Below, piece by piece: positions 1-56,525 of a stretch of DNA of 56,525 bases. Within the stretch, counting starts at the first letter, position 1, and every line of letters starts with the position of its first letter. Below the pieces are notes generated by a model. That model saw only the letters and a list, made by a program, of their open reading frames with translations, did not search any database and had not been told where the DNA came from. Made by a program: the position numbers and the translations under genes. This stretch comes from Chloroflexota bacterium (lineage in GTDB: Bacteria > Chloroflexota > Dehalococcoidia > SM23-28-2 > HRBIN24), in contig JAUQPQ010000003.1 of the NCBI GenBank assembly GCA_030550295.1, positions 1 to 56,525 on the forward strand. Direction: 5' to 3'.

Positions 1-1069
1 CGTCCAAGGCGTCATACAGCTCTGGACGGTTTACGTGGGCATGTACCCTTACAGCGTTAACATTGGCTTCCCTTAACAACTGGACGTCGCGGACGATATC
101 TTCCGGGCGGTAGTGGCCCAACCATTGGGTGGGGATGATGTTTGTGCCGCGGACAAATATAGGACGTCCGTTGAGTCGCCACTCCCCGTCCTCAGTGATG
201 CGTAGCTCCCTGATGCCGAACCTCTCCTCTAGATGGTCATAGCTGCCGTCCTCGGTGCGAAGGACAAGTCGGGCTACGTAAAGCTCTGAGAGGCCATGAT
301 CCCACGTCCACCAAAGCCTAGGGGATGACACCGGCAAAAGGAGATGCAGTCGATTCTCTCCTGGCTGGAGAAAGAGCTTTTGCCCTTGAGAGAGCACCTG
401 CTGCCTGTCTGAGAGGGGCCATATCGTCAGGTCGACCTCAGCATACTGCCTTTTAGGGCTATGGACCGATGCCTGGGCCACTACCAGGGATTCCCTCTCC
501 GAGACGGATGCAGGATGGAGGCGAAGCCAGAGGACGTGAGCCTGGGGCACGTACATGAGCTCCACCCGGTTCCAAATCCCACCCGTAGGGCCCTCTTGCC
601 CGTGCTCCAGGTTCCACCCCCCTGGGCGGCAGTCGTGATGGCTGAAAACCCCCTTTATAAGCTGCTTCCTATTAGGCCATTCCTTGCCAGGCTCCTCTTT
701 GGGGCAGTCCACCCTTACTATCAGGACGTTGCTCTGCCCTAACTCCTCACCCAAGCGGAAATGGAAAGGCTGGAAGTAGCCCTCGTGGTGCCCTAAATAT
801 GAGCCGTTAAGCCAGACGTCAGCATAATAATCCACCCCGTGAAATACCAGGTAGACCACCTGATCCCCTTCAGGAGGTGGTGCCGAAAAAGCGTGGCGGA
901 ACACTACCACTCCTGTGTAGTTGGCAAGGCCAGTAAGATGCCAATTGGATGGTACGGGCATCTTGCCCCACGGCCCCGATAGCTCCAGAGGATCGTCGTG
1001 GGGTTGAGCGGTCTGGAACTCCCACTCTCCGCCAAGGTCGATAACTCTTCTATGGTGTGCATTCTGCAT
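1..1069 (-). CDS. Glycoside hydrolase family 2-like protein (N-terminal part, truncated by window edge)
   Basis: Not in the ORF track (no stop in window). Reverse complement from ATG at 1069 reads MQNAHHRRVIDLGGEWEFQTAQPHDDPLELSGPWGKMPVPSNWHLTGLANYTGVVVFRHAF...VVYLVFHGVDYYADVWLNGSYLGHHEGYFQPFHF..., with ...WRLNGRPIFVRGTNIIPTQWLGHYRPEDIVRDVQLLREANVNAVRVHAHVNRPELYDALD near the edge, a GH2 sugar-binding/TIM-barrel entry pattern. Confidence 0.75.
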   Translation of the reverse strand, partial: MQNAHHRRVIDLGGEWEFQTAQPHDDPLELSGPWGKMPVPSNWHLTGLANYTGVVVFRHAFSAPPPEGDQVVYLVFHGVDYYADVWLNGSYLGHHEGYFQPFHFRLGEELGQSNVLIVRVDCPKEEPGKEWPNRKQLIKGVFSHHDCRPGGWNLEHGQEGPTGGIWNRVELMYVPQAHVLWLRLHPASVSERESLVVAQASVHSPKRQYAEVDLTIWPLSDRQQVLSQGQKLFLQPGENRLHLLLPVSSPRLWWTWDHGLSELYVARLVLRTEDGSYDHLEERFGIRELRITEDGEWRLNGRPIFVRGTNIIPTQWLGHYRPEDIVRDVQLLREANVNAVRVHAHVNRPELYDALD

Positions 1070-1144
1070 GGGGCGCCATCATAATAGGGCCTTGGGTCCA
1101 GTGAGTAAAGATGGGAGTTTGAACGTTGACGGCAAGCCTCGATA

Positions 1145-2353
1145 ATGGGTTACATGGTGGCCAATAAAGACGAGATAAAGCTAATAGCATACGTCAACTT
1201 GGGCCATGCTTTAGTCCATGCCCTAGAGGTCACGTACGCTGCCTTGCTTTTACGCATTCAGGCCGATCTGGGTGGCAGAGACGCCTTTATGGGGATGGTC
1301 GCTACCCTCTTTGGCTGGACTTTTGGAGCGACGGCCCTTCCGGCTGGGCTCTTGCTGGACAGATGGGGGGCACGGCGTGTCCTCTTCGTGACGTTCTTGG
1401 GGGCCTGGTCTGCAAGCCTCATGGTAGCGGGAGCTCCCAACTTGGCTGTCTTAGCCTGTGCCATGGCGGCTCTAGGCCTGGCCGTGGGCCTTTACCATCC
1501 TGCTGGCGCTACCCTTATAGCTCAGGGAGTTCAAGAGCGGGGAGTAGCGATGGGCTACCACGGGGTGGCAGGGAATGTGGGCATGGGGATATCACCGGCA
1601 TTGGTGGGGATCATAGCCGACATCTGGAGCTGGCGAGGTGCATATGCCCTACTAGCCTTTTTGGCCTTAGCCTTGGCTGGATGGGCCTTTCTTCTTCCTG
1701 TTCGCTCGATCAGTGCCTCAGCTGGTACCAGTAGCGATAGTTCCCGTTTGCACCCCGTGGGCCGTCTCTCCTGGGCCCTAGCTGCTGTCTATGTGGCCTC
1801 GGTGCTTATGGGCATGGTGTATAGGGGCACTCTCACATTCCTCCCCACCCACATTCACGAAAGGGTGAGCCCCCAGCTTAGTGGCTCGCTCACCACTCTG
1901 GTGCTACTTCTGGGAGGAGTCGGTCAGTTGGCTGGGGGGCTCCTCACCCGCTACCTGAATATGGAGTGGCTGGCGTTGGCAGTAACGGCCATCGCCCTCC
2001 CGCCATTGCTCCTGATGGGAGTAGCCGAAGGAGGGGTTGTGGCTTTTTTGGCAGCGGCGTTCATCTTCACCAACTTCGCCCATCAGCCTATCTTTAACAC
2101 CCTGATCGCTGACTACACGCCAGGCCGGTTCGTAGGGAGGAGCTTTGGCTTGGCCTTCTGGTCGACGTTCGGCATGGGGGCACTAGGAGGGGCGGTAGCC
2201 GGCGTCCTTACAGATAGGTGGGATACGGGAGTGGCCTTTTTGGGTATGGGCGCTCTCTGGGCGCTCGCCGTTGTGGCTACGTCCTTCTTACCGTTACTTG
2301 TACGACGGACGGTCGCCTCCTCGGTAGCCTCAGCCCGTCCTGATGTTCCATAA
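1145..2353 (+). CDS. MFS transporter
   Basis: 402 aa, 12 hydrophobic segments, MFS-like GLLLDRWGARRV loop. Confidence 0.88.
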   Translation: MGYMVANKDEIKLIAYVNLGHALVHALEVTYAALLLRIQADLGGRDAFMGMVATLFGWTFGATALPAGLLLDRWGARRVLFVTFLGAWSASLMVAGAPNLAVLACAMAALGLAVGLYHPAGATLIAQGVQERGVAMGYHGVAGNVGMGISPALVGIIADIWSWRGAYALLAFLALALAGWAFLLPVRSISASAGTSSDSSRLHPVGRLSWALAAVYVASVLMGMVYRGTLTFLPTHIHERVSPQLSGSLTTLVLLLGGVGQLAGGLLTRYLNMEWLALAVTAIALPPLLLMGVAEGGVVAFLAAAFIFTNFAHQPIFNTLIADYTPGRFVGRSFGLAFWSTFGMGALGGAVAGVLTDRWDTGVAFLGMGALWALAVVATSFLPLLVRRTVASSVASARPDVP

Positions 2354-2365
2354 TCCTGGCAGGAG

Positions 2366-3178
2366 GTGATGGCGATGGAATGGAAAGAAATTCTATACGA
2401 GAAGGGGGACGATGGCATAGCCATCATAACCCTAAACCGACCTGAGCGCCTCAACGCCTTTACCCGCACCATGTTGGACGAATGGTATGCGGCCCTCCAA
2501 GATGCCCACCTGGACCCGGCGGTAAAGGTGATCATAGTGACGGGCGCAGGAAGGGCCTTCTGTGCGGGAGTGGACTTGAGCACAGGTACCTCAGGGCTTA
2601 TGGACCCCAATCGCACTTTGGTGGAAAACCGGAACTTCTTGCGCGACACGGTGCAGCGAATCCCCCGTCTGGTTGCCCACTTGGACAAGCCCTACATAGC
2701 GGCAGTCAATGGCCCGGCTATGGGGGCGGGGATGGATATGGCCTCCATGGCCGATATCCGCTTCGCCTCGGAGAATGCTCGTTTCGGCATGACGTATGTG
2801 CGAGTGGGTCTCATCCCTGGCGACGGGGGCTGTTGGTACCTGCCGCGCATCGTGGGGATGGCCAAAGCCTTGGAGCTTATCTGGACCGGCGACATTATCG
2901 ATGCCCAAGAGGCGTTGCACATCGGCTACGTGAGCAAGGTGCTGCCACCGGACGAACTGATGCCCTACACTTTGGACTTCGCACGCCGCCTAGCACAGGG
3001 GCCTTCAGTGGCGATACAGCTTTCTAAACGCCTGGCCTATCGAGGCCTTCATATAGATGTTGATGCGGCCCTAGAGGAGGCCCAGGATGCTATGGTCATC
3101 GTCCAGATGACGGAAGATGCTCGCGAGGGGCCCCGTGCCTTTCGTGAGAAGAGGCCGCCCCAGTTCAAGGGGCGCTAA
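2366..3178 (+). CDS. Enoyl-CoA hydratase/isomerase (crotonase) family
   Basis: ITLNRPERLNAF, GAGRAFCAGVDL, AAVNGPAMGAGMDMASMADIRFASENARFG. Confidence 0.92.
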   Translation: MMAMEWKEILYEKGDDGIAIITLNRPERLNAFTRTMLDEWYAALQDAHLDPAVKVIIVTGAGRAFCAGVDLSTGTSGLMDPNRTLVENRNFLRDTVQRIPRLVAHLDKPYIAAVNGPAMGAGMDMASMADIRFASENARFGMTYVRVGLIPGDGGCWYLPRIVGMAKALELIWTGDIIDAQEALHIGYVSKVLPPDELMPYTLDFARRLAQGPSVAIQLSKRLAYRGLHIDVDAALEEAQDAMVIVQMTEDAREGPRAFREKRPPQFKGR

Positions 3179-4296
3179 GGGGCAGTGCCCAGACGCTGCG
3201 CCAGGGCCTCGCTGGCCCTACGCATCCTTTCTAGTACAGCCTTCGCCTCCTCCCCTTCCAAGGGATAAGGCCGAGCATAGTTCTCGATAATGATGGGCGA
3301 GAACTCGACCTTCACTAGCTGGCGGTCATAGAAGGTATAACGGCCTATGACCCCCACGCGCGTCTCATAGCTCCACATCTGGTCGAATATGAAATTGCCG
3401 TGGGCGTAAACGATGAGCTTACCCTTGTACACCTCCGCTGCCTGCACCCAGTGGGGATGGTTGCCGAGCACCAAGTCGGCCCCAGCCTCTACCGCTAGGT
3501 GTGCTATATCTATGGGGTTGTCTGGGGCGATGCCTGGGGCTGGCTCGGGTATATCCACGTACTCCATCCCCCAGTGGAACGCCACCACTACTACATCGGC
3601 CTGCTGCCTAAGGGAAGATAGCGTCTCCTTAATAAGATCTCGGTCAAAGTATTCTCCTACTCCGTTGAAAGCCACGATGCCGAACCGGAGTCCCCGCACG
3701 TCTATGATGGCAGGGTGCCAGCGGTCGGCCCAGGCCAAATTGTGGGCTTCCAAGAGCGCCTTAGTTCTGGCGATAGCCTGAGGGCCGTAGTCGCCTATGT
3801 GGTTGTTCTCTAAGGTGACCACATCGGTCCCGAGGGCTTTCAAGGCCTCCACAAATCCGGGCCGGCTGCAAAACACGTATCCTGAGGCGTGGTAGGGGCA
3901 CTCCTCGATGAGGGGCGTTTCCATGTTCACGACCGTTATGTCAGCGTCACGGGTGAGGTGCGCCACGTCTCGCACCGTATACAAGAAGTCGTCGCCCCGC
4001 TGCCGAATGACCACATCGACCATGCGCCCCGGCACGACGTCTCCCGTGGCGACTAGCACTCGCACCTTGGACGGATCCATATATACCGAGCCAGAGGTTG
4101 AGGGCGTAAATACGTCACGTATGGATGCGATGGCTGGAGGGGGTGGGAGAGTGGGCGTTACTGTCGGTGTGGATGCAGGGGTATGAGCAACCGTCTGCCA
4201 ATGCACTATTGGGCGACCCTCCGCTTTGCAGGCCATGGCCACCGCTACCAAGAAGCCGGCGAGTAACCAGAGTGGTCTCGGCCTTTGTGGCCCCAT
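3175..4296 (-). CDS. CapA-family (poly-gamma-glutamate synthesis-like) metallophosphatase, lipoprotein-like N-terminus
   Basis: TGDVVPGR, VNMETPL, LENNHIGDYG, VVAFHWGMEY, VLGNHPHWVQ typical of CapA/MPP. Confidence 0.85.
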   Translation of the reverse strand: MGPQRPRPLWLLAGFLVAVAMACKAEGRPIVHWQTVAHTPASTPTVTPTLPPPPAIASIRDVFTPSTSGSVYMDPSKVRVLVATGDVVPGRMVDVVIRQRGDDFLYTVRDVAHLTRDADITVVNMETPLIEECPYHASGYVFCSRPGFVEALKALGTDVVTLENNHIGDYGPQAIARTKALLEAHNLAWADRWHPAIIDVRGLRFGIVAFNGVGEYFDRDLIKETLSSLRQQADVVVVAFHWGMEYVDIPEPAPGIAPDNPIDIAHLAVEAGADLVLGNHPHWVQAAEVYKGKLIVYAHGNFIFDQMWSYETRVGVIGRYTFYDRQLVKVEFSPIIIENYARPYPLEGEEAKAVLERMRRASEALAQRLGTAP

Positions 4297-4367
4297 CGTT
4301 GGATCAATTGTATACTACAGCTGAACTATGGTGGCGCTGGTATCTAAGCCGTCGGGGGGGTAAGGTC

Positions 4368-5555
4368 ATGGACTTCAGATTTTCGCCCGAGGACGAGGCC
4401 TTCAGGCAAGAGGTGAGGGAGTTCTTGCAGCGGGAGTGGCCACAAGATGAGATAGGCGGGGCGGAAAGCCCTTTGGGTTATGGTGGTGGTCGCGGTCTGG
4501 AAGATATCAAGGCCTTGCAGAAGAAGTTGGCCCAAAAGGGCTGGTTAACCATGGCCTGGCCCAAAGAGTACGGTGGCCAGGGAGCAAGCATCTGGCGCCA
4601 AGTTATCTACAATGAAGAGATGGCCTATCATCGTGCCCCTCAGCAGCTGGGAGTGGGGCCAGACAGAGTAGGGCCCACCATTATGATCTACGGGACGGAG
4701 GATCAGAAGGCCCAGTTCTTGCCACCCATCGCTAAGGCAGAGGTGATCTGGTGTCAGGGTTTCAGCGAGCCTGGGGCAGGGTCAGACTTGGCCTCCCTCC
4801 AGACCACAGCAGTGCTGGAAGGGGACTATTTCGTCATTAATGGGCAAAAGATCTGGACTTCCTTGGCCCATGTGGCTGACTGGATGATCTTGCTGGCCCG
4901 GACCGACCCTGACGCCCCTAAGCACAAGGGGATCTCTTATTTCCTGGTGGATATGAAAACCACGGGGATTACCGTTCGCCCCCTTTACGATATCACGGGG
5001 CGACATGCCTTTAACCAAGTGTTCTTTGACAATGTGCGCGTCCCCAAGTCTCACTTGGTGGGTGAGCTGAATCGGGGATGGTATGTGGCAGCAGCCACCC
5101 TGGACTTTGAACGTTCAGGGATAAACAGGGTCATGGCGGGCATCCGCAGTTACGAGGAGTTGGTGGAATACAGCAAGGAGACCCGTGTGGGCAGCCGTCC
5201 CCTCATCAGCCTACCCAACGTGCGGCATAAGCTGGCCGAGCTAAAGATCGAGTTTGAGGTGGGGCGTATGCTGGCATACAGGGTGGCCTCTATTCAGGCG
5301 GCCGGCCGCATACCTAACCAAGAGGCCTCCGTAAGCAAGCTATTTGGGTCTGAGCTACAGCAGAGGTTGGCGGCGGCTGGAATAAGCATTTTGGGGCTAG
5401 GTGGCGCCCTGAGGCCTGGGAGCAAATGGGCCCCCCTGGCCGGGCGCATCGCTGACTACTATTTAGCTGCAGTGGCTACCACCATCGCTGCTGGCACCTC
5501 TGAGATTATGCGCAACATCATAGCTATCCGGGGCCTAGGCTTGCCCAGGGGGTAG
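4368..5555 (+). CDS. Acyl-CoA dehydrogenase
   Basis: Start chosen at MDFRFSPEDEAFRQEVREFL; CQGFSEPGAGSDLASL, GQKIWTS, AAGTSEIMRNIIAIRGLGLPR. Confidence 0.92.
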   Translation: MDFRFSPEDEAFRQEVREFLQREWPQDEIGGAESPLGYGGGRGLEDIKALQKKLAQKGWLTMAWPKEYGGQGASIWRQVIYNEEMAYHRAPQQLGVGPDRVGPTIMIYGTEDQKAQFLPPIAKAEVIWCQGFSEPGAGSDLASLQTTAVLEGDYFVINGQKIWTSLAHVADWMILLARTDPDAPKHKGISYFLVDMKTTGITVRPLYDITGRHAFNQVFFDNVRVPKSHLVGELNRGWYVAAATLDFERSGINRVMAGIRSYEELVEYSKETRVGSRPLISLPNVRHKLAELKIEFEVGRMLAYRVASIQAAGRIPNQEASVSKLFGSELQQRLAAAGISILGLGGALRPGSKWAPLAGRIADYYLAAVATTIAAGTSEIMRNIIAIRGLGLPRG

Positions 5556-5596
5556 GACCCTCTCCCCAGTCTCTTGCCGGCCTCTGGGTCAGCTCC

Positions 5597-6313
5597 ATGG
5601 CGAAAAACAGGAGAGGATTGACATCGCAGCCTCTTGGTGACCCCATCATCGCATACTTCCGAGACGCCTTTCTCATAGGGGCTGGGGCTACCCACTTGTA
5701 CCTGGTGCGCCATGCTCAATCTATGAGCAATACAGGGGAAGCGAACATTTATGATGATCCTCCCCTGACAGAGGTAGGTATAGAGCAGGCCCGGCGCCTG
5801 GCCAAGCGTCTGAGCTACCAGAGCATTACGGCCATCTACTCTAGCCCCCTTAAGAGGGCCCTTCAGACCGCTCAAATAGTGGCGGAGGCCCTTAGCTTGT
5901 CCGTCCAAGTGGACGAGGGGCTGCGAGAGGTGATCATGGGCAGCCCCACTACCGATGTAAGGAGCCTTATAGGGCCGGAGGCGCTAGAGGCAGCGCGACG
6001 TATCGCTAAGACGTTGCGGTGGGATGCCTTTCCTGGCTCAGAGGGGAGCAGATCCGCCCGCAAGCGAGTAAGGACGGCAATTGACGCCATAGCGCGTAGG
6101 CATCCCAGGGGGCGCATAGTCCTTGTAACCCACGCAGGTGTTATCCAAACGTACGTGAGTATAGTCCTAGGCATAAACAAAGACTTCTTGTTCTATCCCT
6201 TCAACGCGGGCATCACATCGATCAGGGTCAAGGGTCGGCGCCGCGTGCTATGGCGCCTCAACGATGTAGCCCACCTAGACGGCCTTCCCTCCGGCTTTGG
6301 TGGCATATCCTAA
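5597..6313 (+). CDS. Histidine phosphatase family protein (phosphoglycerate mutase-like)
   Basis: LYLVRHAQSMSN, YSSPLKRALQTA, VTHAGVI. Confidence 0.9.
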   Translation: MAKNRRGLTSQPLGDPIIAYFRDAFLIGAGATHLYLVRHAQSMSNTGEANIYDDPPLTEVGIEQARRLAKRLSYQSITAIYSSPLKRALQTAQIVAEALSLSVQVDEGLREVIMGSPTTDVRSLIGPEALEAARRIAKTLRWDAFPGSEGSRSARKRVRTAIDAIARRHPRGRIVLVTHAGVIQTYVSIVLGINKDFLFYPFNAGITSIRVKGRRRVLWRLNDVAHLDGLPSGFGGIS

Positions 6314-7458
6314 AGCAGCCGCCTAACGTCGGTCTTTTCGTAACGTCGCAGCTTCTCCTCGTCTAGCTGGATGCCAAGCCCAGGGCCCTGTGGGACGTGC
6401 ACATAGCCCTGTTGGTCCACCTGGAGGGGTTCAGTAAGCATGAAGTCGCGGATCTCAGGCGTCCAGCACGGAGGTTCTAGAGGGAACTCAAGGAAAGTCA
6501 CTCCTCCTGCCGCTGCCACGTGCATGTTGGCCACCAGGCCTATCCCGTTGGTCCAAGTGTGGGGCGTAAACTCCCGTTTGGCCTGCCTGATCATGAAGGC
6601 GAGGCGGTGGCACGTCCAGATGCCCCCTACGAAGGTGCAATCGGGCTGGTAGACGTCAAGGGAATTATGTTCTAGGTAAGCTGATATCTCCTCTGGGCCG
6701 CGGGCCAGTTCGCCCCCAGCGAGGCGTAGCGAGTTCAAATGTGACCTGAGCTCGGCCAGGCCGTGGTAGTCGAAGGCGTCAAGGGGCTCCTCTAGCCAGT
6801 ACACTCCCATGGCCTCCAGCTCTTTGGCTACCCATATAGCAGTGCGTAAGTCCCACCGGTGCGGCTGCTGATCAGGGGCGATGCGCCATCCCCAGTTAGC
6901 GTCCACCATGATGGTCATGGAATCGCCCACAGAGGTGCGCACCGCCTCCAGCACCTTTAAGTCTTCCCTGGGATCGGCCGAGTGGAAGCGGAGCTTGATG
7001 GCGCGGAACCCAAGAGCTTGGAACTCTTGTACCACGTCCACCCTCTCAGCTGCTGGCCGTAGCTCAGCAGTAGAGGCGTAGGCCAAAAGCCGGGGCTCGC
7101 CACCTCCTAGTAGGCGGTAGATGGGCTCTCCCAAGGCCTTCCCCACGATGTCCCACAGGGCTACCTCCAAAGCCCAAGGCCTACCCACGAAGAAAGAGAA
7201 TGACCGCAGGTTCTCCACGTGACGCACGATGTCCATGGGGTCTTGTCCCACGAGGAGGGCCCCGGCTACGTCCCAGCGCACCGGCACACCCCCTGAGCCT
7301 ACCCCCACAATCCCTTCGTCTGTGTGGACTTCTACCACATGCACTCGGGCGACATGGCTTGGGAAAGGCTGCCAGGTGGGGTGGAAGGCTCGAGGCAGGG
7401 GGAACTCGAAGACCCTAGTCTTTACTTCTGTGACCTTCACTGCACCTCCCTGAATCAC
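6310..7458 (-). CDS. Mandelate racemase/muconate lactonizing (enolase superfamily) enzyme
   Basis: IMVDANWGW, YWLEEPLDAFDYHGLAEL, LAGGELARG metal-ligand spacing. Confidence 0.88.
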   Translation of the reverse strand: MIQGGAVKVTEVKTRVFEFPLPRAFHPTWQPFPSHVARVHVVEVHTDEGIVGVGSGGVPVRWDVAGALLVGQDPMDIVRHVENLRSFSFFVGRPWALEVALWDIVGKALGEPIYRLLGGGEPRLLAYASTAELRPAAERVDVVQEFQALGFRAIKLRFHSADPREDLKVLEAVRTSVGDSMTIMVDANWGWRIAPDQQPHRWDLRTAIWVAKELEAMGVYWLEEPLDAFDYHGLAELRSHLNSLRLAGGELARGPEEISAYLEHNSLDVYQPDCTFVGGIWTCHRLAFMIRQAKREFTPHTWTNGIGLVANMHVAAAGGVTFLEFPLEPPCWTPEIRDFMLTEPLQVDQQGYVHVPQGPGLGIQLDEEKLRRYEKTDVRRLL

Positions 7459-7535
7459 AGGCCGTTAACTTTAGTAGGCACTTGCTATTCTAAGCGATCC
7501 ACAAGTAATCTGTGGAAGGCAAATGGAGGTGTGCC

Positions 7536-8729
7536 ATGCCTGGCCCGTTGGAAGGGATAAGGGTTCTGGATTTCACCATCGCTCAGCAGGGGCCCTATGC
7601 CACTCTTTTGCTATCCCACATGGGAGCTGAGGTAATTAAGGTAGAGATCCCTGGCCGGGGCGACGTCACCCGGGAGATAGCCCGCGATCGCCGTACCAGG
7701 CTGAGCTACTGCTTTTTGGCTCTCAACCTAGGGAAAAAGAGTGTGACCATCAACTTGAAAAGCGCTAAAGGGCGGCAGCTGGTTCTAGACCTAGTCCAGC
7801 ATTGCGACGTGGTGGTGGAGAACTTCAACCCTGGCGTCATGGAACGGCTGGGGCTAAGTTATGAAACGCTGCGAGCGGTCAACCCGAGGATTATATACGC
7901 CAGTGCATCGGCCTTTGGCACGAAAGGCCCTTGGGGGAAACTCCCCGGGGTAGACCTGTTGGCCCAGGCGATGGGTGGCCTCATGAGCGTTACTGGGTAC
8001 CCAGGAGAGCCTCCCCACCCAGTGGGGGCAGCCGTAGCCGACCACATTGGCGCAGTCACTTTGGCCCTAGGGGTGGTAGCTGCCCTTGTGGCCAGGGAGC
8101 ATACTGGTCAGGGGCAAAAGGTGGAGACGTCCCTCCTAGGAAGCATCATGGCTGCCCAGTCTTGGGAGATCGCCTATTACCTTAACAGTGGGGAATCGCC
8201 TTCAAAGGCGGGGAGGGGCCATAGCCTAGTCCCCCATATTTACGGCGTCTATAGGACGGCCGACGGTTTTCTAGCCATAGGGACGGTGCCTATAGAGCAG
8301 TGGGAGCAGTTCTGTCAGGCCATCGGACTGCCCCACCTGGCCTCAGACCCACGCTTTGCGCGGTTAGGGGAACGTCTACGTCGGTTAGAAGAGCTGCGTC
8401 CTATCCTGGACGACCACTTCTCCCAGCGCCCTACCGAAGAATGGGTAGCGTGTCTTCGGGCCATTGATATCCCGGCTGGCCCAGTGCTGGACTACATCGA
8501 AATGGCTAAAGAGGAACAGGTTCACGCCAACAGGTACCTGGTGCAGATAGAGCACCCGAGGGCGGGGGAGGTAACGGTGGTCAACGTGCCCATACAGTTT
8601 TCGGCTACCCCTGGCTCCATAAAGGGGCCAGAGCCAGAGCTAGGCCAACACACTGAGGAAGTGCTAAGCATCTACCTGGGCCTGTCTGCTGAAGAGATAG
8701 CAACCCTCCGGGCCGATGGCGTTATCTAA
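7536..8729 (+). CDS. CaiB/BaiF family CoA-transferase
   Basis: MPGPLEGIRVLDFT, GAEVIKVE, NPGVMERLGLSYETLRAVNPRIIYASASAFG; start placed after GGAGGTG. Confidence 0.93.
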   Translation: MPGPLEGIRVLDFTIAQQGPYATLLLSHMGAEVIKVEIPGRGDVTREIARDRRTRLSYCFLALNLGKKSVTINLKSAKGRQLVLDLVQHCDVVVENFNPGVMERLGLSYETLRAVNPRIIYASASAFGTKGPWGKLPGVDLLAQAMGGLMSVTGYPGEPPHPVGAAVADHIGAVTLALGVVAALVAREHTGQGQKVETSLLGSIMAAQSWEIAYYLNSGESPSKAGRGHSLVPHIYGVYRTADGFLAIGTVPIEQWEQFCQAIGLPHLASDPRFARLGERLRRLEELRPILDDHFSQRPTEEWVACLRAIDIPAGPVLDYIEMAKEEQVHANRYLVQIEHPRAGEVTVVNVPIQFSATPGSIKGPEPELGQHTEEVLSIYLGLSAEEIATLRADGVI

Positions 8730-10003
8730 GGCGACGTCTCCTCTAATCGTCCCTGATACAGCAAGGGGACGGGGCTAGGGAGAGGGCCCATGACCACCCC
8801 AGCCTCCCTCAATGAGGCTATCTCCTGGTCTGAAAGCCCCAGAAGTTCCCGTAGTATTTCGTCAGTGTGTTCCCCCAGGGCAGGAGGTGGCCCTTTGACA
8901 CCACCAGGAGTGACGGAGAGCTTAACAGGGGTATTGGGCACCTTCAAGCGAAAGCCCTTAGGGTGTTCTACTTCCACAAACATCTCCCTGGCAAGAATTT
9001 GGGGCATCTCGGCTGCCTGGGCGATGTTGTTCAAGGGCCCGCAAGGGATGCCCACCCCTCCCAGCTCCTCCAACCACTCTTGAGTAGTCTTCTGGCGGAA
9101 CGCCTCCGAAAGGATAGGCTCCAGAAGGTGATGATGCCGCGTGCGCAGTGCCGGGGTCTCGAAGCGGGGGTCATCGATGAGGTGAGCTAGACCCAAGAGG
9201 GCCAGCAAGATCTCCCACTGGTTCTCTACCCCCCAGCTGAGGGCGACCACGATCCACCCGTCCTTAGTAGGGAACGCCTGGAAAGGGGTGACCGATGGGT
9301 GCCTGGTCCCTAGGGGGCCAGGGACTTCCCCAGTGGCGAAATAGCGCACAAAGGCGTTTTCTAAAATGGCGATCTGGCAGTCCAGCATGCTTATGTCTAC
9401 CATTTGGCCTCGGCCAGTCCTATCCCTCTCCCTCAGGGCAGCAAGGATGCCGATGGCGGCGAAAAGTCCTGCTGCAATGTCGCCAAGGGAAATGCCTGGC
9501 CGCACCGGGGGGCCATCAGGGTAACCGGTGATGCTCATGATACCGCCCATCCCCTGGACGATGATGTCTAGGGCTGGCTTTTCCCGCCATGGCCCTGTTT
9601 GCCCGAAGCCCGAAACAGCGCAATATACGAGGCGGGGGTTACGCTGGGAGAGCACCTGATAGCCTAGGCCGAGCTTTTCCATCGTCCCAGGGGTGAAGTT
9701 CTCCACCAGAACATCGGCCTTCTCGACGAGGCGCAGGAGGAGCTCTTGGCCTTCCGACCGTTTAAGGTCGATGCATATGCTGCGCTTGCCCCGGTTGATG
9801 GAAAAGAAGTAGGCTGATTCATCGTCTATATAGGGCTCGGTGGTGCGGGCGACATCGCCATAAGGGGTTCGCTCCACCTTTATGACGTCGGCCCCCAAAT
9901 CGCACATGATCATGGTGGCAAAGGGCCCCGCCAATACCCAGCTCAAGTCTAGGACTACCAAGCCTTCGAGGGGCCCTCTTGTAGGACGCCTCTTTTCCCC
10001 CAT
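8726..10003 (-). CDS. CaiB/BaiF family CoA-transferase
   Basis: LEGLVVLDLSWVLAGPFATMIMCDLGADVIKVE, VENFTPGTMEKLGLGYQVLSQRNPRLVYCAVSGFGQTGPW. Confidence 0.93.
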   Translation of the reverse strand: MGEKRRPTRGPLEGLVVLDLSWVLAGPFATMIMCDLGADVIKVERTPYGDVARTTEPYIDDESAYFFSINRGKRSICIDLKRSEGQELLLRLVEKADVLVENFTPGTMEKLGLGYQVLSQRNPRLVYCAVSGFGQTGPWREKPALDIIVQGMGGIMSITGYPDGPPVRPGISLGDIAAGLFAAIGILAALRERDRTGRGQMVDISMLDCQIAILENAFVRYFATGEVPGPLGTRHPSVTPFQAFPTKDGWIVVALSWGVENQWEILLALLGLAHLIDDPRFETPALRTRHHHLLEPILSEAFRQKTTQEWLEELGGVGIPCGPLNNIAQAAEMPQILAREMFVEVEHPKGFRLKVPNTPVKLSVTPGGVKGPPPALGEHTDEILRELLGLSDQEIASLREAGVVMGPLPSPVPLLYQGRLEETSP

Positions 10004-10053
10004 GGCCGCTTATTTATTGTAGCTAGCCATAGGGGCGAACGGTATGGATGCTC

Positions 10054-10332
10054 CTAGGGCTGGGAGGTAGATAGGGTAAGTCTGGGGCCCTCTTCCGTTT
10101 CCTCAGCGTCGATGGTGGCCTCAGCCAGAAGGGCTGCCACATCGGGCGCTACCAAGAGCACGGCCTCTTCGCCACTCCGGTATACCTGGTCCCCTTCCCT
10201 CTCTTGGTCGAAGGCCAACTCGAATCCCCCTCCCCGTTGGACGAGGCGCAATACCTCTTCAGGGGAGCTGGCTAGCTCCAACTTGATCTCTTTTAGGAGC
10301 TCTGCTGCCTTCTCGGTCACTCTTAGCGCCAT
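10054..10332 (-). CDS. HesB/IscA-fold-like small protein lacking cysteines
   Basis: 92 aa; MALRVTEKAAELLKEI...LRLVQRGGGFELAFDQ resembles the A-type carrier N-terminus, but no Cys in the translation. Confidence 0.5.
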   Translation of the reverse strand: MALRVTEKAAELLKEIKLELASSPEEVLRLVQRGGGFELAFDQEREGDQVYRSGEEAVLLVAPDVAALLAEATIDAEETEEGPRLTLSTSQP

Positions 10333-10649
10333 CTCTTTCTACCTCCTCTCTGAGGGCGACTCTCAACGCCTAGCGCAGGGCGCATTAGGCGGAAGCAGCT
10401 AGAGCAATAGACAGGCCTGTCCTGCCTGGGAAGGAATGGGACTTGCGTAGGGGCCCCACAACGGGAGCAGACGGCATCGTGCAAGGGGCGAGGTTGGGCC
10501 CCCGTGGCAGCCCGTCGCGCCTGGCGGCACTCAGGGCAACGCTTGGGGTCCTGATAGCCGCGGCTTGCGTGGAACTCCTGATCTTCTGCGGAGAAGGTGA
10601 AGACCTTCCCGCACTCGACACAAACTAACTCTCGATCCTGGTACACCAC
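10323..10649 (-). CDS. Zinc-ribbon domain protein
   Basis: CVECGKVFTFSAEDQEFHASRGYQDPKRCPECR and CSRCG...YCSSCF paired CxxC motifs. Confidence 0.72.
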   Translation of the reverse strand: MVYQDRELVCVECGKVFTFSAEDQEFHASRGYQDPKRCPECRQARRAATGAQPRPLHDAVCSRCGAPTQVPFLPRQDRPVYCSSCFRLMRPALGVESRPQRGGRKRWR

Positions 10650-10869
10650 CCGATGACCTCCTTCTTCTCGCTTGCCAGCCTGGTCTAACTTCGGTCATCG
10701 GGTGGAGCTGCAGAGTCAAGCGACCCGATACCAGAAGGCTAAACCTGGCTTCTTGCTAATGTTACCATCGTCGGCACGCGTTGGCAACCCCATTATTGAT
10801 ATGCTGCATCCCCCAAAAACATGCCTCCCCATCCACCCTCTGCCAACTTATAATCTTACAAGCAACCAG

Positions 10870-11355
10870 ATGAGCGAGGCGTGGGCGGCCAGGGCCATAG
10901 ACCTTCTTGCCCAGAGAGGAGAGACCCTGGCTGTAATGGAGGGGTCGACGGGTGGGCTCCTTTCCCACTTGCTTACCCAGGTACCGGGGGCGTCACGCGT
11001 GTTTTTGGGTGGGGTAGTGGCCTATGGTAACCAACTTAAAGAGCAGGTGGGGGTACCCGGCAAGGTGCTCAAGGCCTTTGGCGCAGTAAGCGAGGAAGCT
11101 GCCCTGGCCATGGCTGAGGCAGCCCAAAGATGGGCAGGCGCTTCAATAGGGCTCGCTGTTACAGGGATCGCTGGCCCGACAGGCGGTAGCGCTGCCAAGC
11201 CCGTGGGCCTGACCTACGTCGCAGCGGTAGGACGGGGCATATCTCTATGCCGGGGTCAAACCTTACTGGGAGACCGCGGTCAGATCAAATATGAATCGGC
11301 CGTTATGGCCATTCGCCTACTCTTGGAGCTGGCTGAAAGGGAGGAGGAGAGATAG
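10870..11355 (+). CDS. CinA C-terminal-like (nicotinamide-nucleotide amidohydrolase) family protein
   Basis: MEGSTGGLLSHLLT, VVAYGNQLKEQVGV, GAVSEEAALAMAE, VTGIAGPTGGSAAKPVGLTYVA. Confidence 0.82.
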   Translation: MSEAWAARAIDLLAQRGETLAVMEGSTGGLLSHLLTQVPGASRVFLGGVVAYGNQLKEQVGVPGKVLKAFGAVSEEAALAMAEAAQRWAGASIGLAVTGIAGPTGGSAAKPVGLTYVAAVGRGISLCRGQTLLGDRGQIKYESAVMAIRLLLELAEREEER

Positions 11356-11846
11356 TGTCGTTGGAATCGACTCTCTTCCGGCGTATTATGTCCCAGTTCC
11401 CAACAGGGGTGACCGTGGTCACCACCCGTGTGGGGGACTACCTTCATGGCAGCACCGTTAACTCCTTTACTTCTGTCTCCCTGGAGCCAATGTTGGTGCT
11501 GGTCTGCTTGGACAAGAAGGGTGACACTCATGAGTTGTTGCTAAAGAGCGGCATCTTCGCTGTCAACATTTTGGCCCAGGAACAAGAAGGCATGTCTCGA
11601 CTTTTCGCTACCAAGGGTGAGGGCCATAGTCACAACCTTGACCAGGTGGCGTACAGGCTAGGAGTCACTGGGGCGCCTATCCTAGAGGGTTGCCTTGCCT
11701 ACCTTGACTGTGTGGTGGCCCACCGCTTTCCTGGCGGGGATCACACCATCTTCATAGGCGAGGTAGTGGATGGGGCCCTAATACGCGAAGCGCCTCCCCT
11801 CGTCTTCTTCCGGGGCAAGTACGTGCGTCTGCTTGAGAGCCCCTAG
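11355..11846 (+). CDS. Flavin reductase-like FMN-binding protein
   Basis: [50 protein letters not shown]. Confidence 0.87.
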
Positions 11847-13018
11847 CGCTGCACCACCATGGCGATGCCCTGGCCTCCCCCGATACAAAGGGTGGCGAGG
11901 CCCAGGTGCGCCCCTCGTCGCCTCATCTCGTAGAGAAGGGTGACCAGGATGCGTGCCCCGCTCGCCCCTATGGGGTGGCCCAAGGCTATAGCGCCCCCGT
12001 TGACGTTGACCCGCTCCCAGTCCCAGCCAAGCTCGCGACCTACAGCTAACGATTGGGCAGCGAAGGCTTCATTGGCCTCAATAAGATCCACGTCCCTCAA
12101 GTCTATGCCTGCCTTTTCTAAGGCTTTGCGCGTGGCGGGGACCGGTCCCATCCCCATGATGCGAGGGGGCACGCCGGCGTTAGCATAAGAGCGTACCCAG
12201 GCAAGTGGCTCCAACCCCAACTCCTTAACCTTGCGCCTAGACGCTAGCACTACTGCTGCCGCGCCATCGTTAATGCCGGAGGCGTTGCCGGCTGTGACGG
12301 TGCCGTTGGAAGCGAAGGCGGGACGGAGGCGGGCCAGCTTCTCCGGGCTGGTATCGGGCCGGATATGCTCATCACGATCGACGACACTTGTGCCTTGTCG
12401 GCCCTGGATCTCTACTGGAGTCACCTCTTCGGCAAAGCGCCCCTCCTGCCAGGCTTTGGCAGCCTTCATGTGGCTCTCATATGCGAACCGATCCTGGTCC
12501 TCTCGTGATATTTCGTACTCACGCGCCACATTCTCGGCCGTGTTACCCATGTGACATTGTTCAAAGGCGCACCATAGGCCATCCTTGATCATGTGGTCTA
12601 CCACCTCTCCGTGTCCCATCCGGTAGCCGAAGCGGGCCCTGGGCAGAAGATAGGGGGCATAAGACATGCTTTCCATCCCACCTGCCACAATCACATCGGC
12701 TTCGCCAAGGGCGATAGCTTGCGCTGCGAGCACTACCGCTTTCAGGCCGGAGCCACACACTTTGTTAACAGTGGTCGCGGGGACACTTTCAGGCAGACCA
12801 GCCATCATAGCCGCCTGCCGTGCTGGGTTCATACCCAGCCCCGCCGACAGGACGTTGCCCATTATCACCTCTTCAACCTGATTAGCCTCGATCCCTGCCC
12901 GCCGGATAGCCTCTTTTATGGCTACAGCGCCAAGCTGTGGCGCTGGGACATCGCTCAAACTGCCGCCGAAAGAGCCTATGGGCGTTCTTGCCGCCCCAAC
13001 GATGGCGACTTCCTGCAT
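11843..13018 (-). CDS. Acetyl-CoA C-acetyltransferase (thiolase)
   Basis: [68 protein letters not shown]. Confidence 0.94.
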
Positions 13019-13046
13019 AACTTCCCCCTGTTTTGCTGTTTTGTCT

Positions 13047-13331
13047 TCATTGTAGCATAGCGTAAATGAAAAGCCCTGCTGCCGCCAGGACAGCCAGCCG
13101 AAGACGACGCGTAAGAGGTACGGGCCGCATACCCAGCAAGATGATCACCGCAGCTATGATGGGTGTAAGGAACACCCTAGCAGGATGCTCTGGCTGAAGG
13201 CCAGCGGCGCCTAAAATGGCGTGTAGGGCTATTGCGCACGCAAAAGATGCTACCGCCAGGAGGACTATCCGGCTGTATCTAGGACGTGTACCTGCCCGCG
13301 CAGGTGGCGGCAGGCCCTTCTTTTCCCTCAT
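13047..13331 (-). CDS. Small hypothetical membrane protein
   Basis: 94 aa, about three hydrophobic stretches, tightly packed after the reductase gene. Confidence 0.5.
13049..13057 (-). promoter_or_regulatory. Extended -10 promoter element for the thiolase gene at 13018
   Basis: Minus strand reads TGC-TACAAT 31 nt upstream of the start codon. Confidence 0.4.
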
Positions 13332-13337
13332 GGCATA

Positions 13338-14084
13338 CTAGCGTAGGTACATGCCCCCATTAATATCAAAGGTGGCACCGGTAATGTAGTCGCCCTCGGC
13401 CACTAGGAAGCGGCATAGCTTGGCCACCTCTTCCGGCCGGCCGAACCTACCCATGGGGATACGGGCTAGCAGGCTCTTCTGAACATCCTCGGGTAGGCTT
13501 GTGACCATATCTGTCTCAATGAAGCCAGGGCAAACGGCGTTCACGGTGATGTTGAAGCGGGCCAGCTCTAAGGCTACAGCTTTGGTGAACCCCACGATCC
13601 CCGCCTTGGCCGCGGCATAGTTGGCTTGCCCTATGTTGCCCATCTGCCCCACGATGGAGGACATGTTGACGATCCTGCCACCGCCCCTCTGGATCATGTG
13701 GGGGACCACAGCCTGGGTGCAGTAGAATATGCTGTCCAGGTCAGTGGCGATCACCTCTCGCCACTCCTCCATGCTCATGCGCCGAAGCGTCCTGTCGCGG
13801 TTGACGCCAGCATTGTTGATGAGGATATCGATCCCACCAAAGGCTTCAACGGTGGCATCAACCAGCTTTTGTACCTCGTCTGGATGGGCTACTCCTGCCT
13901 GTACACATATGGCCTTGTGACCTTGACTGTGAAGCTCCTCAAGCAATTGCTCGGCTAGCTCCTTGTGCTGGTAATAGTTGATGGTCACCTTCGCCTTGTG
14001 AGAGGCTAGCTCCTTAGCTATAGCACGTCCTAGCCCCCGCGAACTCCCAGTGACAATGGCAACCCTATCGGACAGGCACGCCAT
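13338..14084 (-). CDS. SDR-family 3-oxoacyl-(ACP/CoA) reductase, acetoacetyl-CoA reductase-like
   Basis: IVTGSSRGLGRAIA, INNAGVNRD, NMSSIVGQMGNIGQANYAAAKAG, VNAVCPGFIETDM. Confidence 0.92.
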   Translation of the reverse strand: MACLSDRVAIVTGSSRGLGRAIAKELASHKAKVTINYYQHKELAEQLLEELHSQGHKAICVQAGVAHPDEVQKLVDATVEAFGGIDILINNAGVNRDRTLRRMSMEEWREVIATDLDSIFYCTQAVVPHMIQRGGGRIVNMSSIVGQMGNIGQANYAAAKAGIVGFTKAVALELARFNITVNAVCPGFIETDMVTSLPEDVQKSLLARIPMGRFGRPEEVAKLCRFLVAEGDYITGATFDINGGMYLR

Positions 14085-14184
14085 TTTTGACCCCCTCCAC
14101 TATGTTTCCGCTCCTCCAGCCTATATCAGCGGAGGGAGTTCATTCAAGTTATAAATGAAACCTTAGGTGAGCATTAGGAAGTGT

Positions 14185-15864
14185 TTATATCGCCACGGGG
14201 GGCTGGTACTCGCCGAATATGCGGCGCATGACGCCACATATCTCGCCCAGGGTAGCGTAGGCCTGTACGGCTTCCATGATGGGCGGCATAAGGCTAGCTG
14301 AGTCGTGGCAGGCTTCCTCTAGACGCTTTAGGGCTGCCCTTACTTGGGCCTCGTCACGGTGACGGCGCACTTGCTTCAGCTTCTCCATTTGGGCCTGTTC
14401 GGCCTCCGGGTTGGTACGGAACACCATCTTGGGGCGCTCATTCTCCAGGCAGTACCGGTTCACTCCCACGATGATACGCCTTCCCTCGTCTACAGCTTTC
14501 TGGTGGGCGTAGGCTGCCTCTTGGATCTCTCTCTGCATGTAGCCCGACTCGATAGCTGCCACCGCCCCTCCCATGTCCTCGATCTTGTGCAGGTATTCCC
14601 AGGCCTTCTTCTCTAGCTGGTTGGTGAGCCACTCCACGTAGTAGGAGCCTGCCAGGGGGTCTACTGTATCGGTCACCCCTGTCTCGTAGGCGATGATCTG
14701 CTGAGTTCGCACGGCTATGCGTTGGGCCTCCTCTGTGGGGAGGGAGAGGGCCTCATCGTAACAGGAGAGGGCCAGGGACTGGACACCTCCCAGGACTGTG
14801 GCCAGGGCCTGGATAGCTGCCCGGACGATGTTTAGCTCAGGCTGTTGAGCGGTGAGGGTGGCCCCTCCCGTTTGGACATGCGTACGGAACATCCAGGAGC
14901 GGGGATCCTTAGCGTGGTAGCGCTCCCTCATGATACGGGCCCACATGCGACGCAGGGCCCGGTATTTGGCTATCTCCTCGAAGAAGTTGTTTTGAGTATT
15001 GAAAATCCAGGAGATGCGCGGGGCGAACTCGTCTATGTCTATTCCCCTCTCTAGGACGGCGTCCACATATGCTATGGCATTGGCGAAGGTGAAGGCCATC
15101 TCCTGCACAGCTGTCGCCCCGGCATCGCGGATGTGATAGCCCGATATGCTGATGGCGTTGAACTTGGGCATCTCTTTGGCGCACCAGGCGATGAGGTCGG
15201 CGGCCAGCCGCAGAGAGGGCTTAGGGGGGAATATATAGGTGCCACGCGCCACATATTCTTTCAAGATGTCGTTCTGTACCGTCCCCGATACCTGCGAGAG
15301 GGGAACCCCTTGCTTTCGGGCCACGATAGCGTACATGGCCACTATGACTGCGGCGGGGGCGTTGATGGTCATAGAAGTGCTCACCTTATCCAGAGGGATC
15401 CCGTCGAACAAGGCCTCCATGTCGGCCAACGTGTCGATGGCCACCCCCACCTTGCCCACTTCCCCTCTGGCATGTGGGTCATCGGAGTCATAGCCCAGTT
15501 GGGTAGGTAAGTCAAAGGCTACCGAGAGACCTGGCTGGCCTTCCTGAAGCAAGAACTTAAAGCGCTTGTTGGTTTCCTCGGCCGTCTCGTAGCCGGCGTA
15601 TTGGCGTATGGTCCACAGTCGGGTGCGGTACATGGTAGGGTGGATACCCCGGGTGTACGGGTATTGGCCAGGGAAGCCTATGTCTCTAAGGAAATCGATA
15701 TCGGCGATGTCCAGGGGCGTGTAGATGACCTTCGTCTCGGTGGAGCTGGTGGCGAATTCGGAGTCTTGGCGTTCCCCTCCCTTGCGCAGGGCTTCCTGGA
15801 GGATCGTCTTTTCCCACCGTTCCTGCTCCCGGCGGATGCGCTCCAGCTCTTCCTTGTCTAGCAT
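14185..15864 (-). CDS. Acyl-CoA mutase large (substrate-binding) subunit, methylmalonyl-/ethylmalonyl-CoA mutase type
   Basis: [95 protein letters not shown]; no B12-binding DxHxxG domain. Confidence 0.9.
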
Positions 15865-15873
15865 TTCATCCTC

Positions 15874-16389
15874 CTAATCTCTCACTTGAGGGAAAGAGTG
15901 GGGTATCCCCACCTCTCTCTTGGGTACCAGGACTGAGCGCCGGAAGCGCATCACTAGTTCCCCGTGCTGGTTGTAGGCTCGAGTCTCCACGCTGACGACC
16001 CCTCTATCAGGGTTAGAGCGGGATTCCCGTTTCTCTAGGACGGTGGTCTCAGAATAGATGGTGTCGCCGTGGAAGACAGGGCGCAGAAACTCGATCTTTT
16101 CAAAGCCTAGGTTGGCGATCGCCTTACCTGAGATGTCACGGACGCTTTGCCCAAGGGCTATATCCACCACCAGGTTGCCCACCACCACGTTGCGTCCGAA
16201 CTGGGTCTTCTTGCCATATTCGGCGTCTATGTGGAGGGGATGGTGGTTCATAGTAAGCATGCAGAAGAGGATGTCGTCCATATCGGTGATGGTACGTCCG
16301 GGCCAGTGCCTATAAGTGGCGCCTACCTCGAAGTCTTCGTAGTAGCGGCCAAACTCGTACGCTTCAGACATGGTATCTACCTCCATCAT
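15874..16389 (-). CDS. MaoC-family hydratase (candidate mesaconyl-CoA hydratase)
   Basis: YYEDFEVGATYRHWPGRTITDMDDILFCMLTMNHHPLHIDAEYGKKTQFG; overlaps the downstream-strand acyl-CoA dehydrogenase gene by 4 nt. Confidence 0.85.
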   Translation of the reverse strand: MMEVDTMSEAYEFGRYYEDFEVGATYRHWPGRTITDMDDILFCMLTMNHHPLHIDAEYGKKTQFGRNVVVGNLVVDIALGQSVRDISGKAIANLGFEKIEFLRPVFHGDTIYSETTVLEKRESRSNPDRGVVSVETRAYNQHGELVMRFRRSVLVPKREVGIPHSFPQVRD

Positions 16390-17558
16390 TCCCCGAACAT
16401 GCGCAGAATGTTGCGGGCGATGACTAAGCGCTGGATCTCGTTTGTGCCCTCGCCGATGAGCATAAGGGGGGTATCGCGGTAGTAGCGCTCTACTCGCATG
16501 TCCTTGGTATAGCCGATGCCGCCATGGATACGGAGGGCCTCAAGGGCCACCTCCTGCGCCACCTCTGAGGCGAAGAGTTTGGCCATGCCGCCCCACAGGT
16601 CGGCCCTCTCGCCACTGTCCTTCTTGGCGGCGGCGGCACGGGTGAGGAGGCGGGCTGCCTCTACCTTTGTGGCCATATCGGCTAGCTTGAGCTGGATAGC
16701 CTGATGCTCGGCGATGGGGCGGCCGAAGGTGACCCGCTGTTTGGCGTACCTTATGGCGTCCTCCAGGGCTGCAGTGGCCACCCCCACCGCCCGGGCCGCC
16801 ACGTTGATCCGCCCCACCTCGATGCCGCTCATGATGTGCAACCAACCCTGCCCCTCTTTCCCCCCAAGGAGATTCGCCTCTGGCACCCGGGCATCTTCGA
16901 AGTAGAATATGGTGGTGTCTATGCCTTTGTACCCCAGTTTCTGGATCTGGCCCCCTACGGTGAGGCCTGGCGTAGACTTCTTCTCTACCAACAAGGCGCT
17001 CATGCCCCTGTAGGGGGGCTCGGCTTCAGGATCGGTTTTGACGAGGACGGCGAATAGATGGCCATATATCCCGTTGGAGACGAACATCTTGGTGCCATTG
17101 AGCACATAGAAGCCATCGTGACGGCGGGCTATCGTCTGGATGGATTGGAGGTCAGAGCCGGCGTTGGGTTCCGTCATACAGATGCCGCAGTGGATTTCGC
17201 CGCTTGCTATGTGGGGCAGAAAGCGCGTCTTCTGGTCCTCGGTGCCGAACTGGCTTATCATCCATGAGACGATGACGCTGCCGTTAATGATGCCGCCCAG
17301 GCTCATCCAGCCGCGGGAAAGCTCCTCCACTATGGCTGCATAGGTTACAAGGGATAGGCCTAGGCCTCCATATTCGGGCGGCACGGCCACCCCAAAAAGG
17401 CCCATCTCTTTCATCTTGCGTACCAGCTCGTGAGGATACTCGTCCCGGTGGTCCAGATCCGAGGCGATGGGTATGACTTCTTTCTCCACGAAGCGGCGCA
17501 CCTGGGCGACGATCATTTGCTCTTCCTCTGAAAGGGTGGCCATGGTGGGCAAAGGCAT
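16386..17558 (-). CDS. Acyl-CoA dehydrogenase (candidate methylsuccinyl-CoA dehydrogenase)
   Basis: Start chosen at MPLPTMATLSEEEQMIVAQVRRFVEKEVIPIA, after AAGGAG; CMTEPNAGSDLQSI, RIHGGIGYTKDMRVERYYRDTPLMLIGEGTNEIQ. Confidence 0.9.
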   Translation of the reverse strand: MPLPTMATLSEEEQMIVAQVRRFVEKEVIPIASDLDHRDEYPHELVRKMKEMGLFGVAVPPEYGGLGLSLVTYAAIVEELSRGWMSLGGIINGSVIVSWMISQFGTEDQKTRFLPHIASGEIHCGICMTEPNAGSDLQSIQTIARRHDGFYVLNGTKMFVSNGIYGHLFAVLVKTDPEAEPPYRGMSALLVEKKSTPGLTVGGQIQKLGYKGIDTTIFYFEDARVPEANLLGGKEGQGWLHIMSGIEVGRINVAARAVGVATAALEDAIRYAKQRVTFGRPIAEHQAIQLKLADMATKVEAARLLTRAAAAKKDSGERADLWGGMAKLFASEVAQEVALEALRIHGGIGYTKDMRVERYYRDTPLMLIGEGTNEIQRLVIARNILRMFGE

Positions 17559-17592
17559 AGCTTGCTCCTTTATTAAAGTTTCTGCTGGCTCC

Positions 17593-17621
17593 AGTGTAAG
17601 GCCACGAGAGGGCCTTGACAA
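17593..17621 (-). promoter_or_regulatory. Promoter of the acyl-CoA dehydrogenase-MaoC-mutase transcription unit
   Basis: Minus strand: TTGTCA (17621-17616), 17-nt spacer, TACACT (17598-17593), then GGAG. Confidence 0.6.
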
Positions 17622-17631
17622 GGGCAGTGCC

Positions 17632-17660
17632 TTGACCCATCCCCCCTCCCCCCCTACACT
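17632..17660 (+). promoter_or_regulatory. Divergent promoter of the malyl-CoA-lyase-like gene
   Basis: TTGACC (17632-17637), 17-nt C-rich spacer, TACACT (17655-17660), then GGAG; ribosome-binding site AGGAGG before ATG 17694. Confidence 0.6.
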
Positions 17661-17693
17661 GGAGGCCGACAGCACCATATATTAGGAGGCACC

Positions 17694-18722
17694 ATGTTTT
17701 ACCTCGAGAAGCAGAACCGGATGGTAATACCTAGGACGGAGCTCACCTATCCTGCTCATCAGATGCGCTTCCACGAGAACGCGGCCAAGGCCCCTGTAGA
17801 CCACGTCATGGCCGACTTCGAGGACGCTTGTCCCTACGAATACAAAGGAGAGGCAAGCCGTCGAGTAGCTGTGGAGGCGCTAAACACCATCGACTTCGGC
17901 GATAAGGTGGTGACGGTGCGCCCCAACAACATTCGCTCCCCTTACTTCCTAGGGGATCTCCAGGCGGTGATGGTGGGCGCACCAGACCGCTTTCATGGCA
18001 TCGTCCTGCCCAAGGTGTACAGCCCAGAGGACATAGTATACGTTTCCAGCCTTCTGGACGCCCTGGAGAAAGAGGGTGGGTGGACTACGCGCGTCCAGAT
18101 AGAGGCGCTCATCGAGACCCCCCAGGCCTTAGTACGGGCCTATGAGATCGCCACCGCATCGGATCGGATGGCGGGTCTCATCTTTGGCATCGCCGACTTT
18201 GCCGCTTCCATCGGGGCGAAGGAGTATGTGGAGGATCAGCACAAGTATTTCTTGTACCCCAAGCAGGCTGTTGTTGTGGCAGCCAAGGCGGCTGGCCTCC
18301 ATGCCATTGACTGCGTCTACTTCCGTATAGTGCGTAGGGACACCCCTCCTGAGGAGGCGAGGGAGATAGAGGAGGGGCTCAGGCGTAAGAACATGGAGGC
18401 GGCCAATCTGGGGATGGATGGCTCCTGGATAATCCACCCCTCTCAGGCTCAGATAGTTAACGAATGCTATACCCCTAGCGACGAGGAGGTGGAGCGGGCC
18501 CGCAGAGCTATCGAGGCATACTATAAGGCAGGTGGCGGCTCCATCATCAACCCTGAGACAGGAGAGTTCGAGGACGATGCTACTGTTAAGGCCAAGCTGA
18601 TGCTATTGGCCAAGGCCGTGCAGGCAGGCAAGCTCACCAAGGATTATCTGGACGAGCTGGCCCGCCGCTCGGCCGAGATTACAGGCTATAACATTCTCAA
18701 GGTTATGAGGCGGATGGGTTAG
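17694..18722 (+). CDS. HpcH/HpaI (CitE-like) aldolase, candidate L-malyl-CoA/beta-methylmalyl-CoA lyase
   Basis: YPAHQMRFHENAAKAPVDHVMADFEDACPYEYKGEAR-like, VRPNNIRSPYFLGDL, IEALIETPQALVRAYEIA, IFGIADFAASIGAKEY, WIIHPSQAQIVNE. Confidence 0.88.
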   Translation: MFYLEKQNRMVIPRTELTYPAHQMRFHENAAKAPVDHVMADFEDACPYEYKGEASRRVAVEALNTIDFGDKVVTVRPNNIRSPYFLGDLQAVMVGAPDRFHGIVLPKVYSPEDIVYVSSLLDALEKEGGWTTRVQIEALIETPQALVRAYEIATASDRMAGLIFGIADFAASIGAKEYVEDQHKYFLYPKQAVVVAAKAAGLHAIDCVYFRIVRRDTPPEEAREIEEGLRRKNMEAANLGMDGSWIIHPSQAQIVNECYTPSDEEVERARRAIEAYYKAGGGSIINPETGEFEDDATVKAKLMLLAKAVQAGKLTKDYLDELARRSAEITGYNILKVMRRMG

Positions 18723-19140
18723 GGGCCGGGTCCAACAAAACTGTGGCCTCACCCGTCAGTACCGGTTGGCCCGCCTGATTGTAACACTCGGTTCGTAGGG
18801 TAACGAGCCTTTTCTCATAGTCTATGGCGGTCACCTCTGCCGTAGCTGTCACTGTGTCCCCTACAAAGACGGGGCGCAGGAAACGTAAACTTTGCCCCAC
18901 GTAGATGACGCAGCTGTGCGGGGCAACCTTGGTGCCCAGGGCAGCCGAGATAAGGCTTGCCGTTAGCATCCCATGGACTACGCAGCGACCGAAGCGAGTG
19001 CCGGCGGCATAGCTTTCATCCAAATGAAGTGGGTTCGTGTCGCCAGTGACCTGAGCGAACAAGCGGACGTCCTCAGAAGTGATGGTCTTTTCTATCTGTA
19101 CTTTCTGGCCCACTTCCACTCCCATAAGCGCCACGGCCAC
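18703..19140 (-). CDS. MaoC-family (R)-specific enoyl-CoA hydratase-like (PhaJ-like)
   Basis: FAQVTGDTNPLHLDESYAAGTRFGRCVVHGMLTASLISAALGT. Confidence 0.87.
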   Translation of the reverse strand: MAVALMGVEVGQKVQIEKTITSEDVRLFAQVTGDTNPLHLDESYAAGTRFGRCVVHGMLTASLISAALGTKVAPHSCVIYVGQSLRFLRPVFVGDTVTATAEVTAIDYEKRLVTLRTECYNQAGQPVLTGEATVLLDPAPNPSAS

Positions 19141-19153
19141 TACCTCCTTGGCA

Positions 19154-20410
19154 TCAGGGCAGGCCCTTTAGACCAGCCCTTGGCACCCCCACTAGGGCCA
19201 CCATGTTGCCTTCAGGGTGACGATTCTCGTACATCAGCTGGTGGGCAAGCCCTATCTCTTCAAACTTAAAGAGGCGAGAGGCCATGCATGGGTCGACCTT
19301 TCCCTCAATCACTAGCTGGTTGAAGGCGGCGGCCTGCTCATCGTTAGCGAAGTGAGAGCCCTGCAGCCGCTTTTGCCTCATCCACAGGTAGCGCAGATCA
19401 ACTACTGCGTTGTAGCCAGTGGTGCCAGCACAGATGACTACCATCCCACCGGTGTCGCACACAAATATAGAGGTAGGGATGGTGTCTTCCCCAGGATGCT
19501 CGAACACGATGCGTGGGTTCCGCCTTTCGCCTAAGACTTCCCAGATGGCGCGCCCAAAAGCCCGGACGCCCTCCAGCCAGCGGTTATATGCCTCCCGGTC
19601 GCTCCAGTGGGGCATCATGCCCCAGTGATTGAAGTTTTTGCGGTTGATGCACCCTTTGGCCCCCAAACGTATGCAGAAGTCAAACTTCTCCTCAGCTGAT
19701 ACGACAGCTACAGGAATGCCCCCGTGCACTTTAGCGATCTGAATGCCCATAGACCCTAGGCCTCCTGCCCCACCCCACACCAGGACCACGTCGCCAGGCT
19801 GAACGGTGTGGGGAGGCCAGCCCAAAAGCATACGGTAGGCTGTGGCCCCCACCAGGGTGGGGGCAGCTGCTTCCTCCCAAGTGAGATGGGGAGCCTTGGG
19901 TAGGCACTGGTGCGCCTGTACCTTGCAGAACTGGGCGAAGCTCCCCCAGTTGGTCTCGTAGCCCCAAATGCGGGCCGAAGGTGCCATAATGGGGTCTCCC
20001 CCTGCCTTAATGTAGGGGTCCTCCGCGTCCCACCACCCGCAGTGGATTACGACATGGTCCCCCACCTTGACGTTGGTCACCTTTTCCCCTACCGCCCACA
20101 CGATGCCCGAGGCGTCTGACCCACCTATATGGAAATCGGAAGGATCCCCATCTCGTTGCTGAATAGATATGACATCTACCGGCACCCCCAGGGCAGCCCA
20201 TACGTTGTTGTAGTTGATGCCGGCCGCCATCACGTATACCAAGGCCTCGTCCGGCCTTAGGTCTTTAGGTACCTCTACCTTCTCCGTCCTGAAAGCATTG
20301 ATGGGCTCACCAAACCGCTCCCGCCGAATCACCTGTGCATACATGTAACGCGGTATATGCCCCAGCGGAGGCATCTCCCCAATTTCATAGATATCTTTCC
20401 TAACAATCAT
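19154..20410 (-). CDS. ccr: Crotonyl-CoA carboxylase/reductase
   Basis: 418 aa MDR enzyme: [107 protein letters not shown] typical of CCR. Confidence 0.93.
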
Positions 20411-20493
20411 AGATACCTCCTATGAATCGATGGTGTTCCTATAGGTTATTTCCCAGGATAAAGAAGGGGCGTTGGGGGCGTCAAGGGAAGGGA

Positions 20494-21237
20494 TTAGGTA
20501 TGGCCAGTGATGCGGTAGGCAGCCTCTTGGAAGCGGCGGCGGTAATCGTCTTGCTGGCGCAAGGTCTGGTTTACTTCTCCCTCTTGGTGAAGGGGTTCCC
20601 AAGTTCCTAGGGAAAGGTCAAGTATCTGCTTAGCTGCCTTAAGCGCCGGTAGTGAGTGGGCGGCCATCTGGGTGGCGAGGGAAAGGGCGCCTGCCAGCAG
20701 CTCTTCCTGGGGGAGGACGCGGTTGACGAGGCCCATACTTAGAGCCTCTTGGCAGTCTACGGGGCGGGCGGTGTAAATGATCTCCTTGGCTCGGGACAGC
20801 CCCACCAGGCGGGGGAGATAGGCTGCTCCAGTGACTAGGCCGTATTCGGCTCCAGGGAAGCGGAAGCGGACGTTGTGGGAGGCGAGACGGATGTCGCAGT
20901 AGATGGCCAGAAGGGCTCCTGCCCCGTAGGCGTAGCCATTGACGGCGGCGATGACAGGCTTGGGAAAGCGCAACACTTTGATGAGGGTGTTAGCTATCAA
21001 GGGGCCCAGATCGGGCTGGGCCACGGCCTCGGCCATATCGGCGCCGGCACAGAAGGCCTTATCCCCTGCCCCAGTGACCACAAGCACATGGACTGGATCG
21101 TCTTGGGCCAGGGCGTCCAGGGCGGCTGAGAGCTCTTGCGCCATTTGGCGGTCTATGGCGTTGCGGGTGTCGGGGCGGTTGAGGCGTAGGAGGGCCACAT
21201 GGCCCTGCTGTTCGAGTTGAAGACGCTGGTAGTCCAT
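20494..21237 (-). CDS. Enoyl-CoA hydratase/isomerase
   Basis: LLRLNRPDTRNAIDRQM, AFCAGADMAEAV, AAVNGYAYGAGALLAIYCDIRLAS. Confidence 0.92.
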   Translation of the reverse strand: MDYQRLQLEQQGHVALLRLNRPDTRNAIDRQMAQELSAALDALAQDDPVHVLVVTGAGDKAFCAGADMAEAVAQPDLGPLIANTLIKVLRFPKPVIAAVNGYAYGAGALLAIYCDIRLASHNVRFRFPGAEYGLVTGAAYLPRLVGLSRAKEIIYTARPVDCQEALSMGLVNRVLPQEELLAGALSLATQMAAHSLPALKAAKQILDLSLGTWEPLHQEGEVNQTLRQQDDYRRRFQEAAYRITGHT

Positions 21238-21256
21238 TTACGTGCCCGATAAGTAA

Positions 21257-21297
21257 AGGGCCTTGGGGAGAGAGGGCAACGCCTTCCCCAAGGCCCT
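21257..21297 (-). terminator. Candidate terminator/hairpin between the thiolase-like gene and the crotonase gene
   Basis: Perfect 13-bp inverted repeat AGGGCCTTGGGGA (21257-21269) / TCCCCAAGGCCCT (21285-21297); on the minus strand followed by TTACTTAT. Confidence 0.6.
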
Positions 21298-21304
21298 ATT
21301 GCTC

Positions 21305-22537
21305 CTAAACGGACAGGATGTGGATGCTAAGGGCTGCTGCCTCGCCCCTAACCATGCCGCCCCCGTTCTCGGTGAGGCCCACTTTGGCCCCCTCTACCTG
21401 GCGGGCCCCTGCCTCTCCTCTGAGCTGCCAGAAGATCTCACATATCTGGGCCACGCCGGTGGCGCCTATGGGGTGGCCTTTGGCAAGTAGCCCGCCGCTG
21501 GTATTAACGGGCTGCTTGCCCCCAAGCTTAGTGTAGCCGCTACGGATGAGGGAGGGGCCCTCCCCCTCGGCGCAAAGGCCGAGCTCTTCGTAAATTATGA
21601 GCTCAGCCGGGGCGCTGGCATCGTGCACTTCTATGACGTCCAAGTCCTTGGGGCCGATGCCCGCCTTCTGGTAGGCCAGCTGGGCTGTCTCGGTGGTGAT
21701 GCCCGGCTCCCCAGGAAGCCGGTCGCGACCTGAGGCCAGCACGGAGGCCCTCACATATACCGGCCGGGAAGTAAACTGGCGGGCCTTGTCAGCAGCCACA
21801 AGCACGACCGCTGCTGCCCCATCGCTTATGGGCGAGCACATAAGCCTAGTTAGAGGCTCCACTACGAGGGGGGCGTTGAGGATGTCCTCTATTGTGTACT
21901 CGCCTCCATATTGAGCCTTGGGGTTTAGGGAGCCGTGGTATAGGTTCTTTACCGCAACACGTGCGAAGTCTTCCTTAGTAGCGCCTGTCCTCTCCATATA
22001 ACGGCGGGCGAAGACGGCATAGAAGTCCATGAACATGCTCCGCCGCTCTCCGGCCCCCTCCTCGAAGGTTGGCTGCCTTTCGCTACTCTTCTCCTTGGCC
22101 TCCTTAGCGGCCTTGGCCATCTGCTGTACCCACTCCACGTCCACCGCGGCGCCGATAGCCTGGAAGGATCGCCTTTTATCTTCGTGGGTGAGCTTCTCCA
22201 TCCCTAGCACCAGGGCGATGTCGTACATGCCAGAGGCTACGTAGAGCCAGCCTAGGTGGAAGGCCGTGGAGGAGCTGGCGCAAGCGTTCTCCGTATTTAT
22301 TACAGGTATGCCCCCTATCCCTAGCTCCCTTAGCACCACCTGCCCCCGGATCATCTCTTGGCCGGTGATAAGGCCAGCGGTAGCGTTGCCTACCACTGCC
22401 ACCTGAAGCTTGGACTTGTCTATCCCTGCCGAATCGAGGGCCCCCTGTACCGCTTCCCGTGCCAAATCCTTCAAGCTACGGTCTAGAAACTTCCCAAACT
22501 TGGTCATCCCAGCCCCGATGATGGCTACGTCGCGCAT
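21305..22537 (-). CDS. Thiolase family protein (SCPx/acetyl-CoA acetyltransferase-like)
   Basis: MRDVAIIGAGMTKFGKF, NTENACASSSTAFHLG, EVHDASAPAELIIYEELGL, NTSGGLLAKGHPIGATGVAQI. Confidence 0.92.
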   Translation of the reverse strand: MRDVAIIGAGMTKFGKFLDRSLKDLAREAVQGALDSAGIDKSKLQVAVVGNATAGLITGQEMIRGQVVLRELGIGGIPVINTENACASSSTAFHLGWLYVASGMYDIALVLGMEKLTHEDKRRSFQAIGAAVDVEWVQQMAKAAKEAKEKSSERQPTFEEGAGERRSMFMDFYAVFARRYMERTGATKEDFARVAVKNLYHGSLNPKAQYGGEYTIEDILNAPLVVEPLTRLMCSPISDGAAAVVLVAADKARQFTSRPVYVRASVLASGRDRLPGEPGITTETAQLAYQKAGIGPKDLDVIEVHDASAPAELIIYEELGLCAEGEGPSLIRSGYTKLGGKQPVNTSGGLLAKGHPIGATGVAQICEIFWQLRGEAGARQVEGAKVGLTENGGGMVRGEAAALSIHILSV

Positions 22538-22569
22538 AACCTTTCCCTCCTTCTATAAAACCTGCCGTT

Positions 22570-22578
22570 ATTATAGCA
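22570..22578 (-). promoter_or_regulatory. Extended -10 promoter element for the thiolase-like gene
   Basis: Minus strand reads TGC-TATAAT, then AGAAGGAGGG ribosome-binding site before ATG at 22537. Confidence 0.5.
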
Positions 22579-22601
22579 CAAAGAGCTGGTGGGCCTACGC
22601 G

Positions 22602-23222
22602 TTATTGCTGCCGCCCCACTGCCTGGGAGTATAGCTCCTCCATATCGTCATAAGTGAGGGCGCCGTTATGGACGGCCACCACGATTCCGTTGGCGTTCAG
22701 GAACAGGCTCAGGGGCATTCCTATGCCGTGGTAGGCGGGAAAGAGCGTATCGTCAGGGTCGGCTAAGGCTACTGTAAAGGGGGAGGTGTTCTCAGTGGGC
22801 AGCGCCAACTTTTCGAGAAACCTCCTTGCCCGCTCGGCCGGCTCGGCCCGGTTGATGCCGATGACTATCAGGTCAGGATGGGCTTGGCGGAGGCGGTAAA
22901 TATCAACGAGTTCCCGGGCACACGGCTCGCACCAGCTAGCCCAAAAGTTGAGAAGGACGGGCCTGCCACGAAATTCGGCGAGGGTTACCCTTTTTGTTCC
23001 GTCTAGGGTGGAGGCCTCGAAATTGGGGGCCACTTCTCCTTGCCCGGGCCCCACCTTCAGGGTGGGCGCGCCCTCTGGCAGTGGGGTGAACAACAGCTTA
23101 GCGTTCCTAATCCCCTGCTGGGTGCCCAAATATCCGCTCACTTGCAATAGGCCTAGGACGCCCATTACTAGTGCCATTATCCCCATTATGGCTGCTAGGC
23201 GTCTCAGCATCCCTGAAGGCAT
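22602..23222 (-). CDS. TlpA/ResA-like thioredoxin family protein, membrane-anchored
   Basis: LAEFRGRPVLLNFWASWCEPCARELVDIYRL with N-terminal TM helix. Confidence 0.9.
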   Translation of the reverse strand: MPSGMLRRLAAIMGIMALVMGVLGLLQVSGYLGTQQGIRNAKLLFTPLPEGAPTLKVGPGQGEVAPNFEASTLDGTKRVTLAEFRGRPVLLNFWASWCEPCARELVDIYRLRQAHPDLIVIGINRAEPAERARRFLEKLALPTENTSPFTVALADPDDTLFPAYHGIGMPLSLFLNANGIVVAVHNGALTYDDMEELYSQAVGRQQ

Positions 23223-23225
23223 GGG

Positions 23226-24005
23226 CTACAACGTGGGCGTTAGTTTGGAAAAAGGCCCCCAGTCAAATAAGCTGTTGAGGTTGATGAGACTATTAGTAAA
23301 GATGAGCACTCCTACCACTACCAAAGTGGCCCCGCTCACATAATTTATCACAGGGGAGATGAGCCTAAGCCACCTATATAGGGGCAGAAGGGCATTAAAG
23401 GCTAGGCCCAGGAGTAGGAAGGGGATGGCTAGCCCCGCTGAGTAGGCCCCTAAGAGGACTGCTGCCTGCGCTACGTTAGCGCCGGATACGGCCAGGGCCA
23501 GGATGGCCCCTAGGGTAGGTCCAATACATGGGCTCCAGCCAGCGGCAAAGGAGCAGCCTACTAGAAAGGAACGTAAGTAGCCCGTTCCACCCTCTATTCC
23601 CAGCCGTTGCTCCCTTTCCAAAAAGGGAATGGTGATAACTCCAGCAAGGTGTAGCCCCAAGGCGATGAGCAAGGAGCCGGCCACCTTCTGCACTATGTCT
23701 TGGTGCTCACGCAAAAAAAAGCCGATTATCCCTAAAGATACCCCAAGGGAGACAAAGACGACGGAGAAGCCAAAGGTAAAACTGAGGGAGTGTAGGAAGG
23801 GGGCATACGCCCTTGCCTTTATCTCTGTGGGGGAGCCATGCTTTCCCCCGGTGATTGGGGTAGTGGAGGTACCAGTAAGGTAAGTCAGATAAGGTGGCAC
23901 AAGAGGTAAGAGGCATGGGGAGAGAAAGGAGAAAAGCCCTGCACCCAGCGCCACTAGCAAACTTATGCCTCCCACTTCCAATCTGGGATACCTCCTGCCG
24001 GCCAA
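23226..24005 (-). CDS. ccdA: Cytochrome c biogenesis protein CcdA (true start probably a few codons inside)
   Basis: GAGLFSFLSPCLLPLVPPYLTYLTG, GCSFAAGWSPCIGPTLGAIL, multi-TM. Confidence 0.9.
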   Translation of the reverse strand: MAGRRYPRLEVGGISLLVALGAGLFSFLSPCLLPLVPPYLTYLTGTSTTPITGGKHGSPTEIKARAYAPFLHSLSFTFGFSVVFVSLGVSLGIIGFFLREHQDIVQKVAGSLLIALGLHLAGVITIPFLEREQRLGIEGGTGYLRSFLVGCSFAAGWSPCIGPTLGAILALAVSGANVAQAAVLLGAYSAGLAIPFLLLGLAFNALLPLYRWLRLISPVINYVSGATLVVVGVLIFTNSLINLNSLFDWGPFSKLTPTL

Positions 24006-26146
24006 ATTGGCAGCTTTTTAACCAGAAGGTCTACTCGGTTTCCCCAGCGGCGCAGAAAGCGGTAGAAATTTCGTTTGCTTAACCGGTCGCGCTCGTGGGG
24101 GTCTAACCTTTCCCATTCCCAGTGGGTAGATCGGTAAGCAGGAATATCAGGGCAGCATACTGTGCGCCACCCCAGTGCCCTTACCCTGAAGGACAAGTCA
24201 AGGTCTAGGTGACGGTAGAAGCGGAATTTTTCGTCCAAGGGTGTTACTTGCTGGATGACCATCCTTGGTATGAGCATGAGATAACCTTGGAGGGCGTCCA
24301 CGTCGCAGTCCAGTTCTACCTCATAGAAGTGGCGAAGGTCGGCGGTGTAAAGGCCCCAACGGCCCATAATCCCTAGGGTTGGATCTTGGGAGAGGCGTTC
24401 CAGATAGGGTTCCAGGGGCCCAGTGAGCCTTACTGAGCTGTCCAACCACAGGAACCAGCGGCCCTTGGCTTGTCGAAGGGTCACGTTGCGGGCCATAGCC
24501 TCTCCCAGGAAGTGGTCGGCACGGAGCACCCGTACTCGAGGGTCGGTGGCGGCTAGATGTTCCAAGAAGGATACCGTCTCGTCAGTGGAGCCGTTGTCCA
24601 CCAATATGATCTCGTCGTCTTCCCTTAGCCAGGGCAAGAGGCTATCTATGCAAGGCTGGAGGTGAGGCAAGTTGTCCCGGGCCAATAGGCTCACCGTTAT
24701 GCGCTTTTGGGGTGGCTCGTGAAGAAGGGAGGGGACATCGGTGCTACGTGATATGGTGGGGAATTCTTCTTTCCACTTGGGTCTAAGAAGTATGCGAGAG
24801 GTGCGGCGCCCATCGCGCACTTCGTAGCCCCTACCCTCGATTTGGGCCCTTAGGGCGTCTGCATCGGCATATCGGCGCTGACATCGCAAACGGTCTCGAG
24901 CCCTAGCCAGAGAGGCGATATCGGCAGGAAGCTCTACTTTCTCGGGGGGACGGTCCAGGGCCAGCCCTAGCACCGAGTCAAATTCCAGTAAAAGCCTTCT
25001 TTTGGTGGAGCTGGGGAGGCTGGAGCGTGCCACCTCCCAGGCGACGGCCAATGCCCTTGGGAGGGACAGGTCATAACACACTGCCTCCCAAAACATCTTT
25101 CGGAGCTTCTCCGCTTTATCAGGGTCAGGTCGGCCCCTGCTACCAGTTTGGGTATGGAGCTGTAACCTGGAAAGGGCGCGCTGGGAGGCCCGCAGGGCCT
25201 CCCAGGTGAAGTTCATGGGATGCCTGTAGTGGACGGTGGCGCACAGGTAACGGAAGGCTAAGGGATGGAAGCCGCGGGCTTCCAGGTCGGACAGGGTGTA
25301 GACGTTGCCTGTGGACTTGGCCATCTTTAGCCCGTCGACTAAAAGGTGGGCCCCGTGAACCCAATACCGAGCGAAGGGGCTGTCGTAGGCGGCCTCGCTC
25401 TGGGCTATCTCGTCCTCATGGTGAGGGAAGATATTGTCCACTCCTCCGGTGTGGATGTCCAGGTGGGGCCCTAAGTAACGTATTGCCATGGCAGAGCACT
25501 CGATGTGCCAACCGGGGAAGCCATAGCCCCAGGGGCTGAGCCACTTGAGGAGGCGGCCTGGTTCGGCTGCCTTCCATAGGGCAAAGTCCCTAGGGTCTTC
25601 CTTTAGCGGATCGACATCGGAGCGGACTCCTGCTAAAAGCTCTGGGCCTGTCTGCCCAGAAAGCCTTCCGTAGGTGGGGAAGGCGGATACGCGAAAATAG
25701 ACGTTCCCACTGCGCTCATAGGCGTACCCTTTCTCTAGTAGCCGTTCCACCAGCCTTATCATCTCTTCCACGTGTTCTGTGGCCTTAGGATAGTAGTGGG
25801 CAGATAAGATATTGAGACGCCTTTCGTCGCGTAAGAAGGCCTCGGTGTAGAAGTGGGCGATCTCCTGTGGGGTCTTACCCTCGGCGAGGGCGGCAGCGAT
25901 AACCTTGTCATCGCCCCTTTCTAGCTGCTCTTGACGCATGTGTCCTACATCTGTGATGTTCTTGACGTGGATCACCTCGTATCCCAGGGATTCAAGCACC
26001 CTGCGCAGCCAGTCCACCATGAGATATGTGCGCAAGTTGCCGATGTGCGCATACCTGTATACAGTTGGCCCGCACGAATATAGGCGGACGCGCCCTGGTT
26101 CTAAGGGGGTAAAAGGCTCGATACGCCTGGTCAGGGTGTTGAACAG
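23963..26146 (-). CDS. cysS: Cysteine--tRNA ligase fused to C-terminal family 2 glycosyltransferase
   Basis: In-frame extension upstream of the track ORF (26035) restores LFNTLTRRIEPFTPLEPGRVRLYSCGPTVYRYAHIGNLR; plus GWHIECSAM, HTGGVDNIFPHHEDEIAQSEA, KMAKSTGN; from about 24715 downward KRITVSLLARDNLPHLQPCIDSLL..DDEIILVDNGSTDET..ARNVTLRQAKGRWFLWLDSSV is GT2. Start codon unclear (CTG at 26146 tentative). Confidence 0.88.
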   Translation of the reverse strand: MFNTLTRRIEPFTPLEPGRVRLYSCGPTVYRYAHIGNLRTYLMVDWLRRVLESLGYEVIHVKNITDVGHMRQEQLERGDDKVIAAALAEGKTPQEIAHFYTEAFLRDERRLNILSAHYYPKATEHVEEMIRLVERLLEKGYAYERSGNVYFRVSAFPTYGRLSGQTGPELLAGVRSDVDPLKEDPRDFALWKAAEPGRLLKWLSPWGYGFPGWHIECSAMAIRYLGPHLDIHTGGVDNIFPHHEDEIAQSEAAYDSPFARYWVHGAHLLVDGLKMAKSTGNVYTLSDLEARGFHPLAFRYLCATVHYRHPMNFTWEALRASQRALSRLQLHTQTGSRGRPDPDKAEKLRKMFWEAVCYDLSLPRALAVAWEVARSSLPSSTKRRLLLEFDSVLGLALDRPPEKVELPADIASLARARDRLRCQRRYADADALRAQIEGRGYEVRDGRRTSRILLRPKWKEEFPTISRSTDVPSLLHEPPQKRITVSLLARDNLPHLQPCIDSLLPWLREDDEIILVDNGSTDETVSFLEHLAATDPRVRVLRADHFLGEAMARNVTLRQAKGRWFLWLDSSVRLTGPLEPYLERLSQDPTLGIMGRWGLYTADLRHFYEVELDCDVDALQGYLMLIPRMVIQQVTPLDEKFRFYRHLDLDLSFRVRALGWRTVCCPDIPAYRSTHWEWERLDPHERDRLSKRNFYRFLRRWGNRVDLLVKKLPIWPAGGIPDWKWEA

Positions 26147-26157
26147 ATGGAGAGATG

Positions 26158-26174
26158 GGGCCGGGACCCGGCCC
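26158..26174. repeat. Perfect GC palindrome upstream of the cysS coding region
   Basis: GGGCCGGG-A-CCCGGCCC, 8-bp arms around a single base. Confidence 0.85.
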
Positions 26175-26186
26175 TCAGGTGATCTC

Positions 26187-26399
26187 TCAACCGTGTTCTC
26201 CCTCCCAGCCTATCTCCACTTCGTCTTCGCCCCAAATGATGATGGGGACAGTAACTGAGTACTGAAGCGCCTCTTCCCACCACTGGGTCTTTCGGTCAAC
26301 CGCCCTCTCCTCTACTTCAAAGCCCCTTGCCCGTAGGTCGGCCACCGCTTTCTGGCTGACGGGGCAGCTAGTAAGTGTATAGACTATAACTTTGCTCAT
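26187..26399 (-). CDS. Glutaredoxin/NrdH-like small protein with a single active-site Cys (CPVS)
   Basis: KVIVYTLTSCPVSQKAVADLRARGFEVEERAVD...QYSVTVPIIIWGEDEVEIGW. Confidence 0.78.
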   Translation of the reverse strand: MSKVIVYTLTSCPVSQKAVADLRARGFEVEERAVDRKTQWWEEALQYSVTVPIIIWGEDEVEIGWEGEHG

Positions 26400-26450
26400 G
26401 GTGCCACCTACCCCTAATGATATCCCGCGTGGTAGGCCGTGTCAGCACGC

Positions 26451-27845
26451 CTACACCCGTATAAGCTTCCAATGTCCCCCTCGGAACCGAAGCCACATGA
26501 GAAAGGCCCTTGTGCTTATGTCTATTACCGCCCCTATCCATGCGCCCGGTGCTCCCAGGCCAGCCTTTATGGCCAGCAGATAAGCCGGCCCTAGCCGTAC
26601 TATCCACGTCCCGAAGGCGGTGATAACCATCACTGAACCAGTATCGCCGGCTCCTCTGAGGCCGCCGCTGAAGGCCAAGTTAGCCCCTAACGCGGGCATG
26701 GCGAAACCGAAAATGAACATGAGCCTACGCCCTAGCTCTACTACCTCTTCGGCCCCCTCACCCGCCACGAAAAGAGATGTTATAGGCCCGCCGAAGAGCA
26801 TAAGGAGGAGCCCCACCGCCCCCATAACGGCTGAGGCGTAAAGGGCAGCCGAATAGACGGCCCTCTCAGCAAAGCGAGGCCTCTTTGCTCCCAGTCCCTG
26901 GCCTACCAGGGCGGCGGAGGCTACACTTATGCCAAAGCCGGCGTTAAAGGCGAGGCTCTGTATTGCCAACGCTACTCCATGGGCAGCAACGGCTGTGGTG
27001 CCTAGCGAGGCCACGATTCTGGTATAAAGCATGAAGGCCAAGTTAAATTGGGCCTGTTCCAGGGCAGTTGGCGCCCCTATACCCAAGATTCGCCACATCT
27101 CGCCTAAATGGGGTTTGGCCTTGGGTGACCACCTGAGCACCAGCCTGCGAGAGGCCAACAAGGCCAATATTAAGACTGCCCCAAGCGAGGCGGCGATAGT
27201 AAATCCTGCCCCAGACCCTACTACCTCGAGGCGTGGGAAGGGACCAGGGCCGTTTATGAGGGCATACGCCATGACGGCATTGATCACGTTCACCAATACC
27301 CCTATCGCCATGGGGGTACGCGTGTCTCCAGCCCCTTGAAGGACGGAGTTGGCTGAGGAGAGCACCGACCAGAAAGGCATGCCAAAGGCTGCCGCCTGCA
27401 GATACTGGGTGCCCAGGCGGCGTGCCTCTGCCTCGGCCCCTAGCATGCCTAAGGCCCAGCGGCTGAAGAACCAAAGGCTTACCATCAGTGCTGCCCCCCA
27501 TACCGATGCCATAGCTAAGGCAGCAGCTACTGCCCTTTCGGCCCTTGTCTGATCTTTGGCCCCCACGCTTCGGGCCACCACAGCGATAGCTCCAACCCCT
27601 ATGGCGTTTATGCCCCCAAAGGCAAACCAGAAGATCTGGGCCCCAAGGCGTAGACCTGCTAAAGCATCCTCCCCTAGATGCCCGACTAAAAAGGTGTCCA
27701 CCAGTTGGACCATGGAATAGCTCACTTGCTGCACCATTACGGGCCAGGCCAGCCGGAACACTGTTCGCCCCAGGCGGGTCTCATCTAGGGCAGCTATAGG
27801 CAGGGCCCTACTCCTGGACGCCGATTCCGTCATCTCTCTACACAC
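26451..27845 (-). CDS. MATE family efflux transporter
   Basis: RLAWPVMVQQVSYSMVQLVDTFLVGHLGEDALAG; 12 TM pattern; SGGLRGAGDTG. Confidence 0.92.
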   Translation of the reverse strand: MCREMTESASRSRALPIAALDETRLGRTVFRLAWPVMVQQVSYSMVQLVDTFLVGHLGEDALAGLRLGAQIFWFAFGGINAIGVGAIAVVARSVGAKDQTRAERAVAAALAMASVWGAALMVSLWFFSRWALGMLGAEAEARRLGTQYLQAAAFGMPFWSVLSSANSVLQGAGDTRTPMAIGVLVNVINAVMAYALINGPGPFPRLEVVGSGAGFTIAASLGAVLILALLASRRLVLRWSPKAKPHLGEMWRILGIGAPTALEQAQFNLAFMLYTRIVASLGTTAVAAHGVALAIQSLAFNAGFGISVASAALVGQGLGAKRPRFAERAVYSAALYASAVMGAVGLLLMLFGGPITSLFVAGEGAEEVVELGRRLMFIFGFAMPALGANLAFSGGLRGAGDTGSVMVITAFGTWIVRLGPAYLLAIKAGLGAPGAWIGAVIDISTRAFLMWLRFRGGHWKLIRV

Positions 27846-27853
27846 AGTAGGGT

Positions 27854-28522
27854 ATGATGATGGTGGGCCTCAAACTAGAGATAGAGCAAGGAGTCATGGA
27901 GGGCCACAAGTGTTTCGCTGCTATCTATGACTTTCTGATGGCTCGGGCAGAGAAGACTTTCATGCGGGCCATTAGGTCAGAGGTAGTAGGGAAGGCCAGG
28001 GGGCGCACGTTAGAGATCGGTTGCGGGACTGGGGCAAGCTTCCCCTATTATCCCGATCCCTCCGCCGTCACTGCTACCGAGCCTGACCCCTTTATGTTGC
28101 AGCGGGCCCGCCGGCGGGCCCGTCTAATGGGTATCCCTTTGACTATCATCAGGGCCCGTGCCGAGCTCCTCCCCTTCCCAGACTCCTCCTTTGATACGGT
28201 GATCAGCGTTTTCGTTTTCTGCAGCGTGCAAGATGTGCGCCGCTCTTTGGCTGAGGTGCGCCGTGTCCTGAGGTCTCATGGGGAGCTACGGTTTTACGAG
28301 CACGTGCGCTACGACCACCGATGGGGCGCCCTGGCCCAAGACGCTGTCACGCCCTTGTGGCAATGGCTAGGGGGAGGGTGCCATCCTAATCGGGACACGC
28401 CACGCCTGCTTGAGGAGGCAGGTTTTAGGATAGTCCGCTTGGAGGTCTTCAAGCTCGATCCGCCTGTGCCGCCGCTACTTTTTATACGGCCCCAGGTCTT
28501 AGGGGTGGCCCGTCCAGTTTAG
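27854..28522 (+). CDS. Class I SAM-dependent methyltransferase
   Basis: RTLEIGCGTGASFPYYPD, ELLPFPDSSFDTVISVFVFCSVQDVRRSLAEVRRVLR. Confidence 0.92.
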   Translation: MMMVGLKLEIEQGVMEGHKCFAAIYDFLMARAEKTFMRAIRSEVVGKARGRTLEIGCGTGASFPYYPDPSAVTATEPDPFMLQRARRRARLMGIPLTIIRARAELLPFPDSSFDTVISVFVFCSVQDVRRSLAEVRRVLRSHGELRFYEHVRYDHRWGALAQDAVTPLWQWLGGGCHPNRDTPRLLEEAGFRIVRLEVFKLDPPVPPLLFIRPQVLGVARPV

Positions 28523-28524
28523 CT

Positions 28525-29346
28525 ATGGGCGGTCTTGTTTTGGTGCTAGGGGCAGGGGGGATCCGCGGCTGGGCCCATGTGGGGGTGCTCAAAGTTCTCC
28601 ACCAGGCCCAGCTGCCCATTCAGGCCATAGTAGGGGCTAGCGCAGGATCCCTCATAGGTGCCCTCTATGCTGCCCACCGTGATGTCGGCCTAATGCTGGA
28701 GGTGGCCTCTTCGGCCAACGTGGCCTCTCTGACGACCTGGTTTCTGGGTGGACTGAAGATAGGGCCTGATGCACCGGGGTTTGGGCGACGCCTTTGGCAG
28801 GCCTACGGCCATCTAGACTTCGGGGAGATGGCCATCGCCTTTAGGGCGGCTGCCCTTGATGTGGCTACAGGCGAGCGGGTGCTCATAGGCTCTGGCAACG
28901 TAGGAAGGGCAGTGGAGGCAAGCATACGCCCGCCTGGGCTCTTGCCCCCTGTGCTTATAGGGGGAAGGCCCCTTGTGGACGGTGGCCTGCACGATACTGT
29001 CCCCACCGCTCTAGCTATAGCTGCCTTTCCCCAACTGACAACGGTAGCGGTGCCGGTGGGTGAGTTCATAGTGTTGCCCAAGGCATTACAGCCTATCTCC
29101 CGGCAGGCGTCCCGCGTGATATGGGGCCTTGGTGTGGATCCTCGATCTCGCATAGGGGGGCTGGCCTTCATGGCCCATCTGTTAAGCCAAGGGAGGCCTC
29201 AGAGGCTACCCCCTCAGGCCTACATCGTCCCTCGACTGCGGGGCATCATGGCCATCCTTCCCTTCCGCATAGAAGAGGCCATCCGGCGCGGTGAGAAGGC
29301 AGCTAGGGCCGCCCTACCTTACCTGCGCCAGCTCTTCCAGGGCTAG
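28525..29346 (+). CDS. Patatin-like phospholipase family protein
   Basis: VLGAGGIRGWAHVGVLKVL (oxyanion glycine loop), GASAGSLIGALYA nucleophile elbow, LVDGGLHDTVP. Confidence 0.93.
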   Translation: MGGLVLVLGAGGIRGWAHVGVLKVLHQAQLPIQAIVGASAGSLIGALYAAHRDVGLMLEVASSANVASLTTWFLGGLKIGPDAPGFGRRLWQAYGHLDFGEMAIAFRAAALDVATGERVLIGSGNVGRAVEASIRPPGLLPPVLIGGRPLVDGGLHDTVPTALAIAAFPQLTTVAVPVGEFIVLPKALQPISRQASRVIWGLGVDPRSRIGGLAFMAHLLSQGRPQRLPPQAYIVPRLRGIMAILPFRIEEAIRRGEKAARAALPYLRQLFQG

Positions 29347-29780
29347 GGGCCTCGGGTGGGCAGGATGATCCATGCCCTTCCGGGGGTGGTAATCCCCTCG
29401 CGTTCGTTCTCGGCCCAAACTTCGCATTCGACGTAGTGTTGGCCATCGCGCACGTATTTGTCTACTACCCGCCCCTTGCAGACCATGACGTCGCCTGGCC
29501 GCTGTTGGCGTCGCATCTCGAAGTAGAGCTTCTTAAGGAAGCCTTCGTCCCCCATCCAGTCGGTGATCACTCGCACCAGAGCACCCTGGATGAAGCCGGT
29601 ATTCATAAACAGGTCTGGATGTCCGGCGCGGCGGGCGAACTGGGAATCGAAGTGAAGGGGGTACCAGTCCTGGGTACCGCTGATCTGAAGGAATATGCGC
29701 CGGGTGTTTATTTCAAGGGAGAAGCCGGGCAACTCCTCGCCTACCTGCACATCTTCCCAGTACCTTTGGGGCCTCTTCAT
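29343..29780 (-). CDS. MaoC/hot-dog dehydratase family protein (half subunit)
   Basis: RYWEDVQVGEELPGFSLEINTRRIFLQISGTQDWYPLHFDSQFARRAGHPDLFMNTGFIQGALVRVITDW. Confidence 0.82.
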   Translation of the reverse strand: MKRPQRYWEDVQVGEELPGFSLEINTRRIFLQISGTQDWYPLHFDSQFARRAGHPDLFMNTGFIQGALVRVITDWMGDEGFLKKLYFEMRRQQRPGDVMVCKGRVVDKYVRDGQHYVECEVWAENEREGITTPGRAWIILPTRGP

Positions 29781-30316
29781 GGCTCCCCTCTCCTTTCCTT
29801 TTCGGCAGCCACCTCTTCAGGGGTGCGATGGAATAGGAGGGTGTTACGCACAACGCATACCAGCTCGCCGTTCTGGTTCCCGATGATGAGCTCGCTTACC
29901 ACCCACACCGCCTCGGGGTCTATGGAGATGGGCCTCTGGAACACATCGGCGATGCGCCGCTTGATAGATAGACGGTCACCCACACGGATAACCTGGAACC
30001 ATTCCACTTCTTGGGAAAGGTTGATGATCCGTTTGCCTGGGGCTGGCACGATGGGCACCAGGGGCTCGAACACAGGGGGCCAAGGGCCGAGGCTGGCGAA
30101 ATAGATGGCCAACCACCCTGATGGAGGGCAGATGACGGCCCCGTATTTGGTCTTCTTTGCGTATTCGGGGTCCAAGAACAGCGGGTTGGTATCCTCCACC
30201 ATGTGGCAGTGGCGGCGAATGGGATCGTGCTCTACCGGATAACGGCCCCACGATTCGGCCGTTTCCATCCCTATGTAGCGGCGTCGCACCTCCTCAATGT
30301 CGTAGCCCTGGGTCAT
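29777..30316 (-). CDS. FAS1-like/MaoC N-terminal-type dehydratase (half subunit)
   Basis: Start at MTQGYDIEEVRRRYIG after GGAGGAG; HCHMVEDTNPLFLDPEYAKKTKYGAVICPPSG; stop-start overlap with the following gene. Confidence 0.82.
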   Translation of the reverse strand: MTQGYDIEEVRRRYIGMETAESWGRYPVEHDPIRRHCHMVEDTNPLFLDPEYAKKTKYGAVICPPSGWLAIYFASLGPWPPVFEPLVPIVPAPGKRIINLSQEVEWFQVIRVGDRLSIKRRIADVFQRPISIDPEAVWVVSELIIGNQNGELVCVVRNTLLFHRTPEEVAAEKERRGEP

Positions 30317-30420
30317 GGGGCTCCTCCTTTCTTCTGCCAGCATTATAACGGCACTTGTGTAGGAGGGGACAAAGGTGGGACAATGTAATTGGGGGCGGAG
30401 CCTACAGAGGAGGGTTGAAA

Positions 30421-31191
30421 ATGCGCGATGAGGCTCCCACCACTTCGCCCGTTACCCGCGTCATTGTCACCACTGCCCGCGTCGTAGCCCGCAAGGACCA
30501 TACGCCCGACTTGATGACCCTGTGGCTGAAGCCCGCTGCGCCTTTCACCTTTCGGCCTGGCCAGTACTGCACCATCGGTCTAGAGGGGATAGAGAGGCCG
30601 TACTCCATCGTCTCTTCTCCCGATGAGCCCTGGTTGGAGCTCTTCATCGAGCTTGTCCCTCATGGCCAACTGACGCCCCGGCTGTGGCGTCTGCGGGTAG
30701 GGGACGAAGTAAGCTTGCGGTCAAAGGCGAAAGGACTTTTTACGATAGATACCAGCTTTCGCCATCACCTCATGGTGGCCACCGTTACAGGGATTGCTCC
30801 CTTTGTGAGCATGATCCGCTACTACATAGGGCGCGGCCTGACAGGGCACCATTTCTACGTCCTCCACGGTGCTAGCTATCACGATGAGCTGGTGTATGAT
30901 GCTGAGCTCTCCCAACTCGCAGAGGCCCGTCCTGATATTCTCCGATACGTACCTACGGTGAGCCGCCCCCACGAGGAGAGGAACCGGTGTTGGCGGGGCC
31001 AGACTGGCAGGGTGAACACCATCGTGGAGGAGTATATCGAGAGGTTTGAGCTGTCCCCCGAAGACACCCTTGTCTATCTGTGTGGCCACGCCGGGATGAT
31101 TAGCGACGTCAAGGGCAGGTTAAAGCCCTACGGCTGGCGTATCAAGGAAGAGCACTTTTTTTGGCCACCTAGACCCTGGAAGCCGCGCTAG
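30421..31191 (+). CDS. Ferredoxin-NADP reductase-type FAD/NAD(P) oxidoreductase
   Basis: FRPGQYCTIGLEGIERPYSIVSSP, VTGIAPFVSMIRYY, VYLCGHAGMISDV. Confidence 0.9.
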   Translation: MRDEAPTTSPVTRVIVTTARVVARKDHTPDLMTLWLKPAAPFTFRPGQYCTIGLEGIERPYSIVSSPDEPWLELFIELVPHGQLTPRLWRLRVGDEVSLRSKAKGLFTIDTSFRHHLMVATVTGIAPFVSMIRYYIGRGLTGHHFYVLHGASYHDELVYDAELSQLAEARPDILRYVPTVSRPHEERNRCWRGQTGRVNTIVEEYIERFELSPEDTLVYLCGHAGMISDVKGRLKPYGWRIKEEHFFWPPRPWKPR

Positions 31192-31991
31192 AGGCCTTCT
31201 ATCTCTCGTAAGAAGGCCAGTAGGGCCTCGTTGAATTGTTGGGGCCTCTCTATTTGGGGCGTGTGGCCACAGTTGGGTATGATGTGTAGCCTGCTGCCAG
31301 GGATGGCACGGTGCATCCTAATAGACGGCTCCAAGAAGGGCTCGTCCTTGTCACCGCATACGATAAGGACGGGGAGGGTTAGGGACCGGAGCTCCTCCAA
31401 TAGGGGCCGTCTGCTGGCGATGGACTGAGCACAATAGATGTACGCCTCCCGGGAGGTCAGGAGGAACTGCTCTTTCCAGACCTGTAAGAACTCAGGCTGG
31501 GCGCGGAGCTCCTCTGCCTGAGGGTTAAGGTTGAGCTGCGCCTCCCACACAGCCTCCATCCCCTTTTCACGGGCTATCTGCACAAGCTTGGCCCTCTCTT
31601 GGACACGTAAGATGCTAGGCGGCTCAGCCGACGTGTCTACGAGCACTAGGGACTTGAGCAGCTGTGGCTGGGAGAGGGCCACCATCTGCGCGATCATGCC
31701 TCCCATGGAATGCCCCACCAGGTGGCACCCATGCAGTCCTAGGTGGTGGATAAGCTGGACTACGTCTTCGGCCATCGCCTCCAGAAGGTAGTCCTCGGGT
31801 TGGGTAGGCTTGGCCGAAAGCCCGTGACCGCGCAGGTCCGGAGACACCAAGCGGAAGTACGGGCGAAGGGCGGGGACGGTAAGGGCCCAGTTGCGCGAAT
31901 TGCCCGTAAATCCGTGGACCAGAACTACTGGCCTCCCCTCCCCAGTCACCCTGTAGTGGATCTCTAGACCGTTGACTGTTGCTAGGGGCAT
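31188..31991 (-). CDS. Alpha/beta hydrolase
   Basis: Start at MPLATVNGLEIHYRVTGEG; VVLVHGFTGNSRNW, LVGHSMGGMIAQ, CGDKDEPF, NCGHTPQIERPQQFNEALLAFL. Confidence 0.92.
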   Translation of the reverse strand: MPLATVNGLEIHYRVTGEGRPVVLVHGFTGNSRNWALTVPALRPYFRLVSPDLRGHGLSAKPTQPEDYLLEAMAEDVVQLIHHLGLHGCHLVGHSMGGMIAQMVALSQPQLLKSLVLVDTSAEPPSILRVQERAKLVQIAREKGMEAVWEAQLNLNPQAEELRAQPEFLQVWKEQFLLTSREAYIYCAQSIASRRPLLEELRSLTLPVLIVCGDKDEPFLEPSIRMHRAIPGSRLHIIPNCGHTPQIERPQQFNEALLAFLREIEGL

Positions 31992-32082
31992 AGTCTCTCC
32001 TCCTGCCGTTAAGGATATACTCCTTATCCATGGCCACCGGCAAGACCTCCTCCCTTTCCCATGAGGCCCAGATTTCACATTA

Positions 32083-32102
32083 TGAGAATGTTGACATTCG
32101 CA
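32083..32102. promoter_or_regulatory. Palindromic operator-like element overlapping the -35 box of the AOR operon
   Basis: TGAGAATGT-TG-ACATTCGCA; inner arms GAATGT/ACATTC perfect. Confidence 0.5.
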
Positions 32103-32120
32103 AACCCTGGCGTGTATTTT
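32091..32120 (+). promoter_or_regulatory. Sigma-70-type promoter for the AOR operon
   Basis: TTGACA (32091-32096), 18-nt spacer, TATTTT (32115-32120). Confidence 0.5.
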
Positions 32121-32148
32121 GGGAATGCATTTGTATAAGGGGGACACC

Positions 32149-32610
32149 ATGAAGCTGATCGTGTCTCATCCTGAGAAGTGTGTAGCTTGTCACCTTTGTG
32201 AAGGGGCCTGCTCGTTGAGACATGAGGGTGCATTCGTCCCTGCCAAGACCAGGATCTGGGTACTGGACCTGGTAGACGAGCAGGTATACGGGGCGTTCAC
32301 ATGCTTCCACTGCCCTGATGCTCCTTGTCTCACCAATTGTCCTACCTATGCCATAAGCCGCGATCCGGAAACGGGCCGCGTGTACGTTAGGGAGGAAAAG
32401 TGTATCGGCTGTAAGATGTGCCTCGTGGCTTGCCCCTTTGGGGTGATGGGCTATCACTTGGACAAGCATGTAGCGCAGAACTGCGACTTGTGCGAGGGCG
32501 ATCCCCAATGCGTGAAAATATGCATCTACGGGGCCCTAGAATACGCAGATAAAGAGCCCTTGCCCTGGGCGACGCGCATGGAAAGGGCTGAGAGCGGGAT
32601 CTTGGTATGA
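32149..32610 (+). CDS. Polyferredoxin subunit (AorA-like), four 4-Cys motifs
   Basis: MKLIVSHPEKC; CVACHLCEGAC, CFHCPDAPCLTNC, CIGCKMCLVAC, CDLCEGDPQCVKIC: 16 Cys, suggesting four [4Fe-4S]. Confidence 0.92.
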   Translation: MKLIVSHPEKCVACHLCEGACSLRHEGAFVPAKTRIWVLDLVDEQVYGAFTCFHCPDAPCLTNCPTYAISRDPETGRVYVREEKCIGCKMCLVACPFGVMGYHLDKHVAQNCDLCEGDPQCVKICIYGALEYADKEPLPWATRMERAESGILV

Positions 32611-32621
32611 AGGAGGGCGGC

Positions 32622-34445
32622 ATGACGTCCGGATGGGCAGGTCAGGTGCTAAGGGTTAACCTCACCCGGGGGGAGATCACTAAAGAGCCCCTGCGCATGG
32701 ACTGGGCCAGGGCCTACATTGGCGGTAGGGGACTAGGTACGAAATACCTGTACGAAGAGATAGATCCTAGGTGCGATCCCTTAGGCCCCTCAAACAAGGT
32801 CATCTTCGCCACGGGGCCCCTTACGGGCACTTACGCCCCCACTGGAGGCCGCTATATGGTTCTGTGTAAGAGCCCCCTTACCGATGCCATCGCCTGCTCC
32901 AATTCGGGTGGCTACTGGGGGCCTGAGCTGAAGTTCGCTGGTTACGACATGGTCATCTTAGAGGGCCAGTCGCCTCGCCCCGTGTACATTTGGATCCACA
33001 ACGATCACGTCGAGATAAGGGACGCCTCTCACGTCTGGGGTAAGACCACTGCCGAAACGGAGGACATCTTACGCGCTGAGACCGACCCACAGGCGCGGGT
33101 GGCAGGAATCGGCCCGGCTGGAGAAAACATGTGCCGTGTGGCCTGCGTCATAAACGACAAATCTCGGGCTGCTGGACGCTCTGGGGTGGGCGCGGCCATG
33201 GGGGCGAAACGGGTGAAGGCCATCGTGGTGAGGGGCACGGGGGCGGTACGGGTGGCTGACCCTGTCCGCTTTTCTCAGGTGGTGATGGACTCCCTCCAGA
33301 TAGTAGCCCAATCGCCAGTGACGTCGGCGGCATTAAGGGGTCTAGGCACTGCCTCCACGGTTGGTTTCACTAATGCCGTGGGGATCTTGCCTACGCGCAA
33401 CTTCCAGCAGGGGCAGTTTGAGGGTGCAAACGCTATCTCCGGTCAGGCCATCGCCCAGTCGGTGCTGGTGCGTAATAAGGGGTGCTACTCCTGCCCAATA
33501 GGATGTGCCAGGGTTACTGAGATCAAAGGCCCTTCCAAATGGCAGGGGAAGGGAGAAGGCCCCGAATACGAGACGATCTTTGGCGTGGGCAGCGACTGTG
33601 GAGTAGGCGACCTCAACGCCATCCTTTACGCCAACTACCTCTGTAACCTCTACGCCGTAGACACCATCTCCGCCGGTGCCACCATCGCTACGGCCATGGA
33701 GCTGGCGGAGAAAGGCTACATCCCCGAGGAGGACCTGGCCGAGTTGCCCTTCGAGCTAAAGTTTGGCAACGCCGATGCCGTGATAGGCTGCCTAGAGCTA
33801 ATGGCATACAGGCGGGGCAAGTTTGGCAACCTTTTGGCCGAGGGAGGATATCGTCTGGCCGAGTACTATGGCCACCCCGAGCTCTTCATGGGCGTAAAGA
33901 AGCAAGAGTTTGCCGCTTATGACCCCAGGGGAGCCAAAGGCATGGGCCTCGGCTACGCTACGTCCAACCGGGGCGCCTGTCACCTAAGAGGCTATTCTAT
34001 GAGCGTCGAGTGGTTTGCTCCCCCCGATCAGCGTCTTGACCCCTTCAGCATCGAGGGGAAGGCAGCTGTTCAGAAGATGTTGCAGGACGCCGCCGCTAGT
34101 GTCGACTCTAGCGGCGTTTGTACCTTCGTCACCTTTGCCCTGACGCCCGACAAGATCTGCGCCCTCTACAACGCCGCCACTGGGGAGACCCTTACCTTAG
34201 AAGACTGGGCCCTCACCGGCGAACGCATCTGGAACATAGAGCGCCTGTTCAACATAGGTGCTGGGCTGGGGCGAAAGGACGACACCCTGCCTCCCAGGAT
34301 GCTGAACGAGCCTTTGACGGGTGGTGCCGTCCCGGGGCAAGTGGTAGAGCTGGAACCTATGCTAGAAGAGTACTATCGCCTACGGGGCTGGGACGAGGAG
34401 GGTCGCCCTACCCAGGAGACTTTGGCCCGATTGGGCCTAGCGTAG
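32622..34445 (+). CDS. Tungsten/molybdopterin aldehyde:ferredoxin oxidoreductase (AorB-like)
   Basis: GWAGQVLRVNLTRGEITKEPL, YIGGRGLGTKYLYEEIDPRCDPL, FATGPLTGTYAPTGGRYMV, GCYSCPIGCARV, DSSGVCTF. Confidence 0.95.
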   Translation: MTSGWAGQVLRVNLTRGEITKEPLRMDWARAYIGGRGLGTKYLYEEIDPRCDPLGPSNKVIFATGPLTGTYAPTGGRYMVLCKSPLTDAIACSNSGGYWGPELKFAGYDMVILEGQSPRPVYIWIHNDHVEIRDASHVWGKTTAETEDILRAETDPQARVAGIGPAGENMCRVACVINDKSRAAGRSGVGAAMGAKRVKAIVVRGTGAVRVADPVRFSQVVMDSLQIVAQSPVTSAALRGLGTASTVGFTNAVGILPTRNFQQGQFEGANAISGQAIAQSVLVRNKGCYSCPIGCARVTEIKGPSKWQGKGEGPEYETIFGVGSDCGVGDLNAILYANYLCNLYAVDTISAGATIATAMELAEKGYIPEEDLAELPFELKFGNADAVIGCLELMAYRRGKFGNLLAEGGYRLAEYYGHPELFMGVKKQEFAAYDPRGAKGMGLGYATSNRGACHLRGYSMSVEWFAPPDQRLDPFSIEGKAAVQKMLQDAAASVDSSGVCTFVTFALTPDKICALYNAATGETLTLEDWALTGERIWNIERLFNIGAGLGRKDDTLPPRMLNEPLTGGAVPGQVVELEPMLEEYYRLRGWDEEGRPTQETLARLGLA

Positions 34446-34455
34446 GAGGTAAGAG

Positions 34456-35730
34456 GTGGCCAGGTACGTCATCTTGGGAGCTTCTGCCGCAGGCCTTGCG
34501 GCCTTAGAGGCCATCAGGGAACGGGATCCGGACGGGGAGATTGTGATGGTCTCTAAGGAGCCCCCGCCATGTTATTCGCGGGTGGCCCTTCCCTACTTAT
34601 TGGCCGGGGAAAAGAACTTGGGCCAAATCACCCTCCGGGCAGACGACTACTTCCGGGCCAAGAGGGTGGAAACGATCTGGGGCAAAGGGGCTGTAGCGCT
34701 GGATGCTCAGGCCCGACAGGTTAGGCTAGAAGATGGCCAGAATCTCCCCTATGACAAGCTACTTATCGCTACTGGCTCTCGACCACGCATCCCCCCCATC
34801 CAGGGCATCGAGGAAGCTGACGTATGCTACCACTGGACCTTGGCCGATGCCCGCAAGATCGAGGAAAAGGCGCAAAAGGCGCGGGACTGCTTCGTCATCG
34901 GTGCTGGCTTTATAAGCCTGCTCACCATCAACGCCCTCGTCAAGAGATCATCCCTTAAGTTCACCGTGGTAGAGGTGGCGGGACGGGTGATGCCCCAGCT
35001 CTTGGACCAGGGCGGCGCTAGCCTCCTAGAGGAGGTGATGCGGCGCCAGGGCATAGAGCTTCTCCTAAACGACACTGCCGCCTCGGTGGAACGAAGGGGA
35101 GATGGACGCTACAGCATACGATTGTCCAGCGGTAGGACGTACGAAGCAGATATAGTCATCTGCGGCACAGGGGTGGAGCCAAACATCGAGTTCCTCCGAG
35201 GATCAAACCTAGACATAGGACGCGGGATACGTACGAGTGAACGCCAGGAGACTAATTTGCCTGGGGTCTACGCCGCAGGCGACTGCGCTGAGACGCGTGA
35301 CTTCCAGACAGGGGCACCCGTCATCCACGCCATCTGGCCCACAGCTGTGGAGCAGGGGCAAGTAGCAGGGGCCAACATGGCAGGCGACAACCTTTCATAC
35401 CCAGGGAGCCTCAGCTGGAACGTGACGGAGCTGTTCGGCCTCACCTGTGCGTCCATTGGGGAGTTCCAAGAGAGGCCGGGCCTAGAGCCCATCGTCATGG
35501 AGGACCGGGCAGTGGGCCTGTATCGGAAGATCTTGCTGGATAGCGAGGGGAAGGCGGCAGGGGTCGTGCTGGTGGGCCGCCCCAGCGATGCTCAGGAGTT
35601 GGGGGTTTTGCAGGCAGCGATCCGCAGAGGAACCAAACTAGCGCGCTGGAAGGATCACCTGGCCCACGATCGTGCTGCCTTTGGGCTGATCGCGTTCGAT
35701 GCCCTGCGGGCGGGGCTAGCTAAGCGGTAG
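34456..35730 (+). CDS. NAD(P)/FAD-dependent oxidoreductase (AorC-like; nitrite-reductase/rubredoxin-reductase type)
   Basis: YVILGASAAGLAALEAIRERDPDGEIVMVSKEPPPCYSRVALPYLLAGE, LLIATGSRPRIPPIQGIEEA, GVYAAGDCAET. Confidence 0.9.
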   Translation: MARYVILGASAAGLAALEAIRERDPDGEIVMVSKEPPPCYSRVALPYLLAGEKNLGQITLRADDYFRAKRVETIWGKGAVALDAQARQVRLEDGQNLPYDKLLIATGSRPRIPPIQGIEEADVCYHWTLADARKIEEKAQKARDCFVIGAGFISLLTINALVKRSSLKFTVVEVAGRVMPQLLDQGGASLLEEVMRRQGIELLLNDTAASVERRGDGRYSIRLSSGRTYEADIVICGTGVEPNIEFLRGSNLDIGRGIRTSERQETNLPGVYAAGDCAETRDFQTGAPVIHAIWPTAVEQGQVAGANMAGDNLSYPGSLSWNVTELFGLTCASIGEFQERPGLEPIVMEDRAVGLYRKILLDSEGKAAGVVLVGRPSDAQELGVLQAAIRRGTKLARWKDHLAHDRAAFGLIAFDALRAGLAKR

Positions 35731-35732
35731 CC

Positions 35733-35975
35733 ATGAAGGTGACGATAGAGCTGCAGGCCTATCTAGACCGATATTCGCCCGTAGGTGACCCCCACTTCCA
35801 GGTGGATTTACCCAACGGCGCCACTGTAGAAGGCCTCTTGCGCCACCTGGGCATTCCAGATGATATGGCCCAGGTGATCATCGTTAACAACCAGAACGTA
35901 GGCTTCGAGCATCCCCTAAAAGAGGGGGATCACGTTATCCTGATACCGCCCCTGGCAGGCGGTGGCCAAGGCTAG
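35733..35975 (+). CDS. MoaD/ThiS-family sulfur-carrier-like protein with extended C-terminus
   Basis: LPNGATVEGLLRHLGIPDD...VNNQNVGFEHPLKEGDHVILIPPLAGGGQG. Confidence 0.85.
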   Translation: MKVTIELQAYLDRYSPVGDPHFQVDLPNGATVEGLLRHLGIPDDMAQVIIVNNQNVGFEHPLKEGDHVILIPPLAGGGQG

Positions 35976-36280
35976 CGCACCAGGTAAATATCGCCCCCCT
36001 CCACCTTCAGGGTGTAGGTGGGTATAGGGCGCGATGGAGGAGGGGCTGCAACTTCCCCAGTCTTTACGTTGAACTGGCCACGGTGCCATGGGCACTCCAC
36101 CACCTCACCTTTCAATTCCCCCTCTGCTAATGGCCCTCCCCGGTGGGTACACTTGTTGGCGAAGGCGAAGAATTGCCCTCCTATGTTTGCCACAACCACC
36201 TCTTCCCCCTCAACCTCCACCAGCTTCATTTCGCCCGGAGGGATTTCCGCTGTGGAGGCTATCTTGATCTCTTGGGCCAT
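35972..36280 (-). CDS. Rieske [2Fe-2S] ferredoxin-type protein
   Basis: CTHRGGPLAEGELKGEVVECPWHRGQFNVKTGEVAAPP. Confidence 0.95.
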   Translation of the reverse strand: MAQEIKIASTAEIPPGEMKLVEVEGEEVVVANIGGQFFAFANKCTHRGGPLAEGELKGEVVECPWHRGQFNVKTGEVAAPPPSRPIPTYTLKVEGGDIYLVR

Positions 36281-36404
36281 GACGAACCTCCTGCGCCTTA
36301 GGCTAAGATTGAAGTCAGTAAAAATTATACGGCCCCCCTCATGGCAAACGGAACGGATTGCCTGAAAATATAGGCGTCCTTAAGATGCCTAAGGGGGTGA
36401 GAGA

Positions 36405-37253
36405 GTGGCCTTCTCTACGGTGCTCCTGGAGATAAATGGGCCTATAGCCCGCATAACCCTTAACCGCCCCGAGCGCCTCAACGCTATCAACCGCCAGATG
36501 ATCAGGGAATTGGCAGAAGCTATATCGACTGCCAATGCCGATGGCCAGGTCAAAGTGATCATCCTTTCGGGGGCGGGGAGGGCCTTCTGTGCAGGCTACG
36601 ACCTACAATGGGCCACCGCCACGGAAGAGGAGACGCAAGAGGCGAGGGGTGGTGTATGGGATCCCGTGGCCGATTACCTGGCCATGTGGCAGAACGTGCG
36701 CACCTTTATGGCCCTTTGGGAGTCCCCCAAACCTACCATCGCCCAAGTCCATGGCTGGTGCGTTGGTGGCGGCACCGATTTGGCCCTCTGCTGCGACCTC
36801 ATCTTTGTAGCCGAGGATGCCCAGATAGGTTATCCTCCTGCCCGCGTCTGGGGGCAGCCTACAACGGTGATGTGGGTATATCGTCTGGGCCTTGAACACG
36901 CCAAAAGGCTTATGCTTTCTGGTCAGCCCTTGTCTGGGAAGGAGGCAGTTCAAGTTGGGTTGGCATCCGCTGCCTTCCCACCTTCTCAGCTTGCCCAAGG
37001 AGTAGAAGCCTATGCCCACCGTTTGGCCACTATACCCCTAAGCCAGCTGGTGATGAGCAAGCTCTTAGTCAACCAGGCGTATGAGAACATGGGGCTGCGC
37101 ACCACCCAAATCTTGGGCACATTCATGGACGGTATCGCCCGTCATACCCCGGAGGGGATCGACTGGCGCCGGACCGTGATCAAGGAGGGGCTAAGAGAGG
37201 CGCTACGCCGTCGCGATGAGCCCTTTGGTGACTACTCCTTCTCCCGTCGTTAG
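36405..37253 (+). CDS. Enoyl-CoA hydratase/isomerase family protein
   Basis: ITLNRPERLNAINRQMIRELAEA, AFCAGYDLQWA, VHGWCVGGGTDLALCCDLIF. Confidence 0.92.
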   Translation: MAFSTVLLEINGPIARITLNRPERLNAINRQMIRELAEAISTANADGQVKVIILSGAGRAFCAGYDLQWATATEEETQEARGGVWDPVADYLAMWQNVRTFMALWESPKPTIAQVHGWCVGGGTDLALCCDLIFVAEDAQIGYPPARVWGQPTTVMWVYRLGLEHAKRLMLSGQPLSGKEAVQVGLASAAFPPSQLAQGVEAYAHRLATIPLSQLVMSKLLVNQAYENMGLRTTQILGTFMDGIARHTPEGIDWRRTVIKEGLREALRRRDEPFGDYSFSRR

Positions 37254-37292
37254 GCTGTAGGGTCCCTTATAGCTTCGCCACCAGCGCCTATC

Positions 37293-37571
37293 ATGGGTTG
37301 CCATCTGCCTTGGTGGGGGCTAACGCTTTGCTATTTTATGAAAGCCATCGAGGCCCTAGGCTTGTTGAGGGATTATGGGCCATCTCTTTCTGGCTAGCTA
37401 GTTGCCGTCACGTTTAACCGCGGTACTCTCAAGCAACGTTATGCGCGAGAGATGAGAGAAGGTGATCTTCATGGCCCAAGGACGACCCTTTTATGATGTG
37501 GGGAACTGATCCGCCAACAACGCTCAGCAGTGGCCTGGGTTGCAGCCGGACGCTATGACGTGCTAAGGTAA
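37293..37571 (+). pseudogene. Possible degenerate coding remnant (one frame interrupted by TAG and TGA)
   Basis: Frame reads MGCHLPWWGLTLCYFMKAIEALGLLRDYGPSLSG*LVAVTFNRGTLKQRYAREMREGDLHGPRTTLL*CGELIRQQRSAVAWVAAGRYDVLR*; family unknown. Confidence 0.25.
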
Positions 37572-37596
37572 TAAAGAGACGCCTGCCCCTGTTCGA

Positions 37597-37627
37597 CCTT
37601 TAAGTCGGTCCTGTGAGGCCGACAAGG
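37597..37627 (+). promoter_or_regulatory. PyrR-binding (anti-antiterminator) RNA hairpin
   Basis: CCTTTAAGTCGGTCCTGTGAGGCCGACAAGG: GTCGG/CCGAC stem, UCCUGUGAGG loop matching the PyrR site pattern, lower CCTT/AAGG stem. Confidence 0.9.
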
Positions 37628-37646
37628 GAGACGGGGAATTTGATAG

Positions 37647-39284
<1,638 letters not shown>

Positions 39285-39288
<4 letters not shown>

Positions 39289-40601
39289 GTTCCATCGCTA
39301 TCCGTGGCGGCCACATCCTGGATCCCTCTCAGGGTCTGGACATCGTGGCTGATCTCCTAATCGTCGAAGGGCGCATCGCCGCTGTCGGGCCTGATGCGGG
39401 TGCCGATGTTCGTGAGGTCATCGACGCCTCGGGCCTTCTGGTGCTGCCCGGGCTGGTAGACATCCACTGTCACTTACGAGAGCCAGGCCTGGAACATAAA
39501 GAGACCATTGAGACAGGCGCTTTGGCTGCCGTGCGCGGAGGTTTCACCACCGTCTGCTGTATGCCCAATACTGAGCCTCCATTGGACAGTGCCCCAACAA
39601 TTAGGTGGCTACAGGGGAGGGTCTCCCAAGTGGGGCTAGTGCGCGTTTTGCCCATCGCCTGCGTAACAAGGGGACGACGCGGAAAAGAACTTGCAGACCT
39701 GATCGAGCTGGCCGAGGCAGGGGCTGTGGCCTTCAGCGACGATGGTGAGCCAGTGGCCGAGCCACAACTTTTGCGTCTTGCCCTCCAATATGCCTCGGTC
39801 CTTGGCCTTCCCATCGTCGAGCACTGTGAGGATAAGTCCCTCAGCGCTGGCGGCGTCATGCACGAGGGGTGGGTAGCAACCCGCTTAGGCCTAAAAGGGA
39901 TCCCCCCAGCTGCCGAAGAGGCAGCTGTCGCCCGCGCCATCGCCCTGTGTGCAGAAACGGGAGGCCGTTTGCACCTTGCCCACATCAGCACGGCCGGCTC
40001 TGTGGGCTGGTTACGGTTGGCCAAGGCTCAAGGGATCCCCATAAGCGCCGAGGTTACCCCCCACCACCTCTGCCTCACTCACGAAATCATCATGGGCGAG
40101 GGAGGGGTTCCTGGTGGACTCCTCTACGATACCAATGCCAAGGTAAACCCTCCCCTACGCCCTCGTGCCGATGCTGACGCCTGCGTAGCAGCCTTGGCTG
40201 AGGGCGCCATAGACTGTATAGCTACCGACCATGCCCCACACTCAGTCGAGGAGAAGCTGTGCGAGTTCGATTTGGCTGCCTTTGGCATCTCCAGCCTGGA
40301 GACGGCTTTGGCCCTTTGCCTCTCGCTAGTACATCAGGGCCGTGTGTCCCTTGGGCGGCTGATAGAGGCTATGACTATAGGGCCAGTGCGGGCGCTAGGG
40401 CTTCACCGCCATGTGCCCGGACTAGGTACGCTGGCGGTGGGTGCACCAGGGGACGTAACCATCGTCGACCCTGAGAGGGAGTGGAGGGTTGAGCCGGACT
40501 GTTTCGCAAGTAAGGGGAAGAATACCCCCCTGGCTGGGCGTACCTTGCGGGGGAAGGTGGTGTGCACCATATACGGTGGCAAGGTGGTATGGAAAGAATG
40601 A
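39285..40601 (+). CDS. pyrC: Dihydroorotase
   Basis: GLVDIHCHLREPGLEHKETIETG, FTTVCCMPNTEPPLD, CIATDHAPHS. Confidence 0.97.
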
Positions 40602-41707
40602 GGCGAAGGGCCTTCTTAGTCCTAGAGGATGGCACCGTCTTCACAGGACGGCCCTTTGGCGCCATAGGCCAGGCCTATGGCGAGGTGGTCTTCTCCACAG
40701 CTATGACCGGCTACCAGGAGATGCTTACCGACCCCTCCTATGCTGGCCAGATTCTGGTGCTTACCTACCCGTTGGTGGGTAACTACGGGATCAACCGCCA
40801 AGATGTGGAGTCATCGCGTATCCAAGTGCGGGCCCTAGTGGTGCGGGACGCGTGTAGCATTCCTTCTCACTGGGCCTCAGAGATGACCCTTCACGAGTAC
40901 CTCGCCTCTCAGGGGGTGCCTGGCCTAGAAGGGGTTGACACCCGTGCCCTGACCAGACGCCTCCGCATTCATGGCGTCATGATGGGTGCCATCGCCATTG
41001 ATGAATCGCCCGAGGAGGCGCTGGCTCGGCTGCGATCCATGCCGCGCTATGGCACCACCGATCTGGTCAAGGAGGTCACTGCGAAAGAAGGATACCTGTG
41101 GCCCGAGCCGGCTGCACCCCGCTATCACGTTGTGGTGGTGGACGCTGGCGTAAAGTTCAACATTATGCGCCTATTGAGAGAGAGGGGCTGCCGTGTCACC
41201 GTGGTGCCCGCCACCACTTCAACTGAAGGGCTGCAGACTCTTGCCCCTGACGGCCTTCTCCTCTCCCCGGGGCCTGGTGATCCTGCCCTGCTGGACTACC
41301 TTGTGGAGGCGGTGCGGCCTCTTCTGGGGAAGGTGCCGGTGCTGGGCATCTGCCTAGGCCATCAGGTCATCGGTCGTGCCTTCGGCGGGCGTACCTTTAA
41401 GCTCAAGTTTGGCCACCGGGGAGCGAACCACCCAGTGAAGGATCTGCTCTCTGGGCGAGTGTTTATCACCTCCCAGAACCACGGATATGCTGTCGACCCC
41501 GAGGGCCTACGAGACGGCATCCAGGTGTGGCAGGTGCATCTGAACGACGGTACCGTAGAGGGGCTTTACCATCCGGAGCTGCCCATTATAACCATCCAGT
41601 ACCATGCCGAGGCCTCTCCAGGCCCTCTCGACAACACGTACGTCTTCGACACTTTCCTGGAGATGATGCGGTCTTGGAAGGGGGGAAGATGGGAACCCTT
41701 AAGGTGA
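40598..41707 (+). CDS. carA: Carbamoyl-phosphate synthase small subunit
   Basis: LVLEDGTVFTGRPFGA, GYQEMLTDPSYAGQIL, GICLGHQVIGRAFGG, FGHRGANHPVKDL; ATGA overlap with pyrC. Confidence 0.96.
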   Translation: MRRRAFLVLEDGTVFTGRPFGAIGQAYGEVVFSTAMTGYQEMLTDPSYAGQILVLTYPLVGNYGINRQDVESSRIQVRALVVRDACSIPSHWASEMTLHEYLASQGVPGLEGVDTRALTRRLRIHGVMMGAIAIDESPEEALARLRSMPRYGTTDLVKEVTAKEGYLWPEPAAPRYHVVVVDAGVKFNIMRLLRERGCRVTVVPATTSTEGLQTLAPDGLLLSPGPGDPALLDYLVEAVRPLLGKVPVLGICLGHQVIGRAFGGRTFKLKFGHRGANHPVKDLLSGRVFITSQNHGYAVDPEGLRDGIQVWQVHLNDGTVEGLYHPELPIITIQYHAEASPGPLDNTYVFDTFLEMMRSWKGGRWEPLR

Positions 41708-42147
41708 GAAAGGCCACGGTAGCCGATGCCCCAGCCATCGCCCATATCGCCGAGGAGATCGTGCGGGAATTGGGGCCCGAGGCATCGGCCCTTGAAGCCC
41801 CCGTAACCCCAGAGGCCATAGCTAGGCGGATACGCAGCTATCAAGGGAAAGGCGCCATGTTCGTTGCCATGCTGGGGAGGAGGCGGATAGGGTTCGCTGC
41901 CCTGGAGCCTGCCTCCGGCGAGAAGGAGACCTTAGTTTTGGGAGTATGGGTTCTTGCTCCCTACCGCCGACAAGGAATAGGTACCCAATTGGCCTTGGCT
42001 GCTATAGAGAAGGCCAGGTCACTGGGGGCGCATCGCTTGCGTGGCACCATACCCCAGGGGAACGAGCCTGCCCTTAGCTTCTTCGGTGAGTTGGGAGCCC
42101 TGGCCCAGGCAGTCGCTGGTGGCATGGCATACGAGCTCCCCATCTGA
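41689..42147 (+). CDS. GNAT family N-acetyltransferase
   Basis: MGTLKVRKATVADAPAIAHIAEEIV..LGVWVLAPYRRQGIGTQLALAAIEKARSLGAHRLRGTIPQGNEPALSFFGELG. Confidence 0.9.
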   Translation: MGTLKVRKATVADAPAIAHIAEEIVRELGPEASALEAPVTPEAIARRIRSYQGKGAMFVAMLGRRRIGFAALEPASGEKETLVLGVWVLAPYRRQGIGTQLALAAIEKARSLGAHRLRGTIPQGNEPALSFFGELGALAQAVAGGMAYELPI

Positions 42148-42189
42148 AAGAAAAGAAGGCTGCGTTATGAAAAGGCGGCAAATACCCAG

Positions 42190-45100
42190 GTGCAGGAGAT
42201 GGCGGGAGAGGTATCTAAGGTCCTAATAATCGGCTCGGGGCCTATAGTCATCGGGCAGGCGGCCGAGTTCGATTACTCAGGTTCTCAGGCCTGCCGCGCC
42301 TTGCGGGAAGAGGGGGTGCATACTGTCCTGGTTAACCCCAACCCAGCCACCATAATGACCGATGAGGGGATCGCCGATACGGTCTATATAGAGCCCCTCA
42401 CTGTTGAGGTGCTGGAGCGCATTATCGCCCGGGAGCGGCCCGATGGCCTGCTGCCCACATTGGGGGGCCAGGTAGGTTTGAACTTGGCCGTTGCCCTTGC
42501 CGATGCTGGCATCTTAGACCGCTACGGCGTCCGAGTCTTGGGAACGCCCATAGAGTCCATCCGTAAGGCCGAGGACAGGGAGCTCTTCAAGAGGCTTTTG
42601 GACGAGATAGGCGAACCGCGCCCCGAGAGCGCCACCATCACCTCACTAGAAGAGGCGCGACAGGTAGCCAAAGAGCTAGGCCTACCTCTAGTGGTCCGCC
42701 CAGCCTACACCTTAGGGGGCACAGGAGGAGGGATCGCTCACAACTTAGAGCAGCTAGAGCGTATCGTTGCCATCGGCCTGAGGGCCTCCCCCATCGGCCA
42801 GGTCTTGCTGGAGCGGTGCCTCCTAGGATGGAAAGAGATCGAATATGAAGTGATCCGTGACAGGGCCGACAATTGCATCACCGTCTGCAACATGGAGAAC
42901 CTAGACCCCATGGGCGTCCACACGGGCGATAGCATCGTGGTGGCCCCCAGCCAGACCCTGACCGATAAGGAGTACCATATGCTGCGCTCCGCCGCCATCA
43001 AGATCATACGGGCCCTGGGAGTTGAGGGAGGGTGCAATATCCAGTTCGCCTTGGCTCCCCGCCAACAGATAGCGCCCTGGGCCTTGCGCCCCGATGGCCG
43101 CCCTCCCTATTACGTTATAGAAGTGAACCCTAGGGTCTCACGCAGCTCTGCCCTGGCTTCCAAGGCCACCGGCTACCCCATTGCCCGAGTCGCTGCCAAG
43201 ATCGCTGTGGGCCGCCGCCTCGATGAGATAGCCAATAAGGTGACAGGGAAGACTACAGCTGCCTTTGAGCCAGCCCTCGACTACGTAGTGGTCAAGATAC
43301 CCCGCTGGCCCTTCGATAAGTTCCCTTTGGGGGAAAGAGCCATAGGCACTCAAATGAAGTCAACGGGCGAGGTTATGGCTATCGCCCGCACCTTCCAGCA
43401 GGCCCTACAGAAGGCGGTCCGCTCATTGGAGTTGGGAGGACGCACCATCCTTTGGGAGGACCCCTCGTGGGAAGAGGAAGAACTGAGGGAGCTCATCTCT
43501 ACCCCCAACGATTTGCGTCTGTGGGCCTTGATGGCTGCCCTCCGTCGGGAGTACCGGCCCATGGAACTGGCCCAAATCTCTGGCATAGACCCCTGGTTCT
43601 TGGAGGAGATGGCGGAGTTGGTGGCCATGGAGAGGCGGCTCTTGACCGAGCCCCTTACGCCCCAGCTGCTTCGCGCGGCCAAGAATCTGGGCTTCTCCGA
43701 TAAGGACATAGCCACTCTGGCCGACCTTCTACCGGAACAGGTAAGGGAGATGCGCCTCCGCTACGGCATAAGGCCGGTCTACAAGATGGTAGATACCTGC
43801 GCTGCCGAGTTCGAGGCTGCCACCCCCTACTTCTATAGCACATATGAGGAGGACGAAAGGGCCGAGAACGAGGCCCTACCTCTAGAAGGGCCCAAGGCGG
43901 TCGTCTTAGGATCAGGGCCTATACGCATCGGCCAGGGGATAGAGTTCGATTATTGCTCCGTGCACACTGTCTGGGCCCTCCAGGAACAGGGCTACAAGGC
44001 CATCATCTTGAACTGCAACCCTGAAACTGTCTCTACCGACTTCGATACTAGCGACCGGCTCTATTTTGAGCCCCTCGGCGAGGAGGAAGTGCGCGACGTT
44101 TTGGAGAACGAGGCAGGAGAGAACAGCCCACCACCAGCCATTGTCCAGTTTGGAGGGCAGACAGCCATCAACCTGGCAGGCCCCTTAGCTAGGTATGGCC
44201 TATCCCTCTTGGGTTCTACCGCTGAGGCTATAGACCGAGCCGAAGATAGGGCGTCTTTCGAGGCCCTTTTGGACGAGCTGGGCATCCCCCAGCCTCCCGG
44301 TGGCACCGTCCAGTCCCTTGTGGAGGCCCTCCGCGTGGCCGATGCTCTGGGCTATCCAGTGTTGGTGCGCCCAAGCTATGTTCTTGGGGGCAGGGCTATG
44401 GAGATTGTGGAGGGCCCTAACCAGCTCACCTATTTCGTACAAGAAGCGGCTCACGCTGGCCAGGGACGCCCTATTCGTATCGACAAATATCTGGAAGGGG
44501 TGGAGGTGGAAGTTGATGCCATCTTCGATGGCGTCGATGTCCTTATCCCCGGCATCATGGAGCATATAGAGAGGGCTGGGGTACACTCGGGGGACTCTAT
44601 GGCCGTCTATCCCCCCCTGAGCCTCAGCCGGGCAGAGGTGGATACGGTAGTGGACTATACACGGCGCTTGGCCTTGGCCTTAGGCCTAAAGGGGCTCCTT
44701 AACATCCAGTTCGTCATCACCAGGCGACAAGGCAGCTATACCGTGTATGTGCTAGAGGTGAACCCCCGGGCCAGCCGCACCGTCCCCTTTATCTCCAAGG
44801 CCACAGGGGTCCCCATTGTGCGTCTGGCGGTAGGTGCCCTGTTGGGTAAGACCCTGCCCCAGATGGGTTATCCCTATGGCCTCTGGCCTCAACGGAGGTT
44901 GGTGGCGGTGAAGGCCCCCGTCTTCTCCATGTCCAAGCTCTCAGGGGTGGACACCTACTTGGGGCCCGAAATGAAGTCCACAGGCGAAGTGATGGGGATA
45001 GATAGCACTTTTGAGGCTGCCCTGGCTAAGGCGCTTTTGGCCGCCGACATGGCCTTACCGCCAAGGGGCGCCGTCCTCCTTTCCCTTGCCGACCAAACGA

Positions 45101-45468
45101 AGGCTGAAGCTATCCCTGTGATTCAAAGGTTGGCTGAGAGGGGCTATAAACTCTACGCTACTGAGGGTACCGCGGCTTTAATACGGCGCCTAGGCCTGGA
45201 GGTGGCCGAGGTGACCAAGAGGCTCAACGAGGGCCATCCTAACGTGGTGGACATCATCCAGCAGGGGCTGGTAGACGTAGTCATTAATACGCCTGAGGGC
45301 TCCCAGACCGCTACCATTAAGGACGGCTTCTACATACGCCGGGCAGCTGTAGAAAAGCGCATCCCCTGCTTCACGTCCATCGACACAGCCAAGGCCGCTG
45401 TGGAGGCCTTGCTTGTGGGCCCTGACCAGTTCTCCGCCTTTCCCGTCCACGAGTACCGACAATGGTAA
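42190..45468 (+). CDS. carB: Carbamoyl-phosphate synthase large subunit
   Basis: [32 protein letters not shown], duplicated ATP-grasp halves, C-terminal MGS-like domain. Confidence 0.97.
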
Positions 45469-46247
45469 CCTCAGAGTTGCGGCTTGAAGAGGCAGTCGTC
45501 GTATCGCAGGAGGAGGTGTGCCAGGATACCTACCTCCTATGGCTTTCTTGTCCTCCTTTGGCCAAGGGTGCAGCACCTGGCAGGTTCGTCATGTTGCTAT
45601 GTGGCGAAGGTTTTGACCCATTATTGCCCCGCCCCATGAGTTACCATCGGTTCCGGCAGGTGGGGGGAGAAACGCAGTGGGCCATCTTGTACGACGTACG
45701 GGGGCGTGGCACTAGGTGGCTATCGCAGAGGCGTCCAGGGGACCACATTTGGGCTTTTGGCCCTTTAGGTCGCGGATTCGCTCCTGAAAGGGGGGCTACC
45801 AACCTACTGCTGATAGCAGGCGGGCTAGGCATCGCCCCCATCATCGCCCTTGCTGATGCGGCTCTGGCCCAGGGCCGCACGGTCACTTTGCTGTATGGTG
45901 CCAAGACGGCCTCTAAACTTTTGCCTCCCTCTTACTTCCCTACGGATTTGGAGATCGTTTTTGCCACCGAGGATGGCAGCCACGGCCATCACGGCCTAGT
46001 CACCGATTTGGTCCCTTCCTTCCTCCCCTGGGCCCATCAGGCGTTCGTCTGCGGGCCCACTGGAATGTACAGGGAGCTGGCTAACGTCCTTCGAGGGGTG
46101 TCCAGCACGGCCAAGGTGCAGGTGCTCATGGAAGAGCACATGGCGTGCGGCACGGGCATCTGCTACGGCTGCACCACCTTCACCCGCAAAGGTCCGCGTT
46201 TGGTGTGCCGTGATGGCCCCTGCTTTGCCCTGGAAGACCTGTACTGA
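45462..46247 (+). CDS. pyrK: Dihydroorotate dehydrogenase electron-transfer subunit
   Basis: [48 protein letters not shown] Fe-S motif. Confidence 0.93.
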
Positions 46248-46309
46248 AACTGGAAAAAGGGCGGCTTCTCTTGTATATTCTGGACAGAACATATTCAAGG
46301 GAGGGTGCC

Positions 46310-47155
46310 ATGGCTGCCCAAGTAGTGCGTGTGGGAAACGTGGAGATAGTAGGACTTATAGACCTCGTTTTCCCCTTAGACTACGCCATACTTTTCCCCG
46401 GGCGCGATGTCCAGGCGATCATGGCCTTCCAAGACGTCTACCCCCAATCGTACACGCCCGACGGACGCTATCAGACATACGCCTCCTGCTATGTCGTCCG
46501 CTCAGGTGGGAAAACGGTGTTGGTGGATACGGGGCTTGGGCCTAACGTCCCCTCTTTCTTGGGCGGAGGCCGTGGCCGCCTGCTGGAGGAGCTATCTAGT
46601 AACGGGATAAGTCCTGAAGACGTGGACGTGGTAGTGTGTACCCATCTGCACCTGGATCACACGGGCTGGAATGCGCGCGAGGAAGGGGGAGTTCGAGGCC
46701 CTACCTTCCCCCGAGCACGCTACTACCTCCCTAGGGCCGACTGGGAACACTTCACCGCTCCTGAACGGATAGATGGGGCTGCAGGGCGAAGCAACCTACT
46801 TCCCCTACAGGAGGCAGGGGTGATGGAGCTTTTCTCTGGTGAGGTGACCCTGGCCGAAGGTGTAACCACTTTGCCCACCCCTGGCCACACGCCGGGCCAT
46901 TCCAGCATCCTCATCTCGTCTCAGGGGGAGCGGGCCCTTATCGCCGGGGATTTGGTGAACCACCCCCTCCAGATAGAAAAGGTGGATTGGTCATCGGCCT
47001 TTGATACCGATCCTGCGCAGGCGGCGGAGACGCGCCGGCGCATCTTAGACTTTGTAGAGAGCGAGGGTCTACGTGTGGCCTTTGGTCACCTGCCGCCACC
47101 TAATATGGGCCGCCTTATCCGTCTAGAGGGAAGACGAGTGCTGAGGGCGTTGTGA
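46310..47155 (+). CDS. MBL-fold metallohydrolase
   Basis: VDTGLGPNVP, VVCTHLHLDHTGWN, TLPTPGHTPGHSSILI, IAGDLVNHPLQIE. Confidence 0.93.
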   Translation: MAAQVVRVGNVEIVGLIDLVFPLDYAILFPGRDVQAIMAFQDVYPQSYTPDGRYQTYASCYVVRSGGKTVLVDTGLGPNVPSFLGGGRGRLLEELSSNGISPEDVDVVVCTHLHLDHTGWNAREEGGVRGPTFPRARYYLPRADWEHFTAPERIDGAAGRSNLLPLQEAGVMELFSGEVTLAEGVTTLPTPGHTPGHSSILISSQGERALIAGDLVNHPLQIEKVDWSSAFDTDPAQAAETRRRILDFVESEGLRVAFGHLPPPNMGRLIRLEGRRVLRAL

Positions 47156-47161
47156 CCGCCC

Positions 47162-48259
47162 CTAATCCTTTTGCTGGGAAGGTGGCTCCTGGGCTAGGAA
47201 GTGCTGAATACTGACCTTCGCCGCCACCTTCTGGGCGATGGCCATAATCACCTGCGATACAGGTGAGTCAGGTTCGGCCTCCAGTATGGGTACGCCCCTG
47301 TCGGCCCCCTCCCTAACCTTGGGATCGAGGGGGATAGCACCGAGGTAGTCAATCCCCACCTCCTGACACACCTTCTCTACCAGGCCGTGACCAAAGATGT
47401 CCACCCTGCCGCCACAGTGGGGGCAGATAAAGTAGCTCATGTTCTCTATCGCCCCCAAGATGGGTACGTGCAGCTTCTCGAAAAAGGAGACAGCCTTTAG
47501 GGCGTCCTCCACTGAGACCGCATTGGGGGTGGTGACGATGACCACTCCCGTGACGGTGGCGTCTTGGGCTAGGCTCATGGAAGCGTCGCTGGTGCCCGGG
47601 GGCAAGTCCACCACTAGATAGTCCAGCTCTCCCTCCTCGCCCCAGGGGATGTCGTGGAGAAGTTGCCTTATGCCAGTGCCGATGAGTGGGCCCCGCCAGA
47701 TAACGGCGGTGCCTGGAGGCAGAAGGAAGCCAAGGGAGACTGCCCGTAGGCCATATCTCTCCACAATGGAGAGCCCCTTATCTGCCTGGAAGCCTGGGGG
47801 GAGACCCAGCATGGTGGGCACATTGGGACCTGTGAGATCGGCGTCCAAAAGCCCCACCCTGGCGCCGTAGTTGCGGAGGGCGAGGGCCAAGTTTACGGCT
47901 ACAGTGCTCTTGCCTACTCCTCCCTTGTTGGAAGCGACAGCTATGAGGTTACGCACGCCAGCTACCGGCCTGGGCCCGCGAAAGCCTGTAGGGCGCACGT
48001 TGGCCTTCATCTCCACTTCCACGCTGGCCACCCCCGGCAAGGCGAGGATCGCTTCTTGGGCCTGACGACGCATCTCCTCCCGAACGGGGCATGCCGGCGT
48101 AGTGAGGGTGATGGATACCTTTACCTGGTCGCCGCACAGGGCGATGTCCTCTAAAGATACAAAGCCAAGGGAGACGATATCGCGGCCCAAGTCAGGGTCG
48201 TGCACCTGCCGGAGCGCCTCCAGTACCGCTTCCTTAGTCAACTTTTTGTCCCCGTCCAA
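47162..48259 (-). CDS. Mrp/ApbC/NBP35-type Fe-S carrier P-loop ATPase
   Basis: N-terminal MIP18/DUF59-like domain, ASNKGGVGKSTVAVNLA, YLVVDLPPGTSDASMS, CPHCGG. Confidence 0.95.
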   Translation of the reverse strand: MDGDKKLTKEAVLEALRQVHDPDLGRDIVSLGFVSLEDIALCGDQVKVSITLTTPACPVREEMRRQAQEAILALPGVASVEVEMKANVRPTGFRGPRPVAGVRNLIAVASNKGGVGKSTVAVNLALALRNYGARVGLLDADLTGPNVPTMLGLPPGFQADKGLSIVERYGLRAVSLGFLLPPGTAVIWRGPLIGTGIRQLLHDIPWGEEGELDYLVVDLPPGTSDASMSLAQDATVTGVVIVTTPNAVSVEDALKAVSFFEKLHVPILGAIENMSYFICPHCGGRVDIFGHGLVEKVCQEVGIDYLGAIPLDPKVREGADRGVPILEAEPDSPVSQVIMAIAQKVAAKVSIQHFLAQEPPSQQKD

Positions 48260-48287
48260 GGTTCTGCTTACCTCCCACTATGATCTG

Positions 48288-48929
48288 TCACGGATCCACC
48301 ACAAACCTGCAGGCGTTGCTCCCTTCGCTGATGCGCTCAACACAGCGGACCGGGTGGCCCAATAGTCTGGCCAGAAGGTTGGTGTGCCACTCGCACACCG
48401 CCCGATAACTCTCGGCCACTTTGGGGAAAAGGCAGTTGTAGTCCACCATTTCGTACCTTGAGCCCACCCTACGCCACTCAACCATGGACCCTTGCTCCCG
48501 CAAGATCTGAGATACCAGCTTTACGCGCGCCCCCAGCCCCTTCCCCTCCAAGGCCCAAAAGTAACCAGAAGCTAGCCTGTCTAAGGCACGGGAAAGGACT
48601 AAGGCCTGCTTCTGCCTGGCATCTAGGCCCTGCAACTCGGCAGGGCTCAACTCGCCCACTACTTCAAGCAGCAGTAAAACTAACCACTCATAGCGCTTGG
48701 GATAGGTTTCATGTCCGGCAGGGGCGAGACGATACACATGACGGGGCCTCCCCGCAGGCCCCTTCTCTTGCCTCACCTCTACTAAACCATCCCTCTGTAA
48801 GGATATGAGATGTTGCCGCAGGGTGGCCCTCGCCAAACACATCCAATGGACTAGGTCATCTAAAGTGGCTGCCCCCCTGCGCTTCAGATGATCTAAAATC
48901 TGCCTCTTGGTAGGATGTATCACCCCCAT
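48288..48929 (-). CDS. wHTH transcriptional regulator with C-terminal Cys cluster (SufR-like)
   Basis: Start chosen at MGVIHPTKRQILDHLKRRGAATLDDLVHWM; HTH RATLRQHLISLQRDGLVEVR; Cys at YNCLF / VCEWH / VRCVERISEGSNACRF. Confidence 0.8.
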   Translation of the reverse strand: MGVIHPTKRQILDHLKRRGAATLDDLVHWMCLARATLRQHLISLQRDGLVEVRQEKGPAGRPRHVYRLAPAGHETYPKRYEWLVLLLLEVVGELSPAELQGLDARQKQALVLSRALDRLASGYFWALEGKGLGARVKLVSQILREQGSMVEWRRVGSRYEMVDYNCLFPKVAESYRAVCEWHTNLLARLLGHPVRCVERISEGSNACRFVVDP

Positions 48930-49013
48930 CCCTCTGCAGTATAACACTCCCCACCCCGGGAAAGGAATGTTATGACAATTCACGCATCGTTAATGGTAGA
49001 AACCACAAGCTCC

Positions 49014-49042
49014 TTGACAAGGCGCGGGGGGCTAAGTATAAT
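49014..49042 (+). promoter_or_regulatory. Consensus sigma-70 promoter
   Basis: TTGACA (49014-49019), 17-nt spacer, TATAAT (49037-49042). Confidence 0.8.
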
Positions 49043-49136
49043 GTGCCGTGATGGTGAAATATGTAACAAAGCCGAAACGTGGAGGGTGTTGTAGCGCTTG
49101 TGGTCGAAGGGATATCTATTTATGGAGGTGGTGGAG

Positions 49137-49418
49137 ATGAGTGGGGCCTTGTTAGAGGAGGGAGCCGAGGCCCTGCCAGGTGAGCGGCAGTGTCGGCACC
49201 ACTGGGTCATTGCTACCCCCAATGGGACGATGAGCGTTGGGCGGTGTCGGCGCTGTGGGGCAGTACGGGAGTTCCGCAACTCTACTCCCGAGTCCTACTA
49301 CTGGGGCGAGGAGCCATCGGCAGACTCGTGGCTAAGGCCTGCTCGATCCATAGAAGGGGCTGACGAGGACTATTCTACGGCGAGCCAAAGCGGCGCCGGG
49401 ATGAGTATAGCCCTGTAA
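49137..49418 (+). CDS. Small zinc-binding-motif protein
   Basis: CRHHWVIATPNGTMSVGRCRRCGAVREFRNS. Confidence 0.7.
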   Translation: MSGALLEEGAEALPGERQCRHHWVIATPNGTMSVGRCRRCGAVREFRNSTPESYYWGEEPSADSWLRPARSIEGADEDYSTASQSGAGMSIAL

Positions 49419-49527
49419 GGGCCTCTATTAGCTGGCCTGTAGAACCTTTTTGCCCTTGGTTACTACCGCTAACAGAATCGTCGCCTCCGCTTAGCACGGT
49501 GGTGGCGGCGGTATACTAGGCCTTGAG

Positions 49528-50451
49528 GTGAACATAGCGGTAGAGATTGGGGGCCGGGGCAAAAGGGGGCTTTTGCTTTCCAACCCCGTTATGGTGGCCT
49601 CGGGCTGTTTTGGCAACGGGATTGAGTTCCGCCGCCTCTTCGATATAGACAGGCTTGGGGCTATCGTTAGTAAAGGGATTACCCTTAGGCCTCGTCAAGG
49701 CAACCCGCAGCCCCGCTTAGTGGAGACGCCGGCTGGCCTTATCAACTCCATAGGGCTCCAGAACATTGGCGTGGGGAGGGTAATTAAGGAGCTGGCACCC
49801 ATCTGGGCCACATGGCGAGTGCCGGTGGTAGCCAATATCGCTGGCGAGAGCGTCGAAGAGTACGCCTCTTTAGCGGCGCAGCTGGACGGTACGCCTGGGG
49901 TGAGCGCCCTAGAGCTAAATATCAGCTGCCCCAATGTGGAGAATGGCCTAGAATTCGCCTGTCATCCGCCCTTGGCGGCAGAGGTAACGGCAGCAGTGCG
50001 ACGTTGCACTGCCCTGCCGGTCATCGTCAAGCTCAGCCCGGTAGCACCTAACTTGGTGGCGGTAGCCCAGGCAGTGGTGGAAGCAGGAGCTGACGCCCTC
50101 ACCATCGCCAATACGTACCCTGCCTTGGCTATCGATATCTGGAGCGCTCGCCCGGTGCCAAGTTTCGGTGGGGGGCTTTCGGGCCCTGCCATCAAGCCCC
50201 TGACTCTGAGGCTAGTGTCTGAGGTAGCTAGAGAGCAACTAGGAGTGCCTATCATAGGGTGTGGCGGTATCTCCACCTGGCAGGACGCTGTGGAATATCT
50301 GATGGCCGGGGCCAGTGCTGTGCAGGTGGGTACCATTACTTTCCGCAACCCTAGAGCACCGTTGGAAGTGTTGGAAGGGCTAGAAAGCTTCTTGCAGCAG
50401 CAGGGGATAGAAGACCTGTCCCAGATAGTTGGGGCTGCCCTAGGGTCATAA
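49528..50451 (+). CDS. pyrD: Dihydroorotate dehydrogenase (type 1B, pairs with pyrK)
   Basis: LSNPVMVASGCFGNG, SKGITLRPRQGNPQPRLVETPAGLINSIGLQN, ELNISCPNVENG, GCGGISTWQDAVEYLMAGASAVQVGT. Confidence 0.95.
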   Translation: MNIAVEIGGRGKRGLLLSNPVMVASGCFGNGIEFRRLFDIDRLGAIVSKGITLRPRQGNPQPRLVETPAGLINSIGLQNIGVGRVIKELAPIWATWRVPVVANIAGESVEEYASLAAQLDGTPGVSALELNISCPNVENGLEFACHPPLAAEVTAAVRRCTALPVIVKLSPVAPNLVAVAQAVVEAGADALTIANTYPALAIDIWSARPVPSFGGGLSGPAIKPLTLRLVSEVAREQLGVPIIGCGGISTWQDAVEYLMAGASAVQVGTITFRNPRAPLEVLEGLESFLQQQGIEDLSQIVGAALGS

Positions 50452-50454
50452 AAA

Positions 50455-50706
50455 ATGAGAGTACCAGGCCAGGGAGAAGAGGAGCCATCTTTCCGATGGG
50501 CGGACATCTTTCACCTTACAAAGGCTATCTTTTCCATACTCTTCTGGCCTCTTGTGGCTTTGTTGGCGTTAATGATAGCTATAGGTGGGGTTACAGTAGC
50601 TTTCAGCGTGCACTGGGTATGGGGGGTAACGGCCATGGCCCTTATAGGTGTGGGGGTGGCGGTATGGGGATGGCTGGACGCTAACAGGCGTTCTAGAGAG
50701 CCGTGA
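50455..50706 (+). CDS. Small hypothetical membrane protein
   Basis: 83 aa with two strongly hydrophobic segments, 3 nt after pyrD. Confidence 0.5.
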   Translation: MRVPGQGEEEPSFRWADIFHLTKAIFSILFWPLVALLALMIAIGGVTVAFSVHWVWGVTAMALIGVGVAVWGWLDANRRSREP

Positions 50707-50731
50707 GATGCGCTTCTAGGGAGTAGGCCTT

Positions 50732-51421
50732 GTGTATACTGGAGACGCCGTGGTAGCGACCGGAGTAGCTGAAAGGTTGGCGCTGGTAAAAGAGAGGATC
50801 GCCCGTGCTTGCCTCAGGGTAGGCAGGTCTCCCCAGGAAGTGACTATAGTAGCGGTGGGGAAAGGGTTCCCCCCTGAGGCGTTAAAAGAGGCCTGGGAGG
50901 CGGGTATACGCCACTTCGGGGAGAACCGAGTACAAGAGGCGGAGGCTAAAAGGCCGCATCTCGCCTCTCTTCCCGTAGTTTGGCATATGGTAGGACACCT
51001 CCAGCGCAATAAGGTGAAAAAGGCCCTTGCCCTTTTCCACTCCATCGACAGTGTGGACTCTTTTCCTTTGGCCCAAGAGATAAGTCGGCGGGCCCAAAGT
51101 AAGGTTCCCGTGTTGTTGGAGGTAAACGTAGCCGGCGAACCGTCCAAGTTTGGGTTCTCCCCCCAAGAGGTACTGGAGGTGGCTGAGCGGATCGCCTCTC
51201 TACCTAACTTGGACGTGCAAGGCCTTATGACGGTGGCGCCAATGGCACAGGACTCGGAGGAGGTGCGACCCGTGTTCCGACGCCTCAGAGAGCTGGCCCA
51301 TGCCCTAGGGCTGAGGGAGCTCTCCATGGGTATGAGCGATGACTTTGAGGTGGCCATAGAAGAGGGGGCCACCATGGTGCGTCTAGGAAGGGCCATCTTT
51401 GGGCCCCGCAAAGTAGGGTAG
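50732..51421 (+). CDS. YggS/PLPBP family PLP-binding protein
   Basis: [75 protein letters not shown]. Confidence 0.95.
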
Positions 51422-51426
51422 TAAAG

Positions 51427-52245
51427 ATGAAGGTGGCCATAATAGGCGGTGGAGTTATGGGGGAGGCCCTTGTGGCCTCGGTGCTACGCCGGGGCCTCGT
51501 TTCCCCAGCAGAATTGACGGTATGTGAAATCGTGGCCCAGAAGCGGGAACACCTGGCCGCTACTTACGGTGTAAAAGTAGGCCATGACGCCGCTGAGGCC
51601 GTTAGGGGGGCCGACGTGGTGGTGCTCGCCGTCAAGCCCCAAGAGTTCCCTACTGTGGCTGCATCCCTGAAGGGGCAGCTGCAGCCAAAACAGGCGGTGC
51701 TATCCATCATGGCTGGCGTCAAGCTGGCAACCATAAAGGGCTCCATTGGCTACAGCCGTGTGGTCAGGGCGATGCCTAACACCCCTGCCCGCATAGGCGC
51801 TGGCGTCACCGTTTGGGTTGCTGCGCCCGAGGTGGAAACTCCTCAGAAGGAGATGGTGCGAAATATCCTGGGTTGCCTTGGGGCGGAAGTGGAGGCCCCT
51901 GAAGAGAAACTGGTGGATATGGCGACAGCTGTAAGTGGCAGTGGACCCGGATTCATCTTTCTACTCATGGAAGCATTAGTGGATGGGGCCGTCCACATAG
52001 GGATGCCCCGTCCCATGGCTACTGCCCTGGCCATCCATACCTTTTTGGGCAGCGCCCTCTACGCCCAAAAGGCGGATGCCTCTTTGGCGGAACTGCGAGG
52101 CCAAGTGGTTTCTCCAGGGGGGACTACATCAGCTGGGCTATTGGCCCTAGAAAAAGCGGGAGTAAGGGCAGCCATCATAGAAGCAGTGGCCCACGCCTAC
52201 CGTCGTGCCCTGGAACTGGGAGGGGAGCAGCCATTGGGGTCCTAG
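51427..52245 (+). CDS. proC: Pyrroline-5-carboxylate reductase
   Basis: [78 protein letters not shown]. Confidence 0.95.
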
Positions 52246-52262
52246 TAGCTATTATCCAGGGT

Positions 52263-52487
52263 GTGGCCCAAGCCCTTACCTTGGCCATCGTTCTCAGGGC
52301 CCTGATCTCATGGTTCCCCTTAGATCCCCGCAACCCTGTGGTGACCTTCTTACATGACATCACCGAGCCCATTCTGGCCCCAATAAGGCAGGTAGTGCCC
52401 CGCCTAGGGATGCTGGACCTATCTCCGCTGGTGGCCATTATCCTTATTCAGGTGGTAGCCAACTTAGCGATAAGGGCCCTAATATGA
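52263..52487 (+). CDS. YggT family membrane protein
   Basis: LRALISWFPLDPRNPVVTFLHDITEPILAPIRQVVPRLGMLDLSPLVAIILI. Confidence 0.9.
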   Translation: MAQALTLAIVLRALISWFPLDPRNPVVTFLHDITEPILAPIRQVVPRLGMLDLSPLVAIILIQVVANLAIRALI

Positions 52488-52514
52488 TTGCCCCCGCAGG
52501 CCCAACATGTTATC

Positions 52515-53600
52515 ATGCCCTTGCCGGTAAGGGAGAAGGTGAGTGAGCTTATGCCTCAGCAAGAGAGGTTGCGTGCTCTAGAGCTGGCCATCGGCCAGAT
52601 TGAGAAAGAGTTTGGGAAGGGGGCCATTATGCGCCTGGGGGAGGCGGGGGCCAAGTTAGCTGTAGAGGCCATCCCCACGGGATCACTGGCTCTAGACCTC
52701 GCTTTAGGAGTAGGGGGGATACCACGGGGCAGGATAACGGAGATCTTCGGCCCTGAGATGTCGGGCAAGTCGACGTTGGCCCTCAGCGTAGTGGCCCAGG
52801 CCCAGAAAGCAGGTGGCATCGCCGCTTTTATCGATGCTGAGCATGCCCTGGACCCCAACTTTGCTGCTGCCATGGGCATTAAGGTAGAAGACCTCCTAGT
52901 ATCTCAGCCCGACACCGGGGAGCAGGCGTTAGAGATAGCCGAGGCGTTGGTCAGGTCCAACGCCGTAGATGTCATAGTGGTCGATTCGGTGGCTGCCCTC
53001 GTCCCTAAAGCGGAACTGGAGGGGGAGATGGGGGAGTCGATGCCTGGGCTTCAGGCTCGTCTCATGTCCCAGGCCTTGCGCAAGCTGACGGCGACCATCG
53101 CTCGCACCCGTACCGCGGTCATCTTCATAAACCAGCTACGTGAGAAAATAGGCGTAATCTTCGGCAGCCCAGAGGTGACCCCTGGTGGACGGGCCCTGAA
53201 GTTCTACGCCTCTGTACGCATCGATTTGCGACGTGTGGAGGCCATAAAGGTGGGCAACGAGATCATCGGCAACAGGGTAAGGGCGAAGGTGGTCAAAAAC
53301 AAGGTGGCCCCTCCCTTCCGAACGGCCGAGTTCGAGATCATATTCCAGGGGCCCAAAGTGGGCATAAGCTGGGAGAGCGATATCCTAGACCTGGGCACCG
53401 CTCTAGGCCTCATCCGCAAACAGGGGGCCTTCTACTCCTACGGGGAGATCCGCCTGGGGCAGGGAAGGGAACAGGCCAAAGAATACCTGCGCCAAAATCC
53501 TCAGTTGGCCCAAGGCTTGGAGCAACAAATCCGACAAAAGGCCTCTGAAGCGTTGCCCGTGCTCACCTTTGCCCCCGCCCCAGAGGCGGAGCCAATATAG
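52515..53600 (+). CDS. recA: Recombinase RecA
   Basis: [75 protein letters not shown]. Confidence 0.98.
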
Positions 53601-53618
53601 ACCCGGGCCGGAGCCTTT

Positions 53619-53635
53619 TTTAAAATCATTCTAAA
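53619..53635. promoter_or_regulatory. 17-bp near-perfect palindrome, candidate metalloregulator operator
   Basis: TTTAAAATCATTCTAAA, 7 of 8 pairs complementary, 10 nt before the start codon of the rubrerythrin-VIT1 gene. Confidence 0.45.
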
Positions 53636-53644
53636 GAAGCTGCC

Positions 53645-54820
53645 ATGGATAGAACCCAGCGAAACCTGTGGATCGCTTTTCTGGGCGAGGCTAAGGCCAA
53701 CCGCATGTATCTGGCCTATGCCCTCAAGGCGCTGGAAGAGGGGCATCCGGAGGTAGCAGCCGCCTTTATGGAGGCTGCCGGCGCAGAGACGATACACGCC
53801 CTTAGCCACTTGCGGGCCTTAGGGGAAATAGGCTCCACTCTAGAGAACCTCGTGGCTGTTACTGAAGGCGAGGCCTATGAGATGGAGATCATGTACCCCA
53901 AGTTCATATCCGAGGCGGAGGCTGATGGCCGGCCCGACGCTGCTGCCAGCTTTCGTCTGGCCTTAGAGGGGGAGCGGGAGCACTTGCGACGCTTTCAGGT
54001 TGCCCTTAGGCTTTTGGAGGAGAAAACGGGCCAAAAAGCCCCCCGCATCTCTCCCCCTTCGCCCCACACCGCGCCTGCCGCCGAGACCGTCCCTCCCAAG
54101 GTAATCCCTCATAGTGAAGGGGCAATCAAGGAGGTGCACAGCGAAAAATCGCGCATCGCTGCCCTCACCCGTCTGCGGGAGGTGGTGTTTGGAGCCCAAG
54201 ACGGACTGGTTACGGCCGCCACAGTAGCACCTGCCGTGGCAGCCGCTACCGAGTCTCAGGCCACCGTCTTGCTGGCAGGCCTGGCCGCCATCCTTGGGGG
54301 AACCCTGTCCATGAGCGCAGGCAGCTTTCTGGGCTCTAGGGCGGAGCGCCAGGTGCAAGAGTCTGAGCTGGCCCGGGAGGCATGGGAAATAGAGCACAAG
54401 CCAGAAGAGGAGATGGCGGAGCTAGTAGAGATCTACCGCCTGGAAGGCTTCTCCCTGGACGAGGCCAGGCAGATGGCCGAACGGGTGGCTGCCGACAAGG
54501 CCTTGTGGCTTAAGACGATGGCCGAGAAGGAGCTAGGTATCAGCCCCGAGGTGATGCCAGAGCCCACCAAAGATGCCCTAGTCATGGGGATCTCGTACCT
54601 CTTAGGTGGGATCATGCCCCTTATAGCCTTCTTCTTCGGGGCGGAAGGGCCGTCTATCGTCGCCTCCATCCTCACGGCCGCCGCTGTCCTTTTCCTCGTG
54701 GGGGCAGTGAAGGGGAGACTGGTGCGCCGGAACCCCATCATCGCAGGCGCTGAGGTGATGGCCATAGGGGGAGGCGTGGCCACCATCGCCTACTCCCTGG
54801 GGCGCATAGCCCCCGTTTAG
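53645..54820 (+). CDS. Rubrerythrin-type N-terminal domain fused to VIT1/CCC1 transporter (MbfA-like)
   Basis: N-term FLGEAKANRMYLAYALKALEEG..AGAETIHALSHLRAL..EREHLRRF; C-term LREVVFGAQDGLVTAATVAPAVAAAT..GGTLSMSAGSFLGSRAE. Confidence 0.92.
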   Translation: MDRTQRNLWIAFLGEAKANRMYLAYALKALEEGHPEVAAAFMEAAGAETIHALSHLRALGEIGSTLENLVAVTEGEAYEMEIMYPKFISEAEADGRPDAAASFRLALEGEREHLRRFQVALRLLEEKTGQKAPRISPPSPHTAPAAETVPPKVIPHSEGAIKEVHSEKSRIAALTRLREVVFGAQDGLVTAATVAPAVAAATESQATVLLAGLAAILGGTLSMSAGSFLGSRAERQVQESELAREAWEIEHKPEEEMAELVEIYRLEGFSLDEARQMAERVAADKALWLKTMAEKELGISPEVMPEPTKDALVMGISYLLGGIMPLIAFFFGAEGPSIVASILTAAAVLFLVGAVKGRLVRRNPIIAGAEVMAIGGGVATIAYSLGRIAPV

Positions 54821-54874
54821 GCGAAAAAATTATAAACAATTTCTATAGCTTCTCTCCTTATCCTTCGATTGCCG

Positions 54875-54903
54875 TTGACGGCCCTTTCTAGGGGCGGTAA
54901 GAT
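54875..54903 (+). promoter_or_regulatory. Candidate sigma-70 promoter for rny
   Basis: TTGACG, 17-nt spacer, TAAGAT. Confidence 0.5.
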
Positions 54904-54974
54904 GAAAAACAGGGGGCCGAACCTTAACAGGCCAGGAATATAGCAGAGCAACCGAGAAGGGAAGTGAGGTAGTT

Positions 54975-56507
54975 ATGCTTGGGACGATCATGTTGGTCAT
55001 TTTGGCCCTTCTCGGCGTAGTGGGTGGCGTATTCTTGGGCGCTTTAATTCAGTACTGGCTCACCCGGAGCAAGATGATCAGCGCCCAGCAGACTGCTGCC
55101 CGTATCCTTACCGAGGCCGAGAGGCGCCATAGGGAGATGATCATAGAGGCAAGGGAAGAGGCGGTAAGGGTAAAAACCCAGGCGGAACAGGAGCTACGGG
55201 AACGACGTGAGGAGATACAGAGGCTAGAGAGACGTCTACTACAGAAAGAAGAACACCTGGAGCAGAAGCTGGAGAACCTGGAGAGGAAAGAGCAGGCGCT
55301 AGCCCAAAAGAGCGCCGAACTGGAACAACTAAGAGCCCAAATGGCCCAACTTTACGAGGAGCGGCTCCAGGAGCTCCAGCGGGTGACTGGCCTCACCATC
55401 CAAGAGGCTAGGCAGCTCCTCCTCTCAGAGGTGGAGCGCGACATTAGGGAAGAGGCGAACCGCCGCATATACGAGGCAGAACAGCAGATAAAAGAGGAGG
55501 CCCAGGAAAGGGCACGAAAGATCCTGGTGACGGCCATGCAGCGCCTCACCAGCGACGTCGTGTCCCAGGCCACCGCCTCTGTAGTGCCCTTGCCGTCCGA
55601 AGATATAAAGGGCCGCATTATCGGCCGCGAAGGCCGCAATATTAGGGCCTTAGAACACCTAACAGGGGTGGACGTCATCATCGACGACACCCCTGACGCG
55701 GTTACCCTTTCCTCCTTTGACCCTGTGCGTAGGGAGATCGCCAGGATCGCCCTCACTAACCTTATAAGCGATGGCCGCATCCACCCTGCCCGTATTGAAG
55801 AGATGGTGGAGCGGGCGCGCAAGGAGGTAGAAGCAGCCATCTGGGAGGCAGGTCAACAGGCAGCCATAGAGGCCCATTGCCCTGGCCTCCACCCTGAGAT
55901 CATCAAGCTGCTGGGGCGCCTGAAATACCGATACTCCTATGGCCAGAACCAACTGAAGCATGCAATAGAGACGGCCCACCTGGCTGCCCTCATCGCCCAC
56001 GAGCTGGGGGCTGATGCCCAGGTAGCGCGCCTGGGAGGCCTCCTTCACGACATAGGCAAGGCTGTGGACCACGAGGTGGAGGGCACCCATGCCCGCATAG
56101 GGGCAGAGATTGCTAGCCGTTATGGTTTGCCTCCGGCGGTGGTGCACTGTATTGAGGCTCACCACGAGGAGGTGGAGCCACGCACCGTAGAAGCTATCAT
56201 CACCATCGTGGCCGATGCTCTTAGCGGCAGCCGCCCAGGGGCGAGGCGGGAGTCACTGGAACAGTATCTTAGACGGCTAGAGGCTCTGGAGAGCATGGCT
56301 TACTCCCTGCCAGGGGTGGAGAAGGCTTATGCTGTGCAGGCCGGACGGGAGATCCGCGTCATCGTCAAGCCAGAGGAGATAGACGACCTTGGCGCCGTTC
56401 GCCTAGCCAGAGAGCTAAGTCGTAAGATACAGGAGAACCTACAATACCCAGGCCAGATCAAGGTCACCGTTATCCGGGAGAAGCGGGCGGTGGAGTACGC
56501 TCGCTGA
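54975..56507 (+). CDS. rny: Ribonuclease Y
   Basis: N-terminal TM, long coiled coil, [58 protein letters not shown]. Confidence 0.96.
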
Positions 56508-56525
56508 GGGGTCATGAGAGGGGGG

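Follow-up and report, generated by a model that had tools for sequence, protein, structure and literature searches.

Tungsten oxidoreductases (WORs) that combine an aldehyde oxidoreductase (AOR) large subunit with an iron-sulfur small subunit and a FAD-containing pyridine nucleotide oxidoreductase (WorLSN) constitute Class III. One member of this class has been characterized, AorABC of Aromatoleum aromaticum (PDB 8c0z) (PMC6365974, PMC10413684). Cutting Aromatoleum AorA after D137 abolishes its oligomers, and in the structure of the complex M42 of AorC is close to FAD and FS4, while R179 of AorC is placed for the phosphates of NAD (PMC10413684). Class III enzymes fall, together with those of Classes I and IV, in WOR clade 87, and an additional MoaD-like gene (WorX) occurs in other WOR operons (PMC13328260). 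Our search of the literature on AOR in Dehalococcoidia or HRBIN24 found nothing specific.

We analyzed a 56,525-nucleotide stretch of DNA from a Chloroflexota bacterium (the window) that contains an AOR operon made up of four intact, tightly spaced plus-strand genes in the ORF listing (Table 1). To judge from its sequence, the operon very probably specifies a tungsten oxidoreductase of Class III (WorSLN plus a WorX-like gene) that would act as an NAD-reducing aldehyde oxidoreductase. A preliminary description had recognized a 16-Cys polyferredoxin, an AOR large subunit, a FAD/NAD oxidoreductase, and a MoaD-like protein in tight order and had likened the layout to that of AorABC; ORFs, Pfam domains, and synteny agree with the former, and composition and gene order (A-B-C-MoaD) with the latter. 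Aromatoleum has both aorD and aorE, whereas the operon in the window has one MoaD-like gene. The WorL-like subunit, AorB, contains the N- and C-terminal AFOR domains (AFOR_N, 1.8e-85; AFOR_C, 6.5e-142) and the cofactor residues. Encoded beside it is the WorS-like subunit, AorA, with 4Fe-4S dicluster domains and, in the alignment, exactly 16 Cys in four groups. The polyferredoxin of the preliminary description is a single subunit with two domains and four clusters; Aromatoleum AorA also has four clusters. The WorN-like gene, encoding a Pyr_redox_2 protein (PF07992, 3.6e-50), accompanies both with conserved synteny, and the MoaD-like protein matches ThiS (9.2e-11).

Table 1. Features of the AOR operon, in window coordinates
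Feature	Position	Strand	Remarks
Sigma-70-like promoter match	32091..32120	+	TTGACA-18-TATTTT, 10/12; upstream of AorA gene
AorA / WorS-like small subunit	32149..32610	+	153 aa, 16 Cys, four [4Fe-4S] sites predicted
AorB / WorL-like tungsten aldehyde oxidoreductase large subunit	32607..34445	+	612 aa
AorC / WorN-like FAD- and NAD-binding oxidoreductase subunit	34456..35730	+	424 aa
AorD / WorX-like MoaD/ThiS-family protein	35733..35975	+	80 aa, C-terminal AGGGQG

The genes for AorA and AorB overlap by 4 bases, and 10 and 2 bases separate AorB from AorC and AorC from the MoaD-like gene, respectively. Alignment of homologs placed the start of AorA at its ATG in an ORF that reaches back to a TTG at 32119; the start given previously, 32083, lies upstream of both. 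For AorB, homologs favor an ATG at 32622, which would yield a protein of 607 aa. To the left of the AorA gene is a divergent alpha/beta hydrolase gene, and on the right a Rieske ferredoxin gene (35972-36280, minus strand) converges on the stop of the MoaD-like gene. The operon therefore consists of exactly four genes. The sigma-70-like match is well placed relative to the AorA gene, but it is no evidence by itself, because such sites are no commoner in the region than chance predicts (2 found versus 1.8 expected).

We found close orthologs (at least 70% identity) in one genome of the same genus (G001), in two of the same family (G002 and G003), and in five more of the same order (G007, G014, G015, G020, and G024); the remaining genomes of the order contain distant AORs only, or none. 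Bacterium HR24 (HRbin24), a public record from the same family, also has the operon, with an AorB 86% identical to that of the window. Every relative keeps the A-B-C-MoaD order unless a contig end truncates its locus. A chance arrangement is excluded, since gene set and order persist among same-order relatives at 50 to 87% identity per subunit. All four genes also occur in a genome from another order of the class (G031, locus L044), at identities of 40% (AorA), 52% (AorB), 36% (AorC), and 36% (MoaD). The genome search identified a single AOR in the window's own genome; AOR-rich genomes of the same class (G031, G032, G045, G048, and G051) have 16 to 24 matches each. At one same-order locus (L042 6797-10277, in G014), the AorB and AorC genes each appear as two ORFs, because of either decay or assembly error.

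Except at loci truncated by a contig end, the relatives' operon adjoins counterparts of the window genes at 37677-40601, whose translations suggest pyrimidine genes (pyrR-, pyrB-, and pyrC-like); a dihydroorotate dehydrogenase at 49528 was confirmed. The wider window encodes acyl-CoA dehydrogenases, thiolases, CoA transferases, a methylmalonyl-CoA mutase-type subunit, and MaoC-type hydratases, and the operon had been linked to this surrounding acyl-CoA metabolism. No conserved synteny bears out that link. Only the sister genome has a counterpart of the enoyl-CoA hydratase gene that lies shortly downstream of the operon, so the association is one of proximity, and what the operon keeps beside it in relatives is the pyrimidine genes instead. 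Elsewhere in the window, genes for the methylmalonyl-CoA mutase-type subunit, a MaoC-type hydratase, and an acyl-CoA dehydrogenase lie in a row (14185-17678, minus strand). A 690-aa minus-strand ORF (23963-26035) joins a cysteinyl-tRNA-synthetase-type catalytic domain (residues 2-285) to a family 2 glycosyltransferase domain (residues 458-573). This ORF is conserved in relatives (loci L036, L039, L041, L042, and L043), adjoins DsbD-like and redoxin genes, and looks like a conserved fusion.

Among solved structures, AorB matched the Acetomicrobium large subunit 9mqx_D best (712 bits), followed by 1aor (632 bits), Aromatoleum AorB (8c0z_A, 622 bits), and 9g7j (605 bits). We compared AorB with the 19 positions named for 8c0z in PMC10413684, which cover the tungsten cofactor, FS0, the proposed acid-base residues, and the aromatic pocket. 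Seventeen are identical: the cofactor and catalytic positions R75, N92, G94, R181, A182, E331, D361, Y443, H464, and D504; the FS0 cysteines C295, C298, C302, and C509; and Y468, F511, and F514 of the aromatic pocket. The other two, both cofactor contacts, are substituted (I508V and V510T). This degree of conservation suggests that AorB would function as a tungsten-type AOR and accept a broad range of aldehydes, possibly including aromatic ones.

In a large-subunit tree of 105 rows, in which sequences of PDB entries were taken from HMMER alignments and lack a few end residues, Aromatoleum-type AorB formed one clade (25 rows; SH-aLRT, 97). The window's order fell in another clade (17 rows; SH-aLRT, 96), which also contains Class I enzymes from Anaerolineaceae, among others, and which then joined a Class I/IV group (93). 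Membership of the large subunit in the Aromatoleum AorB clade, on which the preliminary description had staked the comparison, is thus not recovered in the best tree, but a tree forcing the two Class III groups together, 33 log-likelihood units worse, is not rejected (AU p, 0.09). Joining being disfavored, the AOR of the window appears to belong to a lineage separate from Aromatoleum AorB and conserved in its order. The starred branches require the Class III label to change at least 10 times, and some of these changes are artifacts of loci near contig ends, where cut-off A or C genes may make class labels wrong; Class III therefore appears not to be one lineage. By bracketing only, with 1aor, 8c0z, and 9mqx around AorB and 9q1t (WOR83) outside, AorB would be placed in WOR clade 87. 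AOR clusters on Azospirillum plasmids (L032, L033, and L034) resemble the operon in having small and large AOR subunits (large subunit, 52 to 54% identity) and a MoaD-like gene. They differ in that AorC is missing and complex I-like and nickel-hydrogenase-like genes come next, with hypA nearby; these clusters possibly encode an aldehyde-linked membrane hydrogenase complex.

In sequence comparisons with the PDB, AorC came closest to Aromatoleum AorC (8c0z_E, 231 bits; runner-up, 164 bits), and AorA to Aromatoleum AorA (119 bits; 9mqx_E, 113 bits). Together these matches make NAD, as previously proposed, the best inference for the electron acceptor. AorC also keeps R41 of the Aromatoleum protein and carries a Glu after the second Rossmann strand, which usually indicates NAD rather than NADP. 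Alternatively, the AOR might be linked to ferredoxin or another acceptor, and AorC, for instance as a PadH-like module, might act with some other partner or in another reaction. Phenylglyoxylate dehydrogenase does contain homologous FAD/NAD and polyferredoxin modules, PadH and PadI, and profile searches scored AorC at 314 bits against PadH and AorA at 89 bits against PadI. Moreover, AorC carries V and Q in place of M42 and R179 of the Aromatoleum protein. In the AorC tree, sequences of the window's order group in one strong clade (100/100), but the tree does not set AorC apart from PadH or place this clade firmly relative to Aromatoleum AorC: the joint branch has a support of 43, and the AU p for all AorC as one clade is 0.38. 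However, the score of AorC is below the curated PadH cutoff of 475 bits, which two PadH proteins of Aromatoleum toluclasticum exceed at 583 and 742 bits. Further, no 2-oxoacid oxidoreductase subunits are found among the Pfam domains of the neighbors, and AorC lies within the AOR operon in every relative with a locus uncut by a contig end. A phenylglyoxylate dehydrogenase was rejected on the first two of these grounds, and we regard a separate role for AorC as improbable. An electron-bifurcating Class IV enzyme like AmWOR1 of Acetomicrobium mobile (9mqx) is less probable by far, even though AmWOR1 provides both the closest solved large subunit and, by Foldseek, the closest small-subunit fold. 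Where AmWOR1 has the WorABC bifurcation module, the operon has AorC. WorABC subunits were not found with the operon, the NuoF-like motif searched for (GGAGFP) is absent from the 10 kb around it, a convergent gene bounds it, and the 105-row tree puts AorB outside the Class IV group; the missing motif and the convergent gene led us to reject this candidate.

A stronger form of the NAD-reducing AOR explanation is that the complex forms enzyme-decorated filaments, a nanowire of the Aromatoleum AorABC type in which AorA subunits stack via their C-terminal helix and one AorC caps the chain. The subunit set is the same, and the confident AlphaFold model of AorA (pLDDT, 93) is closest in fold to 9mqx_E/G and 8c0z_C, the small subunits of both nanowire-type enzymes, as well as to the WOR5 small subunit. 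The model also predicts a short C-terminal helix (residues 140-148), and the AorA tail is conserved in the window and its order as E[PS]xxWxxR[LM]. This tail is about 4 residues shorter than, and unlike, that of Aromatoleum and its near relatives (WTG[LI]xxMxxWAxK), a conserved, filament-mediating stretch of about 20 residues that the Aromatoleum oligomers need. In addition, tails of similar length occur on Class II and Class IV small subunits, so that a tail alone predicts no filament. The earlier suggestion that the complex is possibly filamentous therefore loses its known determinant, which is not conserved in sequence here; filaments are possible only, and we hold the full nanowire arrangement to be a serious possibility that falls somewhat short of an even chance. 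The tail and the tree together also allow a more tentative scenario, toward which we are rather skeptical: the three-subunit NAD-reducing AOR may have arisen more than once, a large subunit of another lineage having joined an AorA/AorC (PadH-type) NAD module in this order independently of the Aromatoleum lineage. The distinct AorA tail would then reflect a different filament interface or none.

The C terminus of the MoaD-like protein differs among relatives, reading AGGQ in two genomes of the same family (L037 and L038) and AGG in most others. In the window's protein the usual Gly-Gly is not terminal, so trimming to a terminal Gly-Gly may be needed. A MoaD-family gene also lies beside MoaE elsewhere in the genome (C39), which makes the MoaD-like gene of the operon an additional copy. 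We tested the content of the genome, which is 96% complete, by single-family searches. These searches found MoeA, MoaA, MoaE, and a ModABC transporter, of which ModA (TIGR01256, 160 bits) and ModB (TIGR02141, 224 bits) score above cutoff; neither TupA nor WtpA was found. The one TupA candidate, the only PBP_like_2 protein above cutoff, turned out to be PstS. As for the tungsten or molybdenum uptake genes on which the preliminary description had also staked its reading, ModABC was thus found and a dedicated tungstate transporter was not, and the metal route is therefore not specific. Six molybdopterin-oxidoreductase matches and one MoCoBD match point to other Mo/W enzymes in the genome; ModABC and the Moco genes are therefore not specific evidence for the AOR. 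A genome of the same family (G002) encodes a TupA-like tungstate-binding protein (231 bits, below the 400-bit cutoff) with permease and ATPase genes, adjoining an alcohol dehydrogenase gene (L151, G002:C26).

For the NAD-reducing AOR that we favor, AorB would oxidize aldehydes to carboxylic acids at its tungsten bis-pyranopterin site. The electrons would leave by way of the [4Fe-4S] cluster of AorB and run along the four such clusters in AorA to reach FAD in AorC, which would reduce NAD+. The MoaD-like protein probably helps to make or load the tungsten cofactor, and ModABC would bring in the metal. The metal, the substrate, the acceptor, and the stoichiometry of the complex are what we infer in this scheme. 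By default, its role is likely the detoxification of aldehydes or their use and assimilation.

This kind of system is already known from Aromatoleum, and the operon of the window is an ordinary further member. As a second, distant lineage, it would test whether NAD coupling and filaments are class-wide or special to Aromatoleum, and it would provide another NAD-linked tungsten enzyme, a type also able to reduce carboxylic acids.
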